DNA of 38,755 nucleotides from a virus: IMG/VR virus record IMGVR_UViG_3300021597_000025, positions 1-38,755 of that record, one strand, 5' to 3'. Numbering within the stretch: the first letter of the stretch is position 1; each line of letters starts with the position of its first letter. Below, piece by piece: positions 1 to 38,755 of this stretch. Made by a program: the position numbers and the translations under genes. The notes beneath the pieces were generated by a model. The model saw nothing but the letters and a program-made list of their open reading frames with translations, made no database searches and was not told the DNA's origin.

Positions 1-380
1 TGGCAATTCAATTGATGCAGACACGCTTTGGGCTGGTAACGTATAGTCAATGGCTGCACTGGCCATCAACGATGGCAATTCAATTGATGCAGACACGCTT
101 TGGGCTGGTAACGTATAGTCAATGGCTGCACTGGCCATCAACGATGGCAATTCAATTGATGCAGACACGCTTTGGGCTGGTAACGTATAGTCAATGGTTG
201 CACTGGCCATCAACGATGGCAATTCAATTGATGCAGACACGCTTTGGGCTGGTAACGTATAGTCAATGGCTGCACTGGCCATCAACGATGGCAACTCAAT
301 TGATGCAGACACGCTTTGGGCTGGTAACGTATAGTCAATGGCTGCACTGGCCATCAACGATGGCAATTCAATTGATGCAG
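1..380. repeat. 72-bp tandem repeat array, five units plus a 20-bp partial unit
   Basis: Units start at 1, 73, 145, 217 and 289; bases 361-380 repeat the first 20 bases before the sequence diverges. Units are almost identical. I see only two substitutions, at 198 (Ala to Thr in the minus-strand protein) and 295 (silent). Because 72 is a multiple of 3, copy-number change keeps the tail-fibre frame. Each 24-residue repeat also looks like two related 12-residue halves (SASIE..LPSL and SAAIDYTLPA). The array runs off the window edge, so the true copy number is unknown. Confidence 0.97.
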
Positions 381-1182
381 ATGCTACTAATTCTGGTAAT
401 GGCTCTGTCGTACTCGACTGTAATATGTCATATGGATTATTTGAAAGCTCAATGAGTTGAGCTTCTGTAAGTTCGTTAGTTAAGAATCGATATCCAAACG
501 CAAAAAAGTTAAGTTGACTATCCCACCCGTAATAGTGTTCCCAACTACTTTTCCGGCCAATAAAATTATGACTTGTTGGAGTGCCGGTTACTGAACCATC
601 AGAAAATGGGTTTCCATTAATCACAATTGATTGTTTAACACCATTGACAACAATTAGTGCACTGTCGTTTGTTTTATCTAGCTGCGCAGCAATTACTAAT
701 CGTGTTCCATCGGCAGGGGCTGTAAATTCAACTCGGGCATGATGGGATGATTTATTGTCTATTTGAATAGTGATTTGGTTTGTTGATTTAGTCCAATACA
801 CAACGAAACCAGCACCATAAATGAGATACTGATAGTTATTGCTGTTGGACTTAAATACACAATCAACAAGCCATATACGTGAATTGTCACGGTTATTGGT
901 TGCCCACGTATCATCTATGTTTGCAATAGTGCCATAAGTATTTGTTGAGCCATTACCGTTATCGGCAAGTAACATATCACCATCATCGACCAAGGCACCA
1001 TTGGTACCATAGGTCATGGATATATCATGATTATCTAGTAAGTCAGGGATTGTTAGAGGCTTATCGCCAACATTACCAGCATCAGCGATAGGAAATATTG
1101 CGTCAAACAGTGTCGCCGCTGGATTGTCACCATTGATAAAATATGGGATTTTAAGCTCTGTCTTACTAATAATAGCGGCCAT
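1..1182 (-). CDS. Tail-fibre-like protein with LamG-like domain and C-terminal tandem repeats (3' partial)
   Basis: The minus-strand frame is open from an ATG at 1182 to the window edge: 394 codons with no stop, so the C-terminus is missing. The protein begins MAAIISKTELKIPYF. Residues of roughly 50-250 are rich in beta-type, Asn/Asp/Gly/Ser sequence and end with a stretch (FGYRFLTNELTEAQL..LSNNPYDIL) like the end of concanavalin/LamG-type domains in phage tail fibres. Residues from about 274 consist of a 24-residue repeat (ASIELPSLMASA followed by AIDYTLPAQSVS) carried by the 72-bp DNA repeats. It starts 2 bases after the stop of the gene upstream and is last in the tail operon, where receptor-binding proteins usually lie. 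The LamG assignment was made by eye; the tail-fibre role is inferred from position and composition. Confidence 0.7.
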   Translation of the reverse strand, partial: MAAIISKTELKIPYFINGDNPAATLFDAIFPIADAGNVGDKPLTIPDLLDNHDISMTYGTNGALVDDGDMLLADNGNGSTNTYGTIANIDDTWATNNRDNSRIWLVDCVFKSNSNNYQYLIYGAGFVVYWTKSTNQITIQIDNKSSHHARVEFTAPADGTRLVIAAQLDKTNDSALIVVNGVKQSIVINGNPFSDGSVTGTPTSHNFIGRKSSWEHYYGWDSQLNFFAFGYRFLTNELTEAQLIELSNNPYDILQSSTTEPLPELVASASIELPSLMASAAIDYTLPAQSVSASIELPSLMASAAIDYTLPAQSVSASIELPSLMASATIDYTLPAQSVSASIELPSLMASAAIDYTLPAQSVSASIELPSLMASAAIDYTLPAQSVSASIELP

Positions 1183-1184
1183 AT

Positions 1185-1931
1185 TTAAGCTTCTACTATA
1201 TCTACTGTGAAAGGTACTTTGGTATCGCTAACAACTCTAAATTGTACGTGCTCGGTAAAACTTTGATTCAACACCACATATTGGCCAAGTTCTCCTTCGT
1301 CAATTTGCATGTAACCACAGCGAACTCCATTGTTAACGAAAGGCTTATCTACGCCACTGCGTTGTAACGCATAAACATCAAATCTAATATTTTTAGGCGC
1401 TGGAGCATCTAAATATACGAACACTTTCACTTGCTTATGAGTTTTTTTAGTAAAGTATTCTGCATTTTCGGGATAAGTCACACTTGTGGCCTGTTGCTCA
1501 CCTACTAATCGAGCTAATGCAACATGTTCAATGGTAACTTCTTCAAAACCAGTTGGCTTGCGTGCTGCATCTTCTATGATGTCTCGCATTGATTGCGTGA
1601 AATTATTCGTTGCTCCTTTAAAACTAACTAATCCTGTAAATACTTTTTGGGTCGTCTCGTCATTGATTGAAATTGGGTCTAACCCCTTAACCGTCATTAC
1701 ACTATGCATGATGCTTGCATAATATTTATCAATTGGCTGAGCATCAATGTCGGCTAATATCTCTTGTATCGCTAGGCCTACGCCATGATCAATATTGAGG
1801 TTAAATGCCTGGCGAAACGTAATACTGTCTATTTCACTCGGCAATGCTTTTAATTCATTGACTATGTCGGCATCTGTTTTAGCTTCAATGCCTAATTCAG
1901 AAATCTTGTTTGCAATAGCTTGAATATTCAT
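1185..1931 (-). CDS. Unknown tail-tip-region protein, 248 aa
   Basis: I do not recognise a family. The protein starts MNIQAIANKISELGIEAKTD. The N-terminal 130 residues look helical; the C-terminal part, from about residue 165, looks beta-rich (VKVFVYLDAPAPKNIRFDVYAL) and ends VPFTVDIVEA. It has no signal peptide or membrane segment. Its ATG overlaps the stop of the gene upstream (ATGA at 1928-1931), and its own stop is 2 bases before the tail-fibre start, so it is in the tail operon and probably translationally coupled. A structural or fibre-attachment role is likely from position only. Confidence 0.75.
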   Translation of the reverse strand: MNIQAIANKISELGIEAKTDADIVNELKALPSEIDSITFRQAFNLNIDHGVGLAIQEILADIDAQPIDKYYASIMHSVMTVKGLDPISINDETTQKVFTGLVSFKGATNNFTQSMRDIIEDAARKPTGFEEVTIEHVALARLVGEQQATSVTYPENAEYFTKKTHKQVKVFVYLDAPAPKNIRFDVYALQRSGVDKPFVNNGVRCGYMQIDEGELGQYVVLNQSFTEHVQFRVVSDTKVPFTVDIVEA

Positions 1932-2203
1932 TTTTTTACTCTCTTACGTTGTGAATCAGTTCCATATCGTGAGTATTCAAACGTTTCAAAACCCAGCGTA
2001 TTACAAATGAAACCATGCAGCATGCGATAATCTTTCGGTGTGAAATCATCACAATGTAGTGCTTCAACGTGCAATACACCATCTGTAATATTGATGTTTG
2101 CCACACCACTGAACTCTTCGCCATAAACTTGGGATTTACGTGCGATTATGCTCTTAATTTCGAATGTCCAGCCACCGACTGTGAACACATGTCCCTTTCG
2201 CAT
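1928..2203 (-). CDS. Unknown small protein in tail operon, 91 aa
   Basis: Short protein starting MRKGHVFTVGGWTFEIKSII and ending in a basic tail (SQRKRVKK). It looks like a small beta-rich fold followed by a helix. No family recognised. It lies 2 bases downstream of the preceding gene's stop and overlaps the next gene by 4 bases. Operon packing between tail genes supports a real gene. The competing 62-codon frame inside it is a shadow. Role unknown. Confidence 0.65.
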   Translation of the reverse strand: MRKGHVFTVGGWTFEIKSIIARKSQVYGEEFSGVANINITDGVLHVEALHCDDFTPKDYRMLHGFICNTLGFETFEYSRYGTDSQRKRVKK

Positions 2204-2205
2204 AA

Positions 2206-2631
2206 TTAGCTCACTCTTATGACATGCTCTTTATCGAGCACCAGTTCAGCATTGATTTTTTCGCGATGATGATTAATCGCTGCATTAGTTAAGCAGTAAT
2301 CAATCGGCTCAGTCACGATAAATGAGCCTTCACCATAGCCACTGACAACTGATAGCGCAGCATTGAGTTTGTGTTTGCCGTCTCTATCAACAATCGAAAT
2401 TTCCACGCGTTCAATGTTGAGAGATGGGTCGCTAAACGTCGCATTGAACTCGATTAAATCACCAACATCGGCGTGTGTTTTTGGCTCTTTAGTGTCAGGA
2501 TTCTTGATATAAACCGCAGTAGAGATAACAATGATGGGTAACTCGTCTGCTACAGTAACTGCACCTTTGACTGTAGAAATTCTTATGCCTTGCGATTCAA
2601 CGATGTCATGGGTTGTATCAGAAATACTCAT
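2206..2631 (-). CDS. Unknown tail-region protein, 141 aa
   Basis: I chose the ATG at 2631 because AGGAG lies 5 bases upstream; a longer frame could start at a GTG at 2637, but that lies inside the Shine-Dalgarno region. The protein (MSISDTTHDIVESQGIRIST) looks beta-rich, with alternating hydrophobic residues and phrases such as VGDLIEFNATF and IERVEISIVDRDG that resemble an immunoglobulin-like or carbohydrate-binding sandwich; this is impression, not a match. It sits between tail genes with only 8 bases to the upstream stop. Confidence 0.65.
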   Translation of the reverse strand: MSISDTTHDIVESQGIRISTVKGAVTVADELPIIVISTAVYIKNPDTKEPKTHADVGDLIEFNATFSDPSLNIERVEISIVDRDGKHKLNAALSVVSGYGEGSFIVTEPIDYCLTNAAINHHREKINAELVLDKEHVIRVS

Positions 2632-2639
2632 AACCACTC

Positions 2640-3020
2640 CTAGTAAGCAATTGCTTTAAGTGAACAAGTCGCGTTAACTAACGATAGTGCTTCAGCTTTC
2701 ATGAAAATTTGGACTTTGTGACATGGAATGAGCACGCTTCCTAGCGTAACTACCTGTCGGTTAATCGATGGCGTTGTCTGGTCGATATCTTCGTTGTAGT
2801 ATTGTTGCCCATCAATTAACACGCGAATCCCTTTGATGCGACTAGTGCCGGTACTTGTGTGATAGATATAGCAGCGAATATATTCGATCAGTAAGCCACC
2901 AAGCGATTCGACACTCTTGACTTCAACCCAATTTGAATCATTGCTGTTTAATGCTGACGCTACATCTTCAGAAACATCAATATATTGCTTAACTTTCTTT
3001 TGTCTGTTCAAGCTACCCAT
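2640..3020 (-). CDS. Unknown tail-region protein, 126 aa
   Basis: The protein starts MGSLNRQKKVKQYIDVSEDV and appears to be mostly beta structure (GGLLIEYIRCYIYH, RIKGIRVLIDGQQYYNEDID). No family recognised. Its ATG overlaps the stop of the pyocin-knob fibre gene (TAATG at 3018-3022), a pattern repeated throughout this operon. It may be a small fibre accessory, chaperone or tip protein; the sequence alone does not decide. Confidence 0.65.
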   Translation of the reverse strand: MGSLNRQKKVKQYIDVSEDVASALNSNDSNWVEVKSVESLGGLLIEYIRCYIYHTSTGTSRIKGIRVLIDGQQYYNEDIDQTTPSINRQVVTLGSVLIPCHKVQIFMKAEALSLVNATCSLKAIAY

Positions 3021-3979
3021 TAGAATTGCTCCATTAGTTCTGTGCCATTATGACTATGAAAAATGACTGTACCTTGTCCATGCAAATCTTGTGTTGTGTC
3101 ACTTGAACCGTTATGAATGTACATAGTTGTACTGCCTGTTAACGTGGTCTTTTTGGAAGTTGGATACGACACAGTCACCGTCAATGTACCCCCAGCAGGC
3201 AAACAACCAACTAAAGTTATAGTGCGCTCGTAGTCGCCGTACAATTGAATGATACAGTTTTTCTTCAACGCTAAATCAACCGAAAAGTCGCCATTCCAAT
3301 TGGAATATACGTACTGGGTATCATCTGCGCCAATTTCAGATGGCGTTGGCAGCGGATGATATGTGTCGTCAAACACACGCAACCATTCGCCCCATGTATC
3401 ACCATATCGACTTCGGTGAAAATACCCATTTTCGTTATAAGCATGATACGTTTGAAACGTCATAGTGCTGTCATTTGTTACAGTCAGTAACCCCGCGTAT
3501 GGGCACGGATAATTAGTGCCGTTCGACGCATAAATATTGGCGTGTTGCCTATACACACCTGTAGTCACATAGGTATTCAAGTCTTTATTGTCATTAATCA
3601 GCCCTTGAAATGTTACGTAGTCATCTTCTAGAGCGACGTTAACACCGAGTACTTGCACGCTTCGAAAATTAACATCTACTTCAGTTATATCTTCAACCGC
3701 AATCGCATTAGTCGCATTACGTATTTCTTCCGTCTGATTGCGTAAACCTTCCATGTATTCAGTCAATGCTGCAATATCAACATCACGAATTTGAATGATA
3801 TCGGCTTTAATCTGCGCTGCATCTTCGCCCGCTTGAAGCTGCGCATTAAACGCCAAGCCTAAGCTGTTGTTGCTGTCTTTTAACCAATTCAACTTACCCA
3901 AATAGCCATCGATTTGGCCGTGGGTACCGAAATCATTAATGGTAAACGACCATGCTACAGGTTCATATTGTTGCGTCAT
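3020..3979 (-). CDS. Tail fibre protein with pyocin-knob-type domain, 319 aa
   Basis: Residues about 50-95 are helical and probably coiled-coil. Residues about 133-204 match the pyocin-knob pattern seen in phage tail fibres: DLNTYVTTGVYRQ, then YAGLLTVT, MTFQTYHAYNENGYFHRS and GDTWGEWLRV. A linker with PLPTPSEIGA follows, then a beta-rich C-terminal domain of about 100 residues that could be the distal tip. The start ATG overlaps the upstream stop (TAATG). The likely job is receptor binding or carrying a receptor-binding tip at the end of the non-contractile tail. The knob is recognised by sequence phrases only. Confidence 0.78.
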   Translation of the reverse strand: MTQQYEPVAWSFTINDFGTHGQIDGYLGKLNWLKDSNNSLGLAFNAQLQAGEDAAQIKADIIQIRDVDIAALTEYMEGLRNQTEEIRNATNAIAVEDITEVDVNFRSVQVLGVNVALEDDYVTFQGLINDNKDLNTYVTTGVYRQHANIYASNGTNYPCPYAGLLTVTNDSTMTFQTYHAYNENGYFHRSRYGDTWGEWLRVFDDTYHPLPTPSEIGADDTQYVYSNWNGDFSVDLALKKNCIIQLYGDYERTITLVGCLPAGGTLTVTVSYPTSKKTTLTGSTTMYIHNGSSDTTQDLHGQGTVIFHSHNGTELMEQF

Positions 3980-4839
3980 TATGCTTCCACCAAGTGATAG
4001 TCACTCAAGAAATTGTTGTAAAAATTGCCTTCAAATTTGGGTAGTACTTCAAACTGGCATGCCATCGCATAGTGTCTTTCTTTTTGGCCTCCCGCTCCAG
4101 GAAACATAGATACATACCAATCGGTTGTTTCGTCTAGCAAGTTTATTGCGTTTACAAAATGAGGGCGGTCTTGTTCATTTAAGTGTTTTAAAGCGAATTT
4201 TAGTTCGCGCGGTTTAGCTGCTTTTTTACCGAATGCGGTACCGCCCATACTGCGCTTCTTTTTATTAGGGTTCGCTAACCATCCCATCGTATGGCCATAA
4301 GAAAAATTTACTCTTGGCTGCAATGCTCTACCAATATAAATCCTCGATAAATCAATAAAGCCTGGCACGTTATCAGGGTCGTTTAAAGTAATACGTACCC
4401 CGTGTGCTAATTGGGTATCAAACCAAATGTCGCTATCTTGGTATTTAGCGTCTACCGCCTTAGCAACAAGAGGATCAACTAACCACTCCAGTTCGCCCAA
4501 TGTTTTTTGCTCAATTGCTGGTTTTCCTGTTGGCCATAAATTATTTGAATCGTAGCCAACGTCTGTAAGCGCTGTGTCTTTAAATACTTCTATTCGCCAG
4601 GTACTAGAGCTACTCATATTATGACGACGTAACGCACAACCAGACAAAATACGCGGTTGTTGCCAAGTTAACGTCAACTGCACTTCATTGGTATTCGTTG
4701 AACGGTAATGGCGAGAATTGGAATACACCTGTAAATGACTTAGTGGTAATGAACCAACTTCGCCGCCCGCGATTAACGAAAGTTCGGCATCATCAAAATC
4801 GTTCACGATTAACATTCTTGCATTGGTCATTATCGCCAT
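3979..4839 (-). CDS. Tail tip/distal tail protein, 286 aa (putative)
   Basis: The protein contains TNARMLIVNDFDDAELSLIAGG, a central beta-rich part (VQLTLTWQQPRILSGCALRRHN) and a basic patch NPNKKKRSMGG. It resembles proteins found after the tape measure in Mu-like siphoviruses, but I cannot name the family. Two starts are possible: ATG at 4839 and ATG at 4830; the second gives the TAATG junction used by most neighbours. The gene is the second after the tape measure, so a place in the tail tip complex is likely. Confidence 0.7.
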   Translation of the reverse strand: MAIMTNARMLIVNDFDDAELSLIAGGEVGSLPLSHLQVYSNSRHYRSTNTNEVQLTLTWQQPRILSGCALRRHNMSSSSTWRIEVFKDTALTDVGYDSNNLWPTGKPAIEQKTLGELEWLVDPLVAKAVDAKYQDSDIWFDTQLAHGVRITLNDPDNVPGFIDLSRIYIGRALQPRVNFSYGHTMGWLANPNKKKRSMGGTAFGKKAAKPRELKFALKHLNEQDRPHFVNAINLLDETTDWYVSMFPGAGGQKERHYAMACQFEVLPKFEGNFYNNFLSDYHLVEA

Positions 4840-6242
4840 AATTCTAACGTTACCTCGCCATTTATTGGGTCGTCTGTCAGCGCTGTTACAATTGCTGTTT
4901 TCCCACTACTAAAACCGTAACCCCACGCGGTTACATTGATTTCATCGCCGAGTTCAAATAAGAATGGCGCACCGAATGCATTCACTTCGTATATCGTTCT
5001 TTTAACGCTGGCTGCGAGGGCTTTGCTACTTGCTAACGCTTGTGCATCTGTAAGCTCAACTAGGCACGTGTCAATCGTAATCGGCTGTGCATTGGGATAG
5101 TCAGGCAAGTCATTAACGGCTTCTACGCTTTGATACTTGTTGCTGAAAAGTTCCCGGGTCGCTGCGTCTATACTGCCTGCCAGAGCGCTACTTTGCTCAG
5201 TGTGGTTTTGGCGGTAATTAACGACTACCTTGCTAACAGGCTCTATCGTTTTTCTAATCCGTAAACCATTTTCTTGAATATCGTCAAGTGTGAGTTCTTT
5301 GGTAAAGCTATTGGTAAGTTCAGGCATAAGGCCAACATTAAATTGACCAAGACGCGAGTAATAATGATAGGCATTGCACGATGCACAAATTAAATCAATA
5401 AGGCCGCGAACTTTTTTGGGCTCCCGTTGATAAATTCCAATTTTAACGGTGGGTAATGACGACAAATCACCAATTTTTGTTTCGCTTGCAAAGCGGGTTA
5501 ACAACCACGAAATAACCTCTGCCGGGTATTGCAAATAATCACTTGGTTTTGCGCCCCGTACGTTGCAAGTAATTTTACCTGTTGGAGCTTGACTAAGGTT
5601 AAACGAACCATTGGCCACATCCTTAGTAAATGAAACAGATAAACCGTTATCTCGTACATCGGGTATATCATCAACCGCATCAAAATGGGCACGATATCGG
5701 TGCGTTGCCGCATCTTCAAGCACCGGCTCAATATTAAATACATCACCTACACACAACGGCTTGGCTTTGCCCTTGTTTGCACCAGTTGAAAATGTACCTG
5801 TATCGATCACCTTATCCAGTTTTAACGATGAGTCACGTGTTTCTATGCGAATCAAATCGTTTTGTGCAACAGCACGTTCTATCAACTGTTCACTTATTTG
5901 AATAAAGCTTGATAATGGCCAATCTTTGTCACCAATAAATAGCTCAACGGCTTGGTCAAAAACGTTGCCCGCAAGTAAGTCGTCTAACCAAGAGTGTGCA
6001 AATAACCCTAAAGTACTGCGGGCAGCACTTGTTCTACCAGTAAATATTCCCATGCGGCGGCTAAAACTTGGTGTATCCATCAGGAGTTCATCAAAAGCCT
6101 GATTCGCTGGCGTATCTTCAGGCAATGACGAATAAGAGTGCGTTCCAACATATGCTTGTTTGACACCACCATATAAATAGTTAATTTTGGCTAGTAAGCA
6201 ACGCTCTTGCCTCGGGTCTTTTAGCCATTGTTCAGGCGTCAT
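4830..6242 (-). CDS. Tail hub/tip protein, 470 aa (putative)
   Basis: First gene after the tape measure, to which it is coupled by TAATG at 6240-6244. It starts MTPEQWLKDPRQERCLLAKI. The mixed alpha/beta sequence without membrane segments contains FGAPFLFELGDEINVTAWGYG, a phrase like the beta-barrel found in tail hub domains. The size (470 aa) and place (directly after the tape measure) are those of the hub or distal tail protein in siphoviruses. No sheath, spike or wedge genes of a contractile baseplate were recognised nearby. The exact family is not identified. Confidence 0.68.
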   Translation of the reverse strand: MTPEQWLKDPRQERCLLAKINYLYGGVKQAYVGTHSYSSLPEDTPANQAFDELLMDTPSFSRRMGIFTGRTSAARSTLGLFAHSWLDDLLAGNVFDQAVELFIGDKDWPLSSFIQISEQLIERAVAQNDLIRIETRDSSLKLDKVIDTGTFSTGANKGKAKPLCVGDVFNIEPVLEDAATHRYRAHFDAVDDIPDVRDNGLSVSFTKDVANGSFNLSQAPTGKITCNVRGAKPSDYLQYPAEVISWLLTRFASETKIGDLSSLPTVKIGIYQREPKKVRGLIDLICASCNAYHYYSRLGQFNVGLMPELTNSFTKELTLDDIQENGLRIRKTIEPVSKVVVNYRQNHTEQSSALAGSIDAATRELFSNKYQSVEAVNDLPDYPNAQPITIDTCLVELTDAQALASSKALAASVKRTIYEVNAFGAPFLFELGDEINVTAWGYGFSSGKTAIVTALTDDPINGEVTLELWR

Positions 6243-9200
6243 TATGCGTGCCTCTGTAATTTTTCTAATTCATCGAATTGACGTTCGATCGTCGTATTTC
6301 CGTCAATGATTGATTTTTTCAGTGCATTTAATTCTGTTTGTGACTGCTTTGAGTGTTCTTCTGCCTGAATGGCGCGCTGTTCCATCAATTGCAATTGCTT
6401 CTTATTGGCACTGTTCATCGCCTTCATTTCAGCCAGCATGGCGTCATTCGTATTTTCTGTTGGTTTTGGCGGATGGATAAATGGCGTTGTTATTTTAATA
6501 ATGGGTTGAGAATTCGTTTTAGCGGCAATCACATCAAGTATTGCGTTTTGTTGTGCCAAAATATTGTTTGTGGCCTGAATGGCAGATGTCTGACTGACTA
6601 ATTCTGCCTGTAATAATGCAGTATCATTGGCTAATTGTTCATTCAAGGCAACCATCGCCAAATCAAACTCGCTCTCGCTTTGGGCTTCAAGTTCCGCGGT
6701 TAGTTCTTTCAGTTCGAGTAATTTTTCAATCGTAGATTGTTGTAGAGTTTCTACCGCTTCATTGTGTTTTGAAATGGCAGCAGGTACAGGCGGTGCAATA
6801 GGTTTACCTGGCGCTGAAACTTGCTGATTGCCAATTGTGTTGTAAGCATCATAAACACGGTCAAAAATGGCTGTGAATTGATCACTGCTCGCATAAAAGC
6901 TTTGTGCTTCTTTTAAGTAGTTACCGCCAGCATTCGACAATTGACTTATCGCATCAGCATCACCTGCGTTTGCGCGAGCTAATATGCTGTTGAATTGGCT
7001 TTGCGCTTCATCAAATCGTTGTTGATTGGTCAAGGGGGAGAAATCTGAAAGCAGCAAGTCATCAGCCGCTTGTTTTAGTGATTCAATGACCTGACGAATG
7101 CTGTTGTAAGCATCCAACTCTAGCTGGTAACGATCGTTTATTTGTGCAACTTGGTTATCATAGGCAGCTTGAGCAGCGTCACGCGCTGCGTTGAGTTTAT
7201 TTAGCTCGGCATTGTATTTGTCGTTATAAGCTTGCTCCAAATTACTTATGTTCGTAATTTGGTCTTCAATGCTGCCTTGGCCAATTAAATCAGTAAAGTT
7301 AGCTATTTGCCCCGACTGATAACCGACTTCATTCCAATTAGAACCTTGTCGACGTATCGCTAGAATACTGTTACTTAAGCTTGCACCAAGCGTTGCAAAC
7401 GACTGCTTAAGTCTATCGCTATCGGCTACTAGCTGATCTACCGAACGTTGATAGGTGTTATTGATATTAGCTAAAGCGTCATCAACAATTGCTTGGCGTT
7501 TTTTAGCATAAAGTTCTTCGAGTAAAGCGGTATCGGCACCAAGGGCTTCAGCTTCTGCGCGATAATCGTCAAACTCCTGTTGTAAATTCAATAACTGCTC
7601 TTGCACAGGGGTCATATCCATACGCGCAATTTGCTCAGCAAAGCTCTGAGTAAAATCAGCTCTCGCTTCTGCTAATTCCAATTCAGCTTTAGCCGCTTTC
7701 TCGGTTTGTTCCAGGTTCTTTTCAAGTTGATCATAATATTGGTCAAGCGAGCCAACCATGCCCATTAAAGAGGCATACAGCGACTGACCTGCTTCAGTGG
7801 TTAAATCAATCCCCGTAAGCAATAGCTTAAACTCGTCGCGGGTGGTAGGCAAAGTTTGCTCTAATCCAGAAAACAAGCTACTTAGTTGGTTTTCAAGATA
7901 GGTAAATTGTTCTTCGTCGGTTAAAAATTCATTATAGTAGGTATTGGTGTATTCTCTGAAGTTTTCTAGCCCACCCATTAAACCAATAATTGACTGAGCA
8001 ATATCGGTCTGCACTTCTTTGGATATATCGCCAAAGCGTGACAACTGGTGTCCCATTGCTTCAACCGCGCCGTTAAATATCGCTTGTTCCTGCGCAACTC
8101 GAACGAGTGTTTCATATAACCCTTCGCCTACCTGCTGGTACTTGGCGATTTGCGGTACCATATATTGCACCATTAAATCGGCTTGTTGCGACACCATCGC
8201 TTGCAATGCTTGTTCGATTTCATCGCCTGTCATGTCTTTAAATGACATTTTCGGAATATTGATTTTGAAATTCTCTAAGCTTCTCGTTGCCCCGTCTGTT
8301 AAACCGTTAGTAAACGCATCAAAATATTCATCTAAGTGCGAAAACTCAGTATTCTTGTATTTGTCTTCGCCGTAAGCAAGGTCAAATATACTTGCTCTAA
8401 AGTTTTGTGTTTCTTTGGCAATTTCTAGCCCGAGAATGTCTATTGCTTCATTGGTGCTGTTGGCAATGTCTTTGAATATTAGTGCCAAACTGATACCAAA
8501 GCTGGTATCCAAATTTTCGTATTCCGTACCGGTTTTCGAACTTGATTTTAGTCCCCACCAGCTCGATTTTTTGGTTTTGATGTCAAAGTACGCTTGTGCA
8601 TCGACTAAGCCACTTTCAATGATCTCACCTAACGTTTGGCCAACTATTGAAATACCTGAATCGATGAGTGATTTTTTAGTCTTCGAAAAACTACCAACAA
8701 TACCAGATACAATACCCGTTGGATCGAGTGAGCTCAGCAATCCGTTATCATCAAGCCAGACATTACCAGTGCCTGTTTTAACTGTGCCTAATTGTCCTCC
8801 ATAATTGTCCTCGTCAAACGTACCAAAACTGCCAATTAACCCAACAGCCAATTGGGTAATATTGCGATTCAAACTATTTAGTGACGCATTCATTTGTTGT
8901 AGTTCTGCGTACTTTTTAAGTTCTAATTCTTCAGCACGTTCAAAGCTGTTGAGCACAGAATTAGATACTGCATCACTATCACCAAACACAGTGCCAGTTC
9001 CTTGGCTGCTTTGACGGTCAGCAGCAGTATTGCCACCACCAGCTCCCGAACTAAAACCAATTCCTGCGGCACCTAATACGCCAGCCATTAATGCTGCCAT
9101 TGCTAGTACCCGCGCGGGAGCGGTGTATGGGTCACCGCTGGTACCCGCATTGGTGATTGATTCAGTCGCATTTAAAATTGATTTTTCAATACTTAAAACC

Positions 9201-11410
9201 ATTTCAGCGGCCATAAAGCCCATTTCTAAGCGATGCAAAGCTTCACGGCCTTTAGATTGTTTGCTAAACATTTGTGAAGCTGCGCCCGCAATTGCGCCGT
9301 ATGATGCCAAATGCGCGGTCGTTCTATTTTGAGCAAGAGATTGTTCTGCGGCTTCTACTTTGGCGAGCATTTCAGGGTTGTCAGCATAGAGCTTTTTGTC
9401 TTCTGCAATTTTCTTTTGCTGCTCTGCGTACTTCGCCTGTTGTTTGCTGAGTTTTTCTATTTGTTGGCCAATAGTGCCAAATGTTTCAATAATCACATTG
9501 CCCGCACTTGACCAGGTATCACTTATTGTACTCGCACCATTGAGCATGTCGTCGTAGTACTTACTGTCGCTAAGCAATGTTTGCTGTTGCAACATCGCTT
9601 CTGTGAGCGCGGTAACAGCGGCTATTTCGTCGGTGGTCGCATCTGCCGACAATTTACTTAAATTGCTATAGAGTAGCTTTTGCTTACTACTTAAACTGGT
9701 CAGTTGTAGTTGTTGGCCAAGCGATGCAATTAGCTTTTGGTTAGCGGTTAATTCTTTTTTAGTGACAACCGTTTTCTTTTCGCTTACTTCTTTACCGTCT
9801 TTAATGCGCACATTCCATTTTATTTGTTCCATGCCCGCATCAAATATTGCGCCTTGCAGGTCAGAGTAGGCATTTTTTAAGTTTTCTAAGGCTTGTTGCT
9901 GTTGGAGTACTTCTTGTGCCTGACTTTCTGCAAGGAACATGGCCGAGTCGCTACCAGAACGAATACCGCGCTGCATGTTACTTTCTACCGCCTGCTGTAA
10001 TGCGGTAATTTCTGCTGTTTTTGCTTGGATCAATTTATCGTATTCAGCCGCCGTTGCTTTTTGCTCTGCCAAGGTCATTTCATCAATTTTCTTTGCCGCA
10101 CGTCCAAGCGCTTGTTCAAGCTGGCCAAGTGCGGTTACTTGCTGGTCAATTTCATCGGGAGAAAACGCTTCGTAGAGTAAATAACCTGCGGTAACAGCTA
10201 AGCCAATTGGGCTAAGCAATGACTTAGTGGCGACGGCAAGCGCTCTGGTTGCCACCGTTTGCGCAGAAATTTTTGCGGTAGTGTTTTGAATAACTTGGCC
10301 ATAAACATTGGTTGTTACTGTGCTTGTGCGCATCGCTGCTATTTTGGTCATTAACCCTTGGCTCGCAGTCATACCCGCTGCGCCCATTGCGTACAGATCA
10401 AGATTGAGCTTTTTGATCACTAAAGCTGCGGTAACACTGCCTGCCACTGCGGTTATTAATGCGACTAACTCTTGCAACTGCTCTACATTCATATCATCAA
10501 GCATCACTGCCATGTCAGCCAATGTCGCAGCGATCAAATCAGTGACTTGATATACATCATCTAACTGCGCCAGTGATTTGTTGATCGCATTACCCGCTTG
10601 TACTTTGGTGCTGGCAATCGATAATTCGATTTTTGCAAAGTTACGATGAATGTCTTCCGATTGACTCAATATGGCGTTGAATACATCTTTTGATAATAAT
10701 TGGCCATCGAGCATCATTAATCGTAATTGGCCAACACTTACCCCCAAGCCTTTCGCTATACGATTTGCAACTTCAGGTATGTTCTCTAAAAGTGAATTAA
10801 ACTCTTCTGCACGGGCAACATTACTGCTCAGCATTTGCGCTAATTGAGTTTGACCTGCTTTAATGTTTTCGGTTGCTGTCCCACCAATTACGCCCAACTC
10901 TTGAATGGCGTCAGTAAACTCAAGCATTTCTGCATTGGTCGCTTCAAGCTCAACACGCGCAGTTGCCATACGCTGAAACATTTCAACCGTGCTTTCCAAA
11001 TTACTGCGGTTCGCTTGAGTAATGTCGTATAAGTCGCGATTAACGTCGACAAAATCGCCTGTATCTTGGGTAGCGGTTTTGATGCGTTGTGTGAGTACAT
11101 TAAAATTGTCGGCACGGTTGATCGCATTCATGGCACCAGCAATTGACAAATAACCAGTCACCATCAACTGCGCATTGCGGATCATGCCTTCTAATTCAGT
11201 GCTGGTTTGACTGGATTTTCGACTGAGTTTTTCAGCTCCAGCGCTGGCACGATCAAACCCTTGGCGAGCAGCTTCTCCACCTTTTCGAGTATTGATTAAC
11301 GTCTGATTGGTTTTCTTTGTTGTTTGATTGATTTGTTCTAAATCTTTAACAACAATTTTGCCACCTTCAGTCGTTAATCGTATCGCTAGTTCTAAGTCTG
11401 TATCGCTCAT
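6242..11410 (-). CDS. Tail tape measure protein, 1722 aa
   Basis: Longest gene of the window. I placed the start at the ATG at 11410 (MSDTDLELAIRLTTEGG), which overlaps the upstream stop as ATGA; an upstream ATG at 11476 in the same frame would add 22 residues that overlap the chaperone gene. Residues about 70-300 resemble the conserved tape-measure N-domain (NVLTQRIKTATQDTGDF, LNSLLENIPEVANRIAKGLG-like text). Hydrophobic stretches follow (VALITAVAGSVTAALVI; SPIGLAVTAGYLLYEAF; AALMAGVLGAAGIGF), and the C-terminal half is long coiled coil rich in Ala, Gln and Glu. At the usual ~0.15 nm per residue the tail would be roughly 250 nm. The protein sets tail length and is ejected with the DNA. Confidence 0.93.
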   Translation of the reverse strand: MSDTDLELAIRLTTEGGKIVVKDLEQINQTTKKTNQTLINTRKGGEAARQGFDRASAGAEKLSRKSSQTSTELEGMIRNAQLMVTGYLSIAGAMNAINRADNFNVLTQRIKTATQDTGDFVDVNRDLYDITQANRSNLESTVEMFQRMATARVELEATNAEMLEFTDAIQELGVIGGTATENIKAGQTQLAQMLSSNVARAEEFNSLLENIPEVANRIAKGLGVSVGQLRLMMLDGQLLSKDVFNAILSQSEDIHRNFAKIELSIASTKVQAGNAINKSLAQLDDVYQVTDLIAATLADMAVMLDDMNVEQLQELVALITAVAGSVTAALVIKKLNLDLYAMGAAGMTASQGLMTKIAAMRTSTVTTNVYGQVIQNTTAKISAQTVATRALAVATKSLLSPIGLAVTAGYLLYEAFSPDEIDQQVTALGQLEQALGRAAKKIDEMTLAEQKATAAEYDKLIQAKTAEITALQQAVESNMQRGIRSGSDSAMFLAESQAQEVLQQQQALENLKNAYSDLQGAIFDAGMEQIKWNVRIKDGKEVSEKKTVVTKKELTANQKLIASLGQQLQLTSLSSKQKLLYSNLSKLSADATTDEIAAVTALTEAMLQQQTLLSDSKYYDDMLNGASTISDTWSSAGNVIIETFGTIGQQIEKLSKQQAKYAEQQKKIAEDKKLYADNPEMLAKVEAAEQSLAQNRTTAHLASYGAIAGAASQMFSKQSKGREALHRLEMGFMAAEMVLSIEKSILNATESITNAGTSGDPYTAPARVLAMAALMAGVLGAAGIGFSSGAGGGNTAADRQSSQGTGTVFGDSDAVSNSVLNSFERAEELELKKYAELQQMNASLNSLNRNITQLAVGLIGSFGTFDEDNYGGQLGTVKTGTGNVWLDDNGLLSSLDPTGIVSGIVGSFSKTKKSLIDSGISIVGQTLGEIIESGLVDAQAYFDIKTKKSSWWGLKSSSKTGTEYENLDTSFGISLALIFKDIANSTNEAIDILGLEIAKETQNFRASIFDLAYGEDKYKNTEFSHLDEYFDAFTNGLTDGATRSLENFKINIPKMSFKDMTGDEIEQALQAMVSQQADLMVQYMVPQIAKYQQVGEGLYETLVRVAQEQAIFNGAVEAMGHQLSRFGDISKEVQTDIAQSIIGLMGGLENFREYTNTYYNEFLTDEEQFTYLENQLSSLFSGLEQTLPTTRDEFKLLLTGIDLTTEAGQSLYASLMGMVGSLDQYYDQLEKNLEQTEKAAKAELELAEARADFTQSFAEQIARMDMTPVQEQLLNLQQEFDDYRAEAEALGADTALLEELYAKKRQAIVDDALANINNTYQRSVDQLVADSDRLKQSFATLGASLSNSILAIRRQGSNWNEVGYQSGQIANFTDLIGQGSIEDQITNISNLEQAYNDKYNAELNKLNAARDAAQAAYDNQVAQINDRYQLELDAYNSIRQVIESLKQAADDLLLSDFSPLTNQQRFDEAQSQFNSILARANAGDADAISQLSNAGGNYLKEAQSFYASSDQFTAIFDRVYDAYNTIGNQQVSAPGKPIAPPVPAAISKHNEAVETLQQSTIEKLLELKELTAELEAQSESEFDLAMVALNEQLANDTALLQAELVSQTSAIQATNNILAQQNAILDVIAAKTNSQPIIKITTPFIHPPKPTENTNDAMLAEMKAMNSANKKQLQLMEQRAIQAEEHSKQSQTELNALKKSIIDGNTTIERQFDELEKLQRHA

Positions 11411-12323
11411 TGTCTTGCTTTCATCGTATTGTACGTGGCCAAAAATGCGTGCTCTAAAATATCCATTCCTTCCCAAAGCAGTTCGCTAGCTTCATTCGAA
11501 AGTTGTCGATACCATGATATTTTTCGTGCTCTTGCTTCAATCATTGCTATGTCTAAGTAGCAGGGCGTTGCTTCCATTCCAACCCTATGCCAATATCGCT
11601 GCACCTTATTGAAGAAATAAACTGTTAATACGTTGCCTGGCTGTATTAAAGGCATGTCTTCGTTTTGCTGGTCTTGCGCAATAAGTACTTCGTTTATTTC
11701 TTCTTGCGCAATGCCCATACTTTGTAGCGTTTGCTCTAGCTCGTTTACATTCATGTCGTCGGGTTCTACAGAAAATGTACGACAAGCTAAGTATTCAGCT
11801 ACTTCAGTTAGTTTCCCGCCATCAACTTACTGAGCTTTTCATTTTGTTTTTTATTAATTTCATCGTTATAAACGTCGGCGACACATTCACGAATTAATTG
11901 AATGTCTAACAACGCTGCAATGTTTTCTTTTGTACATTGCAACTCAGTTTCACCATTTAAAAATGGAAGTGGGTGTTTAGGGTGTTTTTCGAATCCGACA
12001 AAGTACTGCTGAATAAATTGACGAGTAACTGCTTTTGTCGCTTCTTTAATCGCTGCTGACTCTTCGAACGTTGGCTTGTCCTGACTCGTGCCTTCGTTGT
12101 ATGCCTTTTCTCGCTTTTGCAATTTAATGTTTTGTTCGTTCAATTCAGCTAGGCGTTTTTGGTGTTTTTCGCGCTCTTTTTCGGACACATTAACGAATAC
12201 ACCAATAAAGTGCGCATTGTCGTATTGTATTTCTCCGTTTTCGTTAATGTTTTCGCTTGGGAAAGGTACGGTTACTGCTTTCTTAAAGCGTCCTTTAATT
12301 AGGTCTTGAATTTGAAATTGCAT
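11407..12323 (-). CDS. Tail assembly chaperone, long -1 frameshift product (G-GT type), about 305 aa
   Basis: This is the fused reading of 12323-11811 followed, after a -1 slip, by the frame that runs from 11811 to the TGA at 11407. The second part is open without a stop through LTEVAEYLACRTFSV to the ATG at 11754 and on to ATYNTMKARQ. The slip site GGGAAAC (minus strand, 11817-11811) sits in the correct phase, with AAC as the last codon before the zero-frame TAA. In lambda and many other siphoviruses the tail chaperones G and GT are made this way just before the tape measure gene, as here. The T part (134 aa) is alternatively an independent 115-aa gene from 11754, but no Shine-Dalgarno sequence is evident there. 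Confidence 0.8.
11808..12323 (-). CDS. Tail assembly chaperone, short product (G type), 171 aa
   Basis: The zero-frame product starts MQFQIQDLIKGRFKKAVTVP, has a charged helical middle (KEREKHQKRLAELNEQN) and ends KLMAGN at the TAA of 11810-11808. Its place between tail tube and tape measure and the frameshift signal at its end identify it as the siphovirus tail chaperone. It helps to keep the tape measure soluble and assist tube polymerisation and is not expected in the mature tail. The upstream terminator hairpin (12350-12376) may lower its transcription relative to the tube protein. Confidence 0.8.
   Translation of the reverse strand: MQFQIQDLIKGRFKKAVTVPFPSENINENGEIQYDNAHFIGVFVNVSEKEREKHQKRLAELNEQNIKLQKREKAYNEGTSQDKPTFEESAAIKEATKAVTRQFIQQYFVGFEKHPKHPLPFLNGETELQCTKENIAALLDIQLIRECVADVYNDEINKKQNEKLSKLMAGN
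11811..11817 (-). other. Programmed -1 frameshift slippery heptamer GGGAAAC
   Basis: On the minus strand the codons read GCG GGA AAC TAA; the heptamer G GGA AAC fits the X XXY YYZ rule in the zero frame. After slipping back one base the next codon is CTA at 11811-11809, exactly in frame with the 11407-11754 ORF (57 bases, 19 codons, to its ATG). I see no obvious strong downstream hairpin. Confidence 0.85.
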
Positions 12324-12349
12324 AATATTCTCATTGTCAGTTTTAAGTT

Positions 12350-12376
12350 AAAAAAAGTGCGGGGAATATTCCCCGC
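12350..12376 (-). terminator. Rho-independent terminator after tail tube gene
   Basis: Minus-strand sequence GCGGGGAATATTCCCCGC (12376-12359) forms a GC-rich 7-bp stem with a 4-base loop and is followed by AC and seven T (12356-12350). It begins 15 bases after the tail-tube stop. It would stop part of the transcripts between the highly expressed tube gene and the chaperone/tape measure genes. Confidence 0.85.
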
Positions 12377-12390
12377 GAATGTCGGGAGCA

Positions 12391-13320
12391 CTATCGGGTG
12401 ATCATGGTTATTTCGTTATTTGGTGCTGTAGGTACTGCTTCAAACGTAGCATTTAGATAAGCCACTTTGTTGCGCTCGGTTTGACTGACATTGCTTAGTT
12501 GCGCATTGGCTGAATGAGCTTCAAATATATGGCCTTCATCAGCAACATCTTGACCAACTTGAATATCAATAGCGCCGTAATCGCCTATTTTCTTATAAAA
12601 GTCGATTACGTCAGGCGTAGGTTCTTTAAATTCTATATCCCACGTAACCTTACGATCGATAATCTTAACTGCTTGGTCTTCTGGCACATAAACCACTTCG
12701 CAGTTTCCTTTTATTGTCACTTTTGAAATCGCTGCGTTATAACCGTGAATTGACTTAGTAACAAAGCGAACAGGGTTAGTGGGTCTAGGGTTTTTAAACG
12801 CTGATAAATCAATCGTGGCTGGTTTAGCGCCATTTTCTTGATCTTGATAGAGCGCTTTATAACTTGGAAACTTGATACGTGGCAGCGCATCAACACTAAA
12901 TTCAATTTCCCAATCCATTCGTGCGCCGCGCTGTGTTTGTGATGCAGTTCCACGAAAAAACTTTCCAGTTACCGAATCTGAGTCAGTAATATCATCAAGG
13001 GTAATGTCGACCTTATCAGCACCTGGCGACACTTTTAGTGCAGCGGCTTTTAACAAAGGGCTAATAGCTGGTGGTATATTGTTCGTACCGCTTCCCGCAT
13101 AGTAAGCTGATAAATCTCCTTCAACTAGTCGGCTTTTTTCAATACTGCCCTTAGAGCCTGTACTACCTGAATCGTAATCCATTTCTTCAGTTTCAACTTT
13201 AGCTAATTGCAGATTGGCTTTTACTCGCATTGCATTTAGCGTTGTATCGGGTGTGGCATCAACACCGTATGTATTTTCTACTTTCGCCGCGAAAACGTAT
13301 TCGCCAGTTAATATAGTCAT
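12391..13320 (-). CDS. Major tail tube protein, 309 aa
   Basis: The protein starts MTILTGEYVFAAKVENTYGVDATPD, a typical opening for siphovirus tail tube subunits, and is dominated by beta strands (VTWDIEFKEPTPDVIDFYKKIG, YLNATFEAVPTAPNNE). Its position between the small terminator-region genes and the tail chaperones agrees. There is no sheath gene beside it, in contrast to phage Mu itself. The start ATG overlaps the stop of the preceding 58-aa gene (TAATG). A strong terminator follows, consistent with an abundant product. The family is assigned by sequence style and order. Confidence 0.82.
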   Translation of the reverse strand: MTILTGEYVFAAKVENTYGVDATPDTTLNAMRVKANLQLAKVETEEMDYDSGSTGSKGSIEKSRLVEGDLSAYYAGSGTNNIPPAISPLLKAAALKVSPGADKVDITLDDITDSDSVTGKFFRGTASQTQRGARMDWEIEFSVDALPRIKFPSYKALYQDQENGAKPATIDLSAFKNPRPTNPVRFVTKSIHGYNAAISKVTIKGNCEVVYVPEDQAVKIIDRKVTWDIEFKEPTPDVIDFYKKIGDYGAIDIQVGQDVADEGHIFEAHSANAQLSNVSQTERNKVAYLNATFEAVPTAPNNEITMITR

Positions 13321-13496
13321 TATTTATCTCCCGCTTGAGCCATATCTAAAAGGCGTTGGCGTTCAACTTCGATATGACTGCCATCATTTTTAGTTTTAGT
13401 GTTTGTGCCATCAATAACGGCCTGTTGTGTTTTGCTTACTTGTTGCGTCGGCGCAGCAGCTTTTTCACTGGCTTTTGCATTTTTGTTACTGGTCAT
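13320..13496 (-). CDS. Small basic protein between tail terminator and tube genes, 58 aa
   Basis: ATG at 13496, stop TAA at 13322-13320. The start of the protein reads MTSNKNAKASEKAAAPTQQ and the end reads VERQRLLDMAQAGDK. It is hydrophilic, rich in Lys, Ala and Gln, probably disordered with a short C-terminal helix. It overlaps the 3' end of the tail terminator gene by 11 bases and the tube start by one base (TAATG), which supports real translation. No family recognised. Confidence 0.62.
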   Translation of the reverse strand: MTSNKNAKASEKAAAPTQQVSKTQQAVIDGTNTKTKNDGSHIEVERQRLLDMAQAGDK

Positions 13497-13932
13497 AGAC
13501 TGACTCCACTATTTGCGTTGTTTTAAATCGGTGCATCCACCAAATGCCATTTGATGCCATAGCAAGCAGGCCACTTTTACCTAACGTACATGCGGTTTGT
13601 TTTTCGCCAGGCTTATAACCGAGTAGGCTTTTGCGTAAAGCGTTCAATGCTTGTTCGAGCAACTCATTCCCTTTCTCACCAGTAGGATCATTAATGCTTT
13701 GAATACCGAACATGACGCCAAATTCGCTGGTAAGCTCTTCCACAGAACCTTCACTGTCGTTAACTAAATTTTTAGGTGTGTCGTTGAATGGCACTATGTA
13801 GGTTTCAAGAGGCTTGTTTATATTTTTATCTTTTAATGTCACCACAGAAAGAACCGACTTCACACCTGAAAATCGACTGTATTTACCGTCAATAGTTATG
13901 GATTTAACCCGCTCTCTAAGTAGTTCGTACAT
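13486..13932 (-). CDS. Tail terminator-like protein (Mu gp37 position), 148 aa
   Basis: The protein starts MYELLRERVKSITIDGKYSRF, with a beta-rich middle and a long helix (ELLEQALNALRKSLLGY). In Mu-like phages the gene after the gp36-like head protein encodes a gp37-type protein that completes the tail end or the neck, and the 148-aa size fits. Its ATG overlaps the upstream stop (TGATG at 13930-13934). The assignment rests on order and size more than on clear motifs; it could be another neck protein. Confidence 0.68.
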   Translation of the reverse strand: MYELLRERVKSITIDGKYSRFSGVKSVLSVVTLKDKNINKPLETYIVPFNDTPKNLVNDSEGSVEELTSEFGVMFGIQSINDPTGEKGNELLEQALNALRKSLLGYKPGEKQTACTLGKSGLLAMASNGIWWMHRFKTTQIVESVYDQ

Positions 13933-14351
13933 CAGATAAACCCTTTGCTGTTTTCTCTGCTAAACACAGAGCCAGCACTTTGCATTTCGGCAAAGTCACT
14001 ACTAACCGCTGAATCACCATTGACATTCACACCAAGCGTAACAGCACCTTTAGCTACACTTCTTAAAAATTCAATGGCGCTTTTATAACGTTCAGCTACA
14101 TGATCGCTTACGGCTTGGTCATACAGTTTGTAGCGAGTGATATCGCAGGCGAGTGGTAGTAAAGCTTTAGGCACATTCACTAACGGAAGTTCATAACGAC
14201 TGCCAATAAAAATCTCCATTTCAGCGCTGGCATCCATCATTGCTTGAGTCAACTTGCTATCGTTAATCACGCCCAAATTACTGTGGTCGGTCAGTTCGAT
14301 AAGTTCCTGTTCGCTGAAACGGTCGATCAAGTCTTGCTTAGTGCAATACAT
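13932..14351 (-). CDS. Mu gp36-like (DUF1320) head-tail connector protein, 139 aa
   Basis: The protein starts MYCTKQDLIDRFSEQELIELTD and continues with a helical region containing MMDASAEMEIFIGSRYELPL, LPLACDITRYKLYD and ERYKSAIEFLRSVAKG. These are the hallmark phrases of the DUF1320/Mu gp36 family (a small helical protein at the head-tail joint). Length about 140 is normal. It lies 5 bases after the gp35-like gene and overlaps the next gene (TGATG). Confidence 0.88.
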   Translation of the reverse strand: MYCTKQDLIDRFSEQELIELTDHSNLGVINDSKLTQAMMDASAEMEIFIGSRYELPLVNVPKALLPLACDITRYKLYDQAVSDHVAERYKSAIEFLRSVAKGAVTLGVNVNGDSAVSSDFAEMQSAGSVFSRENSKGFI

Positions 14352-14356
14352 AGGTA

Positions 14357-15019
14357 CTACTCTTCGCTTTGTTGGTTAATTGCATCGTCAACATTGACCA
14401 CTTCAACATTGGCTTGGTACCAGTCCCATGCTTGGTCACGCTGTTCAGCCGTCGGCTTTACTTTTTTGTCATTGCCATCTACTTCAACTATCACAGCCAA
14501 ATCGTTGACTGTTGGCTTACTTTCCAGCTTGGCTTCAGCACTTAACTCGTCAATCACTGCAATAAATGGATGCAACTCTTCTGCGGCGCTTGACATATCT
14601 AGCTGACATACCACCGATTCAAGCATATCTGAACCTTTATCTATCACAGACTCAACGACTGTTGATGCCACTGTGCCAATGGCAGCTTCTTTAACTCCTT
14701 CAACAAAAGCTTCTTTTGCGGCAGGGTTACCTTTCACCATTTCGAACGCTTCAATGACCATTTGAACGGTGCCAGGAGCAACACCGGTTTTCTGTGCAAC
14801 TAGGGCAGTGACTGAATTTATTGCGCTATCAACAATGGAATCTTTAATTACGTCAAGCACATCGACTTTTAAGTTTGGATCTCGGTTAAATAATACGAGC
14901 TGTTTTTCGTCAAGCTCTAACTCGTTAGTGCCTTTGTCTAGTCGAACACCGGCACGGCGAAAACCTGACTGCATCGTATTGACAACGACAGTTTTGAATA
15001 AGCTTTTGAGTAATGACAT
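14357..15019 (-). CDS. Mu gp35-like (HI1506-type N-domain) minor head protein, 220 aa
   Basis: Residues 15-50 (SGFRRAGVRLDKGTNELELD..QLVLFNRDPNLKV) match the short HI1506/Mu gp35 N-terminal module. It is followed by about 110 residues of helical, Ala/Val-rich sequence (IVDSAINSVTALVAQKTGV; AAIGTVASTVVESVIDKG) and an acidic end that includes a helix, AEQRDQAWDWYQANVE. The canonical proteins are usually shorter, so the middle looks like an added helical segment. Good Shine-Dalgarno sequence AAGGA 7 bases before ATG. It lies directly after the capsid gene, as in Mu-like phages. Confidence 0.78.
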   Translation of the reverse strand: MSLLKSLFKTVVVNTMQSGFRRAGVRLDKGTNELELDEKQLVLFNRDPNLKVDVLDVIKDSIVDSAINSVTALVAQKTGVAPGTVQMVIEAFEMVKGNPAAKEAFVEGVKEAAIGTVASTVVESVIDKGSDMLESVVCQLDMSSAAEELHPFIAVIDELSAEAKLESKPTVNDLAVIVEVDGNDKKVKPTAEQRDQAWDWYQANVEVVNVDDAINQQSEE

Positions 15020-15057
15020 GTTAAATTCCTTGCATTAATACTTTGTACAAATGAAGG

Positions 15058-15087
15058 ATTGCAAGGCAAGCTCGCAACCCTTGCGAT
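15058..15087 (-). other. Intergenic hairpin after major capsid gene
   Basis: Bases 15058-15066 (ATTGCAAGG) and 15079-15087 (CCTTGCGAT) pair with one mismatch around a 12-base loop in the 71-base gap after the capsid stop. No T-run follows on the minus strand, so it is more likely an RNA-stabilising or processing hairpin than an intrinsic terminator. Confidence 0.4.
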
Positions 15088-15090
15088 TGA

Positions 15091-16011
15091 TTAGAGCTGC
15101 TCAGCTACTAGTAGGTCTAATTTACCTTTCAGTTCGTTGTCGACTGCTACACCGCCTTCATTGGTAAATTCACGTGCCAATAGTTTGGTTGCAGCTTTTT
15201 CGAGCGTTCCTGGTACGACCATCAGGTTTGGTTTAAGACCAAGTTTACGCCCACCATCAGCAGTGTATGAGCGCATTAGTTCCATGGCTTTCCACAAGTT
15301 GTCCGCATTACATTCTGCTTTTACGGCAATCGCCATTTGCCAGAAGCCGTAGCCTTTACCTGCACGTAAATCAATACCGTAACGAAACTCTTTTTTGGTG
15401 TAGACGTTTTCGTCATTGACGCTAGTCATTGCGATGAATTGCGCTTTCTTACGTTCCTGATAAATAAATGGCTTCAGTGCACGACTTGTACACATCACGT
15501 ACCAAGTAGGGCCAGTATATGTACCATCAACAATCATGTTAGAGACACTGGTGTCTGCACCTGAACCATCCACTTCAGCGTTTACAGGGTGGTCGGTGTC
15601 AAAGAAATATTGCCCGTCGTAACACTCCGTAGTTTCACCTGCGGCAAGCTGAGGAAATATAAATTCGTCAGGAAACATTTTGGTTGCTCGACCAGCTTCT
15701 TCGAACATCGGATTAAAAATGCCAAGTTGTTCGTCTTCAATTGAATTGCGGTCAACAGCTACGGAACTTTCAAAATCTTTGTTCGCGATTTGGTAGGCTT
15801 TTTCTTGCATTGATTTGTGTTGGCGTTCACCAATCCACTCACGAAAGCCTGGCCATTGGCCTAACCAGCCATAAGTGTTAGTTGCGGTAGTCGACGGAAT
15901 AATCGAGGCAATTTTCTCAAATTGCGGTTCTGCGCCATCTAATCCCTTTTGAAAGTTCTTGTGAAAGCCTGTACGCAATGAATTTAATAGAGCAACAGTA
16001 ATAATAGCCAT
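15091..16011 (-). CDS. T: Major capsid protein, Mu gpT type, 306 aa
   Basis: The protein opens MAIITVALLNSLRTGFHKNFQ, followed by PSTTATNTYGWLGQWPGFREWIGER, the signature of Mu gpT major head subunits; DTDHPVNAEVDG and LMVVPGTLEKAATKLL are also typical. The length is normal for the family. ATG at 16011 has AAGGAG nine bases upstream. It follows the protease/scaffold gene by 1 base. It forms the icosahedral shell assembled around the scaffold encoded upstream. Confidence 0.95.
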   Translation of the reverse strand: MAIITVALLNSLRTGFHKNFQKGLDGAEPQFEKIASIIPSTTATNTYGWLGQWPGFREWIGERQHKSMQEKAYQIANKDFESSVAVDRNSIEDEQLGIFNPMFEEAGRATKMFPDEFIFPQLAAGETTECYDGQYFFDTDHPVNAEVDGSGADTSVSNMIVDGTYTGPTWYVMCTSRALKPFIYQERKKAQFIAMTSVNDENVYTKKEFRYGIDLRAGKGYGFWQMAIAVKAECNADNLWKAMELMRSYTADGGRKLGLKPNLMVVPGTLEKAATKLLAREFTNEGGVAVDNELKGKLDLLVAEQL

Positions 16012-16012
16012 G

Positions 16013-16582
16013 TTATTTAGCTCCTTGTTCTAGTGCTTTTTGGTCTGCAAATTCTTTCTCAGTCATACCAAGCAGAGTCGCAGCTTCTTTGTCTTCGGCT
16101 GATAACGCGACAACATCGTTGTTTCGTGCGTCATCCAAATTTGTTTTATCGCTTTGCTGAGATTTGAGCGCGGCAATCGCTGGAGTGGCGTCTAAAAAGG
16201 CTTTGAGCTGGGTAACGTCTTTATTGCCTAATTCGCGTGCCCAATCTTCCATTGACGCGATAATTTTGCCAGCAGCCTTGCCTTGCTCGACAATCTTGTC
16301 GACTTCTGAACCATTCACTTGTGCTTGTAATGCAGCCAAGTTTTGTTGCAACTCTGTTACTGCGGCAACGGGTACATATTCACTTGGGTCGGGGTTTGAA
16401 TTGGCTTTTAATGCAACAATTTGTTGATTTAATGTTGGTACTTGATCAGCTTTTGCATTTAATGCTGACAAAGCAGTTAATGCCTCGGTTTCGAAAGCTT
16501 TCAAGGAAGCAACATCGCTTGGCAATTCGCCTTCGATTTTGATTCCCAGGGCTTTTAGTATTGCCAGTAAAATTTCATTCAC
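16013..16582 (-). CDS. Internal scaffold protein (Mu gpZ analogue), 189 aa
   Basis: Inside the protease gene an in-frame GTG at 16582 (residue 201) is preceded by AAGAGGA with 7 bases of spacing, an ideal Shine-Dalgarno sequence in the middle of a coding region. The product would start MNEILLAILKALGIKI and contain only the scaffold part. In Mu the scaffold Z is made from an internal start of gene I, in the same frame. Here both the position and the ribosome site agree. Without experiment, internal initiation remains inference. Confidence 0.72.
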   Translation of the reverse strand: MNEILLAILKALGIKIEGELPSDVASLKAFETEALTALSALNAKADQVPTLNQQIVALKANSNPDPSEYVPVAAVTELQQNLAALQAQVNGSEVDKIVEQGKAAGKIIASMEDWARELGNKDVTQLKAFLDATPAIAALKSQQSDKTNLDDARNNDVVALSAEDKEAATLLGMTEKEFADQKALEQGAK

Positions 16583-17182
16583 GGCGGCGTCCTCTTGTTG
16601 TGTGATGTTAGAATTTTTGAAGTGCAATGAAGCGGCGAGTTGCGCAAGCGGAGCCATACCGTCAACTCCTGGTCGATTTACCAAGCCAGCAGAATGCAAA
16701 AATGTTGGCCGACCTGTTAGCGTGTCGTAACCAAATACGGCAGATATATATTTATATTCACCACTTGATAAATGTGCTTGTGCCTTGGAAGTCCAGCGAG
16801 GTTTAATGAATAAGCCTTTGCCTTCAATAAAGTGCACGTCACCAATATTAAAATAGCCAGCAGCAATTGCAGGTTGGCCGTTTTGCTCGGTCTTTAGCGT
16901 TTGGTGTTCATAGTCAATGACCAAATCGCCAATTTGATGCGGGGTATTAGCTTTTAGCTGTTCAAACGCAGCTTTATCCATTAACCATTGGTTGCCAGCA
17001 ACGTCGTTAGGTCTACCATCAACGGCTTGAAAGTGTCCGGCGGGTAGCAGTTGCACTAACCCATGGTCGCTCACCTCAAACGCATTCCCACCCAAAATGG
17101 CCAAGTTAGCGCTTGTTTGCGTCGATGCAGATAAAACCGCAAGGGCGGTGTAATTCATTATTTGTTGGTTTAATGTTTTCAT
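16013..17182 (-). CDS. I: Head maturation protease with C-terminal scaffold, Mu gpI type, 389 aa
   Basis: Residues 1-190 correspond to the Mu I protein (ILGGNAFEVSDHGLVQLLPAG, GDLVIDYEHQTLK, KYISAVFGYDTLTGRPTFLHSAGLVNRPGVDG split over the region). Residues 200-389 are helical, Ala/Gln/Lys-rich, with coiled-coil character, as in a scaffold. The protease trims scaffold and head proteins during maturation. The GGAGG before the ATG at 17182 is only one base away, which is unusually close; an in-frame ATG at 17158 lacks a better site. The late-activator motif at 17214-17237 lies just upstream. Confidence 0.9.
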   Translation of the reverse strand: MKTLNQQIMNYTALAVLSASTQTSANLAILGGNAFEVSDHGLVQLLPAGHFQAVDGRPNDVAGNQWLMDKAAFEQLKANTPHQIGDLVIDYEHQTLKTEQNGQPAIAAGYFNIGDVHFIEGKGLFIKPRWTSKAQAHLSSGEYKYISAVFGYDTLTGRPTFLHSAGLVNRPGVDGMAPLAQLAASLHFKNSNITQQEDAAVNEILLAILKALGIKIEGELPSDVASLKAFETEALTALSALNAKADQVPTLNQQIVALKANSNPDPSEYVPVAAVTELQQNLAALQAQVNGSEVDKIVEQGKAAGKIIASMEDWARELGNKDVTQLKAFLDATPAIAALKSQQSDKTNLDDARNNDVVALSAEDKEAATLLGMTEKEFADQKALEQGAK

Positions 17183-17213
17183 GCCTCCAATATCGCGTGA
17201 ATGGTGGCCAGTA

Positions 17214-17237
17214 AATATTAACCTGTGTTAGTAATTT
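17214..17237 (-). promoter_or_regulatory. Late-activator (Mor/C-like) binding motif, copy 1 (PI)
   Basis: On the minus strand it reads AAATTACTAA, CA, then CAGGTTAATATT, ending 31 bases before the protease ATG. It is the same as the copies at 25658 and 29168 in about 20 of 24 positions. The core TTA(A/G)-N6-TTAA viewed from the plus strand (TTAACCTGTGTTAG) recalls the TTAT-N6-ATAA dyad of the Mu C site. Binding is inferred. Confidence 0.7.
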
Positions 17238-17385
17238 CAGGGCAGTTACTTAAGGTGGGATTGCTTAATTGTGCGTCTCAAAGCGCATTCGATGTCATTA
17301 CCACGAACAAAGCTCGTTTATAAAAAGTTTATAAACTCCGTACAAGTTAGAACGTCATCTTTGCGCATCATCAGTCGCATTTGAC

Positions 17386-17422
17386 ATTTGAGGCGCTTAA
17401 AATCGCGCTGAGCGCCTCAAAT
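17386..17422 (-). terminator. 12-bp stem hairpin after DUF1353 gene, possible terminator
   Basis: ATTTGAGGCGCT (17386-17397) and AGCGCCTCAAAT (17411-17422) are perfectly complementary around a 13-base loop, 12 bases after the stop of the 17434-17847 gene. No clear T-run follows on the minus strand, so it may end the first late transcript with help from Rho, or protect its 3' end. Confidence 0.55.
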
Positions 17423-17433
17423 GGGGTTGGTTG

Positions 17434-17847
17434 CTAAGGGGCGTAATAAGTTCTTTTCAGCAATGTATTGGAAGCATGCCTTTTACCGAAGGCTCTCAGT
17501 AGTTTGTTAGCCGTCGTAGCTACAAACCCCCAAATACCATCCTGTTTGCTATCCCTGGCAAACATCGCATCGGCAACTACGCGCCATTTCATATCAAGCA
17601 ATCCCATACGAATGAGCTGATAGATTGCATCATGCTTAAGGGAACCACGCATAAATCCATTTAGATCCGGTGCGCCACCCGAAACACCGTCCCAGGCATA
17701 ACCTTTCTTAACGACAAGGTTGCCATTAACATCAAGTAATAAAAAATCAGTCTTAATATCTTGTTCGGGTTGAATGGGAATGTGTTCAAAATAGTCGTGC
17801 TGCAATTGGTACTTGTAGCCCTTTTTATAGGCGATGCGCTTGGTCAT
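17434..17847 (-). CDS. DUF1353-like phage protein, 137 aa
   Basis: The central region VVKKGYAWDGVSGGAPDLNG followed by RGSLKHDAIYQLIRMG is the pattern of the DUF1353 family (a glycine/aspartate loop, then an H-D helix). Residues His and Asp of KHDAIYQ are the usual conserved pair. AGGA lies 7 bases before the ATG. It is the last gene of the first late transcription unit, 9 bases after the gpG-like gene and just before the PI region. Function of the family is not established. Confidence 0.75.
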   Translation of the reverse strand: MTKRIAYKKGYKYQLQHDYFEHIPIQPEQDIKTDFLLLDVNGNLVVKKGYAWDGVSGGAPDLNGFMRGSLKHDAIYQLIRMGLLDMKWRVVADAMFARDSKQDGIWGFVATTANKLLRAFGKRHASNTLLKRTYYAP

Positions 17848-17856
17848 GGTGGAGTC

Positions 17857-18300
17857 CTAGTTGTGAATTTCAATATCTAAATGGTCGTGAAGTATGTTAA
17901 GTACTTCGTCACGCTCAAATGGTGCAATACCCAAGAACGGTCGTGCTGGTATCTCGTCACGGCCAAATTGATGCGTTGCCGCATACTCCATATTCGAGCC
18001 TATCAACAGTGCGTCAGTTTCAAGCTGATAGCTGAGGGTATCGGCTAATGTACCAGATTCGGTAAGGATGCGTTCAGGTCGCTTTTTCTTTGCAATGGTT
18101 GCCAACTCTAGCGGTTCCCATGGGCTGCCATCGGGGGCTTGCATATCAACAAAGCGTTGCTGCGTAGACTCAACCAGGTATTCACCAACTTCACGAAGCG
18201 CAGGCTCTAGGTTTTGCCCTTGCTTTAGCAATTTATTGATCGCCTTGGTTAATGATTTTAGCCCGCGAAATTCGACTTGTATAAAGCTACCCGCCATCAC
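17857..18300 (-). CDS. G: Virion morphogenesis protein, Mu gpG type, 147 aa
   Basis: The protein has the gpG/tail-completion phrases LREVGEYLVESTQQRFVDMQ, PDGSPWEPL and YAATHQFGRDEIPARPFLGI, which are diagnostic. In Mu-like phages this small protein works at the head-tail junction during assembly. The start may be GTG at 18300 or ATG at 18297; the stop of the upstream gene overlaps (TAGTGATG). Length is normal for the family. Confidence 0.9.
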   Translation of the reverse strand: MMAGSFIQVEFRGLKSLTKAINKLLKQGQNLEPALREVGEYLVESTQQRFVDMQAPDGSPWEPLELATIAKKKRPERILTESGTLADTLSYQLETDALLIGSNMEYAATHQFGRDEIPARPFLGIAPFERDEVLNILHDHLDIEIHN

Positions 18301-18530
18301 TAACGACCTGATATTAGCTCTATATCATCTTGGGTTTGTGCCAGGTTATGCAAACTAGAATAAATCTCGTCAAACATCGCCAGCTCGTGTTCCTGTGCTT
18401 GCTGCTCTAACTCACGTACCTGTGTCAGCTTCTCGCTGAAACTAAGCCCTGTATCTTTTAGTACTTGCATGGCCGCCCGAATAGTGTCACGAGATTTAGG
18501 TTGTTGCCTTAGTTTATCTAGTCTGCTCAT
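18300..18530 (-). CDS. Small helical protein between gpF and gpG genes, 76 aa
   Basis: I chose the ATG at 18530, which forms a TGATG overlap with the gpF stop and has AAGG 7 bases upstream; a TTG one codon earlier is possible. The protein is almost wholly helical and charged (SRLDKLRQQPKSRDTIRAAM, VRELEQQAQEHELAMFDEIY), probably a coiled coil. No family recognised. Tight coupling to both neighbours suggests a head assembly accessory. Confidence 0.68.
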   Translation of the reverse strand: MSRLDKLRQQPKSRDTIRAAMQVLKDTGLSFSEKLTQVRELEQQAQEHELAMFDEIYSSLHNLAQTQDDIELISGR

Positions 18531-19930
18531 CAAATAACCTTTTTTATCAATTCATCAAAATACACGGCAATGCCTTCATCCCAACTGGCCAGTGCATCGC
18601 GGTTCAATAACCACATTGCAAAGTGCTCAGCGTGCCATTCCTTATCGTTAACTAAGCTGTATTCAGTAACACCGTAACCGTACGGGATAGGTATTCGTGG
18701 AGCTCCGGCTTTAAAATGTACTTGATGCCCTAGTTCATGTAACCAAGTAACGATAGCACCACCATGATCACCACTACTACTTGCTACGCGAACTATGTGC
18801 GAAAGCGACCATTGCTGACTACCTTCACGCAATAACAATATAGCATCTTTAACCGCTTGTGACAGATCATTGAAATTGGCTTTGCTAAAACGAGTACCTG
18901 ATTTCACTTTAATAACAACATGGCTCTTCGTTCCCCAAGTAAAGCCATTAGTTCGATTCGCTTTGTTAGTGGTGTAGTAAAATTGTGTTTGCTGGCCAAG
19001 CCTTAAATATTCAGTTACTTCCGGCAGTATTTTAAGCGCGGCGCGGTTACGCGCGCCCATTTCCGCCTGTTTAATAAAGAGTGATTTTATGTCGTGCTTA
19101 ACGAGGAACTGACTAAGCAAGGCCACGCGATCGCTAGCGGTGTCAAACTGAATTAACGCAGCGTTGAGGCTATGCACATCTGCACCGCTAACGGTGCTAA
19201 AGGCTGACGGCACTATCCGTTCAGGTGATTTGTATGGCGCTTTCTTCACCGTACTTTGTTTTTGTATTACCGCTTGCGACGTTGATTTTTTAGGCGCGTA
19301 ATCAAAGCCAGGATCAATGCCTTTCGGAATACGGTGTGTCTCACCAGTGACTTTATCAATCCATTCCTTAAATTCAATTCTAGGTGAACCTTCTACTGTT
19401 AAGCCTTTTCGCTGAATGTATTGAGCGCTGCGACCACGTACACGACATTTACAGCCCCAACCATTAGAAGGAAAGTGTGTTTGCCACCACGGATCGTCTT
19501 TGGGTAATATGCGACCATGCCAACGCAAGTGTAATTCTCGTGGGTGCAAGCTGTCGCCGTGTTGATATTCCCAATAATCAAAATGCTGTAGCTGTTCATA
19601 ACGTCCAGCATTGTAGCTTTGTCGCATGTTAGTATCGTATATAACTCTACTGCGCCATGCGGCGTCACCCGTATGCGACCAACCATAACGCTTTTTAATA
19701 TTGTCAAATTCTTTTTTGAACCAGGTGATTGATTTACCTTCGGCAATGGCTAAATCAACCGCCTGGCGAAAGTCGTTGAGCAAATCATCGCGTAGTGCAC
19801 CGGCAATCATAAAACTGGTATTGTGCTGTTCTCGCCAGACATCAGCCCAACGCACAGACGTTACATTCAGCTTGCGTCGAAAAAAATCTATTTGCTCAGC
19901 AAAAGAGAGTGAACCATAGTTAACGGTCAT
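18530..19930 (-). CDS. F: Mu gpF-like head morphogenesis protein fused to HExxH metallopeptidase-like domain, 466 aa
   Basis: Residues 1-215 are the Mu F head domain: WREQHNTSFMIAGALRDDLL, RSRVIYDTNMRQSYNAGRYEQ, RELHLRWHGRILPKDDPWW and FPSNGWGCKCRVRGRS. Residues 290-466 are a separate domain containing a zinc-protease motif, H398-E-L-G-H402 (TWLHELGHQVHF), followed at 431-436 by E-W-H-A-E-H, whose Glu could be the third ligand as in zincins. C-terminal enzyme or toxin domains are common on phage head morphogenesis proteins. Here a peptidase is suggested, perhaps acting in head maturation or on host proteins after ejection. It lies between portal and small helical gene, with TAATG/TGATG overlaps. 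Confidence 0.88.
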   Translation of the reverse strand: MTVNYGSLSFAEQIDFFRRKLNVTSVRWADVWREQHNTSFMIAGALRDDLLNDFRQAVDLAIAEGKSITWFKKEFDNIKKRYGWSHTGDAAWRSRVIYDTNMRQSYNAGRYEQLQHFDYWEYQHGDSLHPRELHLRWHGRILPKDDPWWQTHFPSNGWGCKCRVRGRSAQYIQRKGLTVEGSPRIEFKEWIDKVTGETHRIPKGIDPGFDYAPKKSTSQAVIQKQSTVKKAPYKSPERIVPSAFSTVSGADVHSLNAALIQFDTASDRVALLSQFLVKHDIKSLFIKQAEMGARNRAALKILPEVTEYLRLGQQTQFYYTTNKANRTNGFTWGTKSHVVIKVKSGTRFSKANFNDLSQAVKDAILLLREGSQQWSLSHIVRVASSSGDHGGAIVTWLHELGHQVHFKAGAPRIPIPYGYGVTEYSLVNDKEWHAEHFAMWLLNRDALASWDEGIAVYFDELIKKVI

Positions 19931-21549
19931 TAATTACCTTCGTATACGTCATGTTGTCCAATTAATTGCGCTGAACTCATCGCAAGTTGCATCACCTTGG
20001 CCATGTCGTCGATAGGCAAATCTAAATCCAATAATTGAGTTTGTAATATTTCCAATGAGCTTGCGTTGTTAACTAGGGATTCAATTTGATCTACCATGCC
20101 TTTTAACTCTGGTGACAATGCCGCAGCGAGTTTGTCACTCTGTTGCTGAACAGGGTCATTTGCATCTATTGCCTTGAGCGCAGTAATAGCCCTTTGCATA
20201 GTGGCTTTAAGAGGTACTGGCTTCTTATTGCCTTCTAAGTTCTCTGGCGATTTATTTTGGGCGACACCTGGAACTGATTGATTCAACGACAGCACTTGTT
20301 CACCGTCTTCCGGTTCAGGGATTTGCAGTTTTTTGTGTAACCATGGCAAAGGAATTTTCATGCCTTTGTCGACAAGTTTGGGTAGCGCTTCCGCGTAAAG
20401 GCTTAGATCTTCTGGCTCTTGAATATCAAACGCAAACTTAGGTAAACGACGTTCATCGCGAAAGCTTTTACCGTTAAGCACGTAGAGCGGCATGACTAAA
20501 TCACGTGTTAAAGTCGCTGCAATTTGTTTTAAATCGCTATTGCGTAATTCAATACGTGATTCGTTATGCACATTGCCAAGTGCATTAGTTGAACTTTTGC
20601 CATCTGCTTGGCTGGTTAACGTGCTGCCTAATATTGCTTTTGATTGACTGCGTTCACACCAAGATATCATTAACTCGAACGGGTCAGCTTGGCCACTGGC
20701 TGCATTAGCGAAGTCAATTTCCATCCCTTTGGGAATGATACCTCCCGCGTTATGACCAATTGACATTATTGCTTGCAGCAGGCTCGCTTTTTCGTCTCGG
20801 TCTGCACCAATAGGATATTTACCTATCCGCGCCGGAATACCATAAATCTCTAAGAATTCGGCTAAGTCGCGCACGCTATAGTTCTTAAACAAATACGGCC
20901 AAGCTAGTACCCGAATAAGGTTTGCACGGCCAATGTATCCAGATTTTGCTTTATGTTGGTGTTGTATCCAACCAAAAGGCTGTAATGGCGCACCAGTATG
21001 ACTTTGGTCACGCAGTCGTAATTCATTCTGGTTATGCGGATTGACCATAAACCAACGCGGTGGACGATGCTCAATCATGTTAGGTACGTGCAGGCCATCA
21101 CGTTGTTGCCAAGTCATTTCAAGATTGCTATAGCCCTTTAGAATACCGTCAGCCATATCAATGATAACGTCATCGACAAAATTACCATCAAGCAGAATTT
21201 CGTTGATTAACTCAGCGTCTGCTTTTTCAGCAACGCTGGCATTACGTGGAGGCTCAACGAGCCAATCAACGGTAAGCAGTGCGCTTTTACGCTTGGCGAG
21301 TTCGGCAAATATGTGGGCGTCTTTTTCTTCCATGTCTTCCGCTAAATCTGCTTGCATCATCAGGTTGCCTTGTTCAGCTTCCATCATGATACTTGCCAAC
21401 TTAGCAGGAATTAATCCGCTTGATGGGTGCTCCGCAAACTCATGTTTAAGTTGAGCGACCTGAGCGTTATTTGTGCTTTGTGGGGATTTGATGGCCTTAA
21501 TGCGAAAGCGGATGCCATTGACCTCTAAAAATTCGTTTGACGATTTCAT
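19930..21549 (-). CDS. Portal protein, Mu gp29 (DUF935) type, 539 aa
   Basis: Family phrases include IFAELAKRKSALLTVDWLVEPP, DMADGILKGYSNLEMTW, HRPPRWFMVNP and YSVRDLAEFLEIYGIPARIGKYP, all typical of DUF935 portals. The start is placed at the ATG at 21549, which overlaps the terminase stop (TAATG) and has AAAAGG nine bases upstream; an in-frame TTG at 21558 is less likely. The portal ring is the DNA gate of the head and docks the terminase. Confidence 0.93.
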   Translation of the reverse strand: MKSSNEFLEVNGIRFRIKAIKSPQSTNNAQVAQLKHEFAEHPSSGLIPAKLASIMMEAEQGNLMMQADLAEDMEEKDAHIFAELAKRKSALLTVDWLVEPPRNASVAEKADAELINEILLDGNFVDDVIIDMADGILKGYSNLEMTWQQRDGLHVPNMIEHRPPRWFMVNPHNQNELRLRDQSHTGAPLQPFGWIQHQHKAKSGYIGRANLIRVLAWPYLFKNYSVRDLAEFLEIYGIPARIGKYPIGADRDEKASLLQAIMSIGHNAGGIIPKGMEIDFANAASGQADPFELMISWCERSQSKAILGSTLTSQADGKSSTNALGNVHNESRIELRNSDLKQIAATLTRDLVMPLYVLNGKSFRDERRLPKFAFDIQEPEDLSLYAEALPKLVDKGMKIPLPWLHKKLQIPEPEDGEQVLSLNQSVPGVAQNKSPENLEGNKKPVPLKATMQRAITALKAIDANDPVQQQSDKLAAALSPELKGMVDQIESLVNNASSLEILQTQLLDLDLPIDDMAKVMQLAMSSAQLIGQHDVYEGN

Positions 21550-23195
21550 TAATAACAACCTTTTGAGTAACTGGTAGCATAATCGCTGTCATGACTGCCT
21601 TCAAAGCTAGCTTGCTTTCCTGGCAAAGGGGTGAATTCGATCGGTGCACCGTCCATCCAAGTAGCTCGATTTGCCATTGCTAGCGCCACAGCGAAGTCAC
21701 CATGTCGTTGTCGTCCGTCTTGTGCTTTTGTCGTACCCTTATCAATTTTGGGTATTCCATTAATTACTTTGATTTGACCTAAATCGTCTTGAATATCTTG
21801 GTGTTTGGGAATTTCGATATTGAAGTCTTCAAACTCAGCTTTTAGCTTGGGCATCCATTCTAGGTACCAGCGATCGCTTAACATAACTTGGTCGACCATT
21901 TCGGTGCCGTAGCGCTCAGCGGCAGCTTCTGCCAAAAAGCCACCATTACCTGTTGCATCAAACGCCAGGCCTTGTAAACGCGGCAGACGGTCACAAACAA
22001 ATATCATTATCTCGCGCTGCGCTTCATAAGTAAGATTACAAAGCTCAATAACAAACGGTACCCGTTTGGTTAGATCTTTATTAATTTGCAATGGAACAAA
22101 CTGTGAAAGGTCGCCTTTGCGTGCAAAGTCTTCACCAAATGTATGGTTAAGATTAGTATCTAGTTCAGCCAAGTGCGGGGCAATTTCATCGCACCACTCT
22201 TTGATTTGAATCTTCTTATGAGCAACCGACCAGGAAAGAAAATCACTTGGGGCTGTAATTCGAATAATCGGAATATCAGACCGCATTGCACGTACAACAA
22301 GTACCCGTTTAAGGTAAACTCCACTACCTTGTTTGGGTTCGCAGTAGTATTCTTCTCTAGCGTCTTCTTCCGTTGCCGTATCGTTCAGCAGGTCTTCAAT
22401 CCATTGACTTTCCGCTAGCTGAGTCCACTTCCTCCCTTTGACTTGGCAGATACGCTTATACAAACCTTCTTTAACAGCATCCTCTATGGTAATGCGGTGT
22501 ATAGAATAGCGTTTTTTACCTGCACGGCTATCTTGAATCAGATTATTGAAAAGGTTATCAACACCATTATGCGTGCTGATTAGGCGAACTTTTGCTCCCC
22601 ACATCGTCAAAGCAAGTGCAGCTTTAAGTACTTCACCTAAACGGTCATGGAATGCAGCCTCATCAATCGTCACATTGCCTTGCATGCCACGTAAATTCGA
22701 AGGATTTGAGCTAAGCGCTTGAATTTTGAATCCACTAGCAAAGTATATCGCAAACGTTAAGATCTCTTTGCCGTCTTGACCTTCGTCTATAAATACTTCT
22801 TCGCAAATTTCACCCGCAGCTTTATCAAAGTGTTTTGCCCACATCGCAGCAGCGTCAATGAATTCGCGCGCCATTTCTTTGTTCGAGCCAACGTAAAAAT
22901 GGTTGGTACCGGAAGCTTCTTTGCTCTTACTTGCTTCTAAAACTGCGTCAGCAGCTTCCGCCCAGGTGATACCTGTACGTCGAGATTTTTCGGCGATTTT
23001 TAGCGGCGAGTCGTCAGCAATCCAACGCTTCTGATAACCAAGTAAAACCTCTTTTTCGTCGTAAGCAATAAACACTGGCAAGCCAAAACGTTCTTCGATG
23101 GAATCAACACGCTCAACTGATTTTTGATACTCAGAAGCCGACATGCGGGGCTTGTCGGCTGTAGGTATTTTTTCTTTTCGCTCACGAATAATCAC
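21549..23195 (-). CDS. Terminase large subunit, Mu gp28 type, 548 aa
   Basis: ATPase motifs: a Walker A-like segment at residues 69-76 (EKSRRTGIT) and Walker B with catalytic glutamate around 174-178 (VTIDEAAFHD). A coupling motif follows near LISTHNGVDN. The C-terminal nuclease domain includes LQGLAFDATGNGGFLAEAA with an Asp suited to metal binding. This motor packages phage DNA by headful from integrated copies. It starts at GTG 23195, overlapping the small-subunit stop (TAGTG). Confidence 0.94.
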   Translation of the reverse strand: MIIRERKEKIPTADKPRMSASEYQKSVERVDSIEERFGLPVFIAYDEKEVLLGYQKRWIADDSPLKIAEKSRRTGITWAEAADAVLEASKSKEASGTNHFYVGSNKEMAREFIDAAAMWAKHFDKAAGEICEEVFIDEGQDGKEILTFAIYFASGFKIQALSSNPSNLRGMQGNVTIDEAAFHDRLGEVLKAALALTMWGAKVRLISTHNGVDNLFNNLIQDSRAGKKRYSIHRITIEDAVKEGLYKRICQVKGRKWTQLAESQWIEDLLNDTATEEDAREEYYCEPKQGSGVYLKRVLVVRAMRSDIPIIRITAPSDFLSWSVAHKKIQIKEWCDEIAPHLAELDTNLNHTFGEDFARKGDLSQFVPLQINKDLTKRVPFVIELCNLTYEAQREIMIFVCDRLPRLQGLAFDATGNGGFLAEAAAERYGTEMVDQVMLSDRWYLEWMPKLKAEFEDFNIEIPKHQDIQDDLGQIKVINGIPKIDKGTTKAQDGRQRHGDFAVALAMANRATWMDGAPIEFTPLPGKQASFEGSHDSDYATSYSKGCY

Positions 23196-23767
23196 TAAGC
23201 TATACCTAAAATTTGTTTCTTGATACTACTAGCACCTTCATGGGTTAAGCCTGCTTTTTTTGCAACATTCTCAGCAAGCTCAGCTGCTTCTTCAGCAAAT
23301 GCCTGGCGAATTTCTTTTTCACGTTTGAGCGACTCAGTGCTGGCTTTTTCTAATCGTTCGACACTAATTGCTAAATCTTTTATCAGCTTGGGTGGCATAG
23401 GTTCTTCATCGAGCGAAGCCTTCAGCACATTGTCAAAGGCAATAGTACGGATCATTTCTATCAGTATCTTGCCGACATCGCCTGTCGGCTTGTCGCCAAG
23501 GTTGGCAATCCACTGCTCTGACACTTGACGCGCCTCTTTGATGCGCTGGCCAGCGGTATGCATTTGCGTTGAATAGCGATTAACTCCAGAAGCTGAAAGC
23601 GTAGCGCTGTCAGGCAATCCGGCATCAAGAATCATTTGGTTGACTTCAGCAACAATTTCTATTTGCTGTTGCTTACCAGAACGCAATAACTCGTCGAGCT
23701 TGTTCTTAATCTGCTCAGGCAGCAAATCAATTTTGGAAACTTTGCCGCGCTTTTTCTTATCAGCCAT
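23195..23767 (-). CDS. Terminase small subunit-like, Mu gp27 (DUF3486) type, 190 aa
   Basis: Opens with a basic stretch MADKKKRGKVSKIDLLPEQI, then NKLDELLRSGKQQQIEIVAEVN, the conserved opening of the DUF3486/gp27 family. An N-terminal helix-turn-helix-like segment precedes a helical body with SGVNRYSTQMHTAGQRIKEARQ. In Mu-like phages this gene precedes the large terminase and is thought to select the DNA start site. TAATG overlap with the upstream gene. Confidence 0.9.
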   Translation of the reverse strand: MADKKKRGKVSKIDLLPEQIKNKLDELLRSGKQQQIEIVAEVNQMILDAGLPDSATLSASGVNRYSTQMHTAGQRIKEARQVSEQWIANLGDKPTGDVGKILIEMIRTIAFDNVLKASLDEEPMPPKLIKDLAISVERLEKASTESLKREKEIRQAFAEEAAELAENVAKKAGLTHEGASSIKKQILGIA

Positions 23768-24060
23768 TACTTAGCTCTCGGACGTTTAACACCTGGACAC
23801 ATCGCACGGCCTTCTGCGACGTCTTGGCCGCGACTTGTTAACGTCGCTAGCAAATATCGGTCGTGAGATTCAATAGAAACCAATCCTTGTTCCTTTAGCC
23901 AGAACAAGTGACTACGCACTTGATCATTACTCATTTTATGGCCATAGGCTTCACAGCCGCATTGCAACATGGAGTCGTTTGTCTGATAGCCTGTCATAGC
24001 GTTAAGCGCTTGCAAAATAGATATGCGATGATGTTCACTTTGTACTTGTTCAATACCCAT
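23767..24060 (-). CDS. Mu gp26-like winged-helix protein, 97 aa
   Basis: The sequence RISILQALNAMTGYQTNDSMLQ..VRSHLFWLKEQGLVSIESHDRYLLATLTSRGQDVAEGR is a classical winged-helix pattern with recognition helix and beta wing. Proteins of this kind lie between the gp25- and gp27-like genes in Mu-type phages (Mu gp26). Role is probably DNA binding near packaging or late control. It is separated from the gp25-like gene by 2 bases. Confidence 0.8.
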   Translation of the reverse strand: MGIEQVQSEHHRISILQALNAMTGYQTNDSMLQCGCEAYGHKMSNDQVRSHLFWLKEQGLVSIESHDRYLLATLTSRGQDVAEGRAMCPGVKRPRAK

Positions 24061-24062
24061 GA

Positions 24063-24365
24063 TTAGTCCTTTCGATTCAGTAGTTCGTTTTCAAGAAGCA
24101 TGTCAGATAATGTTTTGACTGAAGTTAAACCAGGCTCTATGCGTTTAATGTCACCACTAAGCCGTTCAATTTTGAGTTCTAATTTATGCAGTTCTTTTTC
24201 ACTTGGCAGGTTATTGAGCTGGAGCGAAATTTGGTCGACTTCGCTTCTCAGTTTCATATGGTCATCACGTTTCGCGTAAGTGCGGTGTAGTGCAAATATT
24301 ACCATCGTGAACACTCCAGAATATAAGACGATTAAAATCGGCCAGTACTTAAGTAACCAATCCAC
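24063..24365 (-). CDS. Mu gp25-like (DUF2730) membrane-anchored coiled-coil protein, 100 aa
   Basis: One N-terminal transmembrane helix (residues about 7-27, WPILIVLYSGVFTMVIFAL) followed by a long charged coiled coil (LRSEVDQISLQLNNLPSEKE). This is the DUF2730 layout seen next to terminase genes in Mu-like phages. The start is GTG at 24365 with GGAGG five bases upstream, made by the end of the preceding gene. It could function in lysis as an Rz-like spanin or in another envelope step; unproven. Confidence 0.8.
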   Translation of the reverse strand: MDWLLKYWPILIVLYSGVFTMVIFALHRTYAKRDDHMKLRSEVDQISLQLNNLPSEKELHKLELKIERLSGDIKRIEPGLTSVKTLSDMLLENELLNRKD

Positions 24366-24366
24366 A

Positions 24367-24594
24367 TTAACCTCCTAATTGTTTGGCTTTTACTTCGTTG
24401 AGCGTTTGGCACTCAATGCAACGAACAGCGTTTACTACAGCCACTCTGTTAAGTGGTACAGGTATCATGCAATCAAGACAAATACGTTGACCATCTTCAT
24501 ATAACGGCTTCTCTTTGCTACTTAACGCATGTTCAATCGCATGCGTCCGTGATTGCTCTTCGATTTTTTGAGCGTGATCTAATATGTCAGGCAA
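24367..24594 (-). CDS. TraR/DksA-type zinc-finger protein, 75 aa
   Basis: Four cysteines in two CxxC pairs, C39/C42 (ICLDCMIPVP) and C59/C62 (RCIECQ), reproduce the C-terminal zinc finger of DksA/TraR. The N-terminal helix is short, as in TraR and Mu-like homologues. TraR-type proteins bind RNA polymerase and can alter promoter output. The start is TTG at 24594 with AAGGA 7 bases upstream; no better start exists. It lies between a membrane protein gene and the DUF2730 gene. Confidence 0.85.
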   Translation of the reverse strand: MPDILDHAQKIEEQSRTHAIEHALSSKEKPLYEDGQRICLDCMIPVPLNRVAVVNAVRCIECQTLNEVKAKQLGG

Positions 24595-24605
24595 AGCGAT
24601 AATCC

Positions 24606-24848
24606 TTAAAACAAACTCATGAAACTAATAAACAAGTAAGCTGAGAAAAAAAATGCCGCAACGCATAGTGCTAAGCATGCGGCACCAAATAAGAATAAAC
24701 TCATATTGCCGCTGGCTTCATTGATGATTTGCGATTCTTCGTCACCCTCTTCGGTTGACGATTCTCGATAAGCGCTGTAAATCAAAATGAGACCGGCAAT
24801 TAAAGCCACGGCTGATACTGTAAGCGTAAAAACTTCTAAAGGTTGCAT
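24606..24848 (-). CDS. Two-helix membrane protein, candidate holin, 80 aa
   Basis: Two clear transmembrane helices: residues about 8-28 (TLTVSAVALIAGLILIYSAY) and 50-77 (FLFGAACLALCVAAFFFSAYL), with an acidic linker (ESSTEEGDEESQ) between them. Size, hydrophobicity and location 230 bases after the endolysin gene suit a holin. No family recognised. AAGGA lies 7 bases before the ATG; the start overlaps the 82-aa gene by 13 bases. Confidence 0.68.
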   Translation of the reverse strand: MQPLEVFTLTVSAVALIAGLILIYSAYRESSTEEGDEESQIINEASGNMSLFLFGAACLALCVAAFFFSAYLFISFMSLF

Positions 24849-25084
24849 TGGTAATTCCTTTGTGAAACAGTTTGTTGCTGAAGAGGACTAGCACCGCAGG
24901 CCTTAGCAATTGCGACGTCAATATCAATTTGCGTTACACTATGCCACCCTTTAAAAAATTGATTGCGTTGCTCTATGCGCCTATATACACAACGTGCAAT
25001 GACTTTTTTGCCAAGCAGAGCGCGATCAATTTCAGCGCGCAAACGAGCATTGCGACCTTCATTTAAGCGTGCTACAGACTTCAT
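24836..25084 (-). CDS. Unknown basic protein after endolysin, 82 aa
   Basis: The start is set at the ATG of 25084 (MKSVARLNEGRNARLRAEID) because AAGGA lies 7 bases upstream and it overlaps the endolysin stop as TAATG; a longer frame from 25132 would overlap the endolysin by 49 bases. The protein is basic, helical at the N-terminus, without a membrane segment or signal. No family recognised. It lies in the lysis block. Confidence 0.62.
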   Translation of the reverse strand: MKSVARLNEGRNARLRAEIDRALLGKKVIARCVYRRIEQRNQFFKGWHSVTQIDIDVAIAKACGASPLQQQTVSQRNYQCNL

Positions 25085-25626
25085 TACGTAATCCTTATGT
25101 GCTTGAAAATGCAAAAAGCTCGCTTTACCCAACCATTTAGAAAAACCGCTTGAGAGGGAGTTGACTGCACTATGTTGACATAGTGCTCAATGCGCTTTTG
25201 CGTAAATGTTACACAGAGCAGCCAGCAATCATTGTCTGATAGTTCACGAGCAGCACTTAACGTGCGCTCGCCAATTATTCCGTCAACGGTAACGTTTAAT
25301 AAGCTTTGAAGCGTTTTACGCGCAAATTTACCGCCTTGGTTGACTGCGGCGTCAAAAATAATTAGCGCAATATCAGGGGGCAGCAGGTGACAGTAGTTTT
25401 TTAACCAATAATCCTGATAGTAAATATTAGCGGCTTGTGCAGCAGATAGGTCAGCAATATCGAGCTCAGGGTACCAGCGGCTTGATATACCAAAATTGGT
25501 TTCACCTCCGCGATCACTGGCGTGGTTAACATAGCCTTGCTCTTCTTCAAGAACACAAGCTATCGCAATACGCGCATTGCGAGGTATTTGCTGATCTATG
25601 AGCTTGTAGTAGTCATGTCTGTTCAT
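25084..25626 (-). CDS. Endolysin, glycoside hydrolase family 108 type (N-acetylmuramidase), 180 aa
   Basis: The motif EQGYVNHASDRGGETNFGIS (residues 29-48) is the GH108 active-site signature; E29 aligns with the catalytic glutamate. YWLKNYCHLLPPDIALIIFD and VNQGGKFARKTLQ are typical, and the part around VDGIIGERTLSAARE is the peptidoglycan-binding-type end of the family. There is no signal peptide, so export would depend on a holin. First gene of the main late unit, about 32 bases after the late-activator motif at 25658. Confidence 0.93.
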   Translation of the reverse strand: MNRHDYYKLIDQQIPRNARIAIACVLEEEQGYVNHASDRGGETNFGISSRWYPELDIADLSAAQAANIYYQDYWLKNYCHLLPPDIALIIFDAAVNQGGKFARKTLQSLLNVTVDGIIGERTLSAARELSDNDCWLLCVTFTQKRIEHYVNIVQSTPSQAVFLNGWVKRAFCIFKHIRIT

Positions 25627-25657
25627 GCTGTCAGATTGACAGCAATTATTTCACTAA

Positions 25658-25681
25658 AATATTAACCTGAGTTAATAATTT
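25658..25681 (-). promoter_or_regulatory. Late-activator (Mor/C-like) binding motif, copy 2 (Plys)
   Basis: On the minus strand it reads AAATTATTAA, CT, then CAGGTTAATATT. It overlaps the last codons and the stop of the sensor gene and ends 31 bases before the endolysin ATG at 25626. The same spacing to the start codon as copy 1 (31 bases) strengthens the case for a promoter element. TTAACCTGAGTTAA (other strand) is symmetrical at both ends. Confidence 0.72.
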
Positions 25682-28526
25682 TCGACTTTATCGGTTCATA
25701 ACTTTTAACTAGAAGTGGCAATGTGACTTTTATACATGTTCCGACGTTGTTGTAGCTTTCTACATCGATCGTGGCTTGTAAGCGTGCAGCAATCAACCGA
25801 ACTTGATATAGCCCAAGATTTTTTTGGTTAAAGTCTTTTTTAGATAATGAAATATTTTCGATATTAAGTGAAAGACATAAGTGATTCTCAGTCGTTTTAA
25901 TGTTGATGAAAATATCGGTTGCCAAGAGCTGTTCAATGGCAAACGTAAGTAATTCATAACAACTCTTATACACGCAAAGCAATATATTGTCGTCATGGAG
26001 AAGGGGGTTAAACGCGATGGGAGTCTTGTTGTATTGCAAGTAAACAAAGGCGTGATTCGCTCGTTTATTTACAACCATTTGTTCAATCGCTCTAGCTAAA
26101 TCATCACCTATAAAGATATCTGGCATTGAGAGAATAGCTTCAATGTTGAGCTGTTGAATGACTTCCGCAATAGCAGCTTTAGCATCCACCGTTCGTTCGA
26201 TATCAAGCAGCGCCTCTATTTTAGTTAGATTACTAATTAATGGCTGATATTCTTTGGTTAGCTGATAACTATTGCTCTGATATAAATCATTAACCAACTT
26301 AGCGTTGCTTAGCTCTAAGGCATTAGTTATGGTTGAAAGGCGCTTTTTGTAGTCGCTAACAACTTTGGCATTGAGCTGCAAGTTCTCGTGGTTAATCTTG
26401 GTTATTCGCTCGGTGAAATACTGCTCTTGCGCATTAAAAGCTTTACGATTCTGTTGAACCCAATAAACCAGGTACAGCAACAAACCAATACCCGTCAGTG
26501 TTAATACTGCTTTAGCGAACAACCCACCATACCATGGTGTTTCAACAAAGAATGTAATTTCTCTATGCAGCGTTTTTTGACCATCCTTAGCGGTAATGCT
26601 AACAGTGTTTTTTCCAAAAATGGGGCGAAAACTCACCTTGTTAATGTTGGATATTGACCCCCAAGGCTGACCATTAACATTGATACCGTATTGATGAGCG
26701 ATTGGATTTTGGTAACTGTTTAGACTTACCGCCAATTCGACCGATGCATCACTACTAAGTACATGTGCTAAATCTGTATGTTTACCGTTTACACTAAAGC
26801 GACTAATCTTGATCGCGGTTTCATAATCTTCTCGCTTAGAATCAGTTGACCAAGATACTCTTTCTCCTAAGCTAGTTATCGCCTGATAGCGGCTGATGCG
26901 ACCAACACTATACCCTAAAGGCCATACTTGGCTCTCTTTAGTTGAAGCGTTATAGATGCCAACACCTAATGAAGTCGCTACATGTATCCTACTCCCCTGT
27001 AAACTTATGTCATGAATACGATCGCCGATTCCAAAGAATGGAATAGTGACAATGACTGCACCTGAATTCTTACTATCGATCTCAAAAAGGCCATCATTCA
27101 ACGTTGCGATATAGATCTTGCTTTGGTGCTCCAAGAGCCTGATAGCATGAGATTCTGCAAGATACGGGGTAAATTCGCCACTTTCAAATTGATAAACACC
27201 GTTATCAGTTGCTAGCCAGGCATTGTTCCAATCACCATTAATAGCAAGAAAATCAACCACACTGGTGATCGCTGGGTTTTCAATTTTATCGACCACACGT
27301 TCAACGTTAACGTCTATAATGTATACGCCATCATTAGCGACGCAAACAGCAATTATGTGGCCACCGAGTTCTTTGATACATTGCACCGGGTTATTACTAA
27401 TCAAATGCGTAAAATTGATTACTTCATCTTTTTCAGGATCTGCCTTGAACAACCCATAATAGCCACCTAACCAAAAGTCGTCCCATTCCAGTGATGCTGC
27501 GTAAATATGTCCTTTGGTTTGCCGGCTAATATTTTCCAATCTGCGTGCCTGCGTCCCTTCTAGCTGATATACACCACCTATATCAGCCAAATACTCCTTG
27601 CCACTATCATTCAGAAACCAAGCCATCCCTGACGTATCACCAAGCCCTTGAACTTTTTCAACATTCAAAGTTGAGTTCGTCAACTTTTCGACATGCGTGC
27701 TCGCTAACCATAAAGTATCATCTGCGCTTTGAAATACATGATATATTGGTGAATCGAATTTACGTTGAAAGTTATGCGGGGTCTCTTTAAGGCTACGTAA
27801 ATCATAGCGGGTCATACCCTTAGGAGTAACCGCCCAAATAATGTCGTCATGTTTATTCGCGCTTACTTTTCTCACCGTATTTACGTAATTAACCACTGGT
27901 AACAATTGTGAATGAGCTAACTTCAAAAGTTGCGTCTCGGTTGAAAAATAAATGACACCGTCTTTGGCAAACGCTGAATGAATCACGCCTTTTGTTGCCA
28001 TTTGTTTATAGGGCGCACTATCCTCCAAACAGGTTACATTGGAACCGGCAGTAACACACACTTGGCCGTCAGTTGCAATTACCGTACTACGCTCACTCTT
28101 TTCTAGATAGAGCATATTTTCATGTTGTAAGTGCGAGTTATTGATATTAATACGTATAAGCTGGGTTTCTAGCAAAATGTACAGCCAATTGGTATTAACA
28201 GAAACATCAACAATTCGGTTGTTTTTATGCGTATCAAAGATGCGTTGTTCATTTTGCTGTTCGTCGATGCGTACGACAGTGAGGTTAGAAGCCGCAAATA
28301 CGGCGTTGTTGGCTGAAATAATTTTATTGATGTAGCCCAAGTCACGAGCAAAATTTGTGAGGTGGTGACCGTCAAAACGAAGCACTTCAGATTGAGTACC
28401 TATCCAAATAAAGCCCTCGTTATCTTGTGTTATATACCTTGGCAAAGTAATGGAAAGCTCGTTTGCAAAAACGTTGCAAACGAGCATTGAAATTATCAGT
28501 AAAAATCCCTGTACTACTCTTAACAT
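25662..28526 (-). CDS. Membrane sensor with periplasmic beta-propeller, Y_Y_Y-type domain and degenerate histidine-kinase module, 954 aa
   Basis: Signal peptide at 1-21 (LLIISMLVCNVFA), then two-component-regulator propeller repeats starting with RYITQDNEGFIWIGTQSEVL; a Y_Y_Y-like domain at about 590-660, PWYGG near 664, a transmembrane helix at about 668-690, then a cytoplasmic coiled coil and a NarX-type kinase region. The kinase is degenerate by eye: where H-box proteins read RDLHDGLGQ this one reads NDLYQSNSY (Tyr749 for His), the N-box Asn is replaced (ELLTF, Phe862), and the DxGxG loop is absent, although the G2/C-terminal phrase NLGLYQVRLIAARL..VGTCIKVTLPL is kept. No response regulator is in the window. 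It is accessory (moron) DNA between repressor and endolysin. Confidence 0.88.
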   Translation of the reverse strand: MLRVVQGFLLIISMLVCNVFANELSITLPRYITQDNEGFIWIGTQSEVLRFDGHHLTNFARDLGYINKIISANNAVFAASNLTVVRIDEQQNEQRIFDTHKNNRIVDVSVNTNWLYILLETQLIRININNSHLQHENMLYLEKSERSTVIATDGQVCVTAGSNVTCLEDSAPYKQMATKGVIHSAFAKDGVIYFSTETQLLKLAHSQLLPVVNYVNTVRKVSANKHDDIIWAVTPKGMTRYDLRSLKETPHNFQRKFDSPIYHVFQSADDTLWLASTHVEKLTNSTLNVEKVQGLGDTSGMAWFLNDSGKEYLADIGGVYQLEGTQARRLENISRQTKGHIYAASLEWDDFWLGGYYGLFKADPEKDEVINFTHLISNNPVQCIKELGGHIIAVCVANDGVYIIDVNVERVVDKIENPAITSVVDFLAINGDWNNAWLATDNGVYQFESGEFTPYLAESHAIRLLEHQSKIYIATLNDGLFEIDSKNSGAVIVTIPFFGIGDRIHDISLQGSRIHVATSLGVGIYNASTKESQVWPLGYSVGRISRYQAITSLGERVSWSTDSKREDYETAIKISRFSVNGKHTDLAHVLSSDASVELAVSLNSYQNPIAHQYGINVNGQPWGSISNINKVSFRPIFGKNTVSITAKDGQKTLHREITFFVETPWYGGLFAKAVLTLTGIGLLLYLVYWVQQNRKAFNAQEQYFTERITKINHENLQLNAKVVSDYKKRLSTITNALELSNAKLVNDLYQSNSYQLTKEYQPLISNLTKIEALLDIERTVDAKAAIAEVIQQLNIEAILSMPDIFIGDDLARAIEQMVVNKRANHAFVYLQYNKTPIAFNPLLHDDNILLCVYKSCYELLTFAIEQLLATDIFINIKTTENHLCLSLNIENISLSKKDFNQKNLGLYQVRLIAARLQATIDVESYNNVGTCIKVTLPLLVKSYEPIKSKIINSG

Positions 28527-28538
28527 TCAAAATAGCTA

Positions 28539-29090
28539 TTACCTTACGTCAGGATGATTGTATCCCCCACAGGTAGCCATCAATACGGGCGCATCTTCAA
28601 CACCGAGCACTTTTGCTGACGATCTCAAAACACCTCTAAACGATGACCTACTAGCTCCTCCCTTTAACTTATGCTGATTACTTTCTGGTGGCTTAATCAT
28701 AAGGAAAGTAGGCAATCTCGGATCGTCCGGATTAACTTTGTTATTCCACATTTGATAAACACTATCACCCACTTTGGGATAAAGCGCTGCCATACCAGCT
28801 TGCATCACTTTTACCGCTTCGTCCCCAAATACTAAAGCCTGCACACCATTGTAAAAACTGTCGGGTGTGCACAAATCAATATTATCTACTGTTATGCGCT
28901 CTCCGTCGGGCAACTCTAGCTCGACACTTATGTGCACTACCTTAGCTCGGTTAACCTGCGCTTTATTTGCTACCTTGGCTACTGCTTGATCGGAAGTAAC
29001 CACAGAATCCGTTGCTGCACTCGTTGTCATTACTGAAAGTGCCATCACTGATGTTACGCACAACGTTAGTATTTTTTTGCTTAGTCGCAT
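28539..29090 (-). CDS. Secreted protein of unknown function, 183 aa
   Basis: A signal peptide is visible at 1-26 (MRLSKKILTLCVTSVMALSV..TSAA). The mature part has an amphipathic beta segment (KVVHISVELELPDGERITV), a helical part around MQAGMAALYPKVGDSVYQMW and a basic patch HKLKGGASRSSFRGVLRSS. Two cysteines in the mature part (LCTPDS and MATCGGYNHP) may form a disulphide. No family recognised. GGAG lies 7 bases before the ATG. The sensor gene begins 12 bases after its stop, so the two are probably cotranscribed from the motif at 29168. Confidence 0.75.
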   Translation of the reverse strand: MRLSKKILTLCVTSVMALSVMTTSAATDSVVTSDQAVAKVANKAQVNRAKVVHISVELELPDGERITVDNIDLCTPDSFYNGVQALVFGDEAVKVMQAGMAALYPKVGDSVYQMWNNKVNPDDPRLPTFLMIKPPESNQHKLKGGASRSSFRGVLRSSAKVLGVEDAPVLMATCGGYNHPDVR

Positions 29091-29167
29091 AATTTATCTC
29101 CATTTTTTTGACACTAGTTGAACTAAAAAAAACTAGGTGAAAAAAATGCAATATGCGAGCCAAACTT

Positions 29168-29191
29168 AATATTAACCTGGCTTAGTAATTT
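29168..29191 (-). promoter_or_regulatory. Late-activator (Mor/C-like) binding motif, copy 3 (accessory cassette)
   Basis: On the minus strand it reads AAATTACTAA, GC, then CAGGTTAATATT. It starts within the repressor stop codon and lies 78 bases before the start of the secreted-protein gene. It predicts that the cassette is transcribed with the phage late genes, by analogy with Mu Pmom, the fourth C-activated promoter that drives an accessory gene. Confidence 0.68.
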
Positions 29192-29672
29192 AAACGTTCG
29201 ATTGCGCTTCTGCTACAGCTCTCAAAACCAAATCAACATCAGCGCCAGCTTTATTGTACTTTATGTAAGTCTTAATCATTGTCGTTAATGATTTTTCATT
29301 CACTGACAATTGAGAGCGTTCCATCACTGGCAAAATTTTTAACATCGCAGCTTTAATCAACTCTTCAGCATTATCATTGTCTTCAACTTTTGATTCGCTA
29401 ACACTTGATGGTGTACTTTTAGAGCCCTTAAAAAACCAATTCAAGTCAACATCGTGTTTTATGCAAAAATCAATCAATGCGGCTTTTTGCATGGTCTTCC
29501 TCGCTTTCCAAGTAGCAAATGTACTTTGTGAAACACCAAGTGCTTCTCCGAGAATTTTGTCCTGATTGGTCGTCGAATGCAGCGACGGCACCGCCTCTTT
29601 CATGCGACCAATAGCAAAATCAAAGTTATTTAGCTCATTTGCGATATTCTCTATTGCAGTTTCGATATTCAT
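29190..29672 (-). CDS. Phage repressor, CI-type helix-turn-helix domain, 160 aa
   Basis: Residues 38-83 form the repressor HTH: DKILGEALGVSQSTFATWKARKTMQKAALIDFCIKHDVDLNWFF (matches the bacteriophage CI-repressor HTH style). The remaining half has no LexA-type Ser-Lys peptidase motif, so induction by RecA self-cleavage is not expected; ends with a helical region that could oligomerise. It is divergent from the Ner-like gene, with operator-like repeats between them. Little Shine-Dalgarno sequence is seen before the ATG, which suggests weak translation or a leaderless mRNA. It would maintain lysogeny. Confidence 0.85.
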   Translation of the reverse strand: MNIETAIENIANELNNFDFAIGRMKEAVPSLHSTTNQDKILGEALGVSQSTFATWKARKTMQKAALIDFCIKHDVDLNWFFKGSKSTPSSVSESKVEDNDNAEELIKAAMLKILPVMERSQLSVNEKSLTTMIKTYIKYNKAGADVDLVLRAVAEAQSNV

Positions 29673-29759
29673 ATGCGATATTAAAGCTCAATCAAGGTTA
29701 AATCCAGCCCGATTAACAACCACGATTAAGGTTAAATTAAACTTGTAAAGGTCAATACT
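29673..29759. promoter_or_regulatory. Divergent early/repressor control region with operator-like repeats
   Basis: Two copies of AT(C/T)AAGGTTAAAT are present at 29691-29703 and 29725-29737, 34 bases apart; each holds the near-palindrome T(C/T)AAGGTTAA. Two additional GATTAA elements lie at 29711 and 29724. A -35-like TTAACA occurs at 29713-29718. AAAGG lies 8 bases before the ner-like ATG. Probable binding site for the repressor and Ner-like protein; exact promoters cannot be fixed by eye. Confidence 0.65.
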
Positions 29760-30026
29760 ATGGAATTTGAAGCTATTAAACAAGAGTTAAAGGCGAATAG
29801 TTGCTCAATTGCAATCATCGCCCGCTCTCTCAATAAATCTCACACCGCAGTTACTGACGTTGCTAAAGGCGTCAGCACCAGCAAGACAATAGCGAAAGCG
29901 ATTTGTGTTGCGCTCAATAGACCTATTAAGGAAGTGTTTCCAGATAAGCCTAGCTACCACACCAGCGAGCGCTTCAACTCTAAGAGCGAGCAAAATAATT
30001 ACTGGCAAAGCAAGCTTGCTAGCTGA
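29760..30026 (+). CDS. ner: Ner-like early regulator, helix-turn-helix, 88 aa
   Basis: Residues 15-60 (CSIAIIARSLNKSHTAVTDVAKGV..TIAKAICVALNRPIKEVFPDK) have the HTH pattern of Mu Ner/Nlp proteins, with the typical IAxALxxxPxExxPxR-like end. In Mu, Ner represses both early and repressor transcription after infection. First gene of the early operon, opposite the repressor, matching the Mu layout. AAAGG is 8 bases before the ATG. Confidence 0.85.
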   Translation: MEFEAIKQELKANSCSIAIIARSLNKSHTAVTDVAKGVSTSKTIAKAICVALNRPIKEVFPDKPSYHTSERFNSKSEQNNYWQSKLAS

Positions 30027-30038
30027 TAAGGAACGCAA

Positions 30039-30290
30039 ATGAATATCGTAAATTACAGGGTGCAAATCCAAGAAAAATCGCAAACGAGATGTCTGTGTGG
30101 CGGTTGGCAAACACCAGAAGCTAAACAAGAACCTCTTTTTCAGCCAATTTATGTGGTTTTGCGTTTGTTGTGTGGCAGTCATATCGCAGCACCTATGCAA
30201 AGAAAACTTAATTCAATCATGGCTGAAGTTTTAGTTCCAAACCAGTTGGTTTATTGGAATCCAGAACCAAAGGGGGATTCCAATGACTAA
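30039..30290 (+). CDS. Unknown small early protein, 83 aa
   Basis: AAGGA lies 7 bases before the ATG at 30039, and the stop overlaps the next ORF's start by 8 bases. The sequence starts MNIVNYRVQIQEKSQTRCLC and includes QPIYVVLRLLCGSHIAAPMQ. Two cysteines (RCLCG) are close together. No family recognised. Operon spacing supports a gene, but its amino-acid use is a little unusual. Confidence 0.5.
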   Translation: MNIVNYRVQIQEKSQTRCLCGGWQTPEAKQEPLFQPIYVVLRLLCGSHIAAPMQRKLNSIMAEVLVPNQLVYWNPEPKGDSND

Positions 30291-30759
30291 AACAAATTGG
30301 AATCGCATTATTCCTCACTCCCTCGTGCAGGCGCTTGAGTTAACAAGAGAGCATGGAAAGGAAAAGCGACAATTGAGCGTGCAACGTTTAGCCGACCATT
30401 TAGGTAGCGGAGATTCATCAGTATACAAATGGTTAGGCTGCGCAACACTACCAGTTAACAAACTCATTGCCCTTGAACAAGCTTGCGGCAAGAACTACGT
30501 CACGCAGTACTTAGCACACAGCCAAGGCTTTTTATTGGTTAAAGCGCCAACTGGACGCAAAGCAGAAAATAAAGAACTAACCGACATGCAAGTATTCATG
30601 ACACAAGTCAGTGCTTTACTCATCAATAGTTATCACGGGCACCAAGACGTTCAACAAACATTAGACGGCATAAAAAAATTAATGGAAGACCTCGCATTTC
30701 ATCAACGCAACATTGAAAAACTTGATGAACCTCAAATGAGCTTAGTAGCCAACGATTAA
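30283..30759 (+). CDS. Phage regulatory protein with N-terminal HTH-like domain, 158 aa
   Basis: Residues 12-85 (LVQALELTREHGKEKRQLSVQRLADHLGS..SSVYKWLGCATLPVNKLIALEQACG) resemble CII/regulatory HTH proteins in which a DNA-binding domain is followed by a helical dimerisation part. The C-terminal half has coiled-coil helices (LDGIKKLMEDLAFHQRNIEKL). AAAGGGG is upstream of the ATG. Its place in the early arm suggests control of early or lysogeny functions. Confidence 0.65.
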   Translation: MTKTNWNRIIPHSLVQALELTREHGKEKRQLSVQRLADHLGSGDSSVYKWLGCATLPVNKLIALEQACGKNYVTQYLAHSQGFLLVKAPTGRKAENKELTDMQVFMTQVSALLINSYHGHQDVQQTLDGIKKLMEDLAFHQRNIEKLDEPQMSLVAND

Positions 30760-30776
30760 TTGAAGACGGTGACATT

Positions 30777-31100
30777 ATGACACAAGCAATCAAATCTACT
30801 TACATTTCGGAACAGACACAACGCACATTGCGTGTGATCAAAGCCATGGTTGGTCATGAATTTACGGGCATTAGCCCAAAAGAAATTGCTGATATGACAA
30901 AAGATAGTGCCAGCAATATCACTCGGGTATTGGCAAATCTTGAATATGTTCAGTGGGTAGAGCGTGTACCGCACATCGATAAGCACTATCGGCTTTCTAC
31001 CGCATTTGTTCAAATCTCAAATACCGTTGCGTTCAACTTCAATCAGTTGCAACAACAACTTCAACAAGATCAACACAATTTCACGCGTTTAGCAGTATAG
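30777..31100 (+). CDS. Winged-helix DNA-binding protein, 107 aa
   Basis: Residues 10-70 (QRTLRVIKAMVGHEFTGISPKEIADMTKDSASNITRVLANLEYVQWVERVPHIDKHYRLS split over the region) fit an IclR/MarR-like winged helix with recognition helix SASNITRVLANLE and wing. The last 35 residues are Gln-rich (LQQQLQQDQHN) and likely disordered. A regulator of early genes is the simplest reading. It is 17 bases after the preceding gene. Confidence 0.68.
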   Translation: MTQAIKSTYISEQTQRTLRVIKAMVGHEFTGISPKEIADMTKDSASNITRVLANLEYVQWVERVPHIDKHYRLSTAFVQISNTVAFNFNQLQQQLQQDQHNFTRLAV

Positions 31101-31111
31101 GGGCAGCAATT

Positions 31112-31243
31112 ATGAAACAACCTAATCTATTCATAAGAATTAAATACTGGCTCAAAGTCAGATTTGGTAACACGCAATGCTTTGGCCAAGGCATGTTTCC
31201 AAACGGTGTTAAGTGTTGCGGCTGTCGCAACTGTCAGTTGTAG
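31112..31243 (+). CDS. Cys-rich miniprotein, 43 aa
   Basis: ATG at 31112, stop TAG at 31241-31243. The protein begins MKQPNLFIRIKYWLKVRFGN and has five cysteines (C23, C35, C36, C38, C41), four in the last nine residues (KCCGCRNCQL), which could bind one zinc ion. GGGG lies 9 bases before the ATG. Its stop precedes the next gene's Shine-Dalgarno sequence directly (TAGGAGG). No family recognised; it is short, so moderate confidence. Confidence 0.5.
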   Translation: MKQPNLFIRIKYWLKVRFGNTQCFGQGMFPNGVKCCGCRNCQL

Positions 31244-31252
31244 GAGGTAGCA

Positions 31253-32185
31253 ATGAGCGAATTAAATCCACAACAGCAGGCTGCAATTGTCGACGCTAAA
31301 AACGTATTGGAGTCTAAACAAGATGTATTAATGGCGATAGGCCAAATTCAGGCACTGAATAATATTAAGAAATATACGACCGTCGGAGAATTACTATTAT
31401 TCAAGAAAGTAAAGGACTCCAAGCAATACAAGGGATTGGTCTATACAGACGACTCTGGCAAAAGTATGACGGTCGGAGATATCAAGGAGCTTTGTCAGTA
31501 CTTTTTTGGCTGTTCTTATTCAACCATGGCCGAAGGGCTTCAAAACCTAGAATCTTTTGGCCAAGAATTCCTAGAGTCGTCGCAACGCCTTGGTTTAGGC
31601 AATCGTGAGTTACGTCAATTACGAAAGCTACCGACAGAAAAACAGAAGCTGATCATTGAAAGTGAAGAGATAAACCTTGGCGACAAAGAAGCTGTCAAAG
31701 AATTGATTGAAGACCAAGCGTTTAAGCATGCCACGGAAATTGCCAAGTTAGAAAACGAGATCGAAGAGGCCAACCAAACTGTCAGTGCGGTACGTGAAAA
31801 CTCAGCGCAAAAACAAGTTGAGTTAGACAAAATCAAAGAGCTTGAAGCAAAACGAAAGTTTAGCCAAGAACCTTGGAAAAACGGAGCACTTGATGCCGCG
31901 AAAGGCATGTTACAAGCACGCACGCTAATAATTCAGGGCGTGAATCAACTCAAAGATATATTTGAAAGTTTTCAGAATCCGGCAGCCGACTTGGACGATA
32001 AGGCACTTGATTACATAGCACGCAGTCTACTGGCTGAAGTCAACTGCAACACCGGAATTATCAATGAATTAACCGAAGATGTGTATGGCATCTTAGGTGG
32101 TTCATTTCAAGAAAAACCTGATTTATCAGCCGAAGATGTTTACAACGAACTAGAGCTTGGCGCTGATGTTTCAGCTGAAGAATAG
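31253..32185 (+). CDS. Coiled-coil protein upstream of transposase, 310 aa
   Basis: GGAGG lies 5 bases before the ATG. Residues 1-110 are globular (LNPQQQAAIVDAKNVLESKQDVL.., LCQYFFGCSYSTMAEGLQNLE); residues about 130-215 are a long coiled coil (ATEIAKLENEIEEANQTVSA); the C-terminal part is acidic. Genes for similar coiled-coil proteins sit just before the transposase in B3-like phages. Role unknown; it may assist transposition or host takeover. Confidence 0.72.
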   Translation: MSELNPQQQAAIVDAKNVLESKQDVLMAIGQIQALNNIKKYTTVGELLLFKKVKDSKQYKGLVYTDDSGKSMTVGDIKELCQYFFGCSYSTMAEGLQNLESFGQEFLESSQRLGLGNRELRQLRKLPTEKQKLIIESEEINLGDKEAVKELIEDQAFKHATEIAKLENEIEEANQTVSAVRENSAQKQVELDKIKELEAKRKFSQEPWKNGALDAAKGMLQARTLIIQGVNQLKDIFESFQNPAADLDDKALDYIARSLLAEVNCNTGIINELTEDVYGILGGSFQEKPDLSAEDVYNELELGADVSAEE

Positions 32186-32194
32186 GACTTACGA

Positions 32195-33976
32195 ATGATC
32201 ACTGAAACAGCGAAAGTGCAGTTACTAGAATTTGGCAAAAGGCTAAACGGTGCCAAGCATGGCGAGAAAAGCAAAATTGTAGCAGAAGCGATTGCGTATT
32301 TTGGTTTTAGTAATCATCACAAATTTTATAACGAACTGAAAAAACTTGGTTGGTCTAGTGGTAAGAAAACCCGCTTTGATGCAGGATCAACCAGTCAAAG
32401 TGAGGAATCGTTATTATTGCTCGCTGCTGTATCAAAAGCCAGTGCTCGCGCAAATGGCAAAACACTAATGGAAACCCCGAACGCTATCAGCGTATTAAGC
32501 CAAAACGGCTATAAGTTCACCAGCCCAAGTAATGTCAACCGTTTACTTCGCCAACGCAACTTAACTGCTAAACAGATGAAACAAGACACCACACATGGTC
32601 ATTTCAGAACGGAATACCCAAATCAGGTGCACTTGGTAGATCCTTCTCTATGCGTATTGTATTACCCTCCAGGTACCAAGAAAGGAATGCGTGTCCAAAA
32701 GTACACCACGTTTGAAGAGCAGTACAAAAACAAGCCTGAGCAAATAGAAAAAATAAGCCACTTACGCGTGTGGCGTTATGTGATGATTGACCATTTCAGC
32801 GGCCTCGTAAGCGTGCGTTATTACGAAAGCGCGGGTGAAAGCCAAACGATACTTTATGATTTCTTGCTTTGGTGTTGGGGCAAACTAGCGGGTTCGCCAT
32901 TTCATGGCGTACCTGACTGTCTCTATTGGGATAAAGGCAGTGCAAACACGAGTAAAGCAATAAAGAATGCATTGGACTGTTTAAAAGTAAAACATGTGGC
33001 GCATACAACACACTTAGCGCGAGCTAAAGGTGGCGTAGAGCAAGCTAATAACTTAGTTGAAAAACTCCTGGAAGGCAGACTGTTTTTAGAGCCAGTACAC
33101 AGTGTAGATGAGCTCAATCAAGTCGCAATTGCCTGGCAAAACGCCTACAACGCCAACTTGATTCCTAATTATAATTCTACGCATCAACGCCATGGAAAAG
33201 CGCGCACTGACGCTTGGTTAATGATAATGCAACCGGCATTCATTAAGTATCTTAGAGCACTTCCAGCGGCAGATTATTGCCGCTATATATTTACGCACGA
33301 ACCAGTGTATCGCACCGTCAGCGGTGAACTTGAAATCACCTTCAGACATCCGAAAGCGAAAAAATCGCTTTCTTATAGCGTCGCCGACTTAGATGGTATC
33401 CACGCCAAGCAAAAAGTGCTAGTCAGCCCCGTTGTCATAGGAGACGAAGCTAAAGTAATGATCACCATTGAATGCCCACTCGGTGAAAATGTCATTCATG
33501 AAGTAAGTCCAGTATTGTTCAATGAAATGGGTTTTCGTGTCGGTGCGCCTGTATTTGGTGAGGGCTTTGACACCAAGAAAGACACAATCATTGATACTAA
33601 TCAAAAGCGCATGGATAGAGCGGCATACCCGAACTTAAATGACGACGAAATTAATAAAGCCAAGGCGAAAAAGATCACGCCATTTGAAGGTAATATTGAC
33701 GCGGTAAGCCATATCAAAACCATCAATTTACCCGCCGCCATAACGCCAGCAGGTACCCAAATGGATCTACCGACAGAATTCCAACCTACGCCACAACAAC
33801 CTATGTCCAGGCTTGAAATTAAACAAGCGGTAATTGTTGCGTTGGGGCGCGATTTGGAAGTGGAAGACGTTGAACGATTGAATCAATACAAGGAAGTGTT
33901 CGCAGACGACATTCCTCAGATTGTAATTGACTTAAATCAGCCTAAAACGTCAATGCTCAAACTAGTGAACAATTAA
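32195..33976 (+). CDS. A: DDE transposase, MuA/B3-type, 593 aa
   Basis: The rve-type core holds the DDE triad: D149 (NQVHLVDPSLC), D246 (CLYWDKGSANTSK) and E282 (RAKGGVEQANNLVEK). VWRYVMIDHFSGLVSVRYYE is the middle strand of the RNase-H fold. Residues 20-130 contain the DNA-binding part (AVSKASARANGKTLMET; RLLRQRNLTAKQM). The C-terminal 100 residues with ITPAGTQMDL and PMSRLEIKQAV could contact the B protein. It inserts and replicates the phage by transposition. AGGA is 7 bases before the ATG. Confidence 0.95.
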   Translation: MITETAKVQLLEFGKRLNGAKHGEKSKIVAEAIAYFGFSNHHKFYNELKKLGWSSGKKTRFDAGSTSQSEESLLLLAAVSKASARANGKTLMETPNAISVLSQNGYKFTSPSNVNRLLRQRNLTAKQMKQDTTHGHFRTEYPNQVHLVDPSLCVLYYPPGTKKGMRVQKYTTFEEQYKNKPEQIEKISHLRVWRYVMIDHFSGLVSVRYYESAGESQTILYDFLLWCWGKLAGSPFHGVPDCLYWDKGSANTSKAIKNALDCLKVKHVAHTTHLARAKGGVEQANNLVEKLLEGRLFLEPVHSVDELNQVAIAWQNAYNANLIPNYNSTHQRHGKARTDAWLMIMQPAFIKYLRALPAADYCRYIFTHEPVYRTVSGELEITFRHPKAKKSLSYSVADLDGIHAKQKVLVSPVVIGDEAKVMITIECPLGENVIHEVSPVLFNEMGFRVGAPVFGEGFDTKKDTIIDTNQKRMDRAAYPNLNDDEINKAKAKKITPFEGNIDAVSHIKTINLPAAITPAGTQMDLPTEFQPTPQQPMSRLEIKQAVIVALGRDLEVEDVERLNQYKEVFADDIPQIVIDLNQPKTSMLKLVNN

Positions 33977-33989
33977 GGGAGTATGAACG

Positions 33990-35447
33990 ATGAAAACAAC
34001 ATCAAATGTCACGCCAATGCGTAAATACGTAAGGAAGTACAAAATTTCGCGGTTAGAAATCTGTCAAGCGTTGTCTCGAGAAGGCATTGACGTTTCAACA
34101 GCTACAGTCTACCGACTAATCACAGAAAATGCTTGGCCTAAAAAAGTTAACCGTGAAGACGTAAAACGCGTGCTAGTCAATTTATTTACTAAGAGAGGCT
34201 CCGAAGAGGAAACGAAAACAATGTTTGAACATGCCCCGAAATTCGAAAAACAACAAGCAGTGTATGGCATAGGAAAGCTTATTCAAAAATATGGATTAAC
34301 CCAAGTACAAGCAGCACAGGCAGTCTCGTCATCGGGGTTATCTTTTTCAGATAGTGCGTTAAGCAGACTCATTAACCATGGCATTTGGCCAATAACTGCC
34401 ACTAAAGAGCAAATAATGACGCCAATCAATAACTGGCTTGGTCAGTACGCTACTCAGAAAGAAATCGCTGATATGTGGAGTGAGCAAGGTCAGCCACAAC
34501 GAACCCCAACTAATGTGGTTAAAAAAGCCGCAGAACCCAGCAGTAAAACTACTGTGATTTTTGAACCTTTGGAGCGTGAAATGCTTTATCAAAAAACCAT
34601 GAAACACTTTAACTTAACTCGTCACCCTTTCGAAAACGAAGTGCACTGTATTGACGACCTATTTATGAGTCAGCAACAGCGTCGCGTCAGAGAAAGCATG
34701 GTACAGGCGAGCATGAACGGCAGTATATTAGCGGTTATTGGCGAGTGTGGTGCCGGAAAAACAGAGATCCGCAAAGGTTTCTATCAGTATGTAAACACCA
34801 ATCATCCTGAATTGATCGTCATTGAACCTATGGTTATCGACAAAAAGCGATTAACTGCGGGGATGATATTTGATGCGTTAGCGGAAGAGCTAAACATACA
34901 ACGCATGCCCGTTAGTCTCGAGCACCGCGCACGCAAAGTCGAGCGAGCATTAAAACAAAGCGTAAAAGCTGGCAATCGTCACGTTCTGGTTATTGAAGAA
35001 GCACACGATTTGTCAAACGACGCAATAAAACACCTAAAGCGTGTATGTGAATTGTCGGATGGCTTTAACCGCCTCGTTAGTGTGGTACTCGTTGGCCAAC
35101 CTGAACTCGAAGTCAAACTAAATCTAACCAACTACGATATTCGTGAGTTTTCATATCGCTGCAATATCTTAACGCTGCCACCTTTAGGTAATGAAATTAC
35201 CAACTACATCGCCCACAAATTTGCCCGTTGTCACATCGATTATCAAAAGGTCGTGACACCGGATGCTATAGACGCCATGAAACAGCGCCTACAAGGTGAA
35301 ATCAAGTACGGCGTTGCCAAGGCGTCGGGCATCAAAGACATGTCATACCCGCTAATGGTGAATTCACTATTGGTGAAAGCGATGAATGCAGCGGCGAGCG
35401 CTTGTGAACCGATTATCACCGCAGAATTAGTTTCAATGATTAAGTAA
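33990..35447 (+). CDS. B: AAA+ transposition target-selection ATPase, MuB-like, 485 aa
   Basis: Walker A at 251-258 (GECGAGKT) and Walker B at 332-340 (HVLVIEEAHD) place it in the MuB/TniB/ExeA-type AAA family. The N-terminal 155 residues hold two related HTH-like repeats: residues 11-70 (RKYKISRLEICQALSREG..STATVYRLITENAWP) and 94-155 (QKYGLTQVQAAQAVSSSG..SDSALSRLINHGIWP). In Mu, B carries one such domain; the duplication here is notable. It binds DNA and activates the transposase. GGGAG is 8 bases before the ATG. Confidence 0.93.
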   Translation: MKTTSNVTPMRKYVRKYKISRLEICQALSREGIDVSTATVYRLITENAWPKKVNREDVKRVLVNLFTKRGSEEETKTMFEHAPKFEKQQAVYGIGKLIQKYGLTQVQAAQAVSSSGLSFSDSALSRLINHGIWPITATKEQIMTPINNWLGQYATQKEIADMWSEQGQPQRTPTNVVKKAAEPSSKTTVIFEPLEREMLYQKTMKHFNLTRHPFENEVHCIDDLFMSQQQRRVRESMVQASMNGSILAVIGECGAGKTEIRKGFYQYVNTNHPELIVIEPMVIDKKRLTAGMIFDALAEELNIQRMPVSLEHRARKVERALKQSVKAGNRHVLVIEEAHDLSNDAIKHLKRVCELSDGFNRLVSVVLVGQPELEVKLNLTNYDIREFSYRCNILTLPPLGNEITNYIAHKFARCHIDYQKVVTPDAIDAMKQRLQGEIKYGVAKASGIKDMSYPLMVNSLLVKAMNAAASACEPIITAELVSMIK

Positions 35448-35459
35448 GAGGAAAATTAC

Positions 35460-36083
35460 ATGACTACTACCAACGACAACGAACAACGCCTATTTACCAA
35501 CAGCCGAGGCTACAAAGTGCCTGAGTCAGATATGTTGCCACAAGATATTTTAAAAAACGAACTCGTTGTTGAGCACATTGCCGAAGCGCAGCGCTTAAGC
35601 AAAGCGCACGATGAATTCAAACGTAAAGTGTTTAGCGACATTCAAGATTTCGTTGCGTTACTGAGCGATCATTACGGCATCGACGACAAAAGCGACCGCG
35701 GTAACCTCACTATGACGTCATTTGACGGTAAATCCAAAATCATGATCGGCATTGACGATCAAATTGAATTTGGTGTTGAAATTGATTTGGCCAAGCGTCT
35801 TATCAACGAAGTCATCGAGAACGAACTAGATGGTGCAAGTGCGTTTCTACGTCAAGTAGTAATGGACGCGTTCGAAGCAAATAAACACGGTAGCTATAAC
35901 AAAACACGCATTTTGGCACTTCGTAAATACCGTCGCGCGCACCCAGGCGAAAAATGGAAAAACGCCATGAAAGCACTAGATGACGGCATTATTGCCGGCT
36001 CATCTAAAACCTACATTCGCTTTTATGAACGTAACCAGTACGGCAAGTTTCAACAAATCCCTATGGTTAGTACTAGCTTGTAG
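35460..36083 (+). CDS. DUF3164-type Mu-like phage protein, 207 aa
   Basis: Characteristic phrases are FTNSRGYKVPESDMLPQDIL at the start, DHYGIDDKSDRGNLTMTSFDG, DLAKRLINEVIENEL and ILALRKY, as in the DUF3164 family that follows the transposition genes of Mu-like phages. The fold is alpha/beta with no membrane segment. Function is unknown. GAGGA is 7 bases before the ATG; 12 bases separate it from the B gene. Confidence 0.85.
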   Translation: MTTTNDNEQRLFTNSRGYKVPESDMLPQDILKNELVVEHIAEAQRLSKAHDEFKRKVFSDIQDFVALLSDHYGIDDKSDRGNLTMTSFDGKSKIMIGIDDQIEFGVEIDLAKRLINEVIENELDGASAFLRQVVMDAFEANKHGSYNKTRILALRKYRRAHPGEKWKNAMKALDDGIIAGSSKTYIRFYERNQYGKFQQIPMVSTSL

Positions 36084-36252
36084 CAGCGCATCCGTGGGCG
36101 TTCGGCACGTTTCAATATTAGCGATTTGAATAGTTTCAAATCAAGCGTATTGCAATGAATAAACGTCTAGCCAGGGCATGAAAGAGCCTATACAGGTGGT
36201 ACCCCCGCCACTGGTGGAAAAGGGGGGCATTTAATAAAAAGAGGAAGCCGTT
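36084..36252. other. 169-bp intergenic region with two dyads
   Basis: No convincing ORF. GATTTGAATAGTTTCAAATC at 36123-36142 is a perfect 8-bp inverted repeat with a 4-base loop. A run of C (36202-36206) faces a run of G (36222-36227) with a smaller CCA..TGG stem between, giving a strong hairpin, followed by an A/T-rich stretch. These may attenuate or restart early transcription before the 36253 gene. Confidence 0.5.
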
Positions 36253-36468
36253 ATGTCAAAGAATCAATTATCAATGAGCACAGTCGAGGCGATCGCTGTT
36301 TATCGTATCCTATCGCCAATGACGATCGAACATATTGAAAAAGCGAACTTGTCAGCAGACGAAAGTCATGCACTGATGAGTTTGTACAGTCGGTGCAACA
36401 ACGTAAACCTAAGAACCACTTTCCAGCAAACATTCTCGCAAATTTCAGGAATCAATTATGCCTTATAA
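36253..36468 (+). CDS. Unknown small early protein, 71 aa
   Basis: GAGGA lies 7 bases before the ATG. The sequence is helical (STVEAIAVYRILSPMTIEHI, ADESHALMSLYSRCNN). It overlaps the next gene by 11 bases, implying translational coupling with GemA-like. No family recognised. Confidence 0.65.
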   Translation: MSKNQLSMSTVEAIAVYRILSPMTIEHIEKANLSADESHALMSLYSRCNNVNLRTTFQQTFSQISGINYAL

Positions 36469-37090
36469 AAGTAGACCTAAGAGCTGGTATATCCAACTGA
36501 TTCACATTGCCAAAACCAGCCTAAAATTGGATGACGACCTTTACCGTAGCAACCTTCAGTTAGTCACCAGAAAAGACAGCTGTAAAGACATGACAACACC
36601 TGAATTAGTGACGGTGTTGGAGCATTTTAAAAAGTTGGGTTTTAAACCTAAAGCATCGAAAACCAATAAGAACAGCCCCGAGAGTCGCACAAAGCCTAAA
36701 AAAGACATGCTTGATAAGCTGCGCCAAATTTGGATAGAAATGGCGAATCAAGGGTTAATCAATGATGGATCTGAGCTCGCATTAGAAACATGGGCGACTC
36801 GCCAGGCGACGCGATTGAATAATGGAGAGCCCATTAAGAAATTGCAGTGGCTCAGCAACCAAATGCGCTACCAATTAATCGAGCAGCTCAAGCAGTGGCA
36901 CGCCCGATTACTCAAGCAACAATATCAAATCGCCTGTGACGAGGCATGCCAGTTATTTTCAATGCTTAGTGATGCCGACAAAGGAGAACTAACCAAGCAC
37001 TTAGAGCGCGTTAACAATGCGCCCAATACTCACAGCGTGCTGAGCAACGCCTTTAAATTCTATCAATCGATCATTAGACAATATAAATAG
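36458..37090 (+). CDS. gemA: GemA-type regulatory protein (Mu gp16, DUF1018), 210 aa
   Basis: The N-terminal part YIQLIHIAKTSLKLDDDLYRSNLQLVTRKDSCKDMTTPELVTVLEHFKKLGF (residues 12-64) is the GemA/gp16 signature, followed by a basic linker and a C-terminal helical part (LDKLRQIWIEMANQGLI; ALETWATRQ). GemA in Mu influences host gene expression and is linked to DNA gyrase. AGGA is 7 bases before the ATG. Confidence 0.9.
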   Translation: MPYKSRPKSWYIQLIHIAKTSLKLDDDLYRSNLQLVTRKDSCKDMTTPELVTVLEHFKKLGFKPKASKTNKNSPESRTKPKKDMLDKLRQIWIEMANQGLINDGSELALETWATRQATRLNNGEPIKKLQWLSNQMRYQLIEQLKQWHARLLKQQYQIACDEACQLFSMLSDADKGELTKHLERVNNAPNTHSVLSNAFKFYQSIIRQYK

Positions 37091-37098
37091 GAGTACTG

Positions 37099-37581
37099 AT
37101 GAAGCTAACACGTTGCCCAAGTTGTCATGGCAATATTCACTTAGACACATTGGTACAAGACGTTAACGCCAAAGCATTGCTTGGAACGATTGTTAAGTTG
37201 CCAAGCAACTTGGCAGCCAACTTAGTGGCTTATGTAGCCCTTTTTCGACCAGTAAAATCGGATTTAAGTAATGAACGAGCGGCAAGGCTAATCAACGAAG
37301 TATTAGCCCTTTCACATAATCATAATGCGCTGCTTAGTGCGCTTGAACAAACGATATTACAGATACAGCAAAAGCGCCTAACCGGAAGCTCTCAGCCACT
37401 TAAAAATCACGGCTATTTAACGAAAGTACTCGACACCATTATTGAACATCATCAACTCCCTATGCAATCGACCTGTAAGGCAAGTTTTGTGATCAAGCAA
37501 CAAGGGAAAATGGAAACACCAGAAGAAAATCAAGCACTATTCGAGCAACAACTTGCCCGATACAGAGATAACGAGGCATAG
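37099..37581 (+). CDS. Unknown Mu-like early protein with CxxC, 160 aa
   Basis: Opens MKLTRCPSCHGNIHLDTLVQ with one CPSC zinc-knuckle (C6, C9), then LPSNLAANLVAYVALFRPVK and SNERAARLINEVLALS, typical of conserved proteins found beside gemA and mor in Mu-like phages. No second CxxC pair exists, so a full zinc ribbon would need dimerisation. GGAG is 5 bases before the ATG. Function not known. Confidence 0.72.
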   Translation: MKLTRCPSCHGNIHLDTLVQDVNAKALLGTIVKLPSNLAANLVAYVALFRPVKSDLSNERAARLINEVLALSHNHNALLSALEQTILQIQQKRLTGSSQPLKNHGYLTKVLDTIIEHHQLPMQSTCKASFVIKQQGKMETPEENQALFEQQLARYRDNEA

Positions 37582-37584
37582 CAT

Positions 37585-37923
37585 ATGAGTCACACCGAAC
37601 GCACAGCCAACTTGTTAGTAGACATGATCGTTCATCTTGAAAACGAACTGACAAAATACGGCCTCCCCAAACAAAAGGCTGAAACTATGGCGCGTGATAT
37701 ATGTGACCAACTGCGGCTGACTTTTGGCGGTGAACAATTTTATTTCCCTAAAGGTAAAGAGCTAGATGTAATCCTAAAACACCACGAAATCTACAAACGC
37801 TTTACCGGTAGCAATCAAATAGCGCTGTCCAAAGAGTTTGGGATGACAGTGCCACATATATATAGAGTACTCAAAAGCATACATAAAGAAGAACTAGACA
37901 AACGGCAACCAGACTTGTTCTAA
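37585..37923 (+). CDS. mor: Mor/C-family transcription activator, 112 aa
   Basis: The N-terminal helical dimerisation domain (LLVDMIVHLENELTKYGLPKQKAETMARDICDQL, residues 10-43), the middle beta-strand GGEQFYFPKG, and the HTH at 72-100 (RFTGSNQIALSKEFGMTVPHIYRVLKSI) are the complete Mor/C pattern. Mu Mor activates the middle promoter and C the late ones. Only one member is in this window, so it is the likely activator of the three motifs on the late strand. GAGG is 8 bases before the ATG. Confidence 0.92.
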   Translation: MSHTERTANLLVDMIVHLENELTKYGLPKQKAETMARDICDQLRLTFGGEQFYFPKGKELDVILKHHEIYKRFTGSNQIALSKEFGMTVPHIYRVLKSIHKEELDKRQPDLF

Positions 37924-37934
37924 GGAGAGCACTA

Positions 37935-38126
37935 ATGCCATTAAAAAAACAAGAACGAAAAGACGAGTATGTCAAAGTTATGAGCCTGATGATCGAGAGC
38001 AAGCATAAGGAAGCATTCGATGCTCTACGCAGTATGTGTGGTACAGACACAGGACTTTTTTGGCTGGTTGACTACGACATAGCGGTAAATCAAGTCCAGA
38101 AGAAGCGAATAAATTCGCTTCCATAA
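37935..38126 (+). CDS. Unknown small protein, 63 aa
   Basis: AAGGAG lies 7 bases before the ATG. Sequence MPLKKQERKDEYVKVMSLMI is basic, then helical. It follows mor by 11 bases. No family recognised. Its last codons contain the inverted repeat at 38102-38121. Confidence 0.58.
   Translation: MPLKKQERKDEYVKVMSLMIESKHKEAFDALRSMCGTDTGLFWLVDYDIAVNQVQKKRINSLP
38102..38121. repeat. Inverted repeat at the end of the 63-aa gene, possible terminator
   Basis: GAAGCGAATAAATTCGCTTC is a perfect dyad (at least 8-bp stem, 4-base loop) that ends 5 bases before the end of the stop codon. The following sequence (CATAAATGTATAG) is A/T-rich but has no T-run, so intrinsic termination is uncertain. It precedes a 173-bp gap and could separate the early operon from the next genes. 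Confidence 0.5.
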
Positions 38127-38299
38127 ATGTATAGAGTTTAACGGAACGAATAAAAGTAAGGTTTATAGAAAATTCGCGGCTCAAATTGCTCTATTAATTG
38201 AAATACTGACTTTTATAGAGAGCTTACTTGCAGTCATTAGTGCGGAATTAGCGAACAAATACAAACTACACAAAGTGTACTTAAACGGAGATACGAACG
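38127..38299. other. 173-bp intergenic region
   Basis: A/T-rich, no ORF recognised. TATAGA occurs at 38130, 38164 and 38214; spacing is irregular (34 and 50 bases). It may hold a promoter for the downstream small genes. I cannot assign -10/-35 boxes with confidence, nor a transposon end. Confidence 0.35.
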
Positions 38300-38605
38300 A
38301 TGGAAACAAATGAAGTTATTAATTTATTGAAAGATGCAGATACGGCTATCTGTAAAATATACGACCCGCTCGATACTCAACAATCGGTTATAGCTGTGGC
38401 AATAGATAAAATACAAGAACAAAGCCAAGAAATTCTTAATTTACAACTGGCGTTAACCGAGATTCAAGATTCCATCGGCGATGTGAGCGGTTTTGTTGAG
38501 AATTTAGATTTTTCAATTGAGGGGCGTAGACAAGCCTTTGGTGCTTGCTTGGCTGTTGGTAACAAAATTCGTGATTTAGACCTACCAGAAATCACGTTTA
38601 AGTAG
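38300..38605 (+). CDS. Unknown small helical protein, 101 aa
   Basis: GGAG lies 9 bases before the ATG. The protein is mostly helical and acidic (EVINLLKDADTAICKIYDPL; AIDKIQEQSQEILNLQLALT). No family recognised. It lies near the right edge, past the early operon; it may be phage or accessory. Confidence 0.6.
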   Translation: METNEVINLLKDADTAICKIYDPLDTQQSVIAVAIDKIQEQSQEILNLQLALTEIQDSIGDVSGFVENLDFSIEGRRQAFGACLAVGNKIRDLDLPEITFK

Positions 38606-38611
38606 ACGCTC

Positions 38612-38755
38612 ATGACGAAATACGAAGTTTTAGAAGTGCTCAAATGGAAAATTAGAGAAATTGAAAGAATAACTCGCGAAGTCAGAAAGAAAATAGCAGA
38701 TGAAAGACGCTTGCGTTACGAAGTTACTAGCTTTGCTGAGTATGATTTTTATTAA
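38612..38755 (+). CDS. Unknown highly charged miniprotein, 47 aa
   Basis: ATG at 38612, stop TAA at the last three bases of the window. The protein starts MTKYEVLEVLKWKIREIERI and is an almost continuous charged helix (TREVRKKIADERRLRYEV) ending AEYDFY. It begins 6 bases after the preceding stop. There is no strong Shine-Dalgarno sequence (GACGCTC). Possibly coupled to the upstream gene. Confidence 0.5.
   Translation: MTKYEVLEVLKWKIREIERITREVRKKIADERRLRYEVTSFAEYDFY

Follow-up and report, generated by a model that had tools for sequence, protein, structure and literature searches.

A phage repressor, an exported protein and a predicted membrane sensor form a recurring three-gene unit in divergent Mu-like phages

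INTRODUCTION

Why does a Mu-like phage carry an exported protein and a large membrane sensor between its repressor and its endolysin? The question is raised by the IMG/VR virus record IMGVR_UViG_3300021597_000025, of which the whole stretch, positions 1 to 38,755, is referred to here as the window. An earlier note had read the two genes as a late moron, gained with its own copy of a late promoter or by recombination between two such sites, that could act on the envelope during lysis or on superinfecting phage. Comparison of sequences leads us to a different view: divergent Mu-like phages share a unit of three genes, for a repressor, an exported protein and a membrane sensor, and the two genes of the earlier note are its last two.

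RESULTS

The two proteins and their neighbours

A 183-aa protein, here called SEC (28539..29090), and a 954-aa sensor (25662..28526) lie on the minus strand between repressor and endolysin, as the earlier note had placed them. Both neighbours are also of the kinds named there. The repressor c (29190..29672, minus strand, 160 aa) is of the CI type, with a Phage_CI_repr HTH at residues 35-84, a short helical C-terminal part and no S24 domain. The endolysin (25084..25626, minus strand) has glycosyl hydrolase 108 and PG_binding_3 domains. A Ner-like early repressor (29760..30026, plus strand) is divergent from c, the operator presumably lying between the two. The earlier note erred in holding that this interval normally has little or nothing in Mu-like phages, since related prophages hold variable cargo there.

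The predicted features of both products agree with export or membrane attachment. SEC begins with a hydrophobic signal segment, has two conserved cysteines and shares the family signature W-x2-K-x4-DP[RW]-x-PT ... CG-x3-H. Pfam and PHROG searches gave no match to it, and no sequence relatives were found in the PDB. Its AlphaFold model was moderate (pLDDT 59, core 76-88), and Foldseek returned nothing better than E 0.7. The sensor has a signal segment (residues 2-20), a Reg_prop/Y_Y_Y-type periplasmic ectodomain (residues about 25-665; 26532..28454, minus strand), one membrane helix (residues 669-687; 26466..26522, minus strand), a coiled coil and a GHKL ATPase-like C-terminus, with the HATPase_c-like region at residues 857-938 (25713..25958, minus strand).

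Pfam and PHROG searches with the window sensor gave weak matches to Reg_prop (1.7e-4) and HATPase_c (0.011). A sensor profile matched the ectodomains of Bacteroides hybrid two-component sensors (4a2l, 3ott and 3v9f, from 3.7e-24 for 4a2l to 2.5e-19) and HPK7-type ATPase domains such as those of VraS and DesK; these comparisons are of sequence profiles only, the predicted sensor model (pLDDT 53) being too weak for a fold search. The sensor shares Reg_prop propellers and a Y_Y_Y ectodomain with the Bacteroides proteins, and resembles NarX/UhpB/DesK-type (HPK7) kinases in its predicted ATP-binding domain. The N, G1 and G2 boxes of that domain are intact in most phage copies, but boxes are degenerate in the relative L129 and in the window (there N and G1). 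In contrast to both groups, there is no conserved phosphoacceptor histidine between the membrane helix and the N box (the best His columns hold 6/15 and 3/10 sequences). The phage-encoded sensor differs further from the Bacteroides hybrids in that a receiver or DNA-binding output domain is absent from every copy scanned. A known anti-phage defence system was also considered and set aside: PADLOC models gave no match for SEC and, for the window sensor, a weak match to ZorA confined to the coiled-coil region.

The repressor, SEC and the sensor travel together

Neither tblastn of a phage collection nor close-peptide scans of IMG/VR gave relatives; the SEC profile alone found them. Sensitive profile searches located SEC and the sensor on three or more backbones, in about 25 records of Mu-like phages besides the window, in the order repressor, SEC, sensor. 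All 19 SEC relatives in IMG/VR have this order, with the genes on a single strand (in one of them the contig breaks off within the sensor), and all 11 of these that were annotated in detail are Mu-like. An alignment of c from all lineages was too diverse to serve as a query, and a separate scan was made with the main c family. It gave 13 phages, three of them missed by the SEC scan, and both SEC and the sensor were present in 13/13. The earlier note had proposed checking whether the two proteins co-occur, and they do in both scans. The order is the same in the window, L129, L130, L140 and L141. The backbones are the window type, that of L212-L215 (MuA 47% identical to the window) and that of L197-L211, for which the only MuA matches, at 21-28%, are to Mu or HS6.

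In phages with an unambiguous SEC start, the gap between repressor and SEC is 0-19 bp, the window's lineage excepted, which leaves no room for a late promoter in most pair-bearing phages. In many phages the genes past the sensor are on the opposite strand and form no late operon with it. Since the three genes travel together with short gaps, we conclude that the main link of the pair is to the lysogeny repressor. The proposal of a free-standing late moron therefore keeps one part, the late site of its own (in the window, and weaker in two relatives), and loses the other, its independence.

Segments of the unit are exchanged as alleles

Among L198, L199, L200, L204 and L205, two segments are swapped independently. 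One comprises the operator and the repressor HTH; the other is the sensor ectodomain, whose alleles are 43-68% identical in amino acids and whose exchange edge lies at the membrane helix. Between and beyond them the sequence is conserved, with 93-100% nucleotide identity in the c C-terminus and SEC and 91-98% amino acid identity in the cytoplasmic part of the sensor. Positive selection on the ectodomain was not seen, omega being 0.05-0.13 within classes. A role of SEC as specific ligand of the ectodomain is disfavoured, since phages of different ectodomain classes have SEC proteins that are 95-99% identical. Set against each other, L198/L199 and L200/L204/L205 offer matched natural allele pairs.

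The repressor itself differs from that of a cassette-less relative, L186 (MuA 63%). In this single relative, on which the comparison rests, the same HTH family is fused to an SOS-type Peptidase_S24 domain, whereas the c of the unit has no S24. Window-type c and the main c family have detectable homology in the HTH only and not in the C-terminal part.

A late-activator-type site precedes SEC in the lineage of the window

The pair is flanked by two 24-bp motifs on the minus strand, as previously described. Motif 1 (AAATTACTAAGCCAGGTTAATATT; 29168..29191, 32.7 bits) overlaps the repressor stop codon, and motif 2 (25658..25681) overlaps that of the sensor and would serve the endolysin, the first gene past it. 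They are identical at 21/24 positions, with zero such pairs expected in shuffled sequence. A third copy, missing from the earlier note, is at 17214..17237 (minus strand), 32 bp before the gene for a Mu I-like protease (16013..17182, minus strand), which is the place of P_I in Mu. Other viral contigs have identical or near-identical motifs ahead of protease I, and in relatives the motif is found ahead of protease I and/or the endolysin, with its sequence shifting in step within one prophage. Because of the third copy and these relatives, the motif is very probably a Mor/C-type late site, in line with its first interpretation. The window phage itself encodes a Mor/C-family activator (37585..37923, plus strand; Pfam Mor 1.2e-27), the presumed binder. 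As with the C-dependent late promoters of Mu (P_lys, P_I, P_P and P_mom), one activator site is repeated before separate late units, here protease I, the endolysin and SEC. The site differs from that of Mu in sequence and in the additional copy before SEC, which is confined to the window's lineage.

At the SEC position the motif scores 12.2 bits in L129 and 6.2 bits in L130, and matches of such score are expected about 0.0002 and 0.002 times, respectively, in a 120-bp gap. A putative -10 element, CATATT (29150..29155, minus strand), lies in a block, TTTGGCKYRCATATTGCATTTT, common to the SEC leaders of the window and L129. No motif was found ahead of SEC in L140 or L141.

Recombination between the two flanking motifs is rejected. 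Identity ends at the motif, and homology outside the 24 bp tracks the SEC leader across phages: the block past the SEC motif matches the L129 SEC leader and not the endolysin copy. Sites with a single motif and no cassette, which the earlier note had suggested seeking, do occur ahead of the endolysin region in L185, L186, L085 and L126, although other cargo fills the interval and they are not truly empty.

The pair also exists without an intact repressor gene

In two solitary copies, L132 and L133, c has decayed while SEC and the sensor are intact, with omega about 0.1. In L131 a lone pair lies behind secF. An old chromosomal pair adjoins miaB and a ubiF-like gene; its SEC has no signal segment and is missing one cysteine, and its sensor has Reg_prop and a near-threshold Y_Y_Y match. 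SEC relatives were found in 66 of 397 genomes of the same bacterial family, a Reg_prop-type sensor adjoining SEC in 6/6 sampled, and are rare in the class outside that family (2 of 369 genomes). In both trees, the chromosomal clade stands apart from the phage clades. The existence of these copies indicates that the pair is of use even in the absence of its repressor.

DISCUSSION

A possible sensor of the lysogenic stage

We tentatively favour, with less than even confidence, the view that SEC and the sensor are a trans-envelope sensor of the lysogenic stage that feeds the repressor. As the two genes that follow c in a lysogeny operon of transposable phages, they would be co-transcribed with it and made together with the repressor in the lysogen. 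SEC would be exported, and the sensor would span the inner membrane with its propeller/Y_Y_Y ectodomain outside and its GHKL-type domain in the cytoplasm. Ectodomains of this kind bind oligosaccharides in the Bacteroides hybrid sensors. The phage ectodomain may likewise read an envelope or extracellular signal, which the cytoplasmic domain would relay, its most likely target being the C-terminal part of the repressor. An envelope cue, and not SOS cleavage, would then decide whether lysogeny is maintained or ended; in the window's lineage the added Mor/C-type promoter would also allow late production of the pair.

For this reading we count the gene order, the co-occurrence in 13/13 and 19/19 phages, the several backbones, the independent segment swaps, the S24 contrast with L186 and the profile matches of the sensor. 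Against it we count the pairs without c, the missing conserved histidine, the degenerate boxes in the window and L129, the constancy of SEC while the ectodomain is exchanged, the lack of detectable C-terminal homology between window-type c and the main c family, and an S24 contrast shown by one relative. The recurrence of the unit across divergent Mu-like phages suggests that these prophages monitor the cell envelope or their surroundings during dormancy. A slightly more doubtful proposal is that a trans-envelope receptor in the operon of a transposable-phage repressor, its ectodomain and the DNA-binding domain swappable around a conserved core (c C-terminus, SEC and cytoplasmic part), sets induction from an extracellular, perhaps glycan, cue. 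Prophage induction without DNA damage in non-model bacteria is an open question; if the proposal is true, a unit whose immunity and sensing segments are exchanged independently would connect the outside with the phage repressor across the membrane.

Other explanations

The main rival, which we consider somewhat unlikely, is lysogenic conversion or superinfection exclusion, in which the targets of the pair would be the cell surface or incoming phages, c being left untouched, and the swapped ectodomain would set the phage or surface feature that is met. Conversion or exclusion functions are often encoded immediately downstream of a repressor, for instance by rex of lambda. In cI-rexA-rexB, two extra genes directly follow the repressor, one product is a membrane protein, and expression is expected in the lysogen. 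The present unit resembles it in gene order, with same-strand genes and short gaps, has a predicted membrane protein and would likewise be expressed in the lysogen, but no homology was seen, and here an exported protein accompanies a periplasmic-sensing receptor with a GHKL domain and exchanged ectodomain alleles. Such alleles suit recognition specificity, and the predicted location of both products suits action at the surface. The rival also accounts for the persistence of the pair without c, at two solitary loci under strong constraint and in the chromosomes of relatives. On the other hand, no PADLOC model matched convincingly, and exclusion does not require a sensor architecture with cytoplasmic GHKL output. 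Plain cargo, moreover, would not need to accompany the main c family in every case, yet linkage alone could explain that. If this rival is true, the pair belongs to a new family of exclusion or conversion genes that are linked to a repressor and differ in recognition from allele to allele. Under either reading, the uncharacterised SEC family and its partner now have a genomic context.

It is quite unlikely that phages acquired a host signalling pair for host benefit, for instance polysaccharide sensing, with the repressor merely a safe place for expression in the lysogen. The wide chromosomal distribution within one bacterial family, its rarity elsewhere and the likeness of the ectodomain to glycan-sensing hybrid sensors fit this idea. 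However, the differences between chromosomal and phage SEC point to a phage form that has shifted in its place of action, the separate clades speak against it, and the constant position behind a single repressor family points to more than a sheltered site. The late moron is about as unlikely: the 24-bp site directly before SEC (weaker in L129 and L130) and the CATATT block shared with L129 favour it, but in most phages with the pair SEC follows c too closely for such a promoter, no motif was found there in L140 or L141, many phages have opposite-strand genes past the sensor in place of the late operon, and the solitary and chromosomal pairs have no adjoining lysis genes.

Comparison with other phage sensing systems

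Literature searches for a repressor-linked sensing module of this type found no description. Phage modules for SOS-independent induction, such as VqmA-Qtip of VP882 and other TF-smORF modules, consist of a transcription factor and a small protein that inactivates the repressor (PMC10432266); the words 'membrane' and 'periplasm' are absent from the text of that paper. By analogy, the present unit would also place a phage-encoded sensing input beside lysogeny control and could bypass DNA damage, but the input proposed here would come from a transmembrane receptor that, like its exported partner, is encoded in series with the repressor. Arbitrium and other phage signalling systems offer an analogy in that an exported phage product and a phage receptor are encoded together. 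SEC differs in being a protein of 160-190 aa and not a peptide, and its constancy across ectodomain alleles makes a dedicated ligand-receptor pair unlikely.

Association of SEC and sensor with one repressor family

The earlier note placed SEC and the sensor between the repressor and the endolysin, and this holds: c (29190-29672), SEC (28539-29090), the sensor (25662-28526) and, next after it, the endolysin (25084-25626) form a minus-strand series in the window, a record of 38,755 bases from a Mu-like phage. The full series recurs in prophages L129 and L130, and the order c, SEC, sensor in prophages L140 and L141; L140 and L211 are probably one element present in two collections. No relatives of SEC or the sensor were found in the phage collection, nor in IMG/VR with a close-peptide search. 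A SEC profile search of IMG/VR gave 19 loci, all with the order c, SEC, sensor except L212, a contig that ends within the sensor; the 11 annotated in detail are all Mu-like phages. Of the 13 loci that a c-family scan detected, three were new, and all 13 had both SEC and the sensor. At least three backbones, whose transposases differ greatly, carry the unit, and outside the window lineage the gap between c and SEC is 0-19 bp where the SEC start is clear. In the GTDB family that includes a Colwellia MAG, 66 of 397 genomes have a SEC relative, with a sensor homologue directly downstream in the three best matches; the SEC family is rare across the class outside that family (2/369).

Locus L225 has a second, diverged c-type repressor after the sensor on the opposite strand (9770-10246, minus), without its own SEC and sensor. 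In L221 the sensor is followed immediately by a protein of 324 aa that has an HNH domain (9765-10739; weak ZorE match), and the region 3′ of the sensor has the look of another accessory site.

Exchange of alleles and repressor type

In five close relatives among the phages (L198, L199, L200, L204 and L205) the c C-terminus and SEC are 93-100% identical, and two sharply bounded segments vary: the operator/HTH and the sensor ectodomain. The ectodomains fall into two classes, with 43-68% amino-acid identity between classes and purifying selection within them; the exchanged stretch is bounded by the membrane helix, and identity in the cytoplasmic part is 91-98%. Each segment assorts independently of the other: L198 and L200 have the same HTH allele and different ectodomains, as do L199 and L204. 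Between L212 and L213 the operator/HTH segment differs, and the c C-terminus and SEC are 99-100% identical.

Relatives of the window transposase were found in 19 genomes. Where prophages read in these genomes lack the cassette, the repressor-endolysin interval is not the empty site that the earlier note proposed to look for; its cargo is of other kinds and varies, with an NA37 protein as one example. The repressor of one cassette-less prophage, L186, has an HTH of the cassette c family fused to a Peptidase_S24 domain, the standard form of SOS-responsive repressors, whereas in cassette-type repressors the HTH is followed by no more than a short, helical C-terminus. The contrast comes from a single example and is suggestive only.

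A 37-kD nucleoid-associated (NA37) protein and an adjoining 396-aa protein with no Pfam match recur as cargo of this interval in two different prophages (L185, 2973-5215; L191, 8164-10373).

The anatomy of the unit speaks for assigning the SEC-sensor pair to the lysogeny repressor, as what would be a trans-envelope sensing module of exchangeable specificity. Three points lead us to adopt, tentatively, coupling of the pair to c as the most likely reading: its exclusive partnership with a single repressor family, a core that stays conserved between the two exchanged segments, and the lack of an S24 input. A literature search found no description of a c-SEC-sensor module; phage inputs other than SOS are already known (PMC10432266).

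The SEC and sensor proteins

Phage and chromosomal SEC have the invariant residues R48, W115, K118, D123, P124, P127, T128, C174, G175 and H179. Phage SEC also has a signal segment, as well as a second cysteine; chromosomal SEC beside miaB and a ubiF-like gene lacks both. A profile of the sensor is matched by Bacteroides hybrid sensors in their periplasmic parts (4a2l, 3.7e-24), and by HPK7-type ATPase domains. No conserved histidine was found between its membrane helix and the N box. Most phage sensors have intact N, G1 and G2 boxes; in the sensors of the window and L129 these boxes are degenerate. Structure models, of moderate confidence for SEC and low for the sensor, added little.

SEC-sensor pairs without c

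L132 (6878-10365) and L133 (6954-10504) have solitary, intact SEC and sensor genes beside a decayed c, apparently as phage remnants; omega between the two sensors is 0.10. There is no c at the chromosomal locus L131 or at the miaB-linked pairs. Since the pair survives without c, it may instead act in exclusion or conversion, a reading nearly as likely as coupling to c. The SEC and sensor trees, with some long branches, agree on three separate clades: one for the window lineage (including L131), one for the pairs linked to miaB and one for the main phage group.

Chromosomal SEC-sensor pairs beside miaB and a ubiF-like monooxygenase were seen in several genomes (L134-L139; e.g. L139, 7053-10278).

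The probable late-activator motif

The two 24-bp motifs reported to flank the cassette were confirmed as near-identical (21/24, with 0 expected by chance), and a third copy (17214-17237) precedes the Mu-I protease. The motif pattern also occurs in four further viral contigs, among which L082 and L085 have it at protease I. A position matrix trained on the protease and endolysin sites found sites of high score ahead of the endolysin or near it in L184, L185, L186, L085 and L126; in L129 and L130 it found a site at the endolysin and a weaker one ahead of SEC. In L130 the endolysin and protease sites are both altered to TTTAGTAACCTAGGTTAATATT, as expected if a single activator reads both. From its placement in relatives, this joint change and the Mor/C homologue encoded by the window phage (37585-37923), the motif is very probably a late-activator site, to which the activator would bind.

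For the motif ahead of SEC the scores are 32.7 bits (window), 12.2 (L129) and 6.2 (L130). The sites of L129 and L130 are weak, but in gaps of the size that holds them (76-119 bp) the expected number of sites scoring as well is 0.0002 and 0.002. A block after this motif, with a CATATT element, is common to the window and L129. Judged by these sites and the common block, the putative late-type promoter of SEC is a trait of the window lineage and predates the split of these phages. This conserved site keeps late action of the pair, as the earlier note had it, among the readings, as an improbable one.

An inverted repeat ends at the late-gene start codon (window 25623-25645, GCTGTCAatcTGACAGC-ATG). 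In relatives it reads GCTGTCAttcTGGCAGC, GTTGTCAttcTGGCAAC and GCCGCCAcacTGGTGGC, in the endolysin leaders of L130 (13029) and L129 (13566) and the protease I leaders of L082 and L085. Changes in both of its arms preserve pairing, and the repeat may control late genes at the level of translation or transcription.

Follow-up and report, generated by a model that had tools for sequence, protein, structure and literature searches.

Features of the locus

The window, that is the whole stretch of DNA analysed here (record IMGVR_UViG_3300021597_000025, 38755 bases), is a marine Mu-like phage that encodes a MuA-type transposase, terminase subunits, a tape measure protein and an endolysin. Its early genes lie on the plus strand from about position 29760 and its late genes on the minus strand. 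A repressor, a small ORF, a large sensor gene and the endolysin follow one another, in this order, on the minus strand. The features considered are the following:

29190 to 29672, minus strand: phage repressor of 160 amino acids with a Phage_CI_repr HTH (PF07022, 30.4 bits against a cut-off of 22) and no S24 peptidase domain
28539 to 29090, minus strand: small partner protein of 183 amino acids, with a signal-peptide-like N-terminus, two conserved Cys and a C-terminal CGGYNH (alignments A1, A3 and A5; gene pairing)
25662 to 28526, minus strand: propeller and transmembrane sensor of 954 amino acids with a degenerate kinase region (ORF with ATG start; Reg_prop match; relatives and alignments)
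26802 to 28463, minus strand: periplasmic propeller region, roughly residues 22-575, with approximate borders inferred from alignment (Reg_prop at residues 31-45)
26442 to 26522, minus strand: predicted transmembrane helix, about residues 669-695 (hydropathy maximum at residue 669)
26280 to 26282, minus strand: Tyr749 (NDLYQSNSY), at the position of the phospho-accepting His or close to it, in a register uncertain by a few residues
25707 to 26111, minus strand: predicted degenerate Bergerat-fold (HATPase_c-like) domain, about residues 806-940 (residues 117-251 of the model; match to the VraS profile)
25941 to 25943, minus strand: Phe862 (ELLTF), replacing the N-box Asn (alignments)
25626 to 25644, no strand assigned: perfect palindrome TGCTGTCA-N3-TGACAGCA, between sensor and endolysin
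25084 to 25626, minus strand: endolysin with GH108 and PG_binding_3 domains (Pfam; PHROG 315), the far border of the cargo site

The palindrome, of 19 bp with 8-bp arms, occurs as a single copy in the window and may serve as an operator or a terminator stem, or have arisen by chance; with up to 3 mismatches allowed, 0.26 matches are expected by chance and 24 of 100 shuffled sequences held at least one. A promoter scan of the window returned fewer sites than the shuffles (7 vs 13.8) and a terminator scan more (10 vs 4.4), and neither was used as evidence. No Response_reg match was found across the whole record, whereas 12 of 14 control genomes matched, in agreement with the first-pass annotation, which had seen no response regulator in the window. 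That annotation missed the partner gene and the linkage to the repressor, and these are the more informative facts.

The kinase-like region of the sensor

The N-terminus of the sensor is hydrophobic at residue 2 according to hydropathy, and a single Reg_prop repeat (PF07494) was scored in the propeller region, with 21.8 bits against a cut-off of 20.4. The Y_Y_Y domain expected before the membrane helix was unmatched in the window sensor; in two relatives it scored 29.2 (L078) and 25.9 bits (L050) against a cut-off of 26.6.

The first-pass annotation had described the protein as a pseudo-histidine kinase, with Tyr749 at the phosphoacceptor position, Phe862 in place of the N-box Asn, a missing DxGxG loop and a retained G2-like phrase, and all of these residues were recovered. 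In the alignment of 70 sensors the N-box column holds Phe in the window sensor and the DxGxG columns read I, N and S, while NLGLYQ and VGTCIKVTLP represent the G2-like phrase. The only histidines beyond residue 690 are at positions 713, 825, 844 and 882. Because none occurs in the DHp segment between residues 713 and 825, the absence of the phospho-His is independent of the alignment register, whereas the pairing of Tyr749 with that position is approximate, the AlphaFold2 model of the region having a pLDDT of 57. The HMM comparison that the annotation had proposed led to the same picture: HATPase_c reached 16.6 bits, under its cut-off of 26.4 (E 0.011), HisKA and HisKA_3 gave no Pfam match, and both the H and the N boxes were lost. 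No DHp/HisKA family match was obtained in any of the 11 sensors scanned with Pfam (the window and ten relatives).

Structure prediction, likewise proposed, recovered a CA-like fold, though in a weak model (the same pLDDT of 57) that we rely on only jointly with a profile match. The profile of the kinase region (A8, 11 rows, from eleven relatives) matched the VraS CA domain with an E value of 1.1e-12 and DesK with one of about 4e-7. The model of the C-terminal region aligned with VraS at a Z score of 15.0 (rmsd 2.8, 132 residues aligned), with DesK chains at about 14, resembling DesK in its phosphatase state, and with the DivL structure 4q20 at 14.0; its residues 117-251 aligned on the CA domains of histidine kinases at Z scores of 13-15. 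Since VraS and DesK are HisKA_3-class kinases, these profile matches and model alignments argue for a HisKA_3-class kinase fold in the C-terminal region of the sensor, which is predicted from sequence and model to be a Bergerat (CA) domain. The earlier label of "NarX-type" therefore holds at the level of the class. The missing catalytic residues support the pseudo-kinase claim, and the analysis suggests signalling through contact with other proteins and not through the transfer of phosphate.

A conserved gene pair

A tblastn search with the sensor over 395 genomes from the family centred on a Colwellia genome (G016) gave long matches, and a small ORF lay directly before the sensor in 10 of the first ten loci opened (L043-L050, L052 and L055). 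The small-protein profile A5 matched at 69 places in 67 of these 395 genomes. In a whole-class sample it matched in one of 369 genomes, which was already known, and an earlier profile, A3, had found matches in 7 of 394 genomes of the order. The 69 places, together with the window, L006, L013 and two loci of G700, form a set of 74 loci, in 70 of which a sensor ORF of at least 600 amino acids lies directly downstream of the small gene on the same strand. Among the other four, L079 and L165 are truncated at contig ends; a sensor is missing from both L162 and L163, and L163 also contains an internal stop. On host chromosomes the pair lies mostly between ubiF-like and miaB genes, and the exact MiaB motif was found at 53 of the 74 loci; about 60 chromosomal copies are without an adjoining repressor, in a count for which not every neighbourhood was inspected by eye.

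Some further loci deserve mention. Many genomes of the Colwellia family have the pair at a conserved chromosomal site, the miaB/ubiF interval (e.g. at L078 and L068-L071). At L162 a small protein with a signal peptide (7717-8262, minus strand) stands without a sensor; ORFs nearby, identified by eye, are ParDE-like and LytTR-like. L053 and L054, which gave long sensor matches, come from genomes outside the set of 67 in which the small gene was found, resemble propeller proteins of a generic kind and were rejected.

Single sequences were poor queries. The window sensor found nothing in phages or in viral contigs, and its matches to genome contigs were driven by the propeller repeat alone. Against 15 related phage records it gave no match at E <= 0.1, yet this was a false negative; among those records the small gene is present in L005, L006 and L013 and the sensor in L006 and L013. 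The small protein had no match in phages and plasmids, and that of L072 no relative in a viral scan.

The small protein gave only weak, scattered matches and no family in Pfam, NCBIfam and PHROGs, and a search of solved structures returned nothing beyond one hit at chance level (E 0.33). An AlphaFold2 model of it, with a pLDDT of 39, was discarded. Fourteen diverse rows of alignment A5 share Arg48, Trp115, Lys118, Pro127-Thr128, Cys174-Gly175 and His179 (window numbering). The window protein has these invariant residues and its gene lies directly upstream of the sensor gene, which is how we define the module. Even apart from the phage part, a conserved gene pair, present in 67 of 395 sampled genomes of the Colwellia-centred family, is now defined with invariant residues. 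A signal-peptide-like N-terminus was seen at 13 loci, eight in phages and five in chromosomes, in a scoring by hydrophobicity alone, under which five loci scored as having none (L114, L122, L127, L156 and L159) are hydrophobic over a stretch that precedes the conserved start. The second Cys stands exactly 27 residues after the domain start at all 13 of these loci and at none of the 61 others, a pattern that would fit a disulphide formed in exported copies only. The small protein of the miaB-locus type, represented at the 61 loci that lack a signal peptide (L078, 8749-9198, minus strand, is an example), seems to be cytoplasmic; some 35 residues at its N-terminus are conserved, and its paired sensor keeps the propeller and the membrane helix.

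Loss of catalytic residues and selection in the family

The first-pass annotation had also proposed to look for a pattern of loss in homologues, and the pattern is pronounced. The combination of N-box Asn and DxGxG is absent in 63 of the 70 aligned sensors and kept in seven (L077, L074, L006, L013, L148, L157 and L158), so that the pseudo-kinase description extends to a family. Sixty-two of the 63 have other residues at one or both motifs, and L073 is without the whole region. The seven relatives with both motifs imply that ATP binding is probably ancestral. They fall in two places of the sensor tree, a quick tree with long branches built without the kinase columns and with L073 left out, and several losses therefore took place if the intact state is ancestral. 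At L073 the sensor (5207-7543, minus strand) and the small gene (7416-7922, minus strand) lie away from any repressor; the sensor ends after the coiled coil, and no kinase remnant was found in three frames past its stop.

Selection was compared for nine non-overlapping pairs of copies from chromosomes, each copy with a dead kinase, by a simple Nei-Gojobori procedure in which some dS values exceeded 0.7. The pairs L006-L013 and L157-L158, which are intact ATPases, and the saturated pair of the window and L075 were excluded from this count. The dN/dS ratio ranged from 0.00 to 0.14 over the last 215 residues vs 0.07 to 0.29 in the propeller, the kinase region being lower in 9 of 9 pairs; the result covers chromosomal relatives, the window copy being without a close relative. 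Since the dead region is more constrained than the propeller in these relatives, it does something there, which disfavours the earlier suggestion that the protein may only sense in the periplasm.

Linkage to the repressor and exchange of cassettes

In the window the repressor gene immediately precedes the pair and has the same orientation. The pair, or at least its first gene, is present in ten phage or prophage loci (the window, L075, L077, L074, L148, L006, L013, L072, L168 and L169; L077 is the same prophage as L059 and L074 the same as L080, while L168 and L169 are contig fragments). In each of the ten, the next gene upstream has the same orientation and is a repressor or stands in the position of one. 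They do not amount to ten independent events, as L006, L168, L169 and L013 are one lineage. Phage_CI_repr scored above its cut-off in the upstream gene of the window, L075, L077, L074, L013 and L169 and below it in L148; the genes of L006 and L072 were unmatched and were assigned by alignment with the L013 repressor and by position only, respectively, and L168 has a partial gene. In L006 and L013 the repressor stop adjoins the start of the small gene. Fifteen loci had been retrieved for the similarity of their transposases, and 3 of the 15 have the module: L006, L013 and L005, from whose contig L169 also comes. Several of the others are too short to include the site. As L005, L006 and L013 were retrieved by that similarity alone, the sample is partly unselected for the module.

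S24 repressors are cleaved in a RecA-dependent manner. The S24 domain is absent from all 9 module-linked repressors and present in 3 of 7 repressors of module-less relatives, a contrast that we treat as a hint only (Fisher one-sided about 0.06, few lineages, and an unsure choice of repressor ORF in L058). Short repressors without S24 also occur in the module-less phages L003, L014 and L016. A shared fold of the repressor C-terminal halves was looked for between the two phage groups and none was found beyond the HTH. The site behind the repressor carries other cargo in related phages.

Two comparisons document exchange at this locus, the first a backbone swap in one pair and the second a single recombination event. 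L006 and L009 are 95-98% identical over most aligned blocks (L006 3-2824 and 8502-17219), with smaller gaps at 11997-12243 and 15445-15630 and a last short block, 18037-18193, at 90%. Positions 2825-8501 of L006, which hold two early regulators, a repressor without S24, the small gene, the sensor and one further ORF, have no match in L009, where the corresponding stretch (3553-7846) encodes an autocleavable-type S24 repressor and other genes. In the second comparison L167, which is the L006 contig, and L169 are 43-60% identical over the DNA before the repressor and over the repressor HTH. From the linker onwards, through the C-terminal half of the repressor and the small gene, they are 98-100% identical after one step at 91%, and the high identity continues until the L169 fragment stops, shortly after entering the sensor gene. 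The recombination point lies in the interdomain linker of the repressor, at about position 7775 of L167, and only the HTH and the upstream regulators were exchanged. Judging from these sequences, the DNA-binding specificity was swapped and the second half of the repressor stayed with the module.

Interpretation

The reading that we favour, tentatively and at somewhat less than even confidence, is that the pair is a non-phosphorylating envelope sensor carried in an exchangeable immunity cassette and probably acting on the repressor. What the sequences provide for it is that the pair is conserved, follows a repressor or repressor-positioned gene in ten phage loci and in one lineage moved together with the C-terminal half of the repressor, and that the sensor has lost its catalytic residues. 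The small exported protein would act on the periplasmic propeller as a ligand, a lid or a chaperone; the signal may then cross the membrane through the coiled coil and the DHp-like helices by a conformational change, and the dead kinase region would hand it over by contact with another protein, in phages most likely the repressor. Maintenance and induction of the prophage would then answer to the state of the envelope, beside or instead of DNA damage. Against this stand the roughly 60 chromosomal copies without a repressor, from which it follows that the core function of the pair needs no phage repressor. Further points against it are that the small protein has no signal peptide in most chromosomal copies, that the C-terminal halves of the repressors showed no relation between the two phage groups, that the evidence for exchange comes from a single recombination event and a single pair of backbones, and that short repressors without S24 also occur in phages lacking the module. 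The more demanding proposal, that repressor-linked modules are a transmembrane, phosphate-free input to the repressor, travel as a cassette with its C-terminal half, replace RecA/S24 autocleavage and read the envelope, is rather unlikely.

Those chromosomal copies lend weight to lysogenic conversion, in which the pair would be expressed with the repressor in lysogens, act on a host regulator or on the host copy (as a decoy or in a mixed dimer) and alter the envelope behaviour of the host, leaving phage immunity unaffected. We regard this as possible, if on the unlikely side. The pair exists without phage genes in many host chromosomes (the 53 of 74 loci with the MiaB motif), two of the four lysogens in the family search (G138 and G142) hold both a prophage and a chromosomal copy, and other cargo occupies the site behind the repressor in related phages; however, the lysogens G036 and G248 have no chromosomal copy, and free cargo would not be expected to be inherited together with the C-terminal half of the repressor, although linkage alone would suffice to produce this. 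The position next to the repressor at a variable cargo site and the predicted envelope location would also suit superinfection exclusion or another anti-phage defence, by which the pair senses envelope damage from incoming phages and blocks or kills. This we consider improbable: PADLOC matched no defence model in the six proteins scanned except for a weak coiled-coil match to ZorA (E 0.0015), the pair has no effector domain, and the majority of chromosomal copies occupy a fixed housekeeping locus.

Two further explanations concern the kinase region itself. Its catalytic residues might be displaced and the protein still act as a kinase or phosphatase on a host response regulator, as the seven relatives with Asn and DxGxG and the likeness of the model to the DesK phosphatase state could indicate; the lack of any His in the window DHp segment, the failure of all 11 sensors to match a DHp family and the absence of a response regulator from the record make this very improbable. 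We give the least credence to the region being junk in the course of loss. L073 has lost it whole and several lineages have lost catalytic residues, but the window ORF is full-length and the region evolves under dN/dS ratios below those of the propeller in the nine chromosomal pairs. Should the favoured reading of an envelope sensor acting on the repressor be true, a catalytically dead kinase would couple a prophage switch to the envelope, and the family, whose ATPases are living in some members and dead in others, would allow output without phosphotransfer to be dissected. L006 and L009 are a natural near-isogenic pair of Mu-like phages with two immunity cassettes, on which the question is directly testable.

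Comparison with known systems

Our search of the literature, which included few subscription journals, found no phage-borne propeller pseudo-kinase and no repressor-linked transmembrane sensor. With the Reg_prop/Y_Y_Y two-component sensors the window protein shares a signal sequence, a propeller, a membrane helix and a C-terminal kinase-like region. Those sensors generally carry HisKA/HATPase domains and often receiver or regulator domains; in contrast, the window protein has an unrecognisable DHp and a dead ATPase, and it comes with a conserved, dedicated gene for a small partner. The CA-domain fold and sequence profile are shared with the HisKA_3-class kinases DesK and VraS, but the window sensor has none of the phospho-His, N-box Asn and DxGxG of a functional kinase of this class and, unlike DesK, VraS and NarX, no linked response regulator.

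The external cue that a temperate phage gene could bring into the lysis-lysogeny switch recalls VqmA of phage VP882 and the arbitrium system. These phage decision systems read outside signals through soluble receptors of small molecules or peptides, whereas the window would have a transmembrane sensor with a periplasmic protein partner.

The closest parallel for the output is DivL of Caulobacter, which has a Tyr at the phospho-site and no kinase activity and gives its output by partner binding (PMC4211667). DivL is a PAS-based host cell-cycle protein that keeps its N, G1, F and G2 boxes and has DivK~P as partner (PMC4211667). The window sensor resembles DivL in having Tyr749 near the place of the phospho-His within a predicted kinase fold. 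It departs from the DivL pattern of a Tyr at the phospho-site with the other histidine kinase boxes kept: it has lost the N box and DxGxG, carries a periplasmic propeller, is paired with a small protein and is phage-borne.
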